A stretch of 64,000 nucleotides of DNA, taken from the NCBI GenBank assembly GCA_905221615.1, contig CAJNDT010005445.1, positions 440,153-504,152 on the forward strand, read 5' to 3'. The first letter of the stretch is position 1; each line of letters begins with the position of its first letter. The notes below the pieces were generated by a model, which had not been told where the DNA came from, made no database searches, and saw nothing but the letters and a program-made list of their open reading frames with translations. The DNA is from Symbiodinium sp. CCMP2592 (lineage: Eukaryota > Sar > Dinophyceae > Suessiales > Symbiodiniaceae). This document shows, piece after piece, positions 1 through 64,000 of this stretch. The translations under genes were made by a program, and so were the position numbers.

Positions 1-201
1 TGCCGCAGCACAAACTCCACAGCTTCGGTTGTCTTCTTAGTTTAGAAGAGTGCTTATCTAGACGATTGCGCATCCAGCTTGCACCCTGTGGAGTTTCCGA
101 CACAGCACAATCTCCATACCGAAAGTGTTTTCTTAGCTTAGGAGAGTTAGAGCAGCACTTACTGGGAAAATTGACAAGAGCATGTAGCTCAACCACATGA
201 G

Positions 202-1771
202 CCGGATGCTAAAGGCATCGACCCTGCCATGACAAGCAAGCGCACCACATCCGTGACATAAGGGATCTGCAGTAATTTAGCAAAAAATTGGCAGGTCTAT
301 GTTTCAACAAAGGCCGCTTGCTTCAAAGCGTCAGGAAAACCATACAAATCGCAGGGCTGTCAATGCGCTGCTTACTTACTTGACCTCTGCCAAGAGTCAC
401 GCTCTTGCGGCGCTAACCCTGGGCACACAAGCCCCAACCCCGTAAACTCATTCAGCTATTAGTTTTAACTGTTTTAGACCACCAAAATCCGGTTCTAATC
501 GTTGAGGCCCTTCTACCAGCACCCCCCAACTACCCTCCAACATACCCTCCAAATACCCACTACTAGGCTCTATTAAAGGGCCTTGGGGGGTCCTGGTAAT
601 AAATCCCTTAAATCCTAAACTCTAAACCCAAAACCCTGAAGCCCTGAAATCCAAAACCCAACACCCTTAAACCCTAAAGCCCTAAATCCCTTAACCCTAA
701 AGCCCTAACAAAAACCTTAAGCCCTAAACCCTAAAGCCCTAAAGCCTTAAACCCTAAAACCCTAAAACCCTAAAACCCTAAATCCTAAACCCCCAAAAAT
801 AACCCCAAAAGCCCTAAAGCCTCGAACCCTCTCCCTACCCGAGGCAAGACGACTCTTCCTTGCCTCCCAGGGCAGCGGCGATCCTCTTGGATGGCAGGTT
901 CATGGTCCGGCTACTATGGGGACTCCTGGGGTTAGAATAGGGTTCCTTTACAGGGATCCCTAGAAGGCTCTATCAGGGATCTATAGTATACCATTAAGGG
1001 GGGCCAGGGTTTAGGTTTCATGATTCAGGGTGTCGGGTCTTAGGGTTTAGGTTGCGGGGTTCAGGGTGTACGATTTAGGGTTTAGGGGCTTCAATAATCA
1101 GAACAGGGTTCCTTTAAAGGGATCCCTAAAATTTACGGCTCTATAAGGGATCTATAATAGGGTTCTGGTTTAGGGTTTAGGGGTTCAGGGTATAGGATTT
1201 GGGGTTAGGGTCCTTGAGCCAAGGTAATACAGGGGCCTTAACAATGAGAGCAGGGTTCCCTTAAAGGGATGGTTAACGGGCTTTCTTTATAAAATATCCA
1301 TAGTAGGGTTCTATAGAACAGGGGCCTACGCAATTAGAATCGGGCCCGTTATACTACACTTGCAATAAGGAACCACCAAAATAGTATTGGTAATTGTTCG
1401 GGCCCCTACATAATGATTATGTTTGAGCATTGTGAATCTTATCCGAGGAGAAATCTCGAGAATCAAAAGCGTAAGTACCAATGAGCATCACAGTAGCGGT
1501 TTGATGAGTAGTATGTCGTACTACGAGGGTACATCCTTCCGAAACCCCTATACCCGAAGCCTCCCAAACCCCGCATTCCCCCCAACCTCCCAGCCCCACA
1601 CTGCAGCACAGTTTTCGTGACTCCATATATCCTATAGTGTCCTATCGTCATTCCGCCGAAAGCGTGCATCAAATCAGGCGCCAACGCTTCGCCAGCCTGT
1701 CAGAGATGCAGTCCTTCTGCGAGCGGGTGGACATAGATGGCTGGTTCCGCAGGGGGCCTAACCGGATTTGA
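202..1771 (+). CDS. Hypothetical protein, C-terminal part, four exons
   Basis: Proposed exons are 202-252 (ends before GTGACA), 844-897 (ends before GTTCAT), 1448-1470 (ends before a consensus GTAAGT) and 1678-1771 (ends at TGA). Phases run 0-0, 0-0, 0-2, 2-stop, so all junctions agree. The last exon reads as ordered protein with acidic and aromatic residues (motif CERVDIDGWFRRGPNRI before the stop). No family is recognised. CCCTAAA-like DNA fills the intron upstream of exon 2, and TTTAGGG-like DNA follows exon 2. The 5' end is unresolved and may lie left of the window. The product is unknown; the model rests on frame and splice logic only. Confidence 0.5.
516..600. repeat. Foldback element, family H
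   Basis: The left arm reads ACCAGCACCCCCCAACTACC and the right arm GGGGGGTCCTGGT, so the unit folds on itself. Related copies are at 33571-33664 and 43381-43457. It carries no coding potential and lies in the intron between the first two exons of the model at 202-1771. Confidence 0.6.
602..790 (+). repeat. Degenerate CCCTAAA telomere-like tract
   Basis: Runs of CCCTAAA, CCCTGAA and CCCTTAA variants fill this stretch. It is interstitial, not a chromosome end, since unique DNA and exons lie on both sides. It sits directly upstream of the exon at 844-897. Confidence 0.8.
1323..1409. repeat. Foldback element, family F
   Basis: The ends are AGGGGCCTACGCAATTAGAAT and GGTAATTGTTCGGGCCCCTA, which are imperfect inverted repeats. 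Related to copies at 11096-11206, 50592-50762 and 55815-55930. Lies in the intron just left of the exon at 1448. Confidence 0.55.
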
Positions 1772-2588
1772 GGTGAGCGCAGCGTAGTTTAGGATTTGAT
1801 TCGGGATGCCGGGTTGGGGCTCTCGGTTGAGCTTTTTGTGTTTATACGCTTCTATGGGCAGCCGAACCGCTGGAAGCCCCAGAAGCTCTCTGTCGGCCCT
1901 AGCATGGGATACCCGAAACTAGCTTGTCTTCTATATCCAAGTGTTCAACCTTTCTTGAGTTCGACAACAGAGGCATGCATTATATGTGCTGTTGTAAGTT
2001 GTAACCAAATAAGATACCCGAGTTCCTGTCTCGCGGAAAGACCCCCGAGGGCACGGTTTCTTCAGAGGTTAAACTTTAACGAATGACAGGAGGCAGCACT
2101 TACCCTTGGGACCCTTAGGGGGGACTATACTTCCTTAAAAAGGCTTTATTAGGTCCTTATTATGAGATCAGATCTGCTTACTGTAGGGATTAAGGCCCAC
2201 GAACACGTGCTTCTCGTCTCCCTTGCAATGCATAATGATGTGGTGCATTATCAATCCTAGCATTCCTAGGGACATTTGATTCTCCAGAGTTTGTACATTG
2301 TTCAGAATATGAAACAGCTCATCTGACAGACCTAGCCGAGAGTTTCAGAAAATGAGGGGCACTGTTCAATATGGACGCCATCAGCAAGATCCTGCTAATG
2401 AATATCCTGGTTGATCATGTAGGACCCTGATCTCGGAACCCCGCTCCTCTAACCCCAGAATATTAGGATCCATACAAATGTAGAGTCCTAATAAAGACCC
2501 AGCGTTTCTTAATCAGGTTCCTACATGTAGAAACCTGAAAGCTTGAACCCTAACTACGGTATGCCCTTCTTTCTCACAAACTTCCCAG
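1772..2588 (+). other. Intergenic stretch
   Basis: No exon chain is supported here. Open frames exist (for example at 1796-2086) but have no splice or family support. A half copy of foldback family G is at about 2480-2532, ending in TTTCTTAATCAGGTTCCTACAT. Confidence 0.4.
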
Positions 2589-2669
2589 GTGCTGACTTCC
2601 TAGTGGCAGACCGCATGAACGAGCGCGAGGAAAAGGCGGGACTCTTCGATCAAAAATTAAGGGCTTCGG
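2589..2669 (+). CDS. Isolated exon-like island
   Basis: Follows a TTCCCAG acceptor and is open in a protein-like frame (motif ADFLVADRMNEREEKAGLFD), ending before GTTTGGGGCC, which opens a TTTAGGG-like tract. Phase would be 1 to 1. I could not chain it to neighbours with confidence. Confidence 0.4.
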
Positions 2670-3282
2670 GTTTGGGGCCCAGGGTTCGGGGTTAGGGTTC
2701 AGGGTTGAGGGTTTATGCTTGGGGCTCGGGTTCAGGGGTTTCGAGTTTAGGGTTAGACACCTGAAGGTGGAACCGTTGAGGTCGTGTGGAGAACTGGGAG
2801 TCCGCAGAGCTTCTTCGACATGCTTTGGGGCTCTTTCTTCCCTTTCCCTGGTCCAGGCCCCTGTAGAACGTAAAGAACGATCGTGCGCAAAAAACTCTTG
2901 CAGAGGATGGTTAGAATTATGACAAACCAGCATACTCTCAGCATCAATTCCTAACTTTTCTTCGTCCGGAGGATCGATCGAATCATGGTTGCCCACTACT
3001 TCATGGCTTCGGGTTTAGAGCACCTAGCTTCTCACACGAACCGTACTCGCTGCAAGGTGGGGGCATATAACTGCAAATACCGAAGACAGACAGCCGAAAC
3101 CGCGGCACTCAGTTTGATGAAGCTCAAGTCCAAAGCTGAACCATCAAATCAATGTCTTTGGTCCCTATGTGAAGCCCTAAGTGCAGCCAACGTGTCACAT
3201 GCGCGGAGCTGGCGTGGACATGTTTGAATGATTACATAGGCGCTCTCACAAAGCAAGAACACGCTTTTGTTCAGGCATGCTC

Positions 3283-3377
3283 TACCCAGAGGCCCCATAG
3301 TAGTTCTTTTGTGGGGATTACCCTGTAGGGTTCTATATATGAACCCCCAAAACGAACTACTTTGAGGGCCTTTGGGT
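3283..3377. repeat. Foldback element, family A (copy 1)
   Basis: Opens TACCCAGAGGCCCCATAGTAG and closes with the inverted form (CTACTTTGAGGGCCTTTGGGTA). Nine copies of this family occur in the window. Confidence 0.7.
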
Positions 3378-3386
3378 AATGAGTAT

Positions 3387-3470
3387 GAGCCCCAAAGTAG
3401 TTCCTTTTTGGGGTTTGTATATAGAATCCTATAAGGTAATCCCCAAAAAGGAACTACTTTGGGGCCTTTG
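3387..3470. repeat. Foldback element, family A (copy 2)
   Basis: Arms AGCCCCAAAGTAGTTCC and GGAACTACTTTGGGGCCT are inverted repeats around a central ATAGAATCCTATAAGGTAAT. It lies head to tail with copy 1, 10 bp away. Confidence 0.7.
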
Positions 3471-3530
3471 TGTAATGAATATGAGCCCCAAAGCCTTCTA
3501 TGCACTCGCACCGACCCCCCACCGGAACGG

Positions 3531-3567
3531 AGGAGATCGCGGCCAAGACCCTCAAGGACGTGCCGGC
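3531..3567 (+). CDS. Possible terminal exon fragment
   Basis: After GGAACGGAG the frame reads EIAAKTLKDVPAAD and then TGA, and is soon followed by a TTTAGGG-rich tract (3611-3700). It looks like the last exon of a gene whose other exons I could not place. Another frame is also open, so the reading is tentative. Confidence 0.3.
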
Positions 3568-4577
3568 GGCGGACTGAGCTGAGTGATCTTCGACTCTCAA
3601 GAAACACCAAGGGGTTAGGGGTTTAGGGGTTTAGGGTTTTAAGGTTTAGGGTTTCGTGTTTTAGGGTTTGGGGTTTTAGGGTTTTGGGCTTGGGGATTTT
3701 CGATCATTCAGTCTTGTGTTTCCTTGAAGGAACAAGATGTAGCAATGTAGCGCACCACTGATACTGCTTGATGGGTTGTGGTCCTCAACATTTGGTATGC
3801 TTGGGGTGTTCAAAGCTCATTGCGCCTGCATGCCTCTTCGACGATATGAGCAGCAGGCGTTCTTGACCCGCTTATGATACCGGAAAGTCTGCATCAACAA
3901 TCGCCGGGACTTTTTATATAGGGCTTTACATCTGTAAAGCCCGGAGCTCGTACCTGTCACAAGCCTGCAACCTTAAGCATTAAGCCCAACACTTGAGCCT
4001 CCAAGCCTCAAATCTTTAACCCCTATACGCCCGAACCTCATGGTTTGTGAAGACCCAGCCGCCGAAGGCCAGCACCCCCAGTTCCAGATTCCATAGTTAA
4101 GAAGAGGTCTGGGTTACGACTGACTACGGGCAACTAGTTAGTACACTATATAGGGCTCGCGTTTTAAGCCAGACGAGAAATCGCTGGCATCGCCAACGGG
4201 AGGGACATCGCCCATAGCAGCTGAAAGTAGTATATAGTATACAGTATACTCGCAAGTCACTATTTGATTCATGGACGCCCCCCATATACACCTTACAGTC
4301 CCCATCAAGACTAAAGTGCAATGTACGATTATAGTCTACTGTACCCGAAGCACTATGCTACTCAACAAATAAGGCTCCTAAACCTTTTTAAATCCTTATA
4401 GATCTCTTCTAGAATCCTTTGAAGGGGCCCTTGTGGGCCTTATGGACCTCCTGTGGGGTTCTTGTAGAACTCTTATAGAATCCTTTAAAAGAGCCCTTAT
4501 GGACCTCCTGTAGAGTTCTTGTAGAACTCTTATGGGTTCCTATAAAAGGAGCCCATACGAAAGCTCCCAATCGCCAG

Positions 4578-4629
4578 GTCCTGCAGCATTTGGTCAGCTT
4601 TTGCTCTCGCCTCAGCCGGATGGCCAAAG
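4578..4629 (+). CDS. Isolated exon-like island
   Basis: Bounded by a TCGCCAG acceptor and a GTTAGGG donor that leads into TTTAGGG-like DNA. All three frames are open, so the frame is not determined; one reads VLQHLVSFCSRLSRMAK. No chain to neighbours found. Confidence 0.3.
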
Positions 4630-4892
4630 GTTAGGGCTCGTGATTTTTGGGGGTTTAGGGCTTAGGGCATAGGGTCTAGGGTTCAGGGTATAAAGGGTTT
4701 AGGGTATATAGGGTTTAGCGTACAGGGCTTAGGGTTTTAGTGGTTTTGCTCTCTTTTCTTTCTTTCCAATCATAGACGCGATTGAATGGGTTTTGTGGAG
4801 GCTTTACATGTTTTCCTGTTTGCGGTCTGCTGTTCTAGTGACTAGTGTTATTGAGGCCCAGGAATTGCGGACCTACGGTTCGAGGTTCGGGC

Positions 4893-4993
4893 CTACCCAT
4901 AGGCCCCATAGTAGTTCCTTTCTGGGATTACCTTGTAGGACTCTACATGTGAGCCCCAAAAAGGAGCTACTACTGTATGGGGCCTATGGGTAG
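4893..4993. repeat. Foldback element, family A (copy 3)
   Basis: Best-preserved copy: CTACCCATAGGCCCCATAG at the left end and CTATGGGTAG at the right end form inverted termini of more than 20 bp. Confidence 0.75.
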
Positions 4994-5088
4994 TTTAGTT
5001 AGGATTTAGGGTTTAGCGGTTTTTAGGGTGCAGCGCTCTAGGGCTTTCGAAGATTAGGGCTCGCCCGGACGAGTGCACCTTTCAATGC

Positions 5089-5184
5089 ATATGGGAGTTT
5101 CCGAAAATTAGGGGTACCTGATAATAAGGAGCCTACTATTTAGGGCACTATATTAGGGCCCCCTGTTTTCGGAAACTCCCATAT
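5089..5184. repeat. Foldback element, family B (copy 1)
   Basis: Termini ATATGGGAGTTTCCGAAAA and TTTTCGGAAACTCCCATAT are perfect inverted repeats of 19 bp. The interior carries TACTATTTAGGGCACTATAT. Confidence 0.8.
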
Positions 5185-5964
5185 GTTGGTGGGGTTTCCC
5201 GTGACGTCAAGGATTCAAGGGTTAAGGGTGGCGCCCTGTGGGGGTTGAGCGCGAAGTCGCTTTTTCGAGGCGTTAGCTGACGTCTTTGCCCTGCCCGGAG
5301 TTTGTAGTTCGTGGTTTTCAGTTAGTGGCATGTGTCGATTTTCAGGTTGCGGATTGTCATTGCTAGCACGGCACATTACCTGTTGCGGTAAGTGATACAT
5401 CCATGCCAATAATAAGTAGCCTAAACTCTCCCTATAGAATAGCAACCATTTGCCCCCATTTGAGCGTACGGGCTCTAGGAAGCTCAAAGCTTGTCAGATC
5501 CTAGGCCTGTACATAGAATCAAAAGAAGTTTAGGCTCGTGTCGTGTTTGATCTATGTGACCCACATTGCGGTAGTAGCTCAGGATACAGCAGGGTAGGAT
5601 GGACATGCTGAAGATAAGCTGTGACCACGAAACCCCGACCACATTCAACAATTGTTCGAGCATCTCAGCCGCATTTCAATAATGGTCAAGTCAAGTCAAC
5701 AAATTCGAAGGCAGGTTGCCAGCATGCCAGTGCAAATTCAATACTTCCGCATACCCTTCAACACCGGAGCCCCCAAACCTAAGTCCCGCAAGCCTCAAAT
5801 GCAAGGTGCTTCACCGGAATGCTGACCACCTGGCTCAAATACTTTCTGTCCCAGACACGCCATATGGGCAATTAGGACATGCCTGAAGCACCGGACTTCT
5901 GCGTGCTCAACTATATTTCCATGGAGGAGCCTCAGCTGGATGTTTTAGGGGTGCATTTAGAGGA

Positions 5965-6079
5965 TACTTGGAGGTTCATGGGTAGTCATAAGTAGGGTTA
6001 CTAGTCCCCTAGTATGAGTTATAAGTACCGTTACCCTACTTATGAGCCCACTTTATAACTGCCCATCAACCTCCAAGTA
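5965..6079. repeat. Foldback element, family C (copy 1)
   Basis: Ends TACTTGGAGGTTCATGGGTA and its inverted form ending CAACCTCCAAGTA. Five full copies of this family are present. Confidence 0.75.
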
Positions 6080-6806
6080 TCATCTCTCGGGTTCAGGGCT
6101 TAGGGCTTCCGGCTACCAAGATGTAGTGTGCAGGCGAGTGCAGGCTTTTGGGCTTGGGGTGTATGGACCCTGCAGGGATTTGCTGATGGTTTTGGGCTAC
6201 CTAAAGACTTTGTGCCTTAGTTTAAGAGTGAAGAGTCCAGTAGCCATTGCTTGCCGATTATCAAAACAAGGTACTATATTGATTGTAAGGCCTAGGTCGG
6301 GATCCAAATTGGTCCAGCAACTCATAATACATGTTTCAGTCCCGAATGTGTCAGGAGACGAGTCCGCAAAGCCACGCAGCACTAGCCGACACCCTGCACC
6401 TTACACCTGAACCCGGCAGTAGGTCTAGAGAGTGAAGAAGCGTTTGGGCATGGACCTCTGCGAAAGGGTCAGCTTCTTGTCGTCTTGGGGTGGTGAGATG
6501 ACCCTGCAACACTTCAGCCCTATAACTCTACGATACTGGTGAAACCCTGTCATTTCGTCTGTTTCCGAATGACAGCAAGCTCCTCCTCATCAAAGCTGGT
6601 CCGTTTCGGTGAGCCTTTGTACATTAGCTTCGTGGCTGAGCCAGCTACAGCAGCATACGAGGGCAGCTTGCACAAACCCCAGTCTCTCAACCGTAAAACC
6701 CTGACGCTCAAACCCGACCAAAAATCCTACAGTGACCCCTAAGCCCTAAACCCTGGGTCCTACAGCGCTGAACCTGGGCGCTCAAGGCGGAGATTTGCTA
6801 TTGCAG

Positions 6807-8105
6807 AACTTTTCTGCAGCCCAAGAAGATGCCACCCGTTGTTCGGCGTCACAGCTGTCCACCCGCGTTTTGGAAAGGAGCAGGCTCTTCTTATGGTCCC
6901 TAAACCCTAAACCCTATGGTCGGGGGTTTGCGGGTTTAGGGTTTCGCTGGTTTGTAGTGTCTTGGTCGTCTTTCGCTCCACGGAATTGTTAGCTCGAGTT
7001 GCATATGCATCTTCTGCTCTTGGTGTCCCCTTGTAGTACCCCGTACAGCAACCCATTTCGTACACCTTATTGTAACCCTTCCAGTACTCATTCATCTTCT
7101 GTTTTAAAAATTCAGACCGCTGGGGTTTGTGGGTGATGTTCGGGGTCAGGTAGCCTCCCTCAGATAGTAATCACCCCTCATACTCCCTCACGGTTGATTC
7201 TACTCTATCCCTACACCCTCAGCCCTACGCCCCAAAACTATATCCCAAAACAGCCCTTCGAATCTGTCGGGACTTGATGTTGAGTTCTTCTGTTTTGGGT
7301 TCGGGGTACACACATGCACACCTGTTTTGGCGGATCTTGCTAGGCTTTCGGGCTACCTGTGACAAATTCCCCTGCCCTTAGTTCCCCAGAAAGGGCTACC
7401 CTTATTGCAGCGGTCAATGACCCGAACCTTGGACCTAGGACCTAGGATTTTGGGTTCAGGCTTCGGGGCTTTTGGGGGTTTACGTTGAAAACTGGTCCTG
7501 GAGAGGCTTCGGATGACCCACTAATCTTTTTCATTCAGATGCTGCTTTCGATTGAACTAGCTCCAATACTCCTAGTTAAGTCAATGAACAGGGGTTTAGG
7601 GTTTAGTGTTAAGAATGCTATGTCCAAGTTGACATCCGAACATCCGATGTTCTATTTTGCTTGCATCCGTGTAGCTGTATGCATGTGATGCAAAGAAACC
7701 CGAATCCCTAAACCAGTCCGTAAACCCCTAAACCCTAGACCCTAAACCCCTAAACCCTAAACCCTAAACCCCTAAAGCCTAAACCCCAAACCCCCTAAAC
7801 CCTAAACCCTAAACCAACACGGCAAGGACGGCTTGTCGCCACGGACGAGCACGCATCCTTTGCAGTGGCAGAGGCCATCCTTCTAGACCTCGGCTTCTGT
7901 TCCTTAAACTACACCATCGCTTGGCGCCTCAAGTAAGAACTCCGTTTAGTAGGAATTCACACTTTAAGGGAGTGGAGTGTTCACAACTGCGGCCCAATCG
8001 CGATGTCGACACGAGGAGTATGCTGTCCAACTCGTTCAACGTGCGCAGCGGCTCCAAGCCGTACTGCGCTTCCCGCCCCCCGCCGTGGTGCTTCCTCCTG
8101 CTTAG
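6807..8105 (+). CDS. Hypothetical protein, C-terminal part, five exons
   Basis: Exons 6807-6895, 7085-7124, 7539-7593, 7827-7932 and 7973-8105 (TAG stop at 8103-8105). Phases are 0-2, 2-0, 0-1, 1-2, 2-stop, all compatible. Acceptors include TATTGCAG, CCTTCCAG and CATTCAG; donors include GTAAGA after 7932 and GTTTAGG after 7593. The fourth exon reads as a clear helical, hydrophobic protein segment (ASFAVAEAILLDLGFCSLNY). No known family recognised. A dense CCCTAAA tract lies just before exon 4. The last intron would be only 40 bp, so its acceptor is the least certain point. The 5' end is unresolved. Confidence 0.52.
7704..7815 (+). repeat. CCCTAAA telomere-like tract
   Basis: About a dozen CCCTAAA or CCCCTAAA units end 11 bp before the proposed acceptor of the exon at 7827. 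It lies inside an intron of the 6807-8105 gene. Confidence 0.85.
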
Positions 8106-8429
8106 CAGTTGTCCAGTTTTGCTGACACTCGCTTGGCGATTAGCAGCTTGGCAAGGAAGATAGGCTACCTGAAATTGCCCGCTGTCTTATGGTGCCGGTC
8201 TTCCAGCTTTCCTAGTGCTCTGTGTCCAAAATGTGTATAGTATGTATCACCTTAAATACATGTATGTCAGTTCGCTTTAAACGTCGACGCATGCAGTGTT
8301 GTGTATCTACGGGCATTTGCAGGTGTAGGTTCATGTTCTGTCGCACTGTCGCACAGTCATTTTCGAGAGCACACCAGTGCTGGTCTTTGCACAGCCATTA
8401 GACTCTAGTAGCATACAAAAGATATGTCG

Positions 8430-8700
8430 GATATGTGTTACGGTCACATACGCAGACACTCGCACATCTATCTATCGATCTGTCTATCTGTACCTCTGTC
8501 TATCTATCTCTCTGTCCGTTGTCCCTATGCATATATATATATATATACATCTGCATGTCTCTCTCTCTCTGTGCATGTATGTACTAACTTCCTATACATA
8601 TATATATATATATATATATACATACATTTATGTATGTGTGTGTATATATATATATATATATACTAACTACTTATATATGTACATAGTTTTTCTCTAGTTC
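8430..8700. repeat. (TA)n and (CTAT)n microsatellite block
   Basis: Long TATATA runs (about 8530-8560, 8598-8625, 8643-8661) with CTAT and TCTC stretches. Open frames across it encode Y/I/L/S-rich low-complexity peptides and are not genes. Confidence 0.85.
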
Positions 8701-9227
8701 TGTATGTACCGAGTTACTGTATTTACTTGTTTCTATTTGTATGCACTTGCCGCAGGTAAAGCCGGACAAAAACACACGCGCAGGCATGCGTGATTGCATG
8801 CACAGACATAAACACATGCATACAGAATACAGACATGCATACATGCATGTGCATATATGCACATGAACAGTCGTATGGTGGTTGCATGTTTGTGTTCTAC
8901 ATAAATACCCTGATACGTACACTCACGTTTGTATGTACAACATATTCATGCATGTGAAATATTTACGAGCTTACATTCATATGCATGTGCACATTTCACA
9001 TAAACAATCATACATAGCATACATTTTGCATATTACATGCTGCGTGTTACATGCTGCTGCATTCTACAGGTCACACATTGCATGTCACATGCTGCATAGA
9101 CGTAACCATAGAAGTACAACTGAATGTCCAGGTACATATGTACATGACAACTACGTTGCTTTCTCGGGCTTCTATGTATGATCACGTATGTTGGTGTAAG
9201 TATATATTTTTCTGTGTGTTTTCCAGG

Positions 9228-9366
9228 TAGGCATGTAAGTAGGCAGGCAGGCAGGTAGGTAGTAGGTAGGGTAGGTAGGGTAGGTAGGGTAGGTAGTTTA
9301 GGTAGTTTAGGTAGTTTAGGTAGGGTAGGTAGGGTAGGTAGGGTAGGTAGGGTAGGTAGGTATGTC
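9228..9366 (+). repeat. GGTAG minisatellite
   Basis: Tandem GGTAG, GGTAGGGTAG and GGTAGTTTAG units, about 140 bp, with a GTTTAGGTA variant block in the middle. Possibly derived by slippage from a TTTAGGG-like repeat. Confidence 0.8.
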
Positions 9367-9454
9367 GGTAGGTAGGTCTATAGTATGCGTTTGCGTACAT
9401 GGGGCTCAGTTGCATTGGTCATTCTCAACCTGCACCACGTGTTACCGTCGAGCC

Positions 9455-9720
9455 ATACATATATATATATATATGTATATATATGTATATAGATATACAT
9501 ATGGATGCTTGTGGATTTCTGGTGGATGTACGAAGTATGTTTATCAACATGCTTTTAGGTGGCTTTGAGTCCGTAGCTGCACATGTGTTCACTATACTGT
9601 ACAGAGTTATGCACGTGTATTCGTCGTTATATCTATACATGTACATGTGTATATATATATATATATGTACACCCGCATACATTTACATACATATATATAT
9701 ATATATGTATATGTATGATG
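9455..9720. repeat. AT-rich microsatellite pair
   Basis: Two ATATAT-rich clusters (about 9457-9500 and 9645-9715) with GTATAC and CATACA words. Non-coding. Confidence 0.75.
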
Positions 9721-9991
9721 TGTACACGTGTGCAGTTTCGTGCAAAGCCACCAAATCCAATTGAATCTATGCTACGCGCTGAATATTTTTCAATTGTAAA
9801 AGAAACTTAATAATGGAGAGTTGCACCGAGGTGGGGGTGCGCTAGGTGTCCACTTGAAGACCTGGCTCAGTCTGTAGGGGCTTTCTACCTCGGAGATTTG
9901 CTGTAAGAAAGGGAGGGCTCGGAGCAATTTTTTCAATTTCTGGGTTTCGGCTTGATCTGGGAACTGCAAGCTCCTAGGTTGGACGAGGAGG

Positions 9992-10425
9992 ATGCCGGTC
10001 ACAATTGGGGCGGAAGATGAACTCGTGAGCGATTGCATGCTCATCTCAACCAGAGACTCGAGAGAACTCCGGGTTGAGATCTCTTTTCAAATAGTTCCAG
10101 AGTCCAGCAGCTGGGAGAAGATTTTTCATGCTACATTAGGAGTCTATTTTTTGAACCAGCCTCATCCATACCAAGACCAGGTTTCGGGTTGATTTTCGGT
10201 GGTTTCAGCCTGCATGTCCAATTGCAACGCGGCGTAAGGTCGCCACGACGACGAACCCCAGCCATAGCTACTAACGCCTGGGCCACCACTGTCACTAGCA
10301 AAAGCAGTTGAAGTGGGTTCGCTCCAAGGCATCGGATCAAGTGTGCATCTTTCATCCGTGCAGGTCAACACTATGACACTTTCAGGATGCAAACTTACAG
10401 CACTGCCTCACCTATACAGGCTCCC
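9992..10425 (+). CDS. Hypothetical protein, ambiguous strand
   Basis: A 189-bp open exon starts at ATG 9992 and ends at 10180 before GTTTCGGG; its composition is protein-like (GAEDELVSDCMLIS). Candidate later exons are 10209-10233, 10262-10306 and 10364-10425 (TGA), with matching phases. Two introns would then be only 28 bp, which is hard to accept. On the opposite strand, 10392-10162 is open with a Trp/Ser/Gly-rich sequence resembling the W/S-rich linker of the retrotransposon gag in this window, so part of this region may instead be an old gag remnant. Confidence 0.3.
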
Positions 10426-10732
10426 TGAAAAACCGGGCAAGTAGATATGCAATGACAGTGACAAGAAGGAAGGTCACGATCACCAATGTAATTGTTGGGT
10501 CCCTTGGAGCTTCATCAGACCCACAGATGAGTGGCTTGCAAAAGCTACTCTCTCTCGGTGCAAAATAACTATGTAGAGAGCTGGTCCAAAGTTACACGGC
10601 ACTCACAGAGCCTTTGGTTTGAGGATTTATGGTTGAAGGTGCTGCATTGATGTGGTTGCTGAGATGCGTCGTAACGAGATTGTGGTGCTGACGGGGCCTG
10701 AATGGGCGGGCTATGTTAACATTAATAGTCAT

Positions 10733-10826
10733 AGTCATAGGCCCCATAGTAGTTCCTCTTTGGGGGTTCATACGTAGATCCTATAAGGTAGTCCCAAAAA
10801 GGAACTACTTTGGAGCCTATGGCTAG
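10733..10826. repeat. Foldback element, family A (copy 4)
   Basis: Arms CATAGGCCCCATAGTAGTTCC and GGAACTACTTTGGAGCCTATG, flanked by short AGTCATAGTCATA-type direct repeats on both sides. Confidence 0.75.
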
Positions 10827-11042
10827 TCATAGTCATATCAATCACAACAAGTATGTTCACAAAAATATCCATAATGAGTTCTCGAGTGTGCTAGGGCTAG
10901 GCGAGATCTCCATGACAGTGGGCATGGCCATTCAGATGGCGGTGCAGTGACGCCTTCCTCTAGACTCGATCCTAAACCTTAAACCCCTAAACCCAAAACC
11001 CTCTAAAAGCCTAGATCCTAAACCTGAACACCCCGAGCGTAG

Positions 11043-11486
11043 TCCGAGTTCTGCGACTTCCAGCTGCGACTCCAGCTACTGCCTTTGCAAAGGATAATAT
11101 AGGGGCCTCAATAATTGGCAATAATATTTTGGGGGTTCCTTATTATAACTACAGCATAATATGCACCAAACCCTATTCTAATTATAAAGGCCCCTATATC
11201 ATAGTGCCTGTATAGAACCCGTATAGTAGCCCTGTATTAAAGACCTTTTCAAGGGAACCCTATTCTTGTTATGCAGGCCCTTATATTTCCTTTGCTCAGG
11301 GACTGGTCGTCTCAGGAAGAGGCAAGCTACGTTACCCTTTTCGCTCACCGGGGCGGGAGGATTTTGTCTATTTGTTCTCTTGGTTTAGGATTTAGGGCAT
11401 ATGGTTTAGCGCGACGGGCAGATACACCTGTAACGTTACTGGCTGATTCAACAAGTCGCTTGCCTGAATTCCTTTCTTGCAAATGA
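11043..11486 (+). CDS. Hypothetical protein, C-terminal part, three exons
   Basis: Exons 11043-11092, 11300-11382 and 11456-11486 (TGA). Phases 1-0, 0-2, 2-stop agree. The middle exon follows a good acceptor (TTTCCTTTGCTCAG) and ends before GTTTAGG; it contains GREDFVYLFS. The first intron would start with GA rather than GT, a non-canonical donor reported for dinoflagellates, and holds two foldback elements. No family recognised; 5' end unresolved. Confidence 0.48.
11096..11206. repeat. Foldback element, family F (copy 2)
   Basis: Ends GATAATATAGGGGCCTCAATA and TATAAAGGCCCCTATATC. It starts a few bases after the proposed exon end at 11092, inside the intron. Confidence 0.7.
11207..11285. repeat. 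Degenerate foldback element, family F-like
   Basis: Carries ACCCTATTCTTGTTATGCAGGCCCTTATAT, close to the right arm of family F, with a weak left arm. It ends about 15 bp before the acceptor at 11299. Confidence 0.45.
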
Positions 11487-12039
11487 GGGGATCGCAGCAC
11501 AATCCACTCGTGCCAGGGGTCCCGGCAAATCAATCTTCCTTCGGGCGGCATCGATTCTGCACCAGCTGTCTAGTTCGCTTCTGAAAACTCGACCCTAGAC
11601 CGACCTGCGCATAAACCTTCATTCCCGAAAATACTGGCAGGTGGCAAGTGAGTTCAAGACCAAATTCTACCAACGACCTGCAAGTGCAGCATCGGCGCTG
11701 TGGCCTTTTCGAATTTCATTTGATGCCTCCACATATGCATAGCACAGTATAGCTAGAATTGGTTATGATGTCATCATATGTGAAGCATACTCGATAGAGG
11801 ATGGCAGAAAAGTCTGCAATAGATAAGACTCGAACAGGAAAGACCCTAATAGCTTATCGCATCATATCATATATGTACTGTACTGCTATACAACTTCCTT
11901 TTTCTGTAACAAATACCATATAGCCAAACTGAATGTAACGTTCTGTTTGTCCGACCGAATAAGAAACATGTACCATATGCAGTTACTACTGTACAATGTA
12001 CAGTGTGTGTGTATCTATTTGTATACTCATCTAACAGTT

Positions 12040-12174
12040 GTTTTATTTTGCATGTATGTATGTATGTTTGTGTGTGTATGTATTTATGTATGTACGTATG
12101 TACGTACGTATGTATGTATGTATGTATGTACGTGTATTGTGTACATGTACAGACATGTGTGTATATAAATATCC

Positions 12175-12207
<33 letters not shown>

Positions 12208-12212
12208 GCGTG
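12040..12212. repeat. (ATGT)n and (TA)n microsatellite
   Basis: GTATGTATGTATGT-type runs with ACGT variants, then a TATATA stretch at 12188-12207. Peptides read from it are low complexity. Confidence 0.85.
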
Positions 12213-12496
12213 TGTGTAGATGTGTATTGTAACAATTTGCAGCAAATAACTCTCTCTATAACGTATAGCATGAATGTAGTTTGTTCAATATGTAGTATAA
12301 CATACAATATCACATCATGCCATGTAACAACACAGAACATAATTTGTTTGGTCGAGCACAGTATAACCGTGTTGTGATATGAACTGTGATACAGCTGTAC
12401 TCTACCGACACCAGCTGTAATGCAGAGTATTTCTCTGTGTTGCCAACAATGTGTGTTTGTGTGTGCGTTTATCTGTATATACGTATAAACCCACAC

Positions 12497-12981
12497 ATGT
12501 CTGCGCGTCTAACAAGTCTAAATCAAAGACCAGAAAATGCCCAGGTATTAGAGTTAGGTTCTTACGAGAATTCCCACCGCAATTCGTGTTTTTCGGGTCA
12601 AATTGATCGACGGGTTTAGGAGTTTGGCTGTCTAGGGGTTTGGGCTGTTAGGAGTTCAGGATTCAGCTGTAATGATTTTGTGATAACCAAGTATGAAATG
12701 AGCATCTGGAGTGTGGGGATTAGGGTGTTGGGCTTGTAGGGTGTGGGGTTTGCATAGTTTTAGTGCCTTTGGGCTTGGTCTGTGTGCATCACTCAATGCC
12801 CCAGACCTATGTCCTCCTGGCCTGCCTTCGCATATGCGGTACTCATGGAACGGAACAGTCCGTCATCCAAACCACCCGATGTTCCCAAGGAGCCCTTAAA
12901 CTCATTTGTGGATTGACTGAAAGACTTGTGGAGGCTAGAAGTCTGAAAAGGCCGATCCAGCACCCATCCGCCGCCCGATGA
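12497..12981 (+). CDS. Possible two-exon small gene
   Basis: An ATG-started open exon 12497-12613 (39 codons) ends exactly before GTTTAGG. A second exon after GAACGGAACAG runs 12859-12981 to TGA in phase 0. A different frame of the second exon reads PPDVPKEPLNSFVD then TGA and looks equally natural, so the joined product is uncertain. Confidence 0.28.
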
Positions 12982-12999
12982 TCGAAAGCTCGCAAGTTG

Positions 13000-14098
13000 C
13001 TGGTCATTCTGACCTGTGGAACCCTCTCTTGGCACCCGCCTACAGCCAATAACGCCTGGGGTCCCGATCTTCCTTGTTACTCACTATTCCAGCTTCGGAT
13101 GCCAGGAAAAAGGCCCATAAGTCAGAACAGACTCAACCGTCATGGTCTCAGGTGGCAGCAGAACTAACGGTCGACTGCATGACTTGACCACCCTGTTTGA
13201 CCTCTTTCGCCATGGCAAAGACTCTCTGTCATAGTGCAAACCAGTGCGAAGTGAGTGAAAAATGGTGCCGACCGGTTGAGACCGTAAATTCATGGGCACC
13301 AAGGGGTCTTGGAACAGGGTTCGGGGCATACGCCAGCATAACTAAGCAACCGGTAAGGAACAGAATTGGTAATGATTTCGGCTCCTATCATACTTACCAA
13401 TGGCCACCGTTGTAAGGTCACCTCGCTCCCTTGGCGGCGAAAGCCAATGCATTAGTGTTCCGGGTGGAAAGCCTAAGCCGATCCTTTCGGCCATTACGAA
13501 AACTACTACACCAGCATGGAATTGAATGCTACTATCCTCGGTCTAGGGTTTAGGGTCCTCAGTAAGGCTTGGTGCGGCACGTTGCGACAACTGGGCATGA
13601 TTCGCTTACATCGTGAACCCGGCTCAGGGGTATAGGCCCAAGCCTTATAAGCCCTGAATCGCATAGGCCCCGAAACCCTGAACCCTTGGCCCTGAATCCT
13701 CTTCCTGCAGCCTTAAAATCCTTTCAGCGTTTAAGATTCGGATTCTGCACCTTCTTCTGTTGATGATATAAAACCTGCATTACCCATAATAAGGCATATA
13801 GCATAATTCCCATAGTTTAGGGTCCTTAAGGTAATTCAGGATTTATCTCATCAACAGTTGCTCCCACTCTGACCCTGAGGTCGCAAGCTGACTCTCGCCC
13901 TGTTAAGAGACAACCCTACCGAGGCAATCGGGTTTCGGACCCGAAAACATCCTACAGCCCGTCGCCCTAAACTCGCACGCCTAATCCTGCCCCCTCCCCC
14001 TGGCGGAGAGCCCAATCACCCTAACACTAAACCCGAAATTTAGGGTTCGAAACCTTCAACCGCAAAACATCGCAACCCCGAAGCCCTAACCCGACAAG
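13000..14098. other. Non-coding or unresolved stretch
   Basis: Degenerate CCCTAAA/CCCTGAA words (13640-13720, 13960-14090) and unsupported open frames on both strands around 13084-13415. No exon chain is convincing. Confidence 0.4.
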
Positions 14099-14151
14099 GC
14101 CCGACCATGGCTCTACGACTGATGCTGGTGCACCTGGAGCGAGCTATGCGG
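14099..14151 (+). CDS. Isolated exon-like island
   Basis: Lies between CCCGACAAG and GTGCCGAT and reads PTMALRLMLVHLERAM in one frame. Upstream DNA is CCCTAAA-like. No chain found. Confidence 0.3.
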
Positions 14152-14704
14152 GTGCCGATCGGATACACTAGGGGAGTTCGATTTCTGTCGGTCTTGGGAC
14201 GTCATGTTTTGGGTGTGGGTGCTTGAGGCTAAGGATTTGTGGGGGAAGTGGTGGTATTAAGGATTCTATGTTTTATGGGGTCCAAGATGGGTTCCCAATT
14301 ATCTGAAACTGCTATTTGGATTTTGGAACTGATGGTTTAGGATGTGCGGCTTAAGGTTTCGGAGCTAGGTTAGAGTCCAACCATTCCAAAGTCATGCAGG
14401 AAAAAGCCGCGCAATGCCCCCAAGTACCTGCTACACAGGCTGGGGTCACTAGATTTTGTTCCATGGATTTCCTCAACGCCGAACCCAAAATGTCAAAAAC
14501 AAACCTGTAATTTTGACCACATCGCTGTGTCAATTATTCAGGTCTTTCTACTAGCAGGGTAGCACGGCGAAGCTTGACGTCACAGGATCTGTTTGTCGGA
14601 TCAGTGTGTAAGGTTTGCAAGGGCTTTTCGAGGTTCAGGGTTCTGCATTCATGACATGCTTTGTTGCAGGGTTCGGGGCGGTCCAGGAAACTAACCCTAA
14701 ACCC

Positions 14705-14899
14705 TGCAGGCAGCAACGTAGTTGGGTGGTAGCCGGTCGCACACAAGCTGGCTGCTTTGGGAGTTCGCTGAGAGACAGTGTCCGTATGGCGCGGCGAACA
14801 GCACAATCTATGGACGTCAATCGGCTCTTTTCCTTGATCAGAATGCTGCGTGTCCAGTCATTCATGAATGAGAGGAGCAGCACCAGGATTTCACTGGCA
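14705..14899 (-). repeat. 3' LTR
   Basis: 195 bp, identical by eye to 23150-23344. On the element strand it starts TGCCAGTGAAATCC and ends CCTGCA. Confidence 0.95.
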
Positions 14900-14915
14900 T
14901 GCCCCCCTCCCCCGC
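14900..14915 (-). other. Polypurine tract
   Basis: On the element strand this reads GCGGGGGAGGGGGGCA directly against the 3' LTR, the expected primer for plus-strand synthesis in LTR elements. Confidence 0.85.
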
Positions 14916-14917
14916 AA

Positions 14918-16587
14918 CTAGAAGAGATCAGGAACGGTTTCAACTTCTTTCTTTAACTTCTCCCTAGAGTCCTGAAGAGGTGCAAGCCCTTCTGACTTGC
15001 GCTTCCGGGCTGAACGCATGTTCTCGTCCTCCACTATGCGCCACTGGTGCTGCATGCGATAGTAAAGCTCCAGTTCTTTGTGCTCGCCTGTTTTGGTGAG
15101 TGCATTGGCGAGCTGGGCTTCTGAGTGTACCCATCTGATGGCAACACCGGTGGATCCTTGGGACTCTTTGAGGCTCAAGAGCTCGATGTTGGATCGTTTC
15201 TCTGCCCCATTGATGCTCAGCGTGGCTGTGTTGAGCTTGTCGTATACGTTCCTGGAATCGGTCACGACACATCCTGGTACGCGACCAACTACTTGATCAG
15301 GTTGTCGTAGATCTACCTGACCGTACATCATTTCGCTCCACTGGTAGCGGATGTAGTACAAGGCGTCTTCTCCATTCACGGCGGCAGCTGTCTCAGCTGC
15401 ACCTGGGCTACGGCAGGACCTGTCGATGCGTGTAGAGTGCCACGATATGGGGCTTATAGGACAGACCTCTCCTTTCATGAGGTCACCGGTGGAGGCTCCT
15501 ATGAAGATTCCCTGGGTGCTTCCCCCATCAATGCGGTTCCTATCCGAAGCATCCACCCAAGCGAAGAAGTGCATCTCAGAAGACTGTCTAGTGATTAGCA
15601 TAGCATGATCCTTGCGCTGCTTCACCTGCTCAAGTAAGAGATTGGCTTTCACCAACGTGTCCACTGTGGACTGATTGACCTCAGAGAGCAACAGTCCAAC
15701 GGAGGCCGAAACGTGTGGGGCAACTTGTTGCGCGTGCCAGCTCAGTCCTCCAAGAAGTGCTCTTAATTTTGTTTTCTCATGATCCGTAGTGGGGGCTTTC
15801 CGGGCCTTCTTTCGTGACGAGCTCACATGTATCATGTCAATGTTATCCACGTATTTGGGTTGAGAAAGCCGAAAACCCTGCTCACAGGCCTCCACTTGAA
15901 CCCCACATTGGACAAAGGAATCCTGATCCCAATCTCCCCATTTAAACCGTTCTTGGATCTTCTTCAGCATCGCCTGCCATTCAACATCTTCATCATCACC
16001 ACCGAACATGAAATCATCAACATGTCCAGAGATCATGCCTCGAACCTGGCCATCTTTTCGCCACATCCAAGCGCACGAATCAGACCACAAGCGTTCAAAT
16101 CCTATGCTCTCCAAGAACTCGGCGACTGTCTTGTACCATTCAAGAGGCGCATCAACTAAACCATAACACGCACGCCGCAACCTAGTGATTGAGCCCGTGG
16201 GCAGTCCCATGGCCTCGCAGATCTCGTCGCAAGGGAGACAGTAGAGCTCGGAAGGATATTCGCGGCCTTGAAGGAATGCTCCACTCACATCGCCTTTTCT
16301 CAGCCGCCAACCTTTGTTAGCACAGAGTTGCAACATTAGCTGTCTGGTCTGACGAGTCATGACTGGAGCCGTAGTTGCACGATGTTCATATCCAGGGTCT
16401 TGGTATCCAAGTAGCACGGCTCGTGCCTTGGGTTTAAGGCTCCCGTCTTCTTTCATTTTCCATGTGAGAATCCAACGCATACCCACTGCCTGTTCTTTGT
16501 TGGGCCTCACTCCTTCAGGTAAGGCTTCAAAGGCTTTGGCCGCTATGAAGTTCTTCACCTCAATGCTCTTGGCTCCTTGGAACTTTT
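14918..16587 (-). CDS. pol: Copia pol C-terminal part: reverse transcriptase and RNase H
   Basis: About 550 residues, open from the frame junction at 16584-16587; numbering below is from the GTG codon at 16556-16558. RT signatures: KGDVSGAFLQG (Asp 90), the YGL...APLEWY segment (about 132-142) and GHVDDFMFGG (Asp 181, Asp 182). RNase H follows: AWVDASDR (Asp 336), Glu 389, VTDSRNVYD (Asp 434). The last conserved motif, usually A-D-x-x-T-K, reads QLANALTK, so the fourth acidic residue is Asn (AAT). It makes cDNA from element RNA in the cytoplasmic particle. This frame is offset from the integrase frame, so as written it is not joined to it. UAG/UAA-free to the stop at 14918-14920. Confidence 0.92.
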
Positions 16588-19500
16588 GGAGATAAGCGAC
16601 GCTCGCTCACCTCAATGGCCTTCCGCTTGAAGGCCCCAACAAAGTAGCCGTGTAGGTCGCGAGAGGCTTGTTCCAAGCCTCGCCGGCTCTCTGGGAGTGG
16701 GATTTCCACTTCCACCGCGGCACTCTCGTCGGTCCAGAAACTGGTGTGTTCAGCTATCCAGGCTGACTGGGGAACCTTCTCCCACCAGTATTGCGCGTTG
16801 ACATGTAGGTCCCAGTCGGGTTCTGCTTGACCCACTCGTCGCACATTGCTGGGTTGGCTGGAGCCGGTGGCCTCAGCTGGCTCCATCTCTTGGTCCTCTG
16901 GGTGCAGTGCGGCCGCGGGACGCTTGGTCGACAGTCGGCGCCGTGTCGGTTGGACCTCTTGTTCAGGATGTTGTGCCCTCCGCCATTCCTCGGTGGTGGG
17001 AATCTCTGCGCTGATATCTTCATGCTGGTTTCCGCCGACTTCTTCCGCCAGACGCGTAAAAGTCCACGGAGTTTGCTGGTGTTCCGTCAGTGCCTCTACC
17101 AGCTCCTCCCTCTGGCTTGCTGGTCGCAGTTGCTCAGGACTGCACTTAATGAGCCTCCTTCCGCGAACACACCAGATGGCATGGCCTGCGCGACTGTGCC
17201 CTGCCTCATCTGCTCGAGACTCCATGGCCAGCACACGAGCCGGGCCAAGGAACCGTCCTTGGTTGGTTCCAGGATGTTTCTTGCTTTTGTTGGACTCTTG
17301 TGTCCTCCAGAAATACACCAGATCGCCGGGCTGGTATGCCTGTGTAGGTCGTGCTCGAGAATGCAGAGCCCTCTGAATGCGCTGCTCTGCCATCCATTCT
17401 GCCAGACCCTTTTCTGCTTCCGCGCGCAATCGGGCTTCCCTTGCAAAATCCTCCAGGGGACGATTGAGCACCGGTTCGGGTGCCACAGCTTGCAAAACAT
17501 TCACATGGCTCCCTGTAACATCGGGGCTGTGTCCCAGAATATGTTGTGTAGGAGAGAATCCACGGACCATTTCTCTTTGATTGAACACCGACACAGCGAT
17601 ACTCAGTAGCTCCTCTGGTCCCAGATCTTTGTCTGTCTGGCTCATCTTTGACATCAGTTGTTTGATTCCCTGAATGGCTTGCTCAGCCACTCCGATCTGC
17701 CAATGTGCTTCTCCAGGAATGATGTCTAAGTAGATACTATGGCGATCACAAAACCCTTCTACAGCTTGCGCCCGAAAACTTCCTGCTGGATCGAGCCTCA
17801 AAGTCTTTGGTCGTCCGAAAGTCTGGATCCATCCTTCATTGAGGAAATTCAGGCAGGTAACGGCGTTGGGCGCTTGAGCTTTACCTTTGGTGAGGATCTT
17901 AGCCATCTTGAATCGGGATCCCTCATCCACAATCACCATAAAGTTCTGTTGTTCTCCTGAGGTAGGATGATGCCAATGCCCTATATCGCACGTCAAAGTA
18001 TGAAACTTTGGGGGAAGCGGCTCCAATGAAGCCACTTGTCGGGGTTGCACTTTCCGCTTCTCATCACACACGGTACATCTAAAGGACTTTGCAAGCTCAA
18101 GGACCTTGGGACTCGCGTTCCTACGCTTCAGAGCCTCTACCATGTGTCGAATGCTTCCATGGCCAGTTGCAGCATGAAGGAGGTACAGCTTTTTCTTGAT
18201 GGCTTCATCTTGCTTGTTGTTCTGGGCCTTGAGGGGTCCATTCCATGCTTTGCCGCTACGAAGCACATGCGCTGACTGAACAGTCTCCTGTGGAGGGCCT
18301 GGGAATCCTAAGCTTCGGAGGTGCTCTTTGAGGCCTTCATCAACCTGTATCCAACCCCTGCTACTGTAGGCACTCACCGTCATCCTATCGCCTTTCCAAT
18401 TCTGAGTACCATGCCACTTCCTACCGGAAAACTTCTGAATCTTCTGAAACACATCCAACTTTTGGCCCTGAACCCAATGTCCCTTCAGAAGTCGCTTACT
18501 GGAAACTCCCTCAGAAGCGTCCCCTTCTGAATGTTCCACCCACAACTCCCCTTCTTGGTAGTTTCCGAGTCCTACTACATAGTTGGGGCTTTCGGGAAGG
18601 TTGTGCACATCCTTGTGAAGCTCTAAGTGACAATTATCGTTGACGACAAAAGAGGTACAGTGCACAACTTCAGGGCTCCAATGTTGAAGATAGCGCAACA
18701 CATACCTACAAACACTGGGAAAGGCTTGGCTGTGTTTCGTGACGCCATAATGGTTTCCGTGGGAATACAGTCCGAAAGCAATGTAGCGTGGCTTGGTTTC
18801 GCGAATGGGGCCTCGGTGTTGCTTGGAAGGCTTGAAGGGGAGCTGCTTCAGGAGTTGTCTACAAGCTTCGTGCTGGAAGTTGGTGTTCTGGAGGAGAGCC
18901 TGGGCCTGGGACTCAAGGCTTCTTGTTACCTCGGAACTACACACAAGGGCCTCCTGAGGGTCTTCCAACTCGTTTCCGAATCCTTCAAGCCCTGAAGCCT
19001 CTGCACCGGTTTCCGCCGTGCTCTCTGAACCCATCTCGACTCTTCCCCGAAGGCAACTCGCACACGCAACTGGAATCCTCATACCTGTCGCCTCTCCACA
19101 TGTACAGAACTCTCCTTCTCCAAAGCCCTCTAAAAGTTGCGACATCCCTGCGCACTCCTGTAGTGTCCCTTGGTGGGACAATTCCTGAGTGACTGCTCGT
19201 ACCGCTCGGGCGACATACTCGGTGGTGTACTTGCTTGGTCCTATCAGCGTCCTTCCTTGGCAATTACCATGTTTGTACTGTTTGTCACATCTACATGGTA
19301 ACGACATGTCTTGAGCCAGGCGCTTGTTGGTTGTCATGATTCGCCATCCCTTTTGAACTAGCTTATGCTCATGAACGTCTCTCAGGTTGACAGCGCATCC
19401 CTTGGTGACTGCAGACAACATGTTGTACTTCGTGGCAAACTGCTGGCACACAGGTAACCGCCAAGCTTGATTGCGCTCAGACAGTTCCACCGTAACATGA

Positions 19501-20000
19501 ACACCGCTCTGTATACATAAGGCAATCACACAGGCAGCACCTACCAGGGTTCGCACATCTTCTTCCCGCTGCTTGAGGATTTGGGCCTTTTGTTGGGGGT
19601 CCTTCATGTTCATGTTTTGGTAGGGACAGTAACCTTTACACGCCGGGTTCATCCACACATGTTGGGGTCTTTCGAGCCTGATCCTACTCAGTTGGAGCTT
19701 GAGGCCTTCACTGGTCCCTAAGTCGCATCCGTTCCACTTACCGCAGACAACAGCAGCTTCAGGGTTTTTGGTCAGTTCGCAAATCCTCTGAGCAAGATTG
19801 CTGTTGGAATGGTCGCCACACTCCATCAAAACAGGCCGATCATATCCCGCCAGGGCCTGGAAGATCTCCGGAACAACTCTACTAGCAGCCTCATCCAGAT
19901 TACGAGCCTTATGTTCACCTAAGGGAACACTCTTACTGGAGGGGCGGTCCTGGCTAGAACTTGGTTCGCTAGGCTCACTGGCAACACTCAGTTCCCGGTC
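16560..20000 (-). CDS. pol: Copia pol middle part: MTase-like domain, TET/JBP-like dioxygenase, integrase
   Basis: Residue numbers count from 21140 on the open frame, which becomes protein-like near residue 380. Residues about 435-600: Rossmann methyltransferase-like, with MECGDHSNSNLA, WMNPACKGYCPYQN, VTVELSER and KGCAVNLRD in the order of cytosine methyltransferase motifs I, IV, VI and VIII. Two Cys/His clusters follow (C616, C618, H624, C627; C679, C681, C693, C696). Residues about 785-935: 2OG-Fe(II) dioxygenase with LHKDVHN (H842, D844), GLGNYQEGELWVE, distal H910 and R919. Integrase: H989, H994, C1022, C1025 zinc site, then D1052, D1117, E1153 (35 residues between the last two) and a basic C-terminal region around 1265-1345. 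The first two domains could modify DNA bases; activity is inferred, not shown. Confidence 0.85.
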   Translation of the reverse strand, partial: DRELSVASEPSEPSSSQDRPSSKSVPLGEHKARNLDEAASRVVPEIFQALAGYDRPVLMECGDHSNSNLAQRICELTKNPEAAVVCGKWNGCDLGTSEGLKLQLSRIRLERPQHVWMNPACKGYCPYQNMNMKDPQQKAQILKQREEDVRTLVGAACVIALCIQSGVHVTVELSERNQAWRLPVCQQFATKYNMLSAVTKGCAVNLRDVHEHKLVQKGWRIMTTNKRLAQDMSLPCRCDKQYKHGNCQGRTLIGPSKYTTEYVARAVRAVTQELSHQGTLQECAGMSQLLEGFGEGEFCTCGEATGMRIPVACASCLRGRVEMGSESTAETGAEASGLEGFGNELEDPQEALVCSSEVTRSLESQAQALLQNTNFQHEACRQLLKQLPFKPSKQHRGPIRETKPRYIAFGLYSHGNHYGVTKHSQAFPSVCRYVLRYLQHWSPEVVHCTSFVVNDNCHLELHKDVHNLPESPNYVVGLGNYQEGELWVEHSEGDASEGVSSKRLLKGHWVQGQKLDVFQKIQKFSGRKWHGTQNWKGDRMTVSAYSSRGWIQVDEGLKEHLRSLGFPGPPQETVQSAHVLRSGKAWNGPLKAQNNKQDEAIKKKLYLLHAATGHGSIRHMVEALKRRNASPKVLELAKSFRCTVCDEKRKVQPRQVASLEPLPPKFHTLTCDIGHWHHPTSGEQQNFMVIVDEGSRFKMAKILTKGKAQAPNAVTCLNFLNEGWIQTFGRPKTLRLDPAGSFRAQAVEGFCDRHSIYLDIIPGEAHWQIGVAEQAIQGIKQLMSKMSQTDKDLGPEELLSIAVSVFNQREMVRGFSPTQHILGHSPDVTGSHVNVLQAVAPEPVLNRPLEDFAREARLRAEAEKGLAEWMAEQRIQRALHSRARPTQAYQPGDLVYFWRTQESNKSKKHPGTNQGRFLGPARVLAMESRADEAGHSRAGHAIWCVRGRRLIKCSPEQLRPASQREELVEALTEHQQTPWTFTRLAEEVGGNQHEDISAEIPTTEEWRRAQHPEQEVQPTRRRLSTKRPAAALHPEDQEMEPAEATGSSQPSNVRRVGQAEPDWDLHVNAQYWWEKVPQSAWIAEHTSFWTDESAAVEVEIPLPESRRGLEQASRDLHGYFVGAFKRKAIEVSERRLSPKVPRSQEH

Positions 20001-20932
20001 CTTGGAGAACGGGCTTTGATCGCCACGAAGGAGCGGTCGGTCATGCTGTCGTCGTCGGATTGGATCGCCTGCTTCCGCGGCGGCTCTGACTTCATCGCAT
20101 TCATCTCCTCCTGCATCTGTGCCAACATCGCTGCCATCTCTTCCATCTTCTTGGCCTGGTCCGCCAACTTCTTGTCCGCATCGGCAATCACCTCGGGAGA
20201 GGACGTGCTGGACTCGGCGCCCTGGTTCTTCTCGATCAAGAGGGGTCCGGTAGGACGAGCCATTCCTTTGGGAGCCGGTGGAGCTGCTGTACTCGAAGGT
20301 CGACGGGAGCTGTAGCCCTTTGCTGTTGGGGGCTCTCTCCATGTTGTCAGGGCCTGTTGGTCCTGGCCTCCGGCGGTTGGTGGATGCGTCTCCAACCACG
20401 TCGCAAGGCGACGAAGACGGGGATCGCAGTCGTTCGGCCCCTCGCGGGCCGTCTGCATCACCCACCTGGCATACTCCTTGTAGTCCGTCTGGATGTCGAT
20501 GTAGCGCATCTCCCCGTGACGGCCGAACCCCACAATGTCGCGAGCCTCGGCCGGGGCTTTCTGGAGGATCACCTTCATGGCCTTCATCTCCAGTTGCGGT
20601 TTCGTCTCGTTGCCAGTCAACTCCATCTCCAGCTCGTTGGTGCAGTAGGTGACCAGCATGCTCTTGGTTTTGGTCGATTTCCGCATTTCCCTCGTCATCA
20701 TCTCGAGCGTTGTCGAGTTCATCTCGCGCTGCGTCTGTTCCACATCTCGGCCCTGTAGTTCGAGCAGCCTGGCACGGATCTCCACCTTGGTCCATGACTT
20801 GGCCGGATGTTCTCCGTACTTGTAGAGCTCCTCGGTCAGCTGGGCCTTTGTCATCTTGTACATGGCGCGCTGGTGGTCCAGAAGTTGGACAGGACGAGCG
20901 GGGCAAGGAACTGCTTGAAGCTGAATGGCCTC
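19988..20932 (-). CDS. pol: Copia pol N-terminal block in a shifted frame
   Basis: This frame is open from just after a TGA (20933-20935) to a stop at 19988-19990, and from its ATG at 20861-20863 gives 291 residues. It contains MTKAQLTEELYKYGEHPAKS, a run resembling blocks I associate with dinoflagellate copia polyproteins, then VGFGRHGEMRY, and a C-terminal coiled-coil rich in KMEEMAAMLAQMQEEM. The parallel open frame across the same DNA is rich in G, R, D and S and reads like a shadow. So the true coding path probably enters this frame near 20,935 and leaves it near 20,000. Function unknown; perhaps a particle or nucleic acid binding segment. Confidence 0.65.
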   Translation of the reverse strand, partial: EAIQLQAVPCPARPVQLLDHQRAMYKMTKAQLTEELYKYGEHPAKSWTKVEIRARLLELQGRDVEQTQREMNSTTLEMMTREMRKSTKTKSMLVTYCTNELEMELTGNETKPQLEMKAMKVILQKAPAEARDIVGFGRHGEMRYIDIQTDYKEYARWVMQTAREGPNDCDPRLRRLATWLETHPPTAGGQDQQALTTWREPPTAKGYSSRRPSSTAAPPAPKGMARPTGPLLIEKNQGAESSTSSPEVIADADKKLADQAKKMEEMAAMLAQMQEEMNAMKSEPPRKQAIQSDDDSMTDRSFVAIKARSPRTGN

Positions 20933-20935
20933 TCA

Positions 20936-21167
20936 CAGTACTGACACATGCGTTCCTGGACGAAGCATCAGAGTTTGCACCGCAGCAGGCACTCTCACAG
21001 GGAGAAGCGAAAGAAACTTTACCCCTAGGTTTCCTACTCTTATTCCCTTGGTTCCTGATCTCTGCATGAATTACATCAGCAGCTTCCACTTGCAAACTGC
21101 CGACAGGTCCCGTTGCACTATTGACCTCCATTTTCCCCACGGGACGGGAGAGATGGAGGAGCTGTCC
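20936..21167 (-). CDS. Copia segment following the gag-protease UAG
   Basis: In frame with gag-protease, after TAG at 21168-21170, the sequence stays open (GGA CAG CTC ... then ATG at 21129-21131). It reads plausibly for about 70 residues (motif EVNSATGPVGSLQVEAADVI) before the next frame change. It may be translated by readthrough or be part of a broken polyprotein. Confidence 0.5.
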
Positions 21168-23072
21168 CTAGCCCTCGACGAAATCGGCTAGGCTGGGCAC
21201 TGCTTGCTGAGTGCCGACTGAATCCCTGTACCAGTCTTCGGTCATGTCTAGCAGCTGGTGACCGGTAGCCGAGCGCTCGACTTTCACCAGCCGTGTCGGA
21301 TCCAGCTTCCTAAAACAAATCAAATCATGTTCAAAATCTATGATGGCTCCTAAGTTCCTCAGAGAGTCGACTGAGAGCAACAGTGGGCCATCTCCGTGAT
21401 CAAGGCAGTGTACGCGTAGGCGTCCTGGTTGTTGATTCGCCTGAATCGCCAGCTGAGCCGTGGAGGCACAGCGGTTCTCGGATCCATTGCCGAACCCAAA
21501 CACTGGCCTCTCTTCCATGTCTAACTCTGCGAGCCGGGTGTCGCCACGCTTTTGCTTGTTGATCTTCATAATCGCTTCCATAGCCGCGATCGAGGCCAGA
21601 GTCCTTGTGGCCCCACCATCCACAACTGCTTTTCCCAGTTTCACCGCGTCGGCCGTGGTCGTGACTTCCATAGCGTAGGCCTCCACCGCAACATCATTGA
21701 AGCAAATGAAGGATGAAGTCGCTTCCGGCTTGGTGTTTGCCTGGGAGACAGGTGGATGTGGACAGTTAGCCACTCGGTGGCCTTCTTTTCCACATCGCAA
21801 ACAGGTCATTCCTGAGTCATCGCGGCTGCCCTGAGATTGCTTCCCGCGACCAGCACCTTTCCGACCGGGATTGTAGTACTGGCGTGACAATCTCACACTG
21901 GTCTGGCGGGCACGTGCGTCTCGCAGGGTGCGACGTGCTTGGTGCATCGCCGCCATGGCTCCTTGTACGTCACCTTCGGCCTCGGTCCAAAGCTCCTGGT
22001 CCTCGGGGTTCAGGTCCTCGAAGGTCACGTCCACGTTCTCCTGGTCCTCGCCTTCCTCATCCTCCTCATCGTCCCGGTACTCCCCCAAGTAGCCTCCTTG
22101 GCGTCCGGCAGGTTCTCGACGAAGTAGCTCATTGCCCGACCATTGGTTCCTCAGTTCCTGAGCCACACGTTGGAGACTGAAGTCTCCTTGCAGCGCCGTC
22201 TGCACCACATTCTTCTCTTGTGTTGTGAGTCCTGCATCTTGAAGAAGATACCATCCTTGGACGTAGTCGGGAAGAAGTTCTGGCATCACTTCCTCCACAG
22301 GCTCGGATCGGCTGGAGTGCCAGTCATGAGCACTCCAGGAACTGCCACTACTCCAGGGGTTCCATGAGCCCCAGGAGCCGTAGTAGTAGCTCTGTCCAGA
22401 CCATCCCTCGCTCCAGCTTCTCGTAGTAGGCTGGTAAGATTCCCAGCCCCAGGTCTCGGCTTGGTCCTCCGGTTCGTCTGCCTCCTCATCAGGCGCCGCA
22501 GTAGCGTTCCCCACCACAGGTGCCGCGCTTTGAACTTCTGTCCGGGCCTCAGTTGTCCTTGGCTCACCTTGGGAATCATAGCTGTTCCTTCGGGAACCGG
22601 TCCAAGCTCGAGGCCATGAGGTAGCACTTTCCTTCGGAGTCTTCGAAGGTTGCTGGAAGGGTGCTACACGCCGAAGTGCTTGTTGTGCTCGTAGGTAGAT
22701 CTCGCACTTCCGGGTCACGTAGTCATTGATAGACTCTTGCTGGCGTCTCTTGCTATGCTTGAAGTAGCGGTTGAGGTAGTCACTAAGCTCCGAGATCTGC
22801 GGTCGCCCCAAACATGATCGCAGATGTCCGAGCAGGGTCTGTACTCCTCCGCTATACGAGAGCCAGGTGGCGCTCTTGCCCGCCACTAGTCGTCTCGCTG
22901 AGCCAGTCAGCTCTGCCAGTATCTTGGGACCTGTCAGGTACCTCTTCTCTCTGGCCACTGACTGCTCATACATCAAGCATGCCTCCTCAAAATCGTTGAA
23001 GCTTGCCGCTTCACCATCCCAGATGGGCACGCCGTCTTTGTTACGGTTGCCCAAGCCTCCGCTTGCCGCCAT
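21168..23072 (-). CDS. gag: Copia gag with zinc knuckle and aspartic protease
   Basis: 634 residues starting at ATG 23070-23072, which is 77 bp inside the 5' LTR boundary. Residues 1-140 resemble the copia capsid domain (SINDYVTRKCEIYLRAQQAL). Residues 205-255 are a Trp/Ser/Tyr/Gly-rich linker, and 330-350 is acidic. A CCHC knuckle is at C424, C427, H432, C437 and binds the RNA genome. The protease active-site region is VVDGGATRTLAS (Asp 485); the usual Ser or Thr after Asp is Gly. A flap-like LLLSVDSLRNLGAIIDF follows at about 564-580. It ends at UAG, in frame with the next segment. Forms the particle shell and processes the polyprotein. Confidence 0.92.
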   Translation of the reverse strand: MAASGGLGNRNKDGVPIWDGEAASFNDFEEACLMYEQSVAREKRYLTGPKILAELTGSARRLVAGKSATWLSYSGGVQTLLGHLRSCLGRPQISELSDYLNRYFKHSKRRQQESINDYVTRKCEIYLRAQQALRRVAPFQQPSKTPKESATSWPRAWTGSRRNSYDSQGEPRTTEARTEVQSAAPVVGNATAAPDEEADEPEDQAETWGWESYQPTTRSWSEGWSGQSYYYGSWGSWNPWSSGSSWSAHDWHSSRSEPVEEVMPELLPDYVQGWYLLQDAGLTTQEKNVVQTALQGDFSLQRVAQELRNQWSGNELLRREPAGRQGGYLGEYRDDEEDEEGEDQENVDVTFEDLNPEDQELWTEAEGDVQGAMAAMHQARRTLRDARARQTSVRLSRQYYNPGRKGAGRGKQSQGSRDDSGMTCLRCGKEGHRVANCPHPPVSQANTKPEATSSFICFNDVAVEAYAMEVTTTADAVKLGKAVVDGGATRTLASIAAMEAIMKINKQKRGDTRLAELDMEERPVFGFGNGSENRCASTAQLAIQANQQPGRLRVHCLDHGDGPLLLSVDSLRNLGAIIDFEHDLICFRKLDPTRLVKVERSATGHQLLDMTEDWYRDSVGTQQAVPSLADFVEG

Positions 23073-23131
23073 CTTCTGCCAAGGGCGAACGCTTGGCAGA
23101 CTGGTCCCTGGATCGAATGCTCACGAGCCCT

Positions 23132-23149
23132 TCACGGGCTCCGCTACCA
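23132..23149 (-). other. Primer-binding site
   Basis: The element strand reads TGGTAGCGGAGCCCGTGA immediately after the 5' LTR. TGG pairs with the CCA end of a tRNA, and the first 11-12 bases resemble the initiator methionine tRNA type used by many copia elements. Confidence 0.75.
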
Positions 23150-23344
23150 TGCAGGCAGCAACGTAGTTGGGTGGTAGCCGGTCGCACACAAGCTGGCTGC
23201 TTTGGGAGTTCGCTGAGAGACAGTGTCCGTATGGCGCGGCGAACAGCACAATCTATGGACGTCAATCGGCTCTTTTCCTTGATCAGAATGCTGCGTGTCC
23301 AGTCATTCATGAATGAGAGGAGCAGCACCAGGATTTCACTGGCA
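23150..23344 (-). repeat. 5' LTR
   Basis: 195 bp, matches 14705-14899 base for base by eye. It should contain the element promoter and RNA start, but no clear TATA box is visible, which is usual for dinoflagellate DNA. Confidence 0.95.
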
Positions 23345-23588
23345 AACCCTAGACCCTAAACCCTAGACCCTGAACCCTTAAACCCCTAACCCCTACACCC
23401 CTAAACCCCCTAAACCCTTAACCCTTAAACCCTAAACCCTAAACCCCTAACCCCTAAACCCCTAAACCCGTAAACCCCTAAACCCTTAACCCTTAAACCC
23501 TAAACCCTAAACCCCTAACCCCTACACCCCTAAACCCCTAAACCCCTAAACCCTAAACCCCTAAACCCCTAAACCCTAAACCCTAAAC
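23345..23588 (+). repeat. CCCTAAA telomere-like tract
   Basis: Over 30 units of CCCTAAA, CCCCTAAA and CCCTTAA, starting at the element boundary. It is part of the tract the retrotransposon split; its other side is at 14690-14704. Confidence 0.9.
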
Positions 23589-23600
23589 GGATGCGACCAG

Positions 23601-23678
23601 GTGCCACTGGAGTCGGACTTAGCAGATGCCATGGAGGTCCACGTCCTCTTCAACACCGTGAAGGCCCGTGGGCTTCCA
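23601..23678 (+). CDS. Exon-like island between inverted telomere-like tracts
   Basis: After GCGACCAG a frame of 26 codons is open and protein-like (ESDLADAMEVHVLFNTVKA), ending before GTCTACGG; a second GT is at the start of the TTTAGGG tract. CCCTAAA units lie immediately to the left and TTTAGGG units to the right. The partner exons are not identified, and the retrotransposon separates it from anything to the left. Confidence 0.45.
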
Positions 23679-23690
23679 GTCTACGGCCCC

Positions 23691-23833
23691 TTAGGGGTTT
23701 AGGGTTTAGGGGTTTAGGGGTTTAGGGTTTAGGGTTTAGGGGTTTAGGGGTTTAGGGTTTAGGGGTTTAGGGTTTAGGGGTTTAGGGGTTTAGGGTTTAG
23801 GGGTTTAGGGTTTAGGGTCCAGGGTTTAGGGTG
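23691..23833 (+). repeat. TTTAGGG telomere-like tract
   Basis: About 18 units of TTTAGGG or TTTAGGGG in the orientation opposite to 23345-23588, so the two tracts form a large inverted repeat around a 100-bp unique core. Confidence 0.9.
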
Positions 23834-23842
23834 TGGTTTCCT

Positions 23843-23956
23843 TACTTGGAGGTTCAGGGGTAGTTATAACTGAGGATATAAGTCCCCTAACTAGGGTTAT
23901 GAGTATAGTTATCCTGGTTATAACCCCGCTTATAACTACCCATGAACCTCCAAGTA
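23843..23956. repeat. Foldback element, family C (copy 2)
   Basis: TACTTGGAGGTTCAGGGGTA at the left and CATGAACCTCCAAGTA at the right; it follows the TTTAGGG tract by 9 bp. Confidence 0.8.
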
Positions 23957-24906
23957 GGGGTTTAGGTTCAAGGCTTAGGGTTTCATTACAGCCACAACCC
24001 CCGGATAAGATGAGAGAACTATAAGCGATGTGCAAGGGAAGGCTTGCTCCGGTTCTCTGATTCCTTCCAGAATTTCAAGGGGCTTCTGGAGGGCTGCAGC
24101 TTTTAAACCGACTTGGTGAGAGGGTCGGACATGTGGCTCCGAAATGTAGATTGTCACAAGATTTGTTTAGGTTTAGGGTTTAGTTGTTGTGTTTTTGGAA
24201 GGCTTTAGGGTTTAAGCTTTTTGATATTGGGACTACCGTTTTTCGTTCCTAGCACAAGCACCAGGGGAGCCGTAAAGAGCAAGATCAGACTCAAGCTGAT
24301 CCCGAGCTCCGCACACTGTCAACCTGATCTCACCATGCTAACCTACTTTTTGGATCCTCCCCTGAGCCCTAAACCCTAAAACCCTATAGGCCCTTAAAGG
24401 GACCCTTAAAGGAACCCCCCCCATTAAGAGATCTACTTCTTGGATCCTCCGAAGGGGGTCTGGGCATAGTTCACGGTTCAGGCTTGTGTTCTTGGCCTGA
24501 GGATTCTGTACTCACAGCGCTCGACTCCCAAACCTGACCGGATTAACCAGAGCTCCTTGCAAAGAAGCGTTAAACCCTAATCCCTAAACCCTGAACCCTA
24601 AACCGGCAAGCATGCATGAACGATGGGGAGCCCTAGATTACAATCCTAGACAGTTTGCCTCAAGCGCTCCTCTGTGGTTTTTGTCCCGAGGAGCGGAAAA
24701 GCTTCCGAAACCCTGCAGGGATTAGAGTCAATAGTATTGGGTTTTGCTTGAACCTACCAGAACCTACTTTTTGGCAGGGTCCGCATATAGAGTCCATATT
24801 AGAGTTTATGGTCAGAGCCCACAAAACAGGAGGTTCTTGCAGGATCAAGGTCTTAGAGCTCTAGGGTTAGGGTTGAGACTCCGCACAGTCGCTGTCTTCA
24901 ACCAAG

Positions 24907-25172
24907 GCATGGATCTTGAATGTTGCACTACCGCACGAGGATCCTGAGGCGATGGAGAGTTTAGCGGTTTAGCGAGATTCGGGCTTCAGGTGTAGGGTTT
25001 ACGTGCGGGGCATGGCTTCTGTGGCTTTCCGGTCCTGTTCTTGTGTTTTGTATCATGCTCTTGGGCCAAATTTTCGAACTCCCTATCTTTGCCTGTGGAG
25101 AGGCCGAAAGGCCACAGGAAAACGGAAGTCGGAATCAAGCCTATCTCTTCCTCTCGGCTTGCCTACTTCAGG
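24907..25172 (+). CDS. Two exons of a hypothetical gene
   Basis: Exon 24907-24958 follows CAACCAAG, reads WILNVALPHEDPEAME and ends before GTTTAGCGG. Exon 25101-25172 follows GCCTGTGGAG, reads ERPQENGSRNQAYLFLSACL and ends before GTTTGGGG. Phases 0-1 and 1-1 agree. Both donors lead into TTTAGGG-like DNA, and a CCCTAAA tract follows at 25250-25310. No family recognised; both ends of the gene are unresolved. Confidence 0.42.
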
Positions 25173-25249
25173 GTTTGGGGTTTCGAGTATAAGGTTTCGC
25201 ACCTCGGGATCCACGCCTTTCCGGTTTGACCATCACGTTCATAATTTCT

Positions 25250-25310
25250 TGATCCCTAAACCCTAAACCCTAAACCCTAAACCCTGATCCCTAAACCCTA
25301 AACCCCTAAT
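25250..25310 (+). repeat. CCCTAAA telomere-like tract
   Basis: About eight CCCTAAA or CCCTGATC-variant units. Confidence 0.8.
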
Positions 25311-25757
25311 GCACCCGGGGGCCCGAGCTAGCCTGTCTGTGTCTCATGAAGGGGTCGGTCTTGCCTTTTAGGGCTCTGGGTGTGACGGTTTAAGGCTTAG
25401 GGAGCTTAAGGATTGCTGCCGTTTCGGCGAACACCCCCAACCCCAAATTCAATGCCATGCGCGAACATCTCAAGGAGCCTTATACGGCAAGGTTTAAGGT
25501 TTAGAGGTTTGCGGCTTGAGGATTTAGTGATTTAGTGGTTTAAAAGGGTTTAGGATCGGTGAGGCCAAGTTACGGTCCTGGCAAACCTAAGAATACACCA
25601 AGACATCTCCTAAACTCCTGACCCCTTGACCCTAAACCTCAAACCTCTAAGCCCTGAATTCTTAAACCCGAAATCCAGAACCCCTAAACCCGAGACCCAC
25701 CGACCTCAACCCAGAATGGCGGAAAAGGCAACCCCAGACCTCCTAAACAAAACTTCC

Positions 25758-25860
25758 CTGGAGGTTCATGGGCAGTTATAAGTGGGGTTCTAAGTCCCCT
25801 AATATGGGTTATAGCTATAGTTGTCCTACTTATAACCCCACTTATAACTACCCATGAACC
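25758..25860. repeat. Foldback element, family C (copy 3)
   Basis: CTGGAGGTTCATGGGCAGTT at the left pairs with AACTACCCATGAACC at the right. Confidence 0.75.
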
Positions 25861-26214
25861 CTAAACCCTATACCCTTATAGAATCCCTATAGCCGTTAAA
25901 GGGGCCCTTAAAGGAACCCTTATAACTACATTATATCATCAACCCTAAACCCTAAACCCCTAAATCCTAAACCCCCTAAACCCCTAAACCCTAAACCCCT
26001 AAGCGGTAAACCCCCTAAACCCTAAACCCTCATAGAATCCCCATAGATCCCTTTAAAACTCCCTGAAAAGGAACCCTTATAACTACCCATGGACCTCCCA
26101 AGTTTTTGCCCATGGCTGGCTCTGTGCCCTTGGAAGGCTGTGCTCGAGGGCTGGGGCCTGGCGGAGCTTGAGGCGCTTCAGCTCGCGAGTGGTAGAAGGG
26201 GGGGGGGGCATATT

Positions 26215-26247
26215 ATGTGTGCGTGTGTGTGTGTGTGTATAAATATG

Positions 26248-26283
<36 letters not shown>

Positions 26284-26330
26284 CACATATGATTAGGTGT
26301 GTGTGTATATATATATGTACACATACTACG
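26215..26330. repeat. (GT)n and (TA)n microsatellite
   Basis: GTGTGT then TATATA runs, repeated after a short gap. Preceded by a run of ten G at about 26200. Confidence 0.8.
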
Positions 26331-28111
26331 AATATACAATATACAACTCATGATATTCTATAATCGGGTTAGAGTTTGGGGTTAAGGGTTTAGGGTTTAT
26401 GTAGGGTTTAAATGCAGCGCTTGTTGGCAGGGCTTGGCTTGTGGGGCTGAGGGTGGAGATATGGGAATCAATTATTTAAGATGTAGCCGCTTATTCACCC
26501 CAAACCCTAAACCCTAAACCGTCGGTGTTTTGGCTTCTGTGCCTGGTTTGCAACACCTTGGACTGAAGTTTACGCAGTTTAAGTAAGGCCTTGTAACTCC
26601 AGAAAACTCCGAGACCCTTTGACTCCAACCCCCCGCACACAAGCCCTAAACCCTGAAACCGATACCTAAGTCCCCTTGTCCCAAATCCTAAACTTACCCT
26701 TCCACTTAAGCTGTGCAGTGAGCTGTCTCTGGCCTAAGTCGCTTCATCCCAAGCCCCAAGCCTTCAACCCTGGAAATCAGCTAAGCGCTTAAGTCTCTTC
26801 ATGCCAAAACCAAACCCTAACTGAACCATAAACCGCAAAACCCTAAAGTCCCTTCATCCCCAGATCTAAACCATAAAGCCTAAAGCCTGAACACCCCTGT
26901 GTCCCAAAGCTTTAAGTCCCGCCATCCCTAACCCTAAACCTCAAAAAGCCTGAAGGCCCTTTTAAATCCCTGCATCGTGTAATTACATACTGGTACCAGA
27001 TCCTATACCTTGTACCCCAGACCTGGAAACCCTCTACCCTAAGCCCTAAACCCTTTAAAGCCCCTAACACCCCAAGTCCTTGCATCCCCGCAGGCGAGCT
27101 TCTTCGCACAGTACAAGCCTGCTCCCAAGCTCTCCCGATTAGCCGTCCTTTTGAGGGTTCCGGAGAGACCTCTTTGGAAGACTTGTTTGGGCTTGGTTTC
27201 GTTCGCTGTTGTGTCTGTACTCAAGACGGGAAGATGTAACGGTGGTGTTGGGATTATGGTTTCTGCAGCATGGGCCTATCGCATTATGTAAGTATATAAG
27301 AATATAACAATATAATAATATCAGAATATAATTATATGAGAATATAGTAATATAGTAATTTTAAACTTTCAACCCCAAACAGCAAGCAAGACTCTGAAGC
27401 CCTAGTCCCATTTGAGCCTACAAAACCCGCCAAGGCTTTTAGTCAACGTTGCTGAGGGTGTCGGAGATTCTGGGGTAAAGACGTGGTGGGGGGCACCTGA
27501 GTTTCGTTTTGTTTTTTAGACGGTGGGCCATGGGTGCAGAAACTCGGTGTTTACATGGCGTTTAGATGCGTTTGGGGTTCAGAGTCTATTTCTGGGGGCA
27601 GTGCAGAGCTATGTGCGGAAAAAGGATGATCTTGTCCTTGGTCTTACTAGCAAGTATCCCCCGACAGTCCGAAGTATGCCGACAACAGTCCCCAAACCCT
27701 ATGCTAATTAATGAGGCCCCCAAAATGCCAAGGAGATTTTGGACCGCGGTCTACACTGCCGAGGCAGAGGACCGTCCCTGGGACCACAAACCCGAAAAGC
27801 ACTCGATCTTAAACCAAGAATCTGCAAACCCTAACCTCAGCCCCTAACCCTACGATCCCGAATCCAATTACCGAAGCATCCCTACACTCCCAATTCAGAA
27901 CCGCTGAGACCCAAAGCTTCAAAAGCTGTTGGTTTCTGTAGCGTGTGGCGGACTGGGCGGCCTCGTCAGGTTCGAGGTGGTTTCGGAATAAACTGTATAA
28001 AACCTGAACCCCAAAGTCTGGGCCCTAAACCCTAAACATAGAGCCACAAACCGAGACAATGACAACTAAGCCCTGCAAGCAAACTCCTAGAAGGCCTTCT
28101 GAGTATCACAG

Positions 28112-29164
28112 ATGCACGAGATCTTGAACGCTAAGGCAGCTGCAACCTCAAGTAAGCAGCATAAGCCTCACAGAGTCCCCAGCCATAAATCCACCTTGAG
28201 TGTGTGCGTGTGTATGTACATATACACATACATACACATATTCCATACACATATACACATATGCACATACATCTACACATATGCATATACACATGCATAT
28301 ACACGTACATATACTATTACTACATACAGAAGGAACCAAACGGTTTCTTTTTGTGTAGTCAGTGTAGTCTGAGCTGTTGGGTTTGGGAGCTCGCAGTTCA
28401 TAACCATGAAGCAACAGAAGAAGGGATGAATGCGTCTCCGCGGGGTTCCCGGGCTTATTTGCAGTAACTTTATATCTCAAAGTATTCTTAATCTGATCGC
28501 TACGGTCCGCATATCAGGGTGCGTTGTCCGGCTTTGCGCCTACGACTCTAGCTTTGGTGGGCTTTAGTTTTCAGGGGAAAGCCGCGACCCGGAAAACCGA
28601 GAAATCGCCACCTCGGCCAAGATGGAGAACTCTTTAGGTCGTAAAACTTTTCCGAAGCCCTATTTCAACCCTACATTGCGGCATAAAAGGCACTGAGCCC
28701 GACAAAAAGCAGTGAGAACCCAACCTCAACCAAACACCAGATTGCCCTGCCAACGGTGCAAGACTTGCTTGGATCTGCCCATGTCGACACGGGGCGATCA
28801 ATCAAGCATCTGGAAAGACACATCATGCAACATAGGGGTGGCAATTTTCAGTAGTATGCTGATGATTTGAAACTGTTTTTGCCTAGCATGCCCCGACACC
28901 CTAGTCTAATTGTTAAGGCCCCATAAATTGTTGCAGCCTTGCTGCCAAAAGGTGACCAGCACTGGCCATGTTCTTGAGCACAAACCTTAAACCAGTAATT
29001 GACGCGTTTCGGGCGGCTGGTCATCTACACTTTGAGAGTGCTCGTATGCGTGAAGAAAAGTTTAGAGACTGCCCTAAACCCCTAAACCCTAAACCCCTAA
29101 ATCCGAAACCCCTGGAGTATCTTGTGTCTTGTTTGAGCATTTGGATCTTCGATGACTTGCATAG
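28112..29164 (+). CDS. Hypothetical gene, three linked exons
   Basis: Exon 28112-28151 follows TATCACAG, starts with an in-frame ATG, is open only in phase 0, and ends before GTAAGC. Exon 28996-29059 follows TTAAACCAG, is open only in phase 1, and reads IDAFRAAGHLHFESARMREE before GTTTAGAG. Exon 29138-29164 reads IWIFDDLH before GTAAAC. Phases 0-1, 1-2, 2-2 agree. The second intron (29060-29137) begins GTTTAG and is filled with CCCTAAA units. A microsatellite lies in the first intron. Function unknown. Confidence 0.47.
28195..28320. repeat. CATA-rich microsatellite
   Basis: TACACATACACATATACA-type repeats in the first intron of the 28112-29164 model. Confidence 0.75.
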
Positions 29165-29258
29165 GTAAACCCTGATGCCCGAAACCTTGCCCCTGGACGG
29201 TAAAATCCTCAAACCCTAAACCCAGACCATAGTCCCTCAACCTGAAGCCTGAAAACCC

Positions 29259-29411
29259 TACTTGGAGGTTCATGCGTAGCTATAAGTGGGGCTATAAGTC
29301 CCCCTAGTATGGGTTAGAACTATAGTTATCCTACTTAGTCCCCTAATATGGGTTATAACTATAGTTATCCTACTTATGGCCCCTCTTATAACTTATAATA
29401 ACCTCCAAGTA
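29259..29411. repeat. Foldback element, family C (copy 4), internally duplicated
   Basis: Ends TACTTGGAGGTTCATGCGTA and AACCTCCAAGTA. The core TAGTCCCCTAATATGGGTTA is present twice, making this copy about 40 bp longer than the others. Confidence 0.75.
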
Positions 29412-29456
29412 GACCCTGAAGCCCTAAACCCTAAACCCTGAAACCCTAAACCTGAG

Positions 29457-29536
29457 CACTTTGAGGATCCTGGTGCGGGTGGGTCAGATGCCGTCGTCGC
29501 TGCCTTAACCCGGAGCAGGCCAGGAGAATTGCACCG
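29457..29536 (+). CDS. Exon-like island ending at a GTTTAGGG donor
   Basis: Preceded by CCCTAAACCTGAG and followed directly by (GTTTAGG)n, this segment is open only in phase 0 (EDPGAGGSDAVVAALTRSRP). It may belong to the 28112-29164 gene, but the phase (2 into 0) needs one more exon. Confidence 0.45.
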
Positions 29537-29650
29537 GTTTAGGGTTTAGGGTTTAGGGTTTAGGGTTTAGGGTTTAGGGTTTAGGGTTCAGGGTTTAGGG
29601 TTTAGGGTTTAGGGTTTAGGGTTCAGGGTTTAGGGTTTAGGGTTTAGGGT
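29537..29650 (+). repeat. TTTAGGG telomere-like tract
   Basis: About 16 nearly perfect TTTAGGG units, beginning exactly at the proposed exon end. Confidence 0.9.
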
Positions 29651-30878
29651 CTCAATTCACATCGGAGCCTTGGTAATGTAACTTGGGTTTCGAAGACTAC
29701 GATTATTCAGAAAAAAAACCCTAGGCAACAGCATTACCCACTGCTTTATAGGCCCTCATGTTATCTGCAAGTTAGGAGTTCACGCTGGTCGGGCGGTTTT
29801 TTTGGGGGGGTTGGCATTCTAAGCCGCCTGAAGCAAGAGCAGGAGCAGGATCGCCGTGACGGCAGAGACAAACAGCACCGAAGCATAAAACCTCTTTTAG
29901 GGCTTCAAACTGGGAGTGGCCCTCTGTTCATGTTAGGGGTTCGGGATTAGAGGCCACCGGAAAAGTTTGAAACCAGGATCCCTTTTCTGAGTGCAAAAGC
30001 GACAATCTTAACCCCTGATAACTACAACGAGCAGGGATACGTGACAACCTGCTCTCGGGGCAGGAATGGTGGTGGCAAGCCACCTCTCGCCGAGAGGTTT
30101 TACTCGCTTTGCCTATCTCTCAGATCTAGGATGACTGGGGCCGGGCACGCGATGCTACACATTTCATGGTTTCCTTGTGGCTTCTTCCACTGGCATGCTT
30201 TGGTACATCCTTGCGAAGCTGAGCATCACACCCGACAGGCCCCCGAAATCCCAATGAAGCCAAACCACAACCGAAGCCAAGAAGGCCCCATGCAGAAGCC
30301 CCGAACCCGAAAAGTTAGGTCCCAAGCCTTGCACACTTTCCGGCCCAACTGGGGGCCTGTATATTTTTTTGGGGGGCGGGCCTTATGACAACTCATAGGG
30401 TTCAGGTATATTTTATTGAAAATTCCAAAAAATGGCGATTGAAGTCTGCCAGGTCACTATCTTCTCAGATTCAAAGTCGTTCTGCATGGATTTCAGGGTT
30501 CAGGTTGCTCGTCGGAGGTGTTGGGTTTGGGGGTGAAGGCCTTCGGCTCTACGTTTATAGTATGTCTTTTCAGGATTGTGACCAGTGATTGTATCTCAGA
30601 GGCTCGATTCTGAGGCACAGAATCCAGACGGGAAGGCAGCTGTCCGAACAGAAAGTATCATGCCGAGCTTCCGCCTACTACCGGGGCTATCTGAAACCCG
30701 AAATCCGAAACCCTCAGCCACAGACCCCTGAACGTGCCTGTAGCCCAAAAACCTACCTCCCCAAGGAATTAATCTAAACAAACCATAACAAGGAACCCTA
30801 AAACGGTAGGTTTTTGGGGGGTTTTGGGCTAGAGGAAACCCTACACCCTAAACCCTAAACCGAACACCCCATGAACAG
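29651..30878. other. Stretch without a supported gene
   Basis: Open frames at 30041-30388 and 30589-30777 have no splice or family support. A few TTTAGGG/CCCTAAA words at the right end. Confidence 0.35.
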
Positions 30879-30908
30879 CATCCCTGTGATCGGGGCCGAG
30901 GCCCTGAG
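30879..30908 (+). CDS. Possible micro-exon
   Basis: Between ATGAACAG and GTGACCC, reading IPVIGAEAL. Preceded by CCCTAAACC. Too short to place alone. Confidence 0.25.
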
Positions 30909-30970
30909 GTGACCCAATCCCAGCAAATCTCTGCCCTCGAGGCACCATCCAGTGCCGGGGTGGAGGTTTA

Positions 30971-31082
30971 CTAGGATACCCAGTAACCTAAGAACAAAAA
31001 GGCCTCTCTTTTTGGTATTGGGTAACTTTATAAGGAACCTAGGACTACAAAAAGGGAATAAGGGTACTACTGGGCATCCTAG
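30971..31082. repeat. Foldback element, family E (copy 1)
   Basis: CTAGGATACCCAGTA at the left and TACTGGGCATCCTAG at the right; a related copy is at 51749-51848. Confidence 0.7.
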
Positions 31083-31337
31083 TTTAGGAGCCTCTAGGCC
31101 ACAAAGCTGGAAACAGGCCAAATCGTGCTGGGATTCCCCATACATTACTCTTAAGGATTGAGGCTATAGAGTTTCCAACTTTTAGGCTTCTACTATAGTT
31201 GGTTCAGGGTCTATGGTTTAGGGGTTGGGAGTTTAGGGTTTAGGGGTCTAGGTTTGGGTTTAGGTGTTTCAGTGCTTGCTCTTGTCATCGACGCTCTGCA
31301 GTTGCGAAGTTTCCTCCAACCCGATTACTTGTAAACC

Positions 31338-31433
31338 CCAGAAAGTTGGAACATGGATTTAGGATGATAAATGCTGGGGATCCCCTCGACTTTACCTTGA
31401 GGGTATGAGGCCAATTATGTTCCAACTTTCTGG
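31338..31433. repeat. Foldback element, family D (copy 1)
   Basis: CCAGAAAGTTGGAACAT and ATGTTCCAACTTTCTGG are perfect inverted termini. Followed by CTTCTACTATA, as is copy 2. Confidence 0.8.
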
Positions 31434-31439
31434 CTTCTA

Positions 31440-32330
31440 CTATACTTGTAAACTTAAACCCTAAACCGTGCCTTGGACATCAACTCCCTTGGGCCTTCCT
31501 TTGAAGCTTGGAGTTGTAGCAGCTCGCATCTCTCGGAGTAGCCGAGTGGATACACTTTACACTTTTTGGGTTAATATTACCCACTAGAAAACTGAAAGTA
31601 TACACTTTTTGGGGCTTATGAACTCAGCAACTAAGCTCCTGCAAGAGCTCTAAACTCCTTCGTCAGTCCTGACATCAGAGTCTCCGAAAATGAAAAGTTG
31701 GGGTTTCAGGGTCCAGGGTTCAGGGAATCGAGAGAGGGAGTGACGTGAACCTTAAATAATTGCGGACCCCCGTGACAAATGTCAAGGAGGCAGATATAAG
31801 TCCAGCCGGAATCCGCACTTAAGCCCGAAGCGTTTCGACTAAACCCTAAGTTCGAAACCCCTAAACCCTGACCCCTAAGCCCTAAACTCATGACAGAGCA
31901 GAGACGTCTCAGGAAGTTTTGGCCGATTGGCCCTAAATCCATATCTCCGGAAGTACAGCATCAACCCAAAGCAGGCTTTCGTAGATTGAAGCAAATTATT
32001 AAACGATTCTATGTTCAAGTATTTCATAGCACCCCACATTTTTCTGAATGAAGGTTAGGATGTTAGGGCCGGGCCTCGAAGTAAGGTTCATCCACTAGAA
32101 GTGACGGGACGTCGGAGTGAACAGGATGGCAAACAAAAAAATGTCTTCATCCTTGGCTGACCCGTACGTCCAAACATGAGAAATTGCTCAATGCCGATCC
32201 GCCTGTATGCCGGCATGTGTGCAGAGACACGGGGAGTCCCTACATAGTGTGGCATCAGTTTCTGCGCTGATATCCGCAAGCCTTAAACCTGGGACACCGC
32301 ACTCCTACAGCTGTGAACCTCCTTATCCCT
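31440..32330. other. Stretch with one weak exon candidate
   Basis: About 31467-31537 reads TSTPLGLPLKLGVVAARIS after CCCTAAACC but lacks a good acceptor. The rest holds scattered CCCTAAA words only. Confidence 0.3.
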
Positions 32331-32427
32331 CTACCCTAAGGCTCCATAGTAGTTCCTTTTAAGGGTTCATATTTAGAATCCTATAAGGTAACCCCAAAAA
32401 GGAACTACTTTGGAGCCTCTGTGGGTA
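32331..32427. repeat. Foldback element, family A (copy 5)
   Basis: CTACCCTAAGGCTCCATAGTAG at the left; GGAACTACTTTGGAGCCTC near the right end. Very close to copy 9 (54169-54259). Confidence 0.75.
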
Positions 32428-32736
32428 TAAAGCAGTAAACCTCACAGAAGTCCGGGGCAGCACAGGCCGACACTGCAACGCCAGGCGGATCAACGGGTTT
32501 AGAGGTGTTGACTTCATACTGGGATTCAGGGTCAAGGGCTCAAGACCTTTAAACGTTTAGAGCTCAGAGATCAAAAGGGGATCAGGGATTGAACTTTAGG
32601 GGTTTAGATCTTGAAAGGCAGGAGCTTCGTGACTGGAAATTGGAAGATAGGGGGTTTCAGGGTCTCAGTTTTGAGGCATGATGATCAGAAGCCCGAAACC
32701 CTAAAACCTAAACCGGGTTCCGGGTTACCGGTTCAG

Positions 32737-32770
32737 GCAAGCCCGCATACGATGCCCCCTCAAGCTCACG
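32737..32770 (+). CDS. Possible micro-exon
   Basis: Between CGGTTCAG and GTTGCCC; one frame reads KPAYDAPSSS. CCCTAAAACC lies upstream and TTTGGGTTTAAGG downstream. Confidence 0.27.
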
Positions 32771-33262
32771 GTTGCCCACTAGTTACAGGCCTTTGGGTTT
32801 AAGGCAGTAGGTGTGTGGGTTGGTGCTTGGGGGAGGCTGTGACGATGATAATTTTAGGTGCCTGGACCCTTACGGTTTAGGACATGAGCGGCGGTTTAGG
32901 GTTTAGGGTTTAGGGGTTTAGGGTTTAGGGTGGTAAGAGAGTGACTATCTGACGGCTCGAGGTTTAAAGCCCATGATCCCGCCAGCAAAACATGTTCCTA
33001 ATAGTGATGGCCTGGAAGCAAATCGTGAATCTGCAGCATGCCGCTGTTGATGTGAAACGGGTTTTGTGGCATATCTGCGAGCATTCGAGTTGCAGATGAA
33101 ATTAAAGGCAGAGTATGTAGAAGTGTCGAATTCGCCAGCCTTTTGGGTGCTGGGGTTTGGGGTGGAGGGTGCACAGACCTACTCGAAGGGTATATAAGGG
33201 CGCAGATGTGCAACACAGGCAGCAGACACAAGCCGCCCGAAGGATCGCAAAACTACCCAAAA

Positions 33263-33343
33263 CTACCCATAGGCCCCATAGTAGTTCCTTTTTGGGATTC
33301 ATATTTTAAGGTGATCCCAAAACGGAACTACTATGGGACCTCA
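33263..33343. repeat. Foldback element, family A (copy 6)
   Basis: CTACCCATAGGCCCCATAGTAG left arm; right arm GGAACTACTATGGGACC. Shortest copy. Confidence 0.7.
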
Positions 33344-33388
33344 GCCTCGAACCGTAGATATTGAGTTAGGAGTATGCAGTTTAGTATA

Positions 33389-33497
33389 ATGTAGGAACCT
33401 GATTAAGAAACCTTGGGCCTTTATTCGGGTTCCGTATATGAATCCTGCTATATGGGGGGTTATAGGGCCCAGGGTTTCTTAATCAGGTTCCTACACT
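33389..33497. repeat. Foldback element, family G
   Basis: TAGGAACCTGATTAAGAAACC and its inverted form GGTTTCTTAATCAGGTTCCTA are perfect arms. A single arm is also at about 2510-2532. Confidence 0.75.
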
Positions 33498-33570
33498 ACC
33501 AAGCCAGGCATCCGTCGGCCGATCGCTGGAGAGATCGAAGGACTACGTTAGCCACACGATCAGGAACTGC

Positions 33571-33664
33571 CTAGACCCCCCAACTACTCTCTAATATACC
33601 CCACATACCCACTATTAAGGGCCATAAGGGCTCCATTAAAGGGCCATTGGGGAGTCCTGGTGTG
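33571..33664. repeat. Foldback element, family H (copy 2)
   Basis: CTAGACCCCCCAACTACTC at the left; GGGGAGTCCTGG at the right. Confidence 0.6.
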
Positions 33665-34797
33665 GAGGTTTTCTGTTTTATGGTTTTTGGTTTTAAGGTT
33701 TCGGGTTTATGATGTAGGTTTAGGGTTTTGACTGCTGGGGGTCGATTTTTCCAATGGCACTTGATAAAACGTGCCTGCGACGCGCATGAACTGGAATCCA
33801 TGCTGGGCATGTTGTCCAACGTCACAGAATCGCTCATTTACATCCCGTAAGCCTTACCCTAAACCCTAACCTTGTACAAGCAACCCTGGCCCTGAACACT
33901 AGACGCTTTACCCTAAACCACTGAGCCCTAAACCATCTGTCCGAGTGCCACAGCGGGGTTTTCTCAGCTAAACTTCCTGGAAAGATCTGCAGAACAAGAA
34001 GGTGTCGCACTGGGTCCAAGTGTATGGTCGGCGAGGGTGTATCGAAGTCCCTGTTCAAGGTTTGGAGTTGAAGGTTTCAAGTTTAGGGCCTCAGGACTTT
34101 AGGGTTTAGGGGGTGTGGGTAATGGGATTGGGGATTCGCACTAAGGACGTCGGGGTGGGGATCGGGGTGTGGGACGAATCCATCTCGTCAAGCACTCTTA
34201 AGCTAATCGAGAGGAAGAAGCCTCCGTGGCAGATTTCGTGGAATGTTGCAGATTGCGACAGGTACCACTGCTTTGGATAAAATATTGGCCACTGGTGCAA
34301 AAAATTGCACTACGGCAGTTGGTAGCTATAAGGCTGTGCCCTGCGTACCCACAAGCAATGCGCGGAACAGTTCTTGCAACCCAAGCCTTGTCTTGAGGTA
34401 ATCCTTTTTTGAGATTTGCATGCTCTCTTCGAACGCTTCCGGACAACGGCGTAGTATTCCCCGAAACTCTATTGAAGGACGGCCTGCCCTACCTTGGGTC
34501 CTTAACCCGTAAAGACGCTCGCCAGAACCCTTAAACCGCAAGCCCTTAAACCCGAAGCCCCAAGTTTTGAGCCTTGAAGGACCAGTGCCCACCAAAATGA
34601 AGCTCATCGGGAACAGCCTCTCCGTCTACTGGCAGGCGGGTCTTAGGGGTTAAGGGTTCGGGGCTTAGAGGGCGTAGGGTTTATCCCGATGAGCGTTAGG
34701 GGTGTAGGATTTAAGATTTCGAGGGATCAGGGTTTGCAGGGCTCAGGCTTGTGACAGTTCTGGGCTTTGGCATGTAGGGTTTGTCGGTTCTGTCAGC

Positions 34798-35721
34798 ATG
34801 GCAGCTCAGGAACCGGAGCCGCTAAGCCCGACACAGAAAGCCCGGGAACCCCGTGGCCCATTTAGTCCTGAAGTCGGAGCCCCATTCTCAGCGTATCGGA
34901 GTTTGGGGTTTAAGATTTTTGTGGGCCCGGTGAGCCTGCACGCTCTGGCTTACTTGGTAAGATGGCTGGGCAATGTCGGCTGTGGGGCTGCTATGGGCTC
35001 AGGGGATTTTAAGTGTCCCTCACGGCTCCGATGTGGTTTGTCCTGTGGCCTTGCATGAGTTCTTGGCTTGCGCCACAACTAGATGCTGTGTATAGGCACT
35101 TGGCCCGATGCGTTAATCCGTCTAACAGAGGGTTTGGAGGTCATAAGACTGTGACTTTCTCAGAACACCAGATATGATACTCTTCTAGAATGTAGCATCC
35201 TGAAGCAGCTACAGGCGAAGCTAAGCCGTATGATGCGGCAGTAGTGTACTATCAGCCATTTGTGGTCTTACCTTCCGTCTACAGGTGCCACTGTCAGAGA
35301 CTTGCTCTTCACTACGCAACCCGCAGTTCTGGATTAAAAGGGTTTCGGCTTGGGGTGGCAGCCACCTTCTCCGAAACAGAACTGGCCACAAAGGGTAGCT
35401 GCTCCAGACTTCCCACTGTTGGTGCCATGCTTGCGGAACATGCCTGAACTTTGGCCTGCTACCCATCATACTTTCATGTGTTCGGGACAGGGCTTCGTGG
35501 TAATGCAACAACATGAATGGGCAGCCGGGCATGTCAATGTTGTCTTGTGGGGCAAAGACGCAAGAGAGAGCTTGGAGGCGTACCAAACATCACTTAGACT
35601 TCAAGAATGCTGGACAGTGGAGGTAGAAAGTGGGATAGCCAGTGTTTGTGGAGATCATTTGTTTGCATTGCCGAAGTTTGCCAGATGGACAAGCAAGCTT
35701 TCAGAAGCTATTGAAATATGA
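34798..35721 (+). CDS. Hypothetical protein, apparently complete, four exons
   Basis: Start ATG 34798 follows CTGTCAG, a possible trans-splice acceptor for the dinoflagellate spliced leader. Exons: 34798-34872 (before GTCGGAG), 35164-35227 (after GTGACTTTCTCAG, before GTATGA), 35285-35325 (after CCGTCTACAG, before GTTCTGG) and 35380-35721 (TGA). Lengths sum to 522 bp, 174 codons including stop; phases 0-0, 0-1, 1-0, 0-stop. Alternatives: exon 1 may extend to 34900, and exon 3 to 35341 in another frame. The last exon is 342 bp and clearly protein-like (FVVMQQHEWAAGHVNVVLWG). N-terminus is Pro/Glu-rich. No family recognised. Confidence 0.55.
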
Positions 35722-36166
35722 TGCCATCCGTACACATTCGCAAACAGAAATTTTGGCTTGTTCGATTGAACGCTTGCCGCATTATGCCGCATTGTGCAGG
35801 AACAAGATCGGCATCTATGCATTCGTCCTCCACCATGCCGATGCACCGAAACACTGACACCGATTCGTACGTTCAAAGTTCGCGGTGACCTCCCAGCCTT
35901 TGAACCCCAAAGCTCGTTGTAACCCACAGCCCGGAAAGTCCTGCAACCTTGGTTTGGCAAAACCATGCCACCCGGAATGCTCCATGATTAGACGACGCCG
36001 TTGCTGACTGTGGAGGCGTCTGCAGTTCTTGACGCTCTTGGTATACCGCTACCATGTTAGTTTATGCATCGTCTATTTCGAGGGCAAAAAGGCAAGCCTT
36101 GTGTTCGAGCTTGCATCCCAATAGTATCGCACCACGAGGCTTTGAGGCTTTCCCAACTCCTAAAAG

Positions 36167-36759
36167 CCGTAGTGTGCTCCATCAAGACTTTGCATGCTAT
36201 GATCGTTTAGGATTCCTATGCGTGCAAGCCCAAACCCTCAAACTTAACGCCAACATCCCAAGCATACGCGAAGCAGCGCAAGCCCACAAACTCAAGGATT
36301 AAACCGGACATCCCAAGCCCTGGCGGAGCTGTACGAGCCCAAAGACTTGAACTCTAAATTCGGCACTGGACACTCTCAACATGTCCCTCCCCCAACAAAA
36401 AGCGTTTACAAAAGACCCAAAATGCGCTCACCGCTCGAGGAGAGTTCCCTTTTTCACGAAATGTAAAACACTGACACGCTGAAGGAGCAACGCAAAATGT
36501 GTTGTTCGCATGCGTCCGTTGCCTTCCCCTGAAGTGCTTCTGTCACAGCAATACTTGTGGTTTCACCGTAGTAAAAGCACAAAGTGCACTTTACGTACAG
36601 TCTCCGCCCCCCGGAGACAAAAAAGGCATGGCAACACCGAAGCCCGCAAGCCGAAGCCTCGACCGAAGTCCTAAAACACATGTTATCGGTGAAAGCCGCA
36701 AGGACATGCTGGCGGACACTCTTCGCCTCGGCAAAAAAACACCAAAGCTGAAGCGATGA
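36167..36759 (+). CDS. Hypothetical protein, C-terminal part, two exons
   Basis: Exon 36167-36204 reads VVCSIKTLHAMI before GTTTAGG. The last exon, 36601-36759, follows TTTACGTACAG and runs 53 codons to TGA; it is Lys/Arg/Pro-rich and ends KKTPKLKR, compatible with a nuclear or nucleic-acid-binding tail. Phases 1-0 and 0-stop agree. Other exons upstream are likely. Confidence 0.45.
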
Positions 36760-38030
36760 AGAACAAATGGCCCGAAAACTTGAGCTGGTGCGCAAGGCTG
36801 TTTCCCCAAAAAATATTGCTGAAGCAGATTCGTCGTTTTACTTTTGCCGACCCCTGCTATCGCGCGGTTCGATTCATGGCGCGTAACCTTGTCTGGCTGT
36901 AATTCTAGAGCAAGGTTTAAAGGGCTAGGGATGAAGCGCTGAGAGGAATGCAGGAGCACATGAGATTGCATTGCAAGTGCTTGGAAATCAAAGCCGACAG
37001 GAAGTTTCAACCCAAGCCCGGGCTCTTATTAGTATTGCTGGGGGAGCATGGAAGCAAGGTGAGGGTTTTGCCACAACGAAGGCATATGAGGTAGACACCT
37101 TCTGCGTCCGGTGAATATTGAGTATGTCCCCCAAAGCGTCTGAGCCCAAAATCCCGAGCACAAATGCCAGGCCTTGTTCTTGAACCTCCTTCAACCACAG
37201 CAGCATACCCAACGTGCTGTAAACCCGGAGCTCTGAGCCCTGACCGCTGGCATTGACAGGCTCGGGGATTGGCAGCCATGGCGGCTTGGTCTTGGTTGAG
37301 TGTTTAGCATTCGAGGGTTTGGAGCCATCGGCCCATGAATTCAGCGTCTGGAGTCTGGGGTTCGAGGGCTTAGGCGTGCGCAAGGGTTTAAGTCTTGGAG
37401 CGTTGGACCCTAAACTGTTGTAAGCTTACTTCGGGGGCATTATAATGGCCGAAAGGCAGACCCTTGCAAGGCCCTGTAGGACAATGTGATGTCGAGTTTT
37501 CAGCCTTACTCCTACCGTGCACAGCTGGTATGCGCCCGCAAGGATTTCACTTCTTGCGATGTCGGAGCTTATAGGCTAGAGGGTTTTATTCCAAGATCAG
37601 GGTTGAGGGCGTCTCGGCTGTTTAGAACCCCGAGTTTCAGAGTTGTGATGGGTTTTGGGTTCAGAGTTGGAAGGTCAGGAATCCCCTTTAGAGCAAGCCC
37701 GAGGGTTGGGAGGCCAAGCCTCGAACAAATCTTGTCCCTCAGGGATCCTTCAACAAACATATATATATACATACATATTACTAGTTCACCGAACCCGATT
37801 CTAACTGTTATGGACCCGTGCAATGTGGGTATATTTCCGCCTAGAGGATATGCAAGAGTTCGCTGATCATTAGCATGCTTAGGGCAGGCTTTCTTAGACG
37901 GATTCCTACATTAGACCCATGAATGCAGATATACATATACACAGATAGGTTGATAGATAGATAGATGGGTGGATATACAGATAAATTGGTCTCAAGACTT
38001 CAAGATATACAGCAAATGACACACACACAC

Positions 38031-38068
<38 letters not shown>

Positions 38069-38292
38069 CCGCGTTGCCGCGTCGCAGGCCCCCCCATGGT
38101 ATGCCCCCCCCCCCCTTGCCCAGGCCAGGCTTCTCGTCCCAGCAAATAGTCATCCACGCAACTCCCCCCCAAAACATACCTCTCCTTAGCAAACGGGGAG
38201 AGTGGGAGGGGTAACCAACAATCCATAGAACCACAAGACAGAGAACCACAGGGCCCCTTCCCCTTCCCCTTCCCCTCCCCTTCGACATACAG
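36760..38292. other. Stretch with unresolved open frames
   Basis: On the - strand, 37383-36988 and 37279-37007 are open in two frames at once and one reads YLICLRCGKTLTLLP. On the + strand a micro-exon (37033-37058) with a GTGAGG donor overlaps. I cannot choose between them. A TA microsatellite is at 38030-38065 and C-runs at 38095-38115. Confidence 0.3.
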
Positions 38293-38757
38293 ATGAGAAT
38301 GATGGCGATGATGATGTGCCCAATGATGTTGATGTGCTATTCCCAGTGTGGCTGTTGGTGGTACCTTTGCTCTTGTGTTGCTCTGGGCTTCGGCACCGCA
38401 TGCTCATTGCTTTATTTAGTGTGAAAATCGTGTTTGGCTTGTGATGCTCTTGCGAAAACTGTATCGACCGTTGTCATTCCAGGCCAAATTGCGGTTGGGT
38501 TCGTTAAAAGTAAGTTTGAGCACGAATTTGAATGATTTTCATTCGGGACTCTTGAGCAAGGGACCGGAGGAGAGTGCGGATGGGGATCATGACCACCATC
38601 TTGGTGGTCATTATCATAACCAGAATATTCATCTCTGTCATTGGCTTTGGAGCTCAGGGCAGGTCGGAGTCCAGTCGAACTGTATCACATCCTAAGGCCA
38701 AAGCCCTTAGCAGCCGGACGCCCAACCAGCAATAGCTATGGAAGGGGGCACAGCTGA
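38293..38757 (+). CDS. Small putative membrane protein, three exons
   Basis: Exon 38293-38418 follows GACATACAG and begins acidic (ENDGDDDVPNDVD), then has a strong hydrophobic segment (VLFPVWLLVVPLLLCC) fit for one membrane span. Exon 38483-38509 follows GTCATTCCAG, reads QIAVGFVK, and ends before a consensus GTAAGT. Exon 38663-38757 ends at TGA; a second frame is also open there. Phases 1-1, 1-1, 1-stop agree. Family not recognised; the 5' end is unresolved. Confidence 0.45.
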
Positions 38758-38865
38758 CCGCAACCACATGGGGGAGGGGAGGGAGGAGCCCACACCACAG
38801 CGATCCACAGGGGGGGAGGGGGGGATACCATGGGGTGGGGGGGGGAGGGGGGGCCTAGCAGCGCT

Positions 38866-38870
38866 GCACC

Positions 38871-38905
<35 letters not shown>

Positions 38906-39110
38906 TATATACATACATACATACATACATACATGTAAAGATAGACGGATATATAGGCTTATGGTTATGTAGCCATGTTTATGTAGTATTCTGCTGTGTA
39001 TACTGCAGATATATATAGATATATAGGTCTACAGATATGTAGATCTACGGGTGTGTGTGTATATATGTATATGTATGTATATATATATATATATTGTATT
39101 ATTGTTAGTA
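38866..39110. repeat. (TA)n and TACA microsatellites
   Basis: TATATA at 38872-38896, (CATA)n at 38910-38935, further GTATATATGTATA and ATC-rich stretches. Preceded by G-rich DNA at 38815-38852. Confidence 0.85.
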
Positions 39111-39227
39111 TTATCATCATCATTATCATCATTATTATCATTATACATACAAAAACAAAATATAGTGTGTAGATATAGTTTGCGCTTTTACGGCATGTTG
39201 AACCCGGCTCTGAAGACTAAGAGCCAG

Positions 39228-40154
39228 GTCGGCGCCGTGTTCACCACGACCAGCGGCCGCAATTCTGCAGACGCCTTGGTGCTTAGGGTTTAAAGGCTTT
39301 GAAGCTGGGGCTTTCAGGTTTCAGGATGTTGGCGTGCAGGTCTTTGAGATTGGCTTGTGGAGCGGAGGGTTGGACTTGCTTTTTCGGTCAGTAAGGCATT
39401 TTCGGGCTTCGGCTTCGGTACCAACTCTGCAACCCCGAATCTTGAACCAAACAAGCCAGAATGCGGAACCCTAACTCAACAATGCCATAGCATCTGAGCC
39501 GGTCACCGCCACTGTCCCAGGCCGGCCGCTTCATTAACTGGCTGCCGCGCAGGTGGCATGGCCCGGCTATGGGTCGGGTTCTCTGCCTCCTTCCCGTAGG
39601 ACGCAGTAGGATCCAAGGTGTGGGTCAGGGTCTCTTTTCTTAAGGCCTTATATAGAGTTGGTGGCAGACTGAGGCCTTTAAACCCTGAATTCAAGCCCAG
39701 AGTGTGGGAGCTTCAGAAAGTCAGGGATTGAGTCCCCGCTGCTGTCGCCTTCATTCACTGCGAGATGAGGGGTTAGGGCTATATAATGGGTATATAATGG
39801 CTATATTAAGGGTATATACCTAGGGGTCCTTACTAAGGGTCCCTCCTTTTACCCGTGGAATAGTGTGAATCATGCAGCCCACACGATACCCTGCAGTCGG
39901 GGCCCCCCTTAACTCGGCGAACTCTCAAGCGTTTAGGCCAGTGTCCATTATATGGTCCCTTATAAGGTCCTCTATAAAATTAGCGTAGGGTTTCCATTAT
40001 GAAGGAACCCCGCCCAAGGACTAATATCCCCACTTGTTCGGGCTCCAAAATCGAGTGTGGCAATTGGTTTGGTATGAAAACCCTAAACCCTAAACCGTTG
40101 GTTTGGGAGGAGGAGCTTCAGTCTGCGGCTTTGGAGATCGCGGTCTTCAGATGA
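39228..40154 (+). CDS. Two exons ending in a stop, hypothetical
   Basis: Exon 39228-39278 follows AAGAGCCAG, reads VGAVFTTTSGRNSADAL and ends before GTGCTTAGGG. Exon 40110-40154 follows GTTTGGGAG, reads EELQSAALEIAVF and ends in TGA, shortly after CCCTAAACCC. Phases 0-0 and 0-stop agree. A different frame would carry the second exon on to 40174. Confidence 0.38.
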
Positions 40155-40269
40155 AGCAAACTGCAGTTCACAACGTTGGGGTGTAGTTGTTGGTAATATT
40201 GAGTTTCTGGCTGATTTAGGGTATGGGTCACAGGGGCACGTGTATCACGAACCGTCTGTCGATCCGCAC

Positions 40270-40321
40270 TTTCTCTCGCTCTCTCTGTCTCTCTGTCTCT
40301 GTTTGTCTGTCTCTTTTTTTT

Positions 40322-40376
<55 letters not shown>

Positions 40377-40451
40377 GGCTCTCTGTCTCTCTCTCTCTCT
40401 CGCTCTCTGTCTCTCTCTCTCTCGCTCTCTGTCTCTCTCACTCTCTCTCTG

Positions 40452-40484
<33 letters not shown>

Positions 40485-40530
40485 GTCTCTCTCGCTCGCG
40501 CTCTCGCTCTCTGTTTCTTTCTCTCACTTG
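40270..40530 (+). repeat. (CT)n / (TCTCTG)n tract
   Basis: About 260 bp of pyrimidine-rich CTCTCT DNA ending 6 bp before a TTGCGTAG acceptor-like site. The S/L-rich open frames across it are low complexity. Confidence 0.9.
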
Positions 40531-40535
40531 CGTAG

Positions 40536-40621
40536 ATTTAGGGCCGCTTTACCCTGAGTGGCTTGATGAAAACCATGTCAAGTTGTCCAAAGAACTGTGC
40601 TTGGACCGTTCATTTCATTGA
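40536..40621 (+). CDS. Terminal exon after the (CT)n tract
   Basis: After TTGCGTAG, phase 1 reads LGPLYPEWLDENHVKLSKEL and ends at TGA (40619-40621). The composition is strongly protein-like. The upstream partner exon is uncertain. Confidence 0.42.
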
Positions 40622-40710
40622 ATCGTTAAGGGCTTCATGTCAGGTTGGGGATTCTCTGCAGGTTTTGATGAGCGTATCTGTGCTTGCTGAGGGCTTGCCT
40701 GTATGTGTAG

Positions 40711-43700
40711 ACAATAAACTATGGAGATCTTATAGCCTGTCCTTCTGAAAATGCTCGTAAGAATTAAAGCCCCATTTCATTTCTGATCTCTTGATGTCTG
40801 GATCGTTCAGGGTTTGGGGTGTCATGTGAGACAGCCCCTGCTGAGACAATGCCACCGAAGAGCTGTCCCTGGCCTGCCGTGCCTGTCCTGAGGGAAAGGC
40901 TCGCATCTCGGCCTTTGCTGGCATTTGGGTGCAGATTTACGGGTTCGCGCCTGGGTGTTAGGAGTTTGGTTTTGAGGGTCAAGGTCTCTGTACAAAGCCG
41001 GTGGAACAGTCTTGGGTTCTGAAGCCGCGACTTCAAGTCTAGATTCTTCGCTGCCCTTTAGCCGACAAGCGTGGGATTCCTCATAGCCTAGATCCAAACT
41101 CCTAAGTCAACGGTGCAACACCCGCTTGGGTGGGAGGTTGACGGTTTAGAAAGTGCAAGTGCTGGACTCACAAAAGTGCATGTGGCTGGTTCGCTTTTTA
41201 TTTGGGCATTACAGAAATTCATGTACATAGGTACTTGGGGGAGTCTGAGTACGCGGAGCCTTCTTTCTTAAATGAACCACGTGGCTGCCTCTTGGCACCT
41301 GGGGAATCGTCAAGTGGCGGTTTGCGCCCGGGGTCTCAGACTAGAGATTATCTAGCGACGCCTACTTCAAAGCAACCCACATACTGGGGGCTAAGTACTA
41401 AGACTGTTTTTCATGCCTAAGCCCTAAACCACCAAATCGCAAAAACTCTTACCACTGAAACCCCTAGCGACCGGAACTCCCATCCTTGAGTTTTGGAGCC
41501 CTTCTACACAGAGATCCTTGCAGAAGCCAGGACCACCACTGGCGCTGGCCACATACTTGCCGGATCCCAAACCCCACCTGCGGCCAAAAAGACCCGGGAT
41601 TTCAGGATTTCGGGTTCGGAATTTGTGGCTTAGTGTTTGGGATTTGGGATTTACGCTTTAGGCTTTACGGTTTGGGCTCCATAGAGGGCTTCAGGACTTT
41701 AGGGGGTCCAATAGCTTTGCTTGCCTCAGGGTCTCGAGTTTGGGGATTTAGGGTAAGTGCACAGTACTTCGAAACTGAGGTACACAGCGTCGTATGCTCT
41801 CAATCTCAGGCTGAAGCTGCCAAATACGGGCCTAGTCACGAAGATACCTTTCTAGTTCCTTGAGATTTACATTGTACTATGATGTACCCCAAACCCCTCA
41901 AGCTTACTGTAATTCCTCTCATCTAGCCAAAGCCTTTTTTGTGTTTAAAGTTATTAAGGCTCCTAGTGCAGTCATGAATACAGGGTTTTCCGTTCAAGTC
42001 GTCGCTCTGCAGCTGCCTCTGCGCTTTACGGTTAAGGGTTTAGGGGTTTAGGGTTGAGGGTTTGGGGTGTAGGGTTTTGGGATTTTTTTTTGGGGGGGGG
42101 GGGGGGGGGGGGGGGGTGGTTGGGGGTTCAGGGTTGAGGAGTGCAACGGCCCCTTGCCCTCCTGGCACGCACGCGGAGACCCCGAACACAGAAAGATAGC
42201 CAGAGTCAGAAAACCACATGTTACACGCACGCGGAGAGCCCGAATGCAGAAAGATACCCGGAGTCAGAAAACCACACATATTTCTACCCCTTTCAGATGT
42301 ACCGAGGGCTGGGATCAAAAAGAAGCACTGGGTGCAGACCTTCTATCAGTTCTAGGGTGTAGGGGAGTTTGTGTGTCAGACATCACTACTCAGAAGATAC
42401 TCCCAATCCCTGCCCACAGGGATTGAATCTCAGAAGCCTGTACTGTACCTTAACCCACCAGAACCTACCTTCCTGTAGGGTCCCTATAAATTTCATATTA
42501 GGGCTTATAATAAGAAACTACAAAAATGTAGGGCTTGGTACCCTGTACCCGAAACGCTCAGCCCAAGCCTTTGGAGTTCCTGGAAACTCCAATATCCCTT
42601 AATTAGGGAATATTCCCTAAATCATATTAAGGATCCTACTATAGTTTAAGGTATATTCCTTAATTAAGGATCTTGGAATCTCTGGGTTCCTGGAAACCTG
42701 GGCCCAGGCCTCGGTGCTTGGTACAGAGGACCTATGCTCGAGTTAGTGAGGGCCACTCGGATCAAATAGATAGATCCAGGATTAGAAGGGGCCCCCACCC
42801 TTTAATAGTGGTATAATAGGAAAAAAATAGGGCCCTAATATAATCCTTATAGTCACTATTACAGGGTGGGGGCAGCTTCTAATCCGGGCCCTGCAACAGA
42901 GCTTCTGAATCTGAAGCCTTGCATATTGTACCCTAGATGTCCTGTAACGGTGTAATGTCGTTGGCGGACCCTATAAACCCTAAGCCCTAAGCCCTAACTT
43001 GTGGGGATCAGAGCAGGTATCAGCGGGCATAGGACCTGAGTGGCAGGGCCGGATTGAGGCTGGAGCTTTGTCCCCCGGTAGAGCACGTAGTCCCTAGGTT
43101 TCAGACGGACGCAACAGCTTGCACGATTTCCGGATATTGTTCCATGAACCGAATTACCAGGCGAGTACGGCGAGTATTTCTATCGGTTTCAAGCGCCCGG
43201 AACCGCACGACCCCTGATGGTTGGCACGAGATAGGTAGCATGTGAGCTGGTGGAAATTTGCATTTGCAGGATATGCTTGTGGGTCGTAGCCTTGGAGTTC
43301 GGGTAGCTTGGGACGTGGCAGAACTCCCGGTGCTGATTTTCGCCCAGGAGATCCAAACAGCATGGTCCTAAACCCGTGTCTCCCCTTCCTAATATACCCT
43401 AAACACCCGCTATTAGGGACCATGAGGGCTCTATTGAAAGGGGGATGGGGGGTCCGGGAAGCTACCTCGAGGACTCCAGACATAACCTACCCATAGGCCC
43501 CAGGGATTTTACGGTAGTTCCCATTTTTGGGGTTCCTTTGTAGAAGCCCATAAGGCAATCCAAAAGAAACTATTTACTATGGGCCTATGGGTAAGTCAAC
43601 CCTACTAACCCTAAGCGATTTTGTCTAGGATGAGACGCGGCGCGCCCTCCACCAGAGCGGTGGGGAGGAGGCGCTTGCTCTGGGCTTGACGGTCAGAGAA

Positions 43701-46700
43701 TGCGATGTATAGGAGCCTTAATAAGCCTTAATAACTAGAATTGGGATTTAATAGTGGGCTATTCTAGTTTATGTATAGGGACTATAAGAGGGCTCGGTGA
43801 CTTGAAAGTATGGCATGCGATTCGGGATTTGGTTGCATGAAGCTCCAGAGAAATACCCCAGCTGCTGCGTTCTCCTACTAGTTTGGATCGATTCCACGGG
43901 GCGTGTGTCAAGAACCTTCTGGGTGTTGGTAGCCGCATCCAGGCTTGTTGTGCGTGCTGCAGAGGCCCTCAAAGCCTTGAGCTTAACAGCGGCTCCATGT
44001 TCACGGCTTCCAAATCTTGAAAACTCGAGCGCCGCAGAGTCTCTTGGCGTTTCCCAAAGTCTATCCTTCACTGCGATCCGGAACTTCAAACTCAACATTC
44101 TCGTTGACCCTAGGCAACAACCCTTACTTTAGCCATACGCCCCAAGCTTTCGGCAACAGCAACCAATCATACAACCACTGCCCCAATGTTTAGTACCATA
44201 GCTACCCATCATCATCGTAATGCCACTTTCGAATCTTTCATCCCCCATCCCTCAAAGCCGATGCTCCAGCCCACCACGGTCACTCGAACTCAGTGCTTGT
44301 CTGCCCGTCTGCAAAGCCGAGATTTGCCGAAATGCCCAAAGTCAGGCAGAGTCAGTACGATCACGCATCATAGTCCCACCTAAACACGCTGAACCCGAAA
44401 GCCGCAAAAAACCCTTCAACCCCAAAGCGTTGAACCCCAAACCCTAAGGCATTGAACCAAAAGCTAAAGCCTTACAATAACGCAGATCCCAAACCCTGAT
44501 GCATTGATTCCCCTGAAGCCGAAAGCTCTGCGTGTGAGAAGGCTGTGATGAGATATCTTCAACCCCACGATGTACCTGAGCAGATATCAGACCTTGGGGG
44601 CACCCTTGGTTGGTCGGCTGCACCCTTTAGGCCTTGTTTTGGATTAGGCTTCTCAGGGTTTCGAGTCTAGGGCCTAGGGTTTAGGGCAGTTTAGGGTTTA
44701 GGGGCCCACTTCTTGCTTCTACGTACATCTGCTGGCTTCTCCTATCTTAGCAAGAAGTGTCGGAGGCTTCGAAAGGTGGGTTATTCTAACAACAACTGGT
44801 TTAGGGTTTAGGGTTGAGGGGTTTAGGGGTTTAGGGGGTTAGGGTTTATAAGGGTTTAGGGTTTAGGGGGTTAGGGTTTATAAGGGTTTAGGGGTTTAGG
44901 GGTTTAGGGTTTCATCGCACTCTGAGAGCGCTTTGTTTCGGCTCCAGGCCGCGTAGCCTTCGACCGACCACTCGAATCTCCCAAGCCTTGCTGTGTAGGC
45001 TTGACCCCAAGGGCTCAAAGGATCCACAATATGGAAACCCTAAAGCCTAAACCCGATATTATAGGGTTTAGGATAGTAGTTATGTAGGTTACTCGGTTAC
45101 TCTTTGGAGAGTATATGATAATTAGATACTTGGACCCGGAGGGTCAGGTCTTCAAGGGTCTGGCAGAGGGCCCTCGCAAGCCAGAAGCCTAAACCCTAGA
45201 CTTGCACGTTGAAGGTCATTTAAGTTTGCTTTGGACGATGTGCTATAGATACGTAGAACAAAGAATGTTCCATTATGTGTATTATGTTTGAACTATGATT
45301 CGGAACCTACTTGAAGGAATTGTGCAGATGCATCGCTTTGGCTCATTTGCATTGCTGGAAGAGAAACCTTGCATGTGGACTCCGTTCCCAAAAAGACTTG
45401 ACACGTCAGATACGATGGTGTGCTACGGGAAACATCTCCTTCATGGTCTTAGGAACGGACCTTTCGAGATTCCGCTCGAGTCATAGCTTTAGGATGACAG
45501 CCCAGGCAGTCATTCACTTCCGGTGCTTCCCATTCTTCAACAGTGGCTGCCTCTTGTTTTCCAGTGTTTTCGGGCTTCCGTGTGGCAGGCAGGACAGTGG
45601 TGTGCCAAAGATGCCTGTGACAGAAAGCCCCAATATCACAGCCCCAGTAAACCGCACACTATGATAGCATATGCTTGTAATACGATATGACACTCAATGT
45701 GTTTTTATTATAGTATGTCATATAAAACCCTGTATAGAAACTTGACAAACCTGACAATCCTGAGGTGTCTACCCGCTTGCCGCTTTTTCTCTCTACAAAG
45801 CTTTGCCACCCACCTTGTCAGTCCGCACCTCAAGGTTTCCGTTTGACTTTGAGCAGTGCAGGGCCGAAGGGTCTTCCGGAAACCCATGAATAAACATTAC
45901 TTGGACCGTTAGGGTATGATCTTGAGTTACAAAAAACCCATGACTAAGGAATACTTGGACCCTTAGGGTATGATCTTGACGTTCGATGCTTTAGGACTCT
46001 AGGTCTTCATTGCTGCAGGTAGGCTTCAGGGTTGATGAATACTAAGACTAGTGAGGGGTTATACGGGCAGAATTCCTGGAAGGGGAAATGTGATAGGTGA
46101 AACTCCATGCCACCACAGAGCTTTCGCGAGCAACATTCGCGGGAGCATCAGCAGTCGGATTTGTGTACAACAGGGTTTCGGGGCTTTGGGGTTTACTAGG
46201 TTTGCATTGAACCCTAAACCCCTAAACCCTAAACCCTAAACCGTGTCTATGGGCCTCCAGAGTTCAAGCCTGACGTGGTTGCCACCTCAAGCAGCGCCCA
46301 CACCAGTATAGGTATTGCCTAAACCCTAAACCCTAAACCCTATGATTCTCATGCCAGGCATCGCCTCATTTGCGGTTCATCATCATTGCCGGTCCCCTGG
46401 GCGAGTGGGGCCCTCGCATGTGTGTTCCTGAATCAGGTGCCTCAACATTTAGGTCTGTATCAGATGCAGCTTCCATTGTTCGTCGAATGCTGCATTTTAT
46501 GTTCGCATGTTCTTGAAAAGGCTTACATGGGTCGCGTCAGAATTGTGCCTCCTGTCCGAAAGCCCTACTTCCTGTTGCTCCTCAGAAGCAGAGGTCAAGC
46601 CTTGGATATCTAGATCCTAGTTTTGGCAACCACTCATAGTGCCGGTTTGCGTTGAAGGACGAGAAGTGCTTTCAGCAATGGTAAATCATCAGATATCATC

Positions 46701-48414
46701 AATATTGTCTGGCAACCCTTTATAACTCAAAATAGCATGATGTTCCCAAAACCTTAAACTCCAAACCTTAACTTATGCCCTAAACTATAAACCTTACATC
46801 CGACAAACAACAGAAGACCCTACGCCCTGTACCCTAAAATCCCTAACACCAAAACCCCCAAAGCCCTTGTAAACCCTGAAGCCCTGAACCCCTAACCCCT
46901 AAGCCGCTGCAAACCCTGAACCCGTAAACTCTCGACCCCAAACCACGACTCCGACAAGCTGTTCCGAATCCAGGCCGTGCGCCGCCGCTGCGCAGGCGCT
47001 CGTTGCCTTCCTCCAAAGGAATTATCCTCAGGCCGGCATGGTTGGGTTCAGGGCTTAGGGTCTAGGGTTATAGGGTTTAGGCGTTTAGGGGTCTAGGCTT
47101 TTGGGTTTTAGGGTTTATACGGTCTGGGGTTGCGGGGTTTCAGGGTTTGGGGTTTAGGGCAGGTAGCTCCAGGCCTGTACGAGTGTGAGTGCGTGACCAC
47201 CATGATGCAAGTGTTGGCGAGCTCGACTCGTTGCTTAGGCTGCACGGTTCAGGGGTTGCAGGGTTTAGGGTTCGCTGGGTTCAGGGTTCAGGGTTCAGGC
47301 CTTCAGGCAATTTCCTGTACATCAGCGCTTCTAAGACTTTGCAGTTGCGCGTGGGAGTTGCGGCGCTGTGATCTATCTGGGAACCCTAATGTTTTCGATC
47401 TGTCGTCCGGTGGTTGGCTTTTGGTGTAGAGGCCTATCGTTCATGTCACCACCGAACCCGGCCCACAAAATTTGACAGGAGCCCTTGCAGGTAGTCCCAA
47501 ATTGATCGGGTTGAAGGGTTTCGTCGAACTCTGCTTGAAGCCTGCATTCCACGCCTTGCTTGAGGCTCCCAGCAGCTTGACCAAGCTTTCTCTACGAGGT
47601 CAAATGCACCCCCGGCCCGAACTGATCTTGAACCCTCAAGTCCCAAAATGCAAAAAGAGCAACAACTAAAGCACCCCCTCATCACACAAATCAAACAAGA
47701 ACTAAACCCCGCCAAAGCAACGGCATCCTAACACAACCCTGCAACAGTGAAACACCTAAAACTCCGAAATTGTACCTTCACGGCTTGAGGCCGCTGTTCT
47801 GCCAAAGTTCAACTCGCTTGCACCGGAAGGTATGCGCTCAGAGGCCGAACTTTAAGGCGTAAGGGTTCAGGGTTTAGGGTTTAAGTTTAGGGTTCAGGGT
47901 TTAGGGCTTAGGGCTGGAGTAGGTAACCTGTCACCTTCTTGGGGTACGATGAGCCCTATATTTCCCATGATCCCAGAGCTTAACCTTTAGCTGTTTGGCT
48001 ATCCCAAGATACCCTAAACCCCAAACCCTAAACCATGCGCCTAAGTAATATCCCGTCGGGCTCCGTCCTTGTTCGAATCACACCATGATATACCCATAGC
48101 CCTACTACTCTAAGGATGTTGCACGGCGCTTACAGTATTCTGCACTGCACGAACCCTTCCGCACTATAGGTTATGCAGCTTTGGGGCTCAGGGTAGACTT
48201 TGATGGAGGCATTGCCCTTTCTTCAGTAATTTCCGTGAACCGTAGATGGCGCACGCCGTAGAATCCTAAACCCTAAACCCTATAAGCCCTAAACCCTGAA
48301 CCTATTACCTAAACCGCCAGAGTCCTAAACCTGAAGGACCTCCCGAACGAAGAAGCGGAAGACGAGTTCGACTTCGCCCTGCAGGCGATTCGCCAAACTT
48401 TGGGACCACTCTAA
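40711..48414 (+). CDS. Hypothetical protein, twelve exons with consistent phases
   Basis: Exons: 40711-40756, 40846-40928, 41250-41313, 41512-41613, 41984-42030, 44751-44775, 46261-46305, 46358-46391, 46974-47040, 47790-47829, 48136-48169, 48321-48414 (TAA). Phases run 0-1, 1-0, 0-1, 1-1, 1-0, 0-1, 1-1, 1-2, 2-0, 0-1, 1-2, 2-stop, eleven matching junctions in a row. Clear protein-like parts include LACRACPEGKARISAFAGIW, QALVAFLQRNYPQAGM and the acidic tail NEEAEDEFDFALQAIRQTLG. No known family recognised. Donors include GTAAGA, GTTAAGGGTTTAGGG and GTATGC. Foldback elements and telomere-like tracts fill the introns. The 5' end is unresolved; extra exons in the longest intron (42031-44750) are possible. 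Confidence 0.6.
42092..42116 (+). repeat. Poly-G run
   Basis: About 25 consecutive G preceded by a T run, in a long intron; possible quadruplex-forming or slippage site. Confidence 0.8.
42575..42700. repeat. Palindromic AT-rich element
   Basis: GGAGTTCCTGGAAACTCC and a later GGGTTCCTGGAAACCTGGG flank a core with inverted CCTTAATTAAGG words. Distantly like family B. Confidence 0.5.
42778..42890. repeat. Foldback element, family I
   Basis: GGATTAGAAGGGGCCCCCACCC and GGGTGGGGGCAGCTTCTAATCC are inverted arms of over 20 bp. Single copy in this window. Confidence 0.7.
43381..43457. repeat. Foldback element, family H (copy 3)
   Basis: Carries CCTTCCTAATATACCCTAAA, GCTATTAGGGACCATGAGGG and a right end GGGGGGTCCGGGAAG. 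Confidence 0.5.
43487..43593. repeat. Foldback element, family A (copy 7)
   Basis: CTACCCATAGGCCCC at the left and GGGCCTATGGGTA at the right, with a more diverged centre. Confidence 0.7.
44795..44911 (+). repeat. TTTAGGG telomere-like tract
   Basis: Units of TTTAGGG, TTTAGGGG and GTTAGGGTTTATAAGG, beginning about 20 bp after the micro-exon at 44751-44775. Confidence 0.85.
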
Positions 48415-48737
48415 AGCCTGAGTTTAGGTTTGAGGGTTTGGGGTAATTGGCTTTGGTCTGGCTTATGGCTTATGGTGCAGGCTTATCAAAGCTATAAGAA
48501 TAGGGTTTGGGGGACAGTATACTATAGCTATGATAAGGAACCCTAAAAAAATCCGTTCTAAATCAAGGTTAGAGCCTGTGAACCTTGCCAGCTTCGAGCT
48601 TTGCAGCTGTTGCGGGTTCGAAGGTCTTGATGGCTTCGAGGTACTCTGCGACCGACTGGCAGCTGTGGCTTTCTGCAAAATGTCGAAAGCCCGAGATCTC
48701 GGCACAATGAAGACGACGATCATCATAATGACAGTGG

Positions 48738-48796
48738 CGATGATGATGACGGTGACGACGATGATGCTGAGATAATGATGATGATGATGATGATGC
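48738..48796 (+). repeat. (GAT)n-rich tract
   Basis: GATGATGATG and GATGACGACGATG words. Similar GAT-rich DNA is at 56430-56520 and 58790-59060. Confidence 0.6.
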
Positions 48797-49660
48797 GTTG
48801 CATCGTGGGTCCGAAGCACTTTGAGCGCAGCTCATACCGCGGCAACCCGGACGTGGTGGTAGTGTAGAGGTTGGTTATACAGGGCACTGAGCACCGAGAA
48901 TGAGAGAACTCGAAAGCGCGCCCTGCCGGCCTACACTATTTCAGTGACCAATCCCAGCACCTTAACCACAGCTTAGAGTTACCTCCCAAAACTTTACCTG
49001 CGGTGTAGGACCTAGGAGCTCATTAACAAGTCGGGGATGTGTGTGCTCCCTGGGTAGCAAGCCCTGCGGCCGTACGATCATGGCAGGTATTTTCGCCTGT
49101 GCTTTTCCGCTCGCCCGGGCGTCCAGTTGAAGGCTTTTCAGAGGCTCAGTTGAAAGGTTTGAGTCTCGGGCTTCGGGTTTAATTTGGGTGTACAGGTACT
49201 GGTTTGGATCAGGGCCGCCTGCGGAAAGCTGCTCTTTTCTTTCCGGGTCGAGATTGGATTTCTCGTGCGGTGGCCTTCATGGACGTTGGGCAAGCGAAGG
49301 ATGTGGACACTGCAACCCCATGTCACGGCACTTCCCACCCTGCTACACTTCAACTTATTGGTTTCGTATTTTCAGCTTCAACTTTGGATTTGGGGTATTA
49401 CGGTTGGGGTTGACGGATTAAGGCTTACTTGGTTCAGTGTGAGCAAGCAGTACCAGCCGCGAGAACCATCGACGCTGAGTAGACGACCCAACCGAAGATG
49501 TCATCAGATCCCATGCGACCCATGCGCGGTTTAAAGTTTACTCCAATGTTGAATTTAACCCTGAACCCCAAAACCCCCTAAACGCTATAAGCACTAAACC
49601 CCTAAACCATTAACCCCCGAAAACCCCTATAAACGAATGAGCAAGCACGGCCTAACCCAG

Positions 49661-54638
<4,978 letters not shown>

Positions 54639-54658
54639 CACTTCTTGGGATTTAAAAA

Positions 54659-54771
54659 TATGGGAGTTTCCGAATATATAGGGGACCCTAATATGAGTAC
54701 CCTAAATAGTAGGATCCTTATTATAAGGGCCTCAAGATAAGGTGCCCCCTAATTTTCGGAAACTCTCATAT
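54659..54771. repeat. Foldback element, family B (copy 3)
   Basis: TATGGGAGTTTCCGAATAT and TTTTCGGAAACTCTCATA. The interior is inverted relative to copy 1 (GTACCCTAAATAGTAGGAT). Confidence 0.75.
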
Positions 54772-55516
54772 AATATCCTTTTTGTGAAATCAGCAACTAG
54801 GAGATGAGGGGGCACCAGGTTGAAACCACTCATCCCGAAGCTCGCCAAAGAGACCCCTAAAAGCTTACATGACATAATAGAGGGGTCTCGGTACTTACCT
54901 ACTATTTTGGGGGGGTTCCCTGTTAAAGTTTAGAAGGCCCCTTTGTTTAGGGTTTAGGGTTTAGGTCGTCAGGGTTCCTGATTACATTTTGCTACCATAT
55001 CACTCAACACTCAACACCTATCCTGATGGTTACCGCACTATATTACCCTGAAGCCCCAAACCCTTGAACCCCGAAACGCTCAAAGTCTCGACTACTACTA
55101 GCAAACCCTGAACCCCTAAACCCCGAAACTGCTCGACCCCAAATCCCTAAAGTCAAAACTCTGAAGCTCGTGCAAATACTACACTTATAAATACTAAAGA
55201 GTATATGCCATAATGTATCACATAATCCCGCTCAAACTATTGAGGACTTAATGTTTCTGCAAGCTTTGAAGTTTTTGGCCTGGGCTGGAGGCCTGCAGAA
55301 GTTTTCGGATTTCAGGTTTGGGGTTTGCTAGTTCACGGGTTCGGGTTGAGTAATTATTGGTGCTGGGATTACACTCGGAGCCCCACCACCCCCACTAAAC
55401 CTCAAACCATAAGCTCTAAACCCCGAACCCGAAACTGATCCAAAACCCTAAAACGAATTCGCCGGCTTGGTTGAACTCCCCGTCGGCTCAGACTAAATCT
55501 GCTTCTCCAATTCCAG
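54772..55516. other. Intergenic stretch
   Basis: TTTAGGG at 54950-54965 and CCCTAAA/CCCTGAA words at 55040-55170 and 55395-55450. No exon supported; the start of the PARP gene may lie here. Confidence 0.35.
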
Positions 55517-58500
55517 AAGATGTGCACAGAGCTCCTGACAGCATCGAAAGGCAGTCGTCAGCGCCGAAAGCCTGAGCCGAAAGCTTCAAAAGCGAACGAA
55601 AAGCCCTGAAAGCTCAAACTGGAGTTTCCGAAAATTAGGGGTACCTTATCTGGGGGTCCTTATAATAAGGATCCTTCTATTTAGGGTACTATACTACGGT
55701 CCCCTATTTTCGGAAACTCCCAAATCGCCACCAGAAAGACTGGGAGCCTGAAAAGCCGTCACGAACCGTTGAGACCCCTCTGGAGCATCATCCTCTGAAC
55801 CCTAAATAACACTTAGTATAGGGGCGTAACTAGTTGCCTTTAATATTTTGGGGCTTCCTTACTATAATGTAATTACAGTATGTATAATGGGCCCCAGAAC
55901 CCTATTCTAATCATTAAGGCCCCTATATTCAGAGTTGAACCTGAAATTCCAACAGTTACTCCGACTCTGCAGTAGCAAGCACAAGGTGGGCCGTCTGAAC
56001 GGCGAGGTGGGCAAAATCAACCTGAAGGCCGTGTCGTAAGCAGACTTACTATGGGGGGCCGAAATAAATCGGGTCTAGGGTTTAGGAAATAAACACATGA
56101 TTATAGCATAAGGCACCCCAAACCCCCTCCAAGCTCGAGTTCATTGACATAGATGTTAGTTTTGCACCGACGTAGTATTGCATGTGTATGCCTGCAGATA
56201 CATGCACTAGGTAATCTATGTACATTCTTCTTCTCAACTCCCCTAAACCCTCAACCCTAAACCCTAACCCCTAACCCCTAAACCCTAACTCCTAAACCCC
56301 CAGCCCTAAACCGTTCGGTGACCGGGTCGCAGCCAAGGATCCGAAAGCCGTTCATTCAGGTCTGCGGTACACAGGGTCATGTGGGGGTTTCCGAGAATTA
56401 GGGGTACCTTATTAGGGGTTCTGCTCCTCCTGCGACGATGATGATGACGACACTGCATGATGGTGGTGATGATGATGAAGCTGATGGTGATGGCAGCATG
56501 TGGGACAACGACGACGATGGCGATTTAAGGACACAGCATCAAGAAAGGAGATGTGTGTCAGAGTCATAGTGGTGAAAGGCATTGCTTGTGCCAGTCCTTT
56601 TGGGCCCCGTTTTTCACGGCCAACTGCACTTGCATGGGGTCCGAGGTTCCGGATTTCAGCCCTCAGCCCTGCGAAAGGATGGGAAGATGTGGAACTTCCG
56701 TGCCCACCATCAGTCTCATTCCTACAATGCGGAGATCCTGACTTGCTCGGAAGTCTACAAATGGATCGCACTGACTTTTGGCGAAACAACAGATCTACTC
56801 AGTGTTCGGTGTTCAGGGGCTGGTAGACGTGGACTTCTGGGATTTAGGCCCTTGTTTCCACGACTTGTAGACCGAGCTTTTTGAAGTATCTTTCCATTCC
56901 TATGCGGATGACTCAAGCACTGAAGTGACGCATGCATGTTCTTGGACATGGACAGCTGACTCTCTCGCTCCCTCTCACCCTTCATACTCGATGTATGTCA
57001 CTTGGACGGAATGCAGTATGTATGTAAAATACATTGCATTACTACGTACGTATGTATGCATGCATGTATGTATGTATATACGTTCGTATATGCATAAAGC
57101 CCAAAGCCCTGCACACTGAGCTTCACAAGCTCCAGTCGTTCCTCGAAGCCCGAAAGCCTTGGACTCTGAACGCCTCAAGCCGTAGTTTGTGCACACCTGA
57201 AGCTGTAAGGTAGAGGCCACAGCACCCTCAGCATGCTTCAACTCTATAACTTGCAAAGCGTATACCAAAGTTGCCAATCCTGGGGATCCAGAGACAAATA
57301 CAGAAAAAGGTCCGCCATACAGGTACTTCTGCACTACACACACACACACACATGCAAGGCCAAGCTATATACTATAGCCTCGACTATAAACTATAGACTC
57401 TACTTTTACTTCAAGGCCCTCAAAGAGAAACAGATGGATTGTCGGTTCGTGAGTTTGAGACACCATGACCAAGTCAGGAATAAGGGTGACCCCATTCCAG
57501 CGCACGCCGTCGCGGGCGGCCAAACACCCACTGACGGCCTCGTTTTTGTGGGGCACTCGAGCTTGGCCGCTCGGAGGGGATTTACAGGCATTAGCTTTTG
57601 GATGTAAGCGGTCTAGCACCCCAACCCCAACCCCAAGTAAAGGGCTTCCAAGCACGTGCTGTTCGATGCTTGCAGGGGCTCGGGGTGCTTGTTTTCATGC
57701 CACCTCCGCTTTCCGCCTCGAAATGCTGGGTCTAGGACTTAATGATTCTGACTTTTTCGGGCATCTGCTGCACAATTCCTCACAACACCGGGCTGACATC
57801 ACGGAAGCGATTTCCAGGCTTACTTCCACAGAAACCATGTTCAGAGCAGTCGGCAAGAGGTGCTTATAGCGTAACAGGGTAGGGTCCTACTAAAATTCTA
57901 AACCCAAAACCCTAAACCCTGTATAAACCCTAAACCGACTCTCTTCAGGAGCCTGGGAAGATCAACGTGTCCGATGGCAAGATGAACCATTTCTGGTCCC
58001 ACAACCAGGTTGGAGTTGAAGGTTCAGGGCAGCTACTTGGAGGTTCAGGGGCAGTTATAAGGGTTACTTTAAGGGTCCCTTTAAAGGGATCTATAGGGAT
58101 TCCATAAGGGTAAAGGGCTTAGGGTTCATGGGTAGTTATAAGCCCCCTAATATGAGTTTCGAGTATAGTTACCCCACTTATAGCCCCACTTATAACTACC
58201 CATGAACCTGCAAGTAGGGTTTAGGGTTCATTAAGGACGTCGAGTTCAGCTTTAGGATTTGGGCTTCAGTTGATTCAGGTTACAAGCCGTTCCAGCAATC
58301 GATGAGGTAGAGACTGGAGATGTTGATTTTATTTGAGGTACGAAGTGGGGCTTCGGGTGAAGACATAGTACAAAGTGTTGAAGTTCGTTTTGCCGTGAAG
58401 ATGTCTTGACGCGCTCAAACTTTCCCCCCTTCCCTGCTCGAAGCTCGACGCCAAATTCCCATGAAGCCTTTCAGTGATGGTGAATAGTTGCTTTCTCAAT

Positions 58501-60705
58501 GCTTGAAGCACCTCCAGAACTGCAAGCTTCAGCTTTCGACAGGGGAAGTGCTACAGCGCCCTGATTTTGGTCGTCGAGCCACCTGTTGCTGAAGCCGCAC
58601 CGTTGGAACCGGAGAGGCAGTCAAGTGAAAAACATATAACGGGAAGCACATGGTTGCTTCTGAAGCGTAGGCCTGCAAATGATCAGCTACAGGCTGCCCC
58701 CTCTTTCCCATGGAAGCCAGTACTGTCCTGTATAAATAGCAGCATAAAGTGAGGTTTGGCAGAGCAGCACGCAAGACTGCTAGATTCATGGCGTGGGTGA
58801 TTATGATCGTCATGATTATGAAGACGGTGAATAAGATGAAGACAAGAGATGCAACATCTTGACGAGAAGGTGGCGCTGATGCTTCTGCTCATGGTGATGG
58901 CAATACATAAATGCCTTGGCTGGTGTTGGCACTGATCTTGACACCAGGGTGATGATGAGAGTGAGGATGACGATGAGGACGATTAGATGTAGACCTGTTT
59001 CGATGGTTTATACAGGCTGACGATGACAAGAATGATCTTCATGATGATAGGGAGATGCAGGAGGCTTGAAGCTTCATGCGGTGTGTGAGGTTCAAACACA
59101 CGGCCGCTGATATACAGTCTCATGCAATTCTTTGGCGTGCTTCGGGGTGTTATAGGTCAGAGTCCGCTGATCCCCTCAAACTCCATGGCCCATACAAACG
59201 CCACAAACTCATGTGGTATCCAGAAGCACTGTTACGAAGAAGCAGCGGGTTATGTTATCGCACGCAAAGCTAGCATGAAACTCCTCAAGAAAACAATCTT
59301 ACAGCTGTCCCAGTCTCATAACATAGGGCCTGACATCTTGAGACCGAGGCTTGTCATCGAGAACCACATTCCCAGAAACCCTGAACCCGAATCCCGAATC
59401 CTTAAAGCCCTAACTTGAAACGGCCTGAAGGCCTGCAAGGGTCGGCCCTCCGGCTCCCTCGCTTCCTGCCTCCTTCCCGAACCTGGCGCACTTGAGCCAG
59501 GCCAGTGCTTGCAAGGTCGCCCTAAGGCGTACTTTTGGAAAAGGATACTTGAGTTTCGTTAATGAGGGCTCCCTTAAGCTTATCATAAAAGGAACTTCAG
59601 AAGGAGACCTACTTTAAGGTTGCCATAAAAGGTACCGCTGAGGGTGCCTCTAAGGGTTCCCATTTAAGCATTCCTTGAAAGGGCTGTCAGGGTCTAGTGT
59701 TTCGAGTTTACGTAGAGTGTTATAGCTTGCAGGGTTCAGGGCTTAGGGATCTGGATTTGTTTGGTGCCTGCCAGCATATCCGCCTCGGAGGAAGTCTTTT
59801 GAGAGTATGTAAACATGCAAGGCCTTAGGGTTAAAGCTTCTGTATTTCAGGATTAGTCTACGGCCTTTGGGCTTCCGGCCTCGGGTTCCGGATTGGTCTA
59901 TGTGGGGCTCTTGCAGGAAGGGGTTCCTTGTTCAGGCTTTGGGGTTTAGGACGGGGTTTGGGAAAAAAAGGTTGAAGTTTTTGATCGAAGTTGGGCGGAA
60001 CTAGGACCTGGAGTAGGCCCCTGATTCCCTTTTTGTAGGCTTCAGGTTCTCTTATCAGCCGCTTTAAACCAAAAAGGGCAGCCTTTTCATTCCTAGGATA
60101 CTCTTGGGTCTAGTTCAAGTTCAGGCTTCAAAAGCTGAGGTTAGTCTTGGGTCTGGAAAGTCTGGCCTGGGGCCTAGAGTAAGGATTTTGGAGCATCCAT
60201 TGAACAAGGCATGTCCTGGATATGTAGTGAGATCTTACCAGGCCTCACCCCCCGAAGGATCCGTTGCAAGCCACTGCAATCTCAGCGGGTCTTGCCAGTA
60301 GAACCACCAAAACACCACAACCTTCCGAGACCCGCGACTTCGATCCCCACGGCCGCAAGGAGGAGTTGGCACAGCTCAAAGCCAATGAGGTGTTGCAAAG
60401 AGATGTGCTCCAAGAGCTTCCAGGTGCGGGGGGGTTTCAGGGCATGGTGTTCGGACGAAGCCTGCTTCCGAACTCTTGAAAAAGTGAAGCCCTAGACCCA
60501 AAGCCCTTCAACCGCTGCGGATACCGAAGGCGTCCAGGACTACGTCGGGCAGCTGCGAGCGCTGTCACAACAGAATGCCAAACGAGCCGAGGCATCCCAG
60601 AAACAGCAGGTTTTTCGCGTGTCTTCAGAGAGCGCTCATGATACAGGCTTGTGCAGCAAGATCCGGCCGTCGGCCCTCAAGAGTAGTATGCAATCGATCT
60701 ACGGT

Positions 60706-60740
<35 letters not shown>

Positions 60741-63700
60741 GTCTATCTACCTATAGGACAACCGATCTATCTATGTATCTATCCATCTATCTATCTCTCT
60801 CTATCTACTTTCTATGTATCTATCTATCTGTCTATCTCTCTATCTATGTATCTATCTATCTATCTATCTATCTATCTCTCGATCTGTCGATCCATCGGTC
60901 GACCTAGCTAGTTATTTTTCTACCTCTGTCTCTCTACTTATCTAAATGTCTATCAGGGTCTGAATCTCTATCTTCTCGGCATCTATAACTATAGCTATGT
61001 CTATATCTATATCTATGTGTATACCTATATCTGTATCTGTATCTACATATATATATATATAAAAACCCATTTATCTATCTATCGAACAATCGATCTATCG
61101 AACTATCGATCCATGGATCTATCTATCTATCCGTTTATCTACCTATCTATCTATCACCCCCTTTACAGGTTCCTGCAAGGCTTGCGACATGGCTGGGGCG
61201 CAGTGATACACGGAAATGTGCGTATGCTGTGTATATGTATGCGTGTATAATATGTTTCTATATACATATATATATATATGTATATATACATGTATAGGAT
61301 GAACAGATAGATAGATCAGACAGATGGATCGATCGATGGATCGATAGTTCGACAGATCGGTTGTTCGATAGATAGGTCGATGGGTAGATAGAGAGATAGA
61401 CTAGATAGAAGATAGAGAGATATACAGATAGAAAGGTAGGTGGGTAGATAGAAAGATAGACAGATAGATAGCTAAAGGCATAGATCCAGATATAGATGTA
61501 GACAGAATGTGTGCATGGCAACAATATTCCTTGGATAACTTCTTGACTCAACGCAGATGTGCAAACGGCAGCCCTTGTACAAGTAGCTTACACGTAAATG
61601 AAAGAGGTTCAGAAGAAACCAATAAACCTTTATCTGGACCATGGAGCAACACAGCAGTTCAAGAGTTTCAACAAGGATGTTGGATTTGGGAAAGAGTTCG
61701 AGTCAAGCACTTGGCTTCAGTGCATTTAGGTTTCCAGGCCTTTCCCCAAAAGCCAAAGAAACATTAAGCTTGGACCAACCTTTGAACCCCAACCGGAAAA
61801 CCCTACAACCCCCATGCAATCCCGAAAAATGGAAACGCTCATGAATTGGAACGAACCTCAGGAGCTCCTTTGCCGCCAAGAGGGGCTGCAGGGACGGATC
61901 CAGCAGCAGCTTCTCTCATCTGTGCGTGAGTGTTGTCTTTTGTTAAGAAAGTGGAGAGGGGGGGGGGTTGCTAAGTTTGACCACCCAAAGTTGTGTGATT
62001 TGACAGCCGAGCAGCTGTGTAGGCTTGAGTCTTGGTTTTTCGGCGGGAGGAGAATCGATTCTCAAGCCGAAGGATAACCGTGGCGTGGTTGATTTCTTCC
62101 GGACAGTGACTTTACAAGCTGGGGCTATAAAGATCATTCCGAAAACAAGCTTTACAGGTCAGCACAGGAGGCCGGCTAGCCGATGTTTGACCACATGATG
62201 GCTCGAGCTAGAGCTTATCCAGGGTAGGGCATCGGCGACCTTCGATGTTTTTCACAGAACTTGTAAGCTCCGTAGGCCACAGGCGCTTGCACAGTCCGGC
62301 ACCCACCATAGGTTGACAGATGCTGAAGATACACGATGTTTCAAACACGATCCACACTGCTAACCTGATGTGCCGCCTTTGTTGCTAGGAATCTGTCAAG
62401 ATGCTCCTCAATTTCATGGGTGTAACCATCCAGTTGCCGCCGCCACCTCCAGCGCAAACGGCTCCCATCCAGTTGCTGCCGCAACCAGCTCCGGTGCAAG
62501 CGGCTCCGGGACAAGCGCCCTGGCCCTTAATCAAGACTTAAGTTGGTTGTCGTTGAGTTCTGTCATGCCAGTAAGCATGTTACAACAGCTGGACTTATGC
62601 AATGGTTTGTGCTTCTATCCACAGATTGGCTGTGCAAGGACCAGCAATGCTGGGGCGCCTGGGACATTGAAAAGCAGAAATTTCAACAGGAGCTGGCCGC
62701 CCGAGACGGTGAAAATCAGAGGCTTGAGTCGGAGCTGGTGCGTCGGGAGGGTGAAAAACGATTGCTTGAAGCGAAGCTGATGGCAGAGAAGAAGAAACGC
62801 ACAGATGTTGCACCCTGGCTTGTACAGTCCATGCAAGGTTGGGGTAGCGGCCTGTAGTAGCTCAGGTCTTACTTCGTCTGTATGTGGACGCAATCTTCCA
62901 ACTTTGGGCGGGTTGCAGTTTGTGTAAGAACACCGGCCTTGGTAGACTTCTGAAGCCCTCCTAAAGGTTAAACTTTGAGCTAAGCCCCAGGAGACAGCCC
63001 GAAGAACGCCAAGGGAATAGAACCCTACCCGCTAGGAGTATTGCGCTGGCGGTGTCAGTGCATAGGAGTGTGCACATCGGGTGTTGCGCCTTGTGGACGC
63101 CCCTCAAGTCCTCGATTAGTGTTAGACTGTTGTCTTGAGCACAGCTAAGGAGACCAAACTTCAAGATGCTTTGTCCGCCCTCGTCAAAGAACGGAAGCAG
63201 AAAGAAAATGCAGAGCAAAAGTTGTTCGATATTCAGGAGCAGAAGCTTTCTACTGCTCATGGTGCATGTTGGCAATACGAGATGGAGAATCAGTGGCACC
63301 CATTTCTGCCTGAAGGAAACGAGCAGATGCTTCAGGCTTATTTGGCATACATCGACGACACTTACAGATGTCGTCAGGCACACATTGTTGCAGGTGGAGT
63401 TGAGCGTATCGTTGATTTCGAGTGGATGACCCAAACACATGCAACAACACGAAGAAGGCGAAATGTTCGCATCGTCACCGGAGTGCCTGTGCAGTGGGAA
63501 AGTACCGCGGCGGAGTTGTTGATGCAGAGTGACGATGCGAGCGCCTTCTATGTCGAGGTAAGAGCTGCAACCCTGCTTGAGGTGATCAGCGGCCTTCTGC
63601 GGGCGACAGGGCACGCTTGGGATCTATCGACGGCATGCTCCCAGATGAAGAACGCCACGGTGAAGTCCGTTCACCGGATCGAAAACTACCAACTTTGGCA

Positions 63701-64000
63701 ACGCTACCAAGCGAGGCTGCGTGCCATGAGGGAAGACAGAGCCAAGTACAACTTGCACTCAGAGCCCGCAGCTCTTGATCTGGATGGTCGTGAGCATGTT
63801 ATGACTGAGAGCCAGCCGTACTTGGACTGTGGGGAGCCCTTGGCACGCGACGTGGATGAGAAGATACTGTTGCATGGCACATCATGGTACAATGCCAATT
63901 CTATCGTGGAAAACGGTTTTGACCACAGGACCTGTGCACGTGGGATGTACGGTGATGGCGTCTATTTTGCTGGTGCTGCATGCAAGAGCCATCAATATTC
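55517..64000 (+). CDS. WWE-PARP domain protein (ADP-ribosyltransferase), 3' end beyond window
   Basis: Exons: 55517-55553, 55976-56035, 56304-56359, 56667-56803, 57949-58008, 60330-60423, 60530-60609, 61862-61925, 62389-62541, 62625-62837, 63145 to beyond 64000. Phases 1-2, 2-2, 2-1, 1-0, 0-0, 0-1, 1-0, 0-1, 1-1, 1-1, 1- agree at all ten junctions. Exons at 60330-60609 and 62625-63240 encode Glu/Lys/Gln-rich coiled-coil. A WWE domain begins at Trp 63270 (WQYEMENQWHPF) and ends near 63465 (VDFEWMTQTHATTRRRRNV). The PARP catalytic domain follows: pre-segment RIENYQLWQRYQ, then LLHGTSWYNANSI (His codon 63873) and GDGVYFAGAACKSHQYS (Tyr codon 63963). WWE domains bind ADP-ribose chains; PARPs transfer ADP-ribose from NAD to proteins. 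The third catalytic residue lies outside the window. The frame of exon 62389-62541 is the least sure. Confidence 0.75.
55620..55722. repeat. Foldback element, family B (copy 4)
   Basis: TGGAGTTTCCGAAAATTAGG and ATTTTCGGAAACTCCCA. Lies in the first intron of the PARP gene model. Confidence 0.8.
55815..55930. repeat. Foldback element, family F (copy 3)
   Basis: AGTATAGGGGCGTAACTAG and CTAATCATTAAGGCCCCTATAT. Same intron as the family B copy at 55620. Confidence 0.7.
56382..56420 (+). repeat. Half copy of foldback family B
   Basis: GGGGGTTTCCGAGAATTAGG then GGTACCTTATTAGGGG, matching only the left half. It starts 23 bp after the exon end at 56359. Confidence 0.6.
57030..57085. repeat. (ATGT)n microsatellite
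   Basis: TACGTATGTATGCATGCATG-type repeat in an intron of the PARP gene. Confidence 0.75.
58034..58216. repeat. Foldback element, family C (copy 5), expanded
   Basis: TACTTGGAGGTTCAGGGGCA left end and CATGAACCTGCAAGTA right end. An extra segment TTAAGGGTCCCTTTAAAGGG is inserted in the left arm. It begins 25 bp after the donor at 58009. Confidence 0.75.
58217..60329. other. Rest of the large intron of the PARP gene
   Basis: Contains GAT-rich DNA (58790-59060), CCCTGAA words near 59380 and no exon I can place in phase. Open frames at 58529-58813 (minus) and 59122-59418 (plus) are unsupported. Confidence 0.35.
60703..61150. repeat. (TCTA)n microsatellite block
   Basis: ATCTATCTATCTATCT with many variants and short TA runs, within the intron 60610-61861. 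Confidence 0.9.
61255..61475. repeat. (TAGA)n microsatellite, inverted to the preceding block
   Basis: GATAGATAGATCAGACAGAT-type DNA is the reverse complement of the TCTA block 100-400 bp upstream, so the two can pair into a long hairpin inside one intron. Confidence 0.85.

Follow-up and report, generated by a model that had tools for sequence, protein, structure and literature searches.

Analysis of a 64,000-nucleotide stretch of Symbiodinium sp. CCMP2592 DNA (the window) revealed a Ty1/copia retrotransposon whose pol includes a methyltransferase-like (MT-like) domain and, next to it, a domain resembling the TET/JBP dioxygenases. We hold with moderate confidence that the best explanation is a Copia pol that has acquired both domains, the second of which oxidizes bases. 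The argument draws on predicted fold, active-site conservation, selection, the number of copies and the position of the domains in pol. The features of the element are as follows.

14705-23344, minus strand: LTR retrotransposon, Ty1/copia (paired LTRs, target-site duplication, primer-binding site, domain order)
23150..23344, minus strand: 5' LTR, 195/195 bases matching the 3' LTR
14705..14899, minus strand: 3' LTR, 195 bp, identical to the 5' LTR
14700..14704 (left) and 23345-23349 (right), no strand: target-site duplication AACCC
23138..23149, minus strand: primer-binding site TGGTAGCGGAGC, immediately 3' of the 5' LTR
21168..23072, minus strand: gag, with a CCHC zinc knuckle at frame residues 439-455 (zf-CCHC E 0.0019; 18.7 bits, below the cut-off of 20.8)
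19988..20863, minus strand: coding frame between gag and pol, with low pN/pS in this frame only and nothing over cut-off in Pfam
19062..19871, minus strand: MT-like domain, residues 433-702
18303..18791, minus strand: TET/JBP-like 2OG-Fe(II) dioxygenase domain, residues 793-955 (own family profile, structure model, fold searches)
17532..18188, minus strand: pre-integrase block and integrase core, ends placed by hand from motif
14918..16606, minus strand: reverse transcriptase RVT_2 (E 3.4e-24) and an RNase H-like end identified by eye

The element was assigned to Ty1/copia because its integrase lies upstream of an RVT_2 reverse transcriptase, an arrangement found together with the LTRs and the target-site duplication; both flanks start with TAAACCC-like repeats, which makes a chance match of AACCC likelier than usual. 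The domain order is gag, a frame without a Pfam family, MT-like domain, dioxygenase, integrase and reverse transcriptase. The gag frame contains a DGGAT protease motif (by eye), the primer-binding site presumably resembles that for initiator-Met tRNA, and a G-rich tract precedes the 3' LTR. The integrase matched rve (Pfam, E 0.015) and IS481 (NCBIfam, E 0.0047), both below cut-off, and the family alignment agrees with this assignment. The LTRs are identical and the insertion is therefore recent; this copy is not intact, because the pol coding frame is broken at 16560-16606, between integrase and reverse transcriptase, and the reverse transcriptase/RNase H part sits in a shifted frame. This break counts against our explanation.

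An earlier note on this DNA had described methyltransferase and dioxygenase motifs in order in one minus frame, and we located them in the minus frame 16560-21167: MECGDHSNSN at 19797-19826, WMNPACKGYCPYQN at 19614-19655, VTVELSER at 19473-19496, KGCAVNLRD at 19377-19403 and GLGNYQEGELWVE at 18534-18572. The residues it had listed as H842, D844, H910 and R919 are present; numbered along the stop-to-stop frame, they are residues 851, 853, 919 and 928. Both domains lie in the frame that had been read. Its N-terminal block, in contrast, did not hold up as protein: from ~20932 to 19990 the DNA is coded in the overlapping frame 19988-20932, where comparing the window with two further copies gave pN/pS of 0.11 and 0.39, against 2.09 and 1.75 for the same two copies in the originally proposed frame at 19990-20932. 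This rules out as protein some 390 residues at the start of the 1535-residue frame.

For the dioxygenase, we aligned 28 related regions (193 scored columns), and the following sites were identified.

18609..18617, minus strand: HKD, Fe ligands H851 and D853 (H in 27/28, D in 28/28)
18600..18602, minus strand: N856 at H+5, position of TET2 Asn1387 and NgTET1 Asp234 (28/28)
18411..18413, minus strand: distal Fe ligand H919 (27/27 rows with a letter there)
18384..18386, minus strand: 2OG-binding Arg R928 (26/27)
18366..18368, minus strand: Y934 at R+6, position of TET2 Tyr1902 and NgTET1 Phe295 (Y or F in 27/27)

The His, Asp, His and Arg are among the least variable of the scored columns, which rules out the motifs as a chance occurrence. 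Together with the two TET base-pocket positions, they were also kept in 18/18 loci of this genome, a set that includes the window and the near-identical pairs WIN/L038, L039/L040, L029/L042 and L030/L031. The AlphaFold model of 18288-18950 (pLDDT 90.9, pTM 0.88) is a double-stranded beta-helix, as the earlier note's reading implied, closest to TET and AlkB enzymes; its best matches among PDB structures were CcTet, TET2 and NgTET1, and AlkB enzymes scored only slightly lower. Altogether, the domain almost certainly has a 2OG-Fe(II) dioxygenase fold with a working site.

According to PMC11040006 and PMC7854593, the H+5 residue of TETs (Asn1387, Asp234) binds N4 of 5mC, the R+6 aromatic residue (Tyr1902, Phe295, Phe391, Phe416) stacks on the base, a His or Arg at R+8 contacts the base, and CcTet has Gly at H+5. 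With base-pocket residues matched by sequence position, the window domain shares with TET2, NgTET1 and CcTet, and on the basis of these papers with CMD1, the double-stranded beta-helix, H-x-D...H and 2OG Arg. With TET2 and NgTET1 it also has in common an Asn/Asp at H+5 and a Phe/Tyr at R+6; the PDB sequence of TET2 is HAHRDLHNMQNGSTLVCTL, compared with LHKDVHNLPESPNYVVGL in the window. It differs from TET/JBP enzymes in lying inside a retrotransposon pol and in being too divergent for Pfam Tet_JBP. Furthermore, in place of the His or Arg at R+8, its family mostly has Ser (21/27 relatives) and an Arg at R+9 (residue 937, 25/27), and this R+8 mismatch counts against our explanation.

Sequence searches with the window dioxygenase domain found no match to Tet_JBP (PF12851) or any 2OG family in Pfam, none in NCBIfam and none among PDB sequences, and in PHROGs weak matches only, the best to a queuine transferase family (7/20 members, E 0.0013). 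The lack of Pfam and PDB matches counts against our explanation. A DNA scan for viral relatives found none. Searching with the dioxygenase alignment for stand-alone relatives yielded five more proteins (P0035-P0039, 102-293 aa, outside the 28-region alignment), none of them source-named, so no origin outside these elements was found. Since the curated cut-off of PF12851 is not reached, we label the domain TET/JBP-like rather than a curated member.

A sequence link to TET/JBP came from a second family. Searching the genome with Pfam Tet_JBP gave four matches, none of which reached cut-off; they lie in repeated frames that are 1231-1283 aa long. The domain at one of these loci, L043, matched Tet_JBP at E 3.7e-6 (26.7 bits; curated cut-off 34.9) and no AlkB family in Pfam, and a Copia dioxygenase profile built without L043 scored 82 bits on it. 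These two scores therefore tie the family to TET/JBP by sequence plus fold. L043 also lacks the R+9 Arg. Thus, fold, residue conservation and this sequence bridge agree with the TET/JBP-like dioxygenase first proposed, and the domain is very probably nearer to TET/JBP than to AlkB. Neither outcome that the earlier note had named as refuting its reading, a fold unlike a double-stranded beta-helix or unconserved His/Asp/His and Arg positions, occurred. With similar confidence we expect it to act on nucleic acid, and the substrate may be RNA.

L043/L045 is another retroelement, which may be DIRS-like, in which a single frame encodes a TET-like domain, a stretch that looks DNMT-like by eye (IAPPCGTAS ... 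FTLENPANSHFW), a linker and a reverse transcriptase (sub-cut-off match to RVT_1, E 0.0044; RNase H by eye). The DNMT-like stretch of L043 aligned with the Copia MT-like profile, PPC on PPC (hhalign probability 55%, E 1.2e-4); it had no PF00145 match and no DNMT among PDB sequences. The same domain pair is therefore fused in opposite orders in the two element types, as read at one L043-type locus, which argues for a functional partnership. The L043 TET-like domain had at least 150 matches in the genome (best 150 of 5095 candidates); among the 150 listed, three contained stops, one copy was split in two pieces, 64 lay in frames 1200 aa or longer, and none was within 5 kb of any listed Copia-dioxygenase match.

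The Copia family itself is large. We collected 34 related database proteins, of which the nine that are source-named are all Symbiodinium retroelement-type or hypothetical proteins; with the window, they supplied 28 usable dioxygenase and 27 usable MT-like regions, counts that include the partial, broken or near-duplicate gene models P0003, P0012, P0016 and P0029. In the 1.1 Gb of genome searched, the dioxygenase domain had at least 150 matches (best 150 of 4570 candidates, with E between 1.8e-115 and 3.3e-23) and the MT-like domain at least 142. Among the 150 dioxygenase matches listed, internal stops occurred in three; the surrounding frame was 1500 aa or longer for 114 and 1900 aa or longer for 89. 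In 120 of these 150, an MT-like match was listed on the same strand, 651-1149 bp upstream; its absence from the other 30 partly reflects the scoring of the best candidates only. By these profiles, one of 20 loci picked by RVT_2 alone had both domains, as did all nine loci then picked for an RVT_2 match and a frame like that one.

Both domains are under purifying selection. Between the window and its nearest copy, the dioxygenase had four synonymous and three nonsynonymous changes in 151 codons (dN/dS 0.19) and the MT-like domain nine and two in 270 codons (dN/dS 0.06); more distant pairs gave 0.07-0.15, with dS near or beyond saturation. For the dioxygenase of the near-identical pairs L030/L031 (0.60; one synonymous, two nonsynonymous), L039/L040 (0.27; three and three) and L029/L042 (zero and one), the changes are too few to judge, and the higher ratios count against our explanation.

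Trees of the two domains from 22 proteins shared the groups window+P0001, P0002+P0005, P0006+P0008, P0012+P0016, P0015+P0020 and P0021+P0024+P0026, and disagreed on P0014, P0018, P0013 and P0022, mostly at weak forks. Three proteins (P0023, P0027 and P0028) have the MT-like domain followed by integrase, without the dioxygenase, and in two (P0033 and P0034) the dioxygenase is present but no MT-like domain was detected; the dioxygenase is therefore a separable module. The far-diverged Copia element L044 retains the order MT-like, dioxygenase, integrase, with its Cys site replaced (PEY).

We propose that in a large Ty1/copia lineage, known here from Symbiodinium relatives, pol acquired both domains, with the dioxygenase adjoining integrase. 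The dioxygenase would most likely flip a base out of DNA and hydroxylate the 5-methyl group of 5-methylcytosine or thymine. As a part of pol, it would be packaged in the particle, where it could meet the element's own cDNA, target DNA held by integrase, or both. Oxidation of 5mC might let a new copy escape silencing by host CG methylation, if most CGs are methylated here; alternatively, the new copy might carry an oxidized base, which for thymine would be 5hmU. The fold leaves the base undecided because, according to PMC12344493, thymine is also a substrate of NgTET1. Whether the domain marks or de-silences cDNA or target in this way we regard as evenly balanced.

A different outcome of the same chemistry is that the 5-hydroxymethyluracil or 5hmC written by the dioxygenase silences or marks the element, either restraining transposition or serving the host. 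The title of a study of a dinoflagellate 5-hydroxymethyluridine enzyme (Li et al., PNAS 2024) names a role in silencing transposable elements, and PMC11071213 describes 5hmU as enriched over most repeats in Breviolum. However, at least 300 element-type matches were listed, 294 of them without an internal stop, and dN/dS is low, which benefit to the element explains more easily. We therefore consider silencing unlikely.

In our preferred reading, the MT-like domain would most likely be a DNA-binding or base-presenting partner of the dioxygenase, and it may still methylate in lineages that keep the catalytic Cys. The earlier note's cytosine-methyltransferase-like label stood in part. The fold was best matched by C5-methyltransferases, DNMT3 above all, but other, unrelated Rossmann folds were nearly tied, and the domain had no DNA_methylase (PF00145) match, nor any match in Pfam, NCBIfam or PDB sequences. 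The first Foldseek hits, beta-carbonic anhydrases (E 4.6e-3 and worse), were judged weak because their TM-scores are ~0.2. Motif IV of the window reads P-A-C, keeping the Cys without the Pro-Cys dipeptide. Descent from a C5-methyltransferase is likely; catalytic activity in the window's clade is doubtful, and we did not adopt the domain as a proven C5-methyltransferase. An active enzyme would make the pair a cassette that writes 5mC and then oxidizes it. Against this, the Cys is kept in 13 and lost in 14 of 27 relatives, and kept in 8 and lost in 9 of 17 genome loci, though the domain stays under selection; moreover, the window's sub-clade lacks a Pro immediately ahead of the Cys and no methylase profile matches. 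Such a cassette thus appears improbable.

The dioxygenase could also be an AlkB-like demethylase that strips N-methyl groups (m1A, m3C, m6A) from element RNA or cDNA, by analogy with the AlkB domains found in plant RNA viruses or in orchid Ty3/Gypsy elements. In the VIA fold list, AlkB-type enzymes were within about 1 Z unit of TET, and they were common in the viral fold-search list, both of which count against our explanation. The second Arg that AlkB enzymes carry at R+6 (RxxxxxR) is absent from the family, in which the R+6 position is Tyr or Phe in 27/27 relatives, in TET fashion; every relative keeps the Asn that TET2 has at H+5, and the Pfam match of L043 is to Tet_JBP, not to an AlkB family. 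An AlkB-like activity is therefore quite unlikely. A structural or protein-hydroxylating 2OG domain (acting on capsid, integrase or a host factor) is very improbable: in Pfam, single members of 20 had weak matches to Asp/Arg hydroxylase (E 0.053) or to the halogenase WelO5 (E 0.073), and giant-virus Asp/Asn hydroxylases appear in the viral fold list, but among the best 50 of 1000 chains that VIA aligned, 49 belong to TET or AlkB-type enzymes and one (6n1f) to an unspecified bacterial 2OG oxygenase, and the TET pocket positions are kept.

Several known systems resemble parts of this element. The fungal elements of PMC12730594 are also mobile and bear a TET/JBP-type dioxygenase, but are DNA transposons, Helitrons included; this 2025 survey reports finding no retrotransposon with a TET/JBP dioxygenase. 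SymbioLINE-Dnmt and SymbioDIRS-Dnmt3 are likewise Symbiodinium retroelements with a methyltransferase domain in the coding region, but their DNMTs are detectable by PF00145 and lie in LINE and DIRS elements (PMC5890265). The same paper reports Symbiodinium Copia without any DNMT domain and Symbiodinium as methylated at most CGs; its main text never uses 'TET'. PMC12344493 places DNMT3 in Copia and DIRS of streptophytes and dinoflagellates, with Copia assigned to neither. Orchid Ty3/Gypsy elements with an m6A demethylase are likewise LTR retrotransposons with a captured 2OG dioxygenase, but it is AlkB-type, the substrate is RNA and the elements are Ty3 rather than Copia (PMC9289625). The enzyme of Li et al., as its title has it, ties thymine oxidation to transposable elements, and may bear on the novelty of our finding. 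None of the best-ranked literature matches names a retrotransposon with a TET/JBP dioxygenase. DNMT-bearing retrotransposons and TET/JBP-bearing DNA transposons are already in print; the retrotransposon TET/JBP appears to be the new part.

The finding is not a one-off: a single genome yielded at least 300 separate matches, and the domain has an MT-fold neighbor in both element types, with the order reversed between them. A broader generalization, to which we give some but less than even credence, is that at least two dinoflagellate retrotransposon classes carry an MT-fold domain and a TET/JBP-type oxidase in pol, would rewrite cDNA or target at integration, and together would be a main source of 5hmU/5hmC on dinoflagellate repeats. 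Our results suggest that a genomic parasite edits chemical marks on DNA, and offer a testable link between retroelement activity and the hypermethylated CG and abundant 5hmU on repeats of dinoflagellates.

The C-terminal part of the methyltransferase-like domain in the pol of the window's Ty1/copia element carries strongly conserved Cys and His residues that resemble a zinc site.

19260-19295, minus strand: C-x-C...H...C
about 19098-19106, minus strand: C-T-C

On the N-terminal side of the TET/JBP-like dioxygenase of the same pol, one nearly invariant residue could, by inference, be the counterpart of the base-stacking TET arginine.

18813-18815, minus strand: Arg785, in a loop of lower prediction confidence ahead of the beta-helix

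Both domains were also found, together with integrase, in a far-diverged Copia frame elsewhere in the genome (L044), where the methyltransferase-like domain has PEY instead of PPC. The related database proteins P0033 and P0034 have the dioxygenase upstream of the reverse transcriptase (RT), without a detected methyltransferase-like domain, and P0034 has lost the 2OG arginine. A retroelement distinct from the window's Copia was read at loci L043 and L045, and at least 150 related matches were listed from the genome.

C258:929800-934200: L044, 3021 aa
C485:45600-53000: L043 and L045, frame order TET-like, DNMT-like, RT
L045:2684-3499: further RT frame downstream of that frame (RVT_1, E 7.9e-5)

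Across the gag-pol interval of the window's element two long open frames overlap, and low pN/pS was observed only in the 19988-20932 frame. The element is surrounded by CCCTAAA telomere-like repeats (14691-14704 and 23345-23590), with more arrays at 23668-26000, and its AACCC target duplication is a piece of these repeats. A preference of this element for insertion into such repeats is possible.
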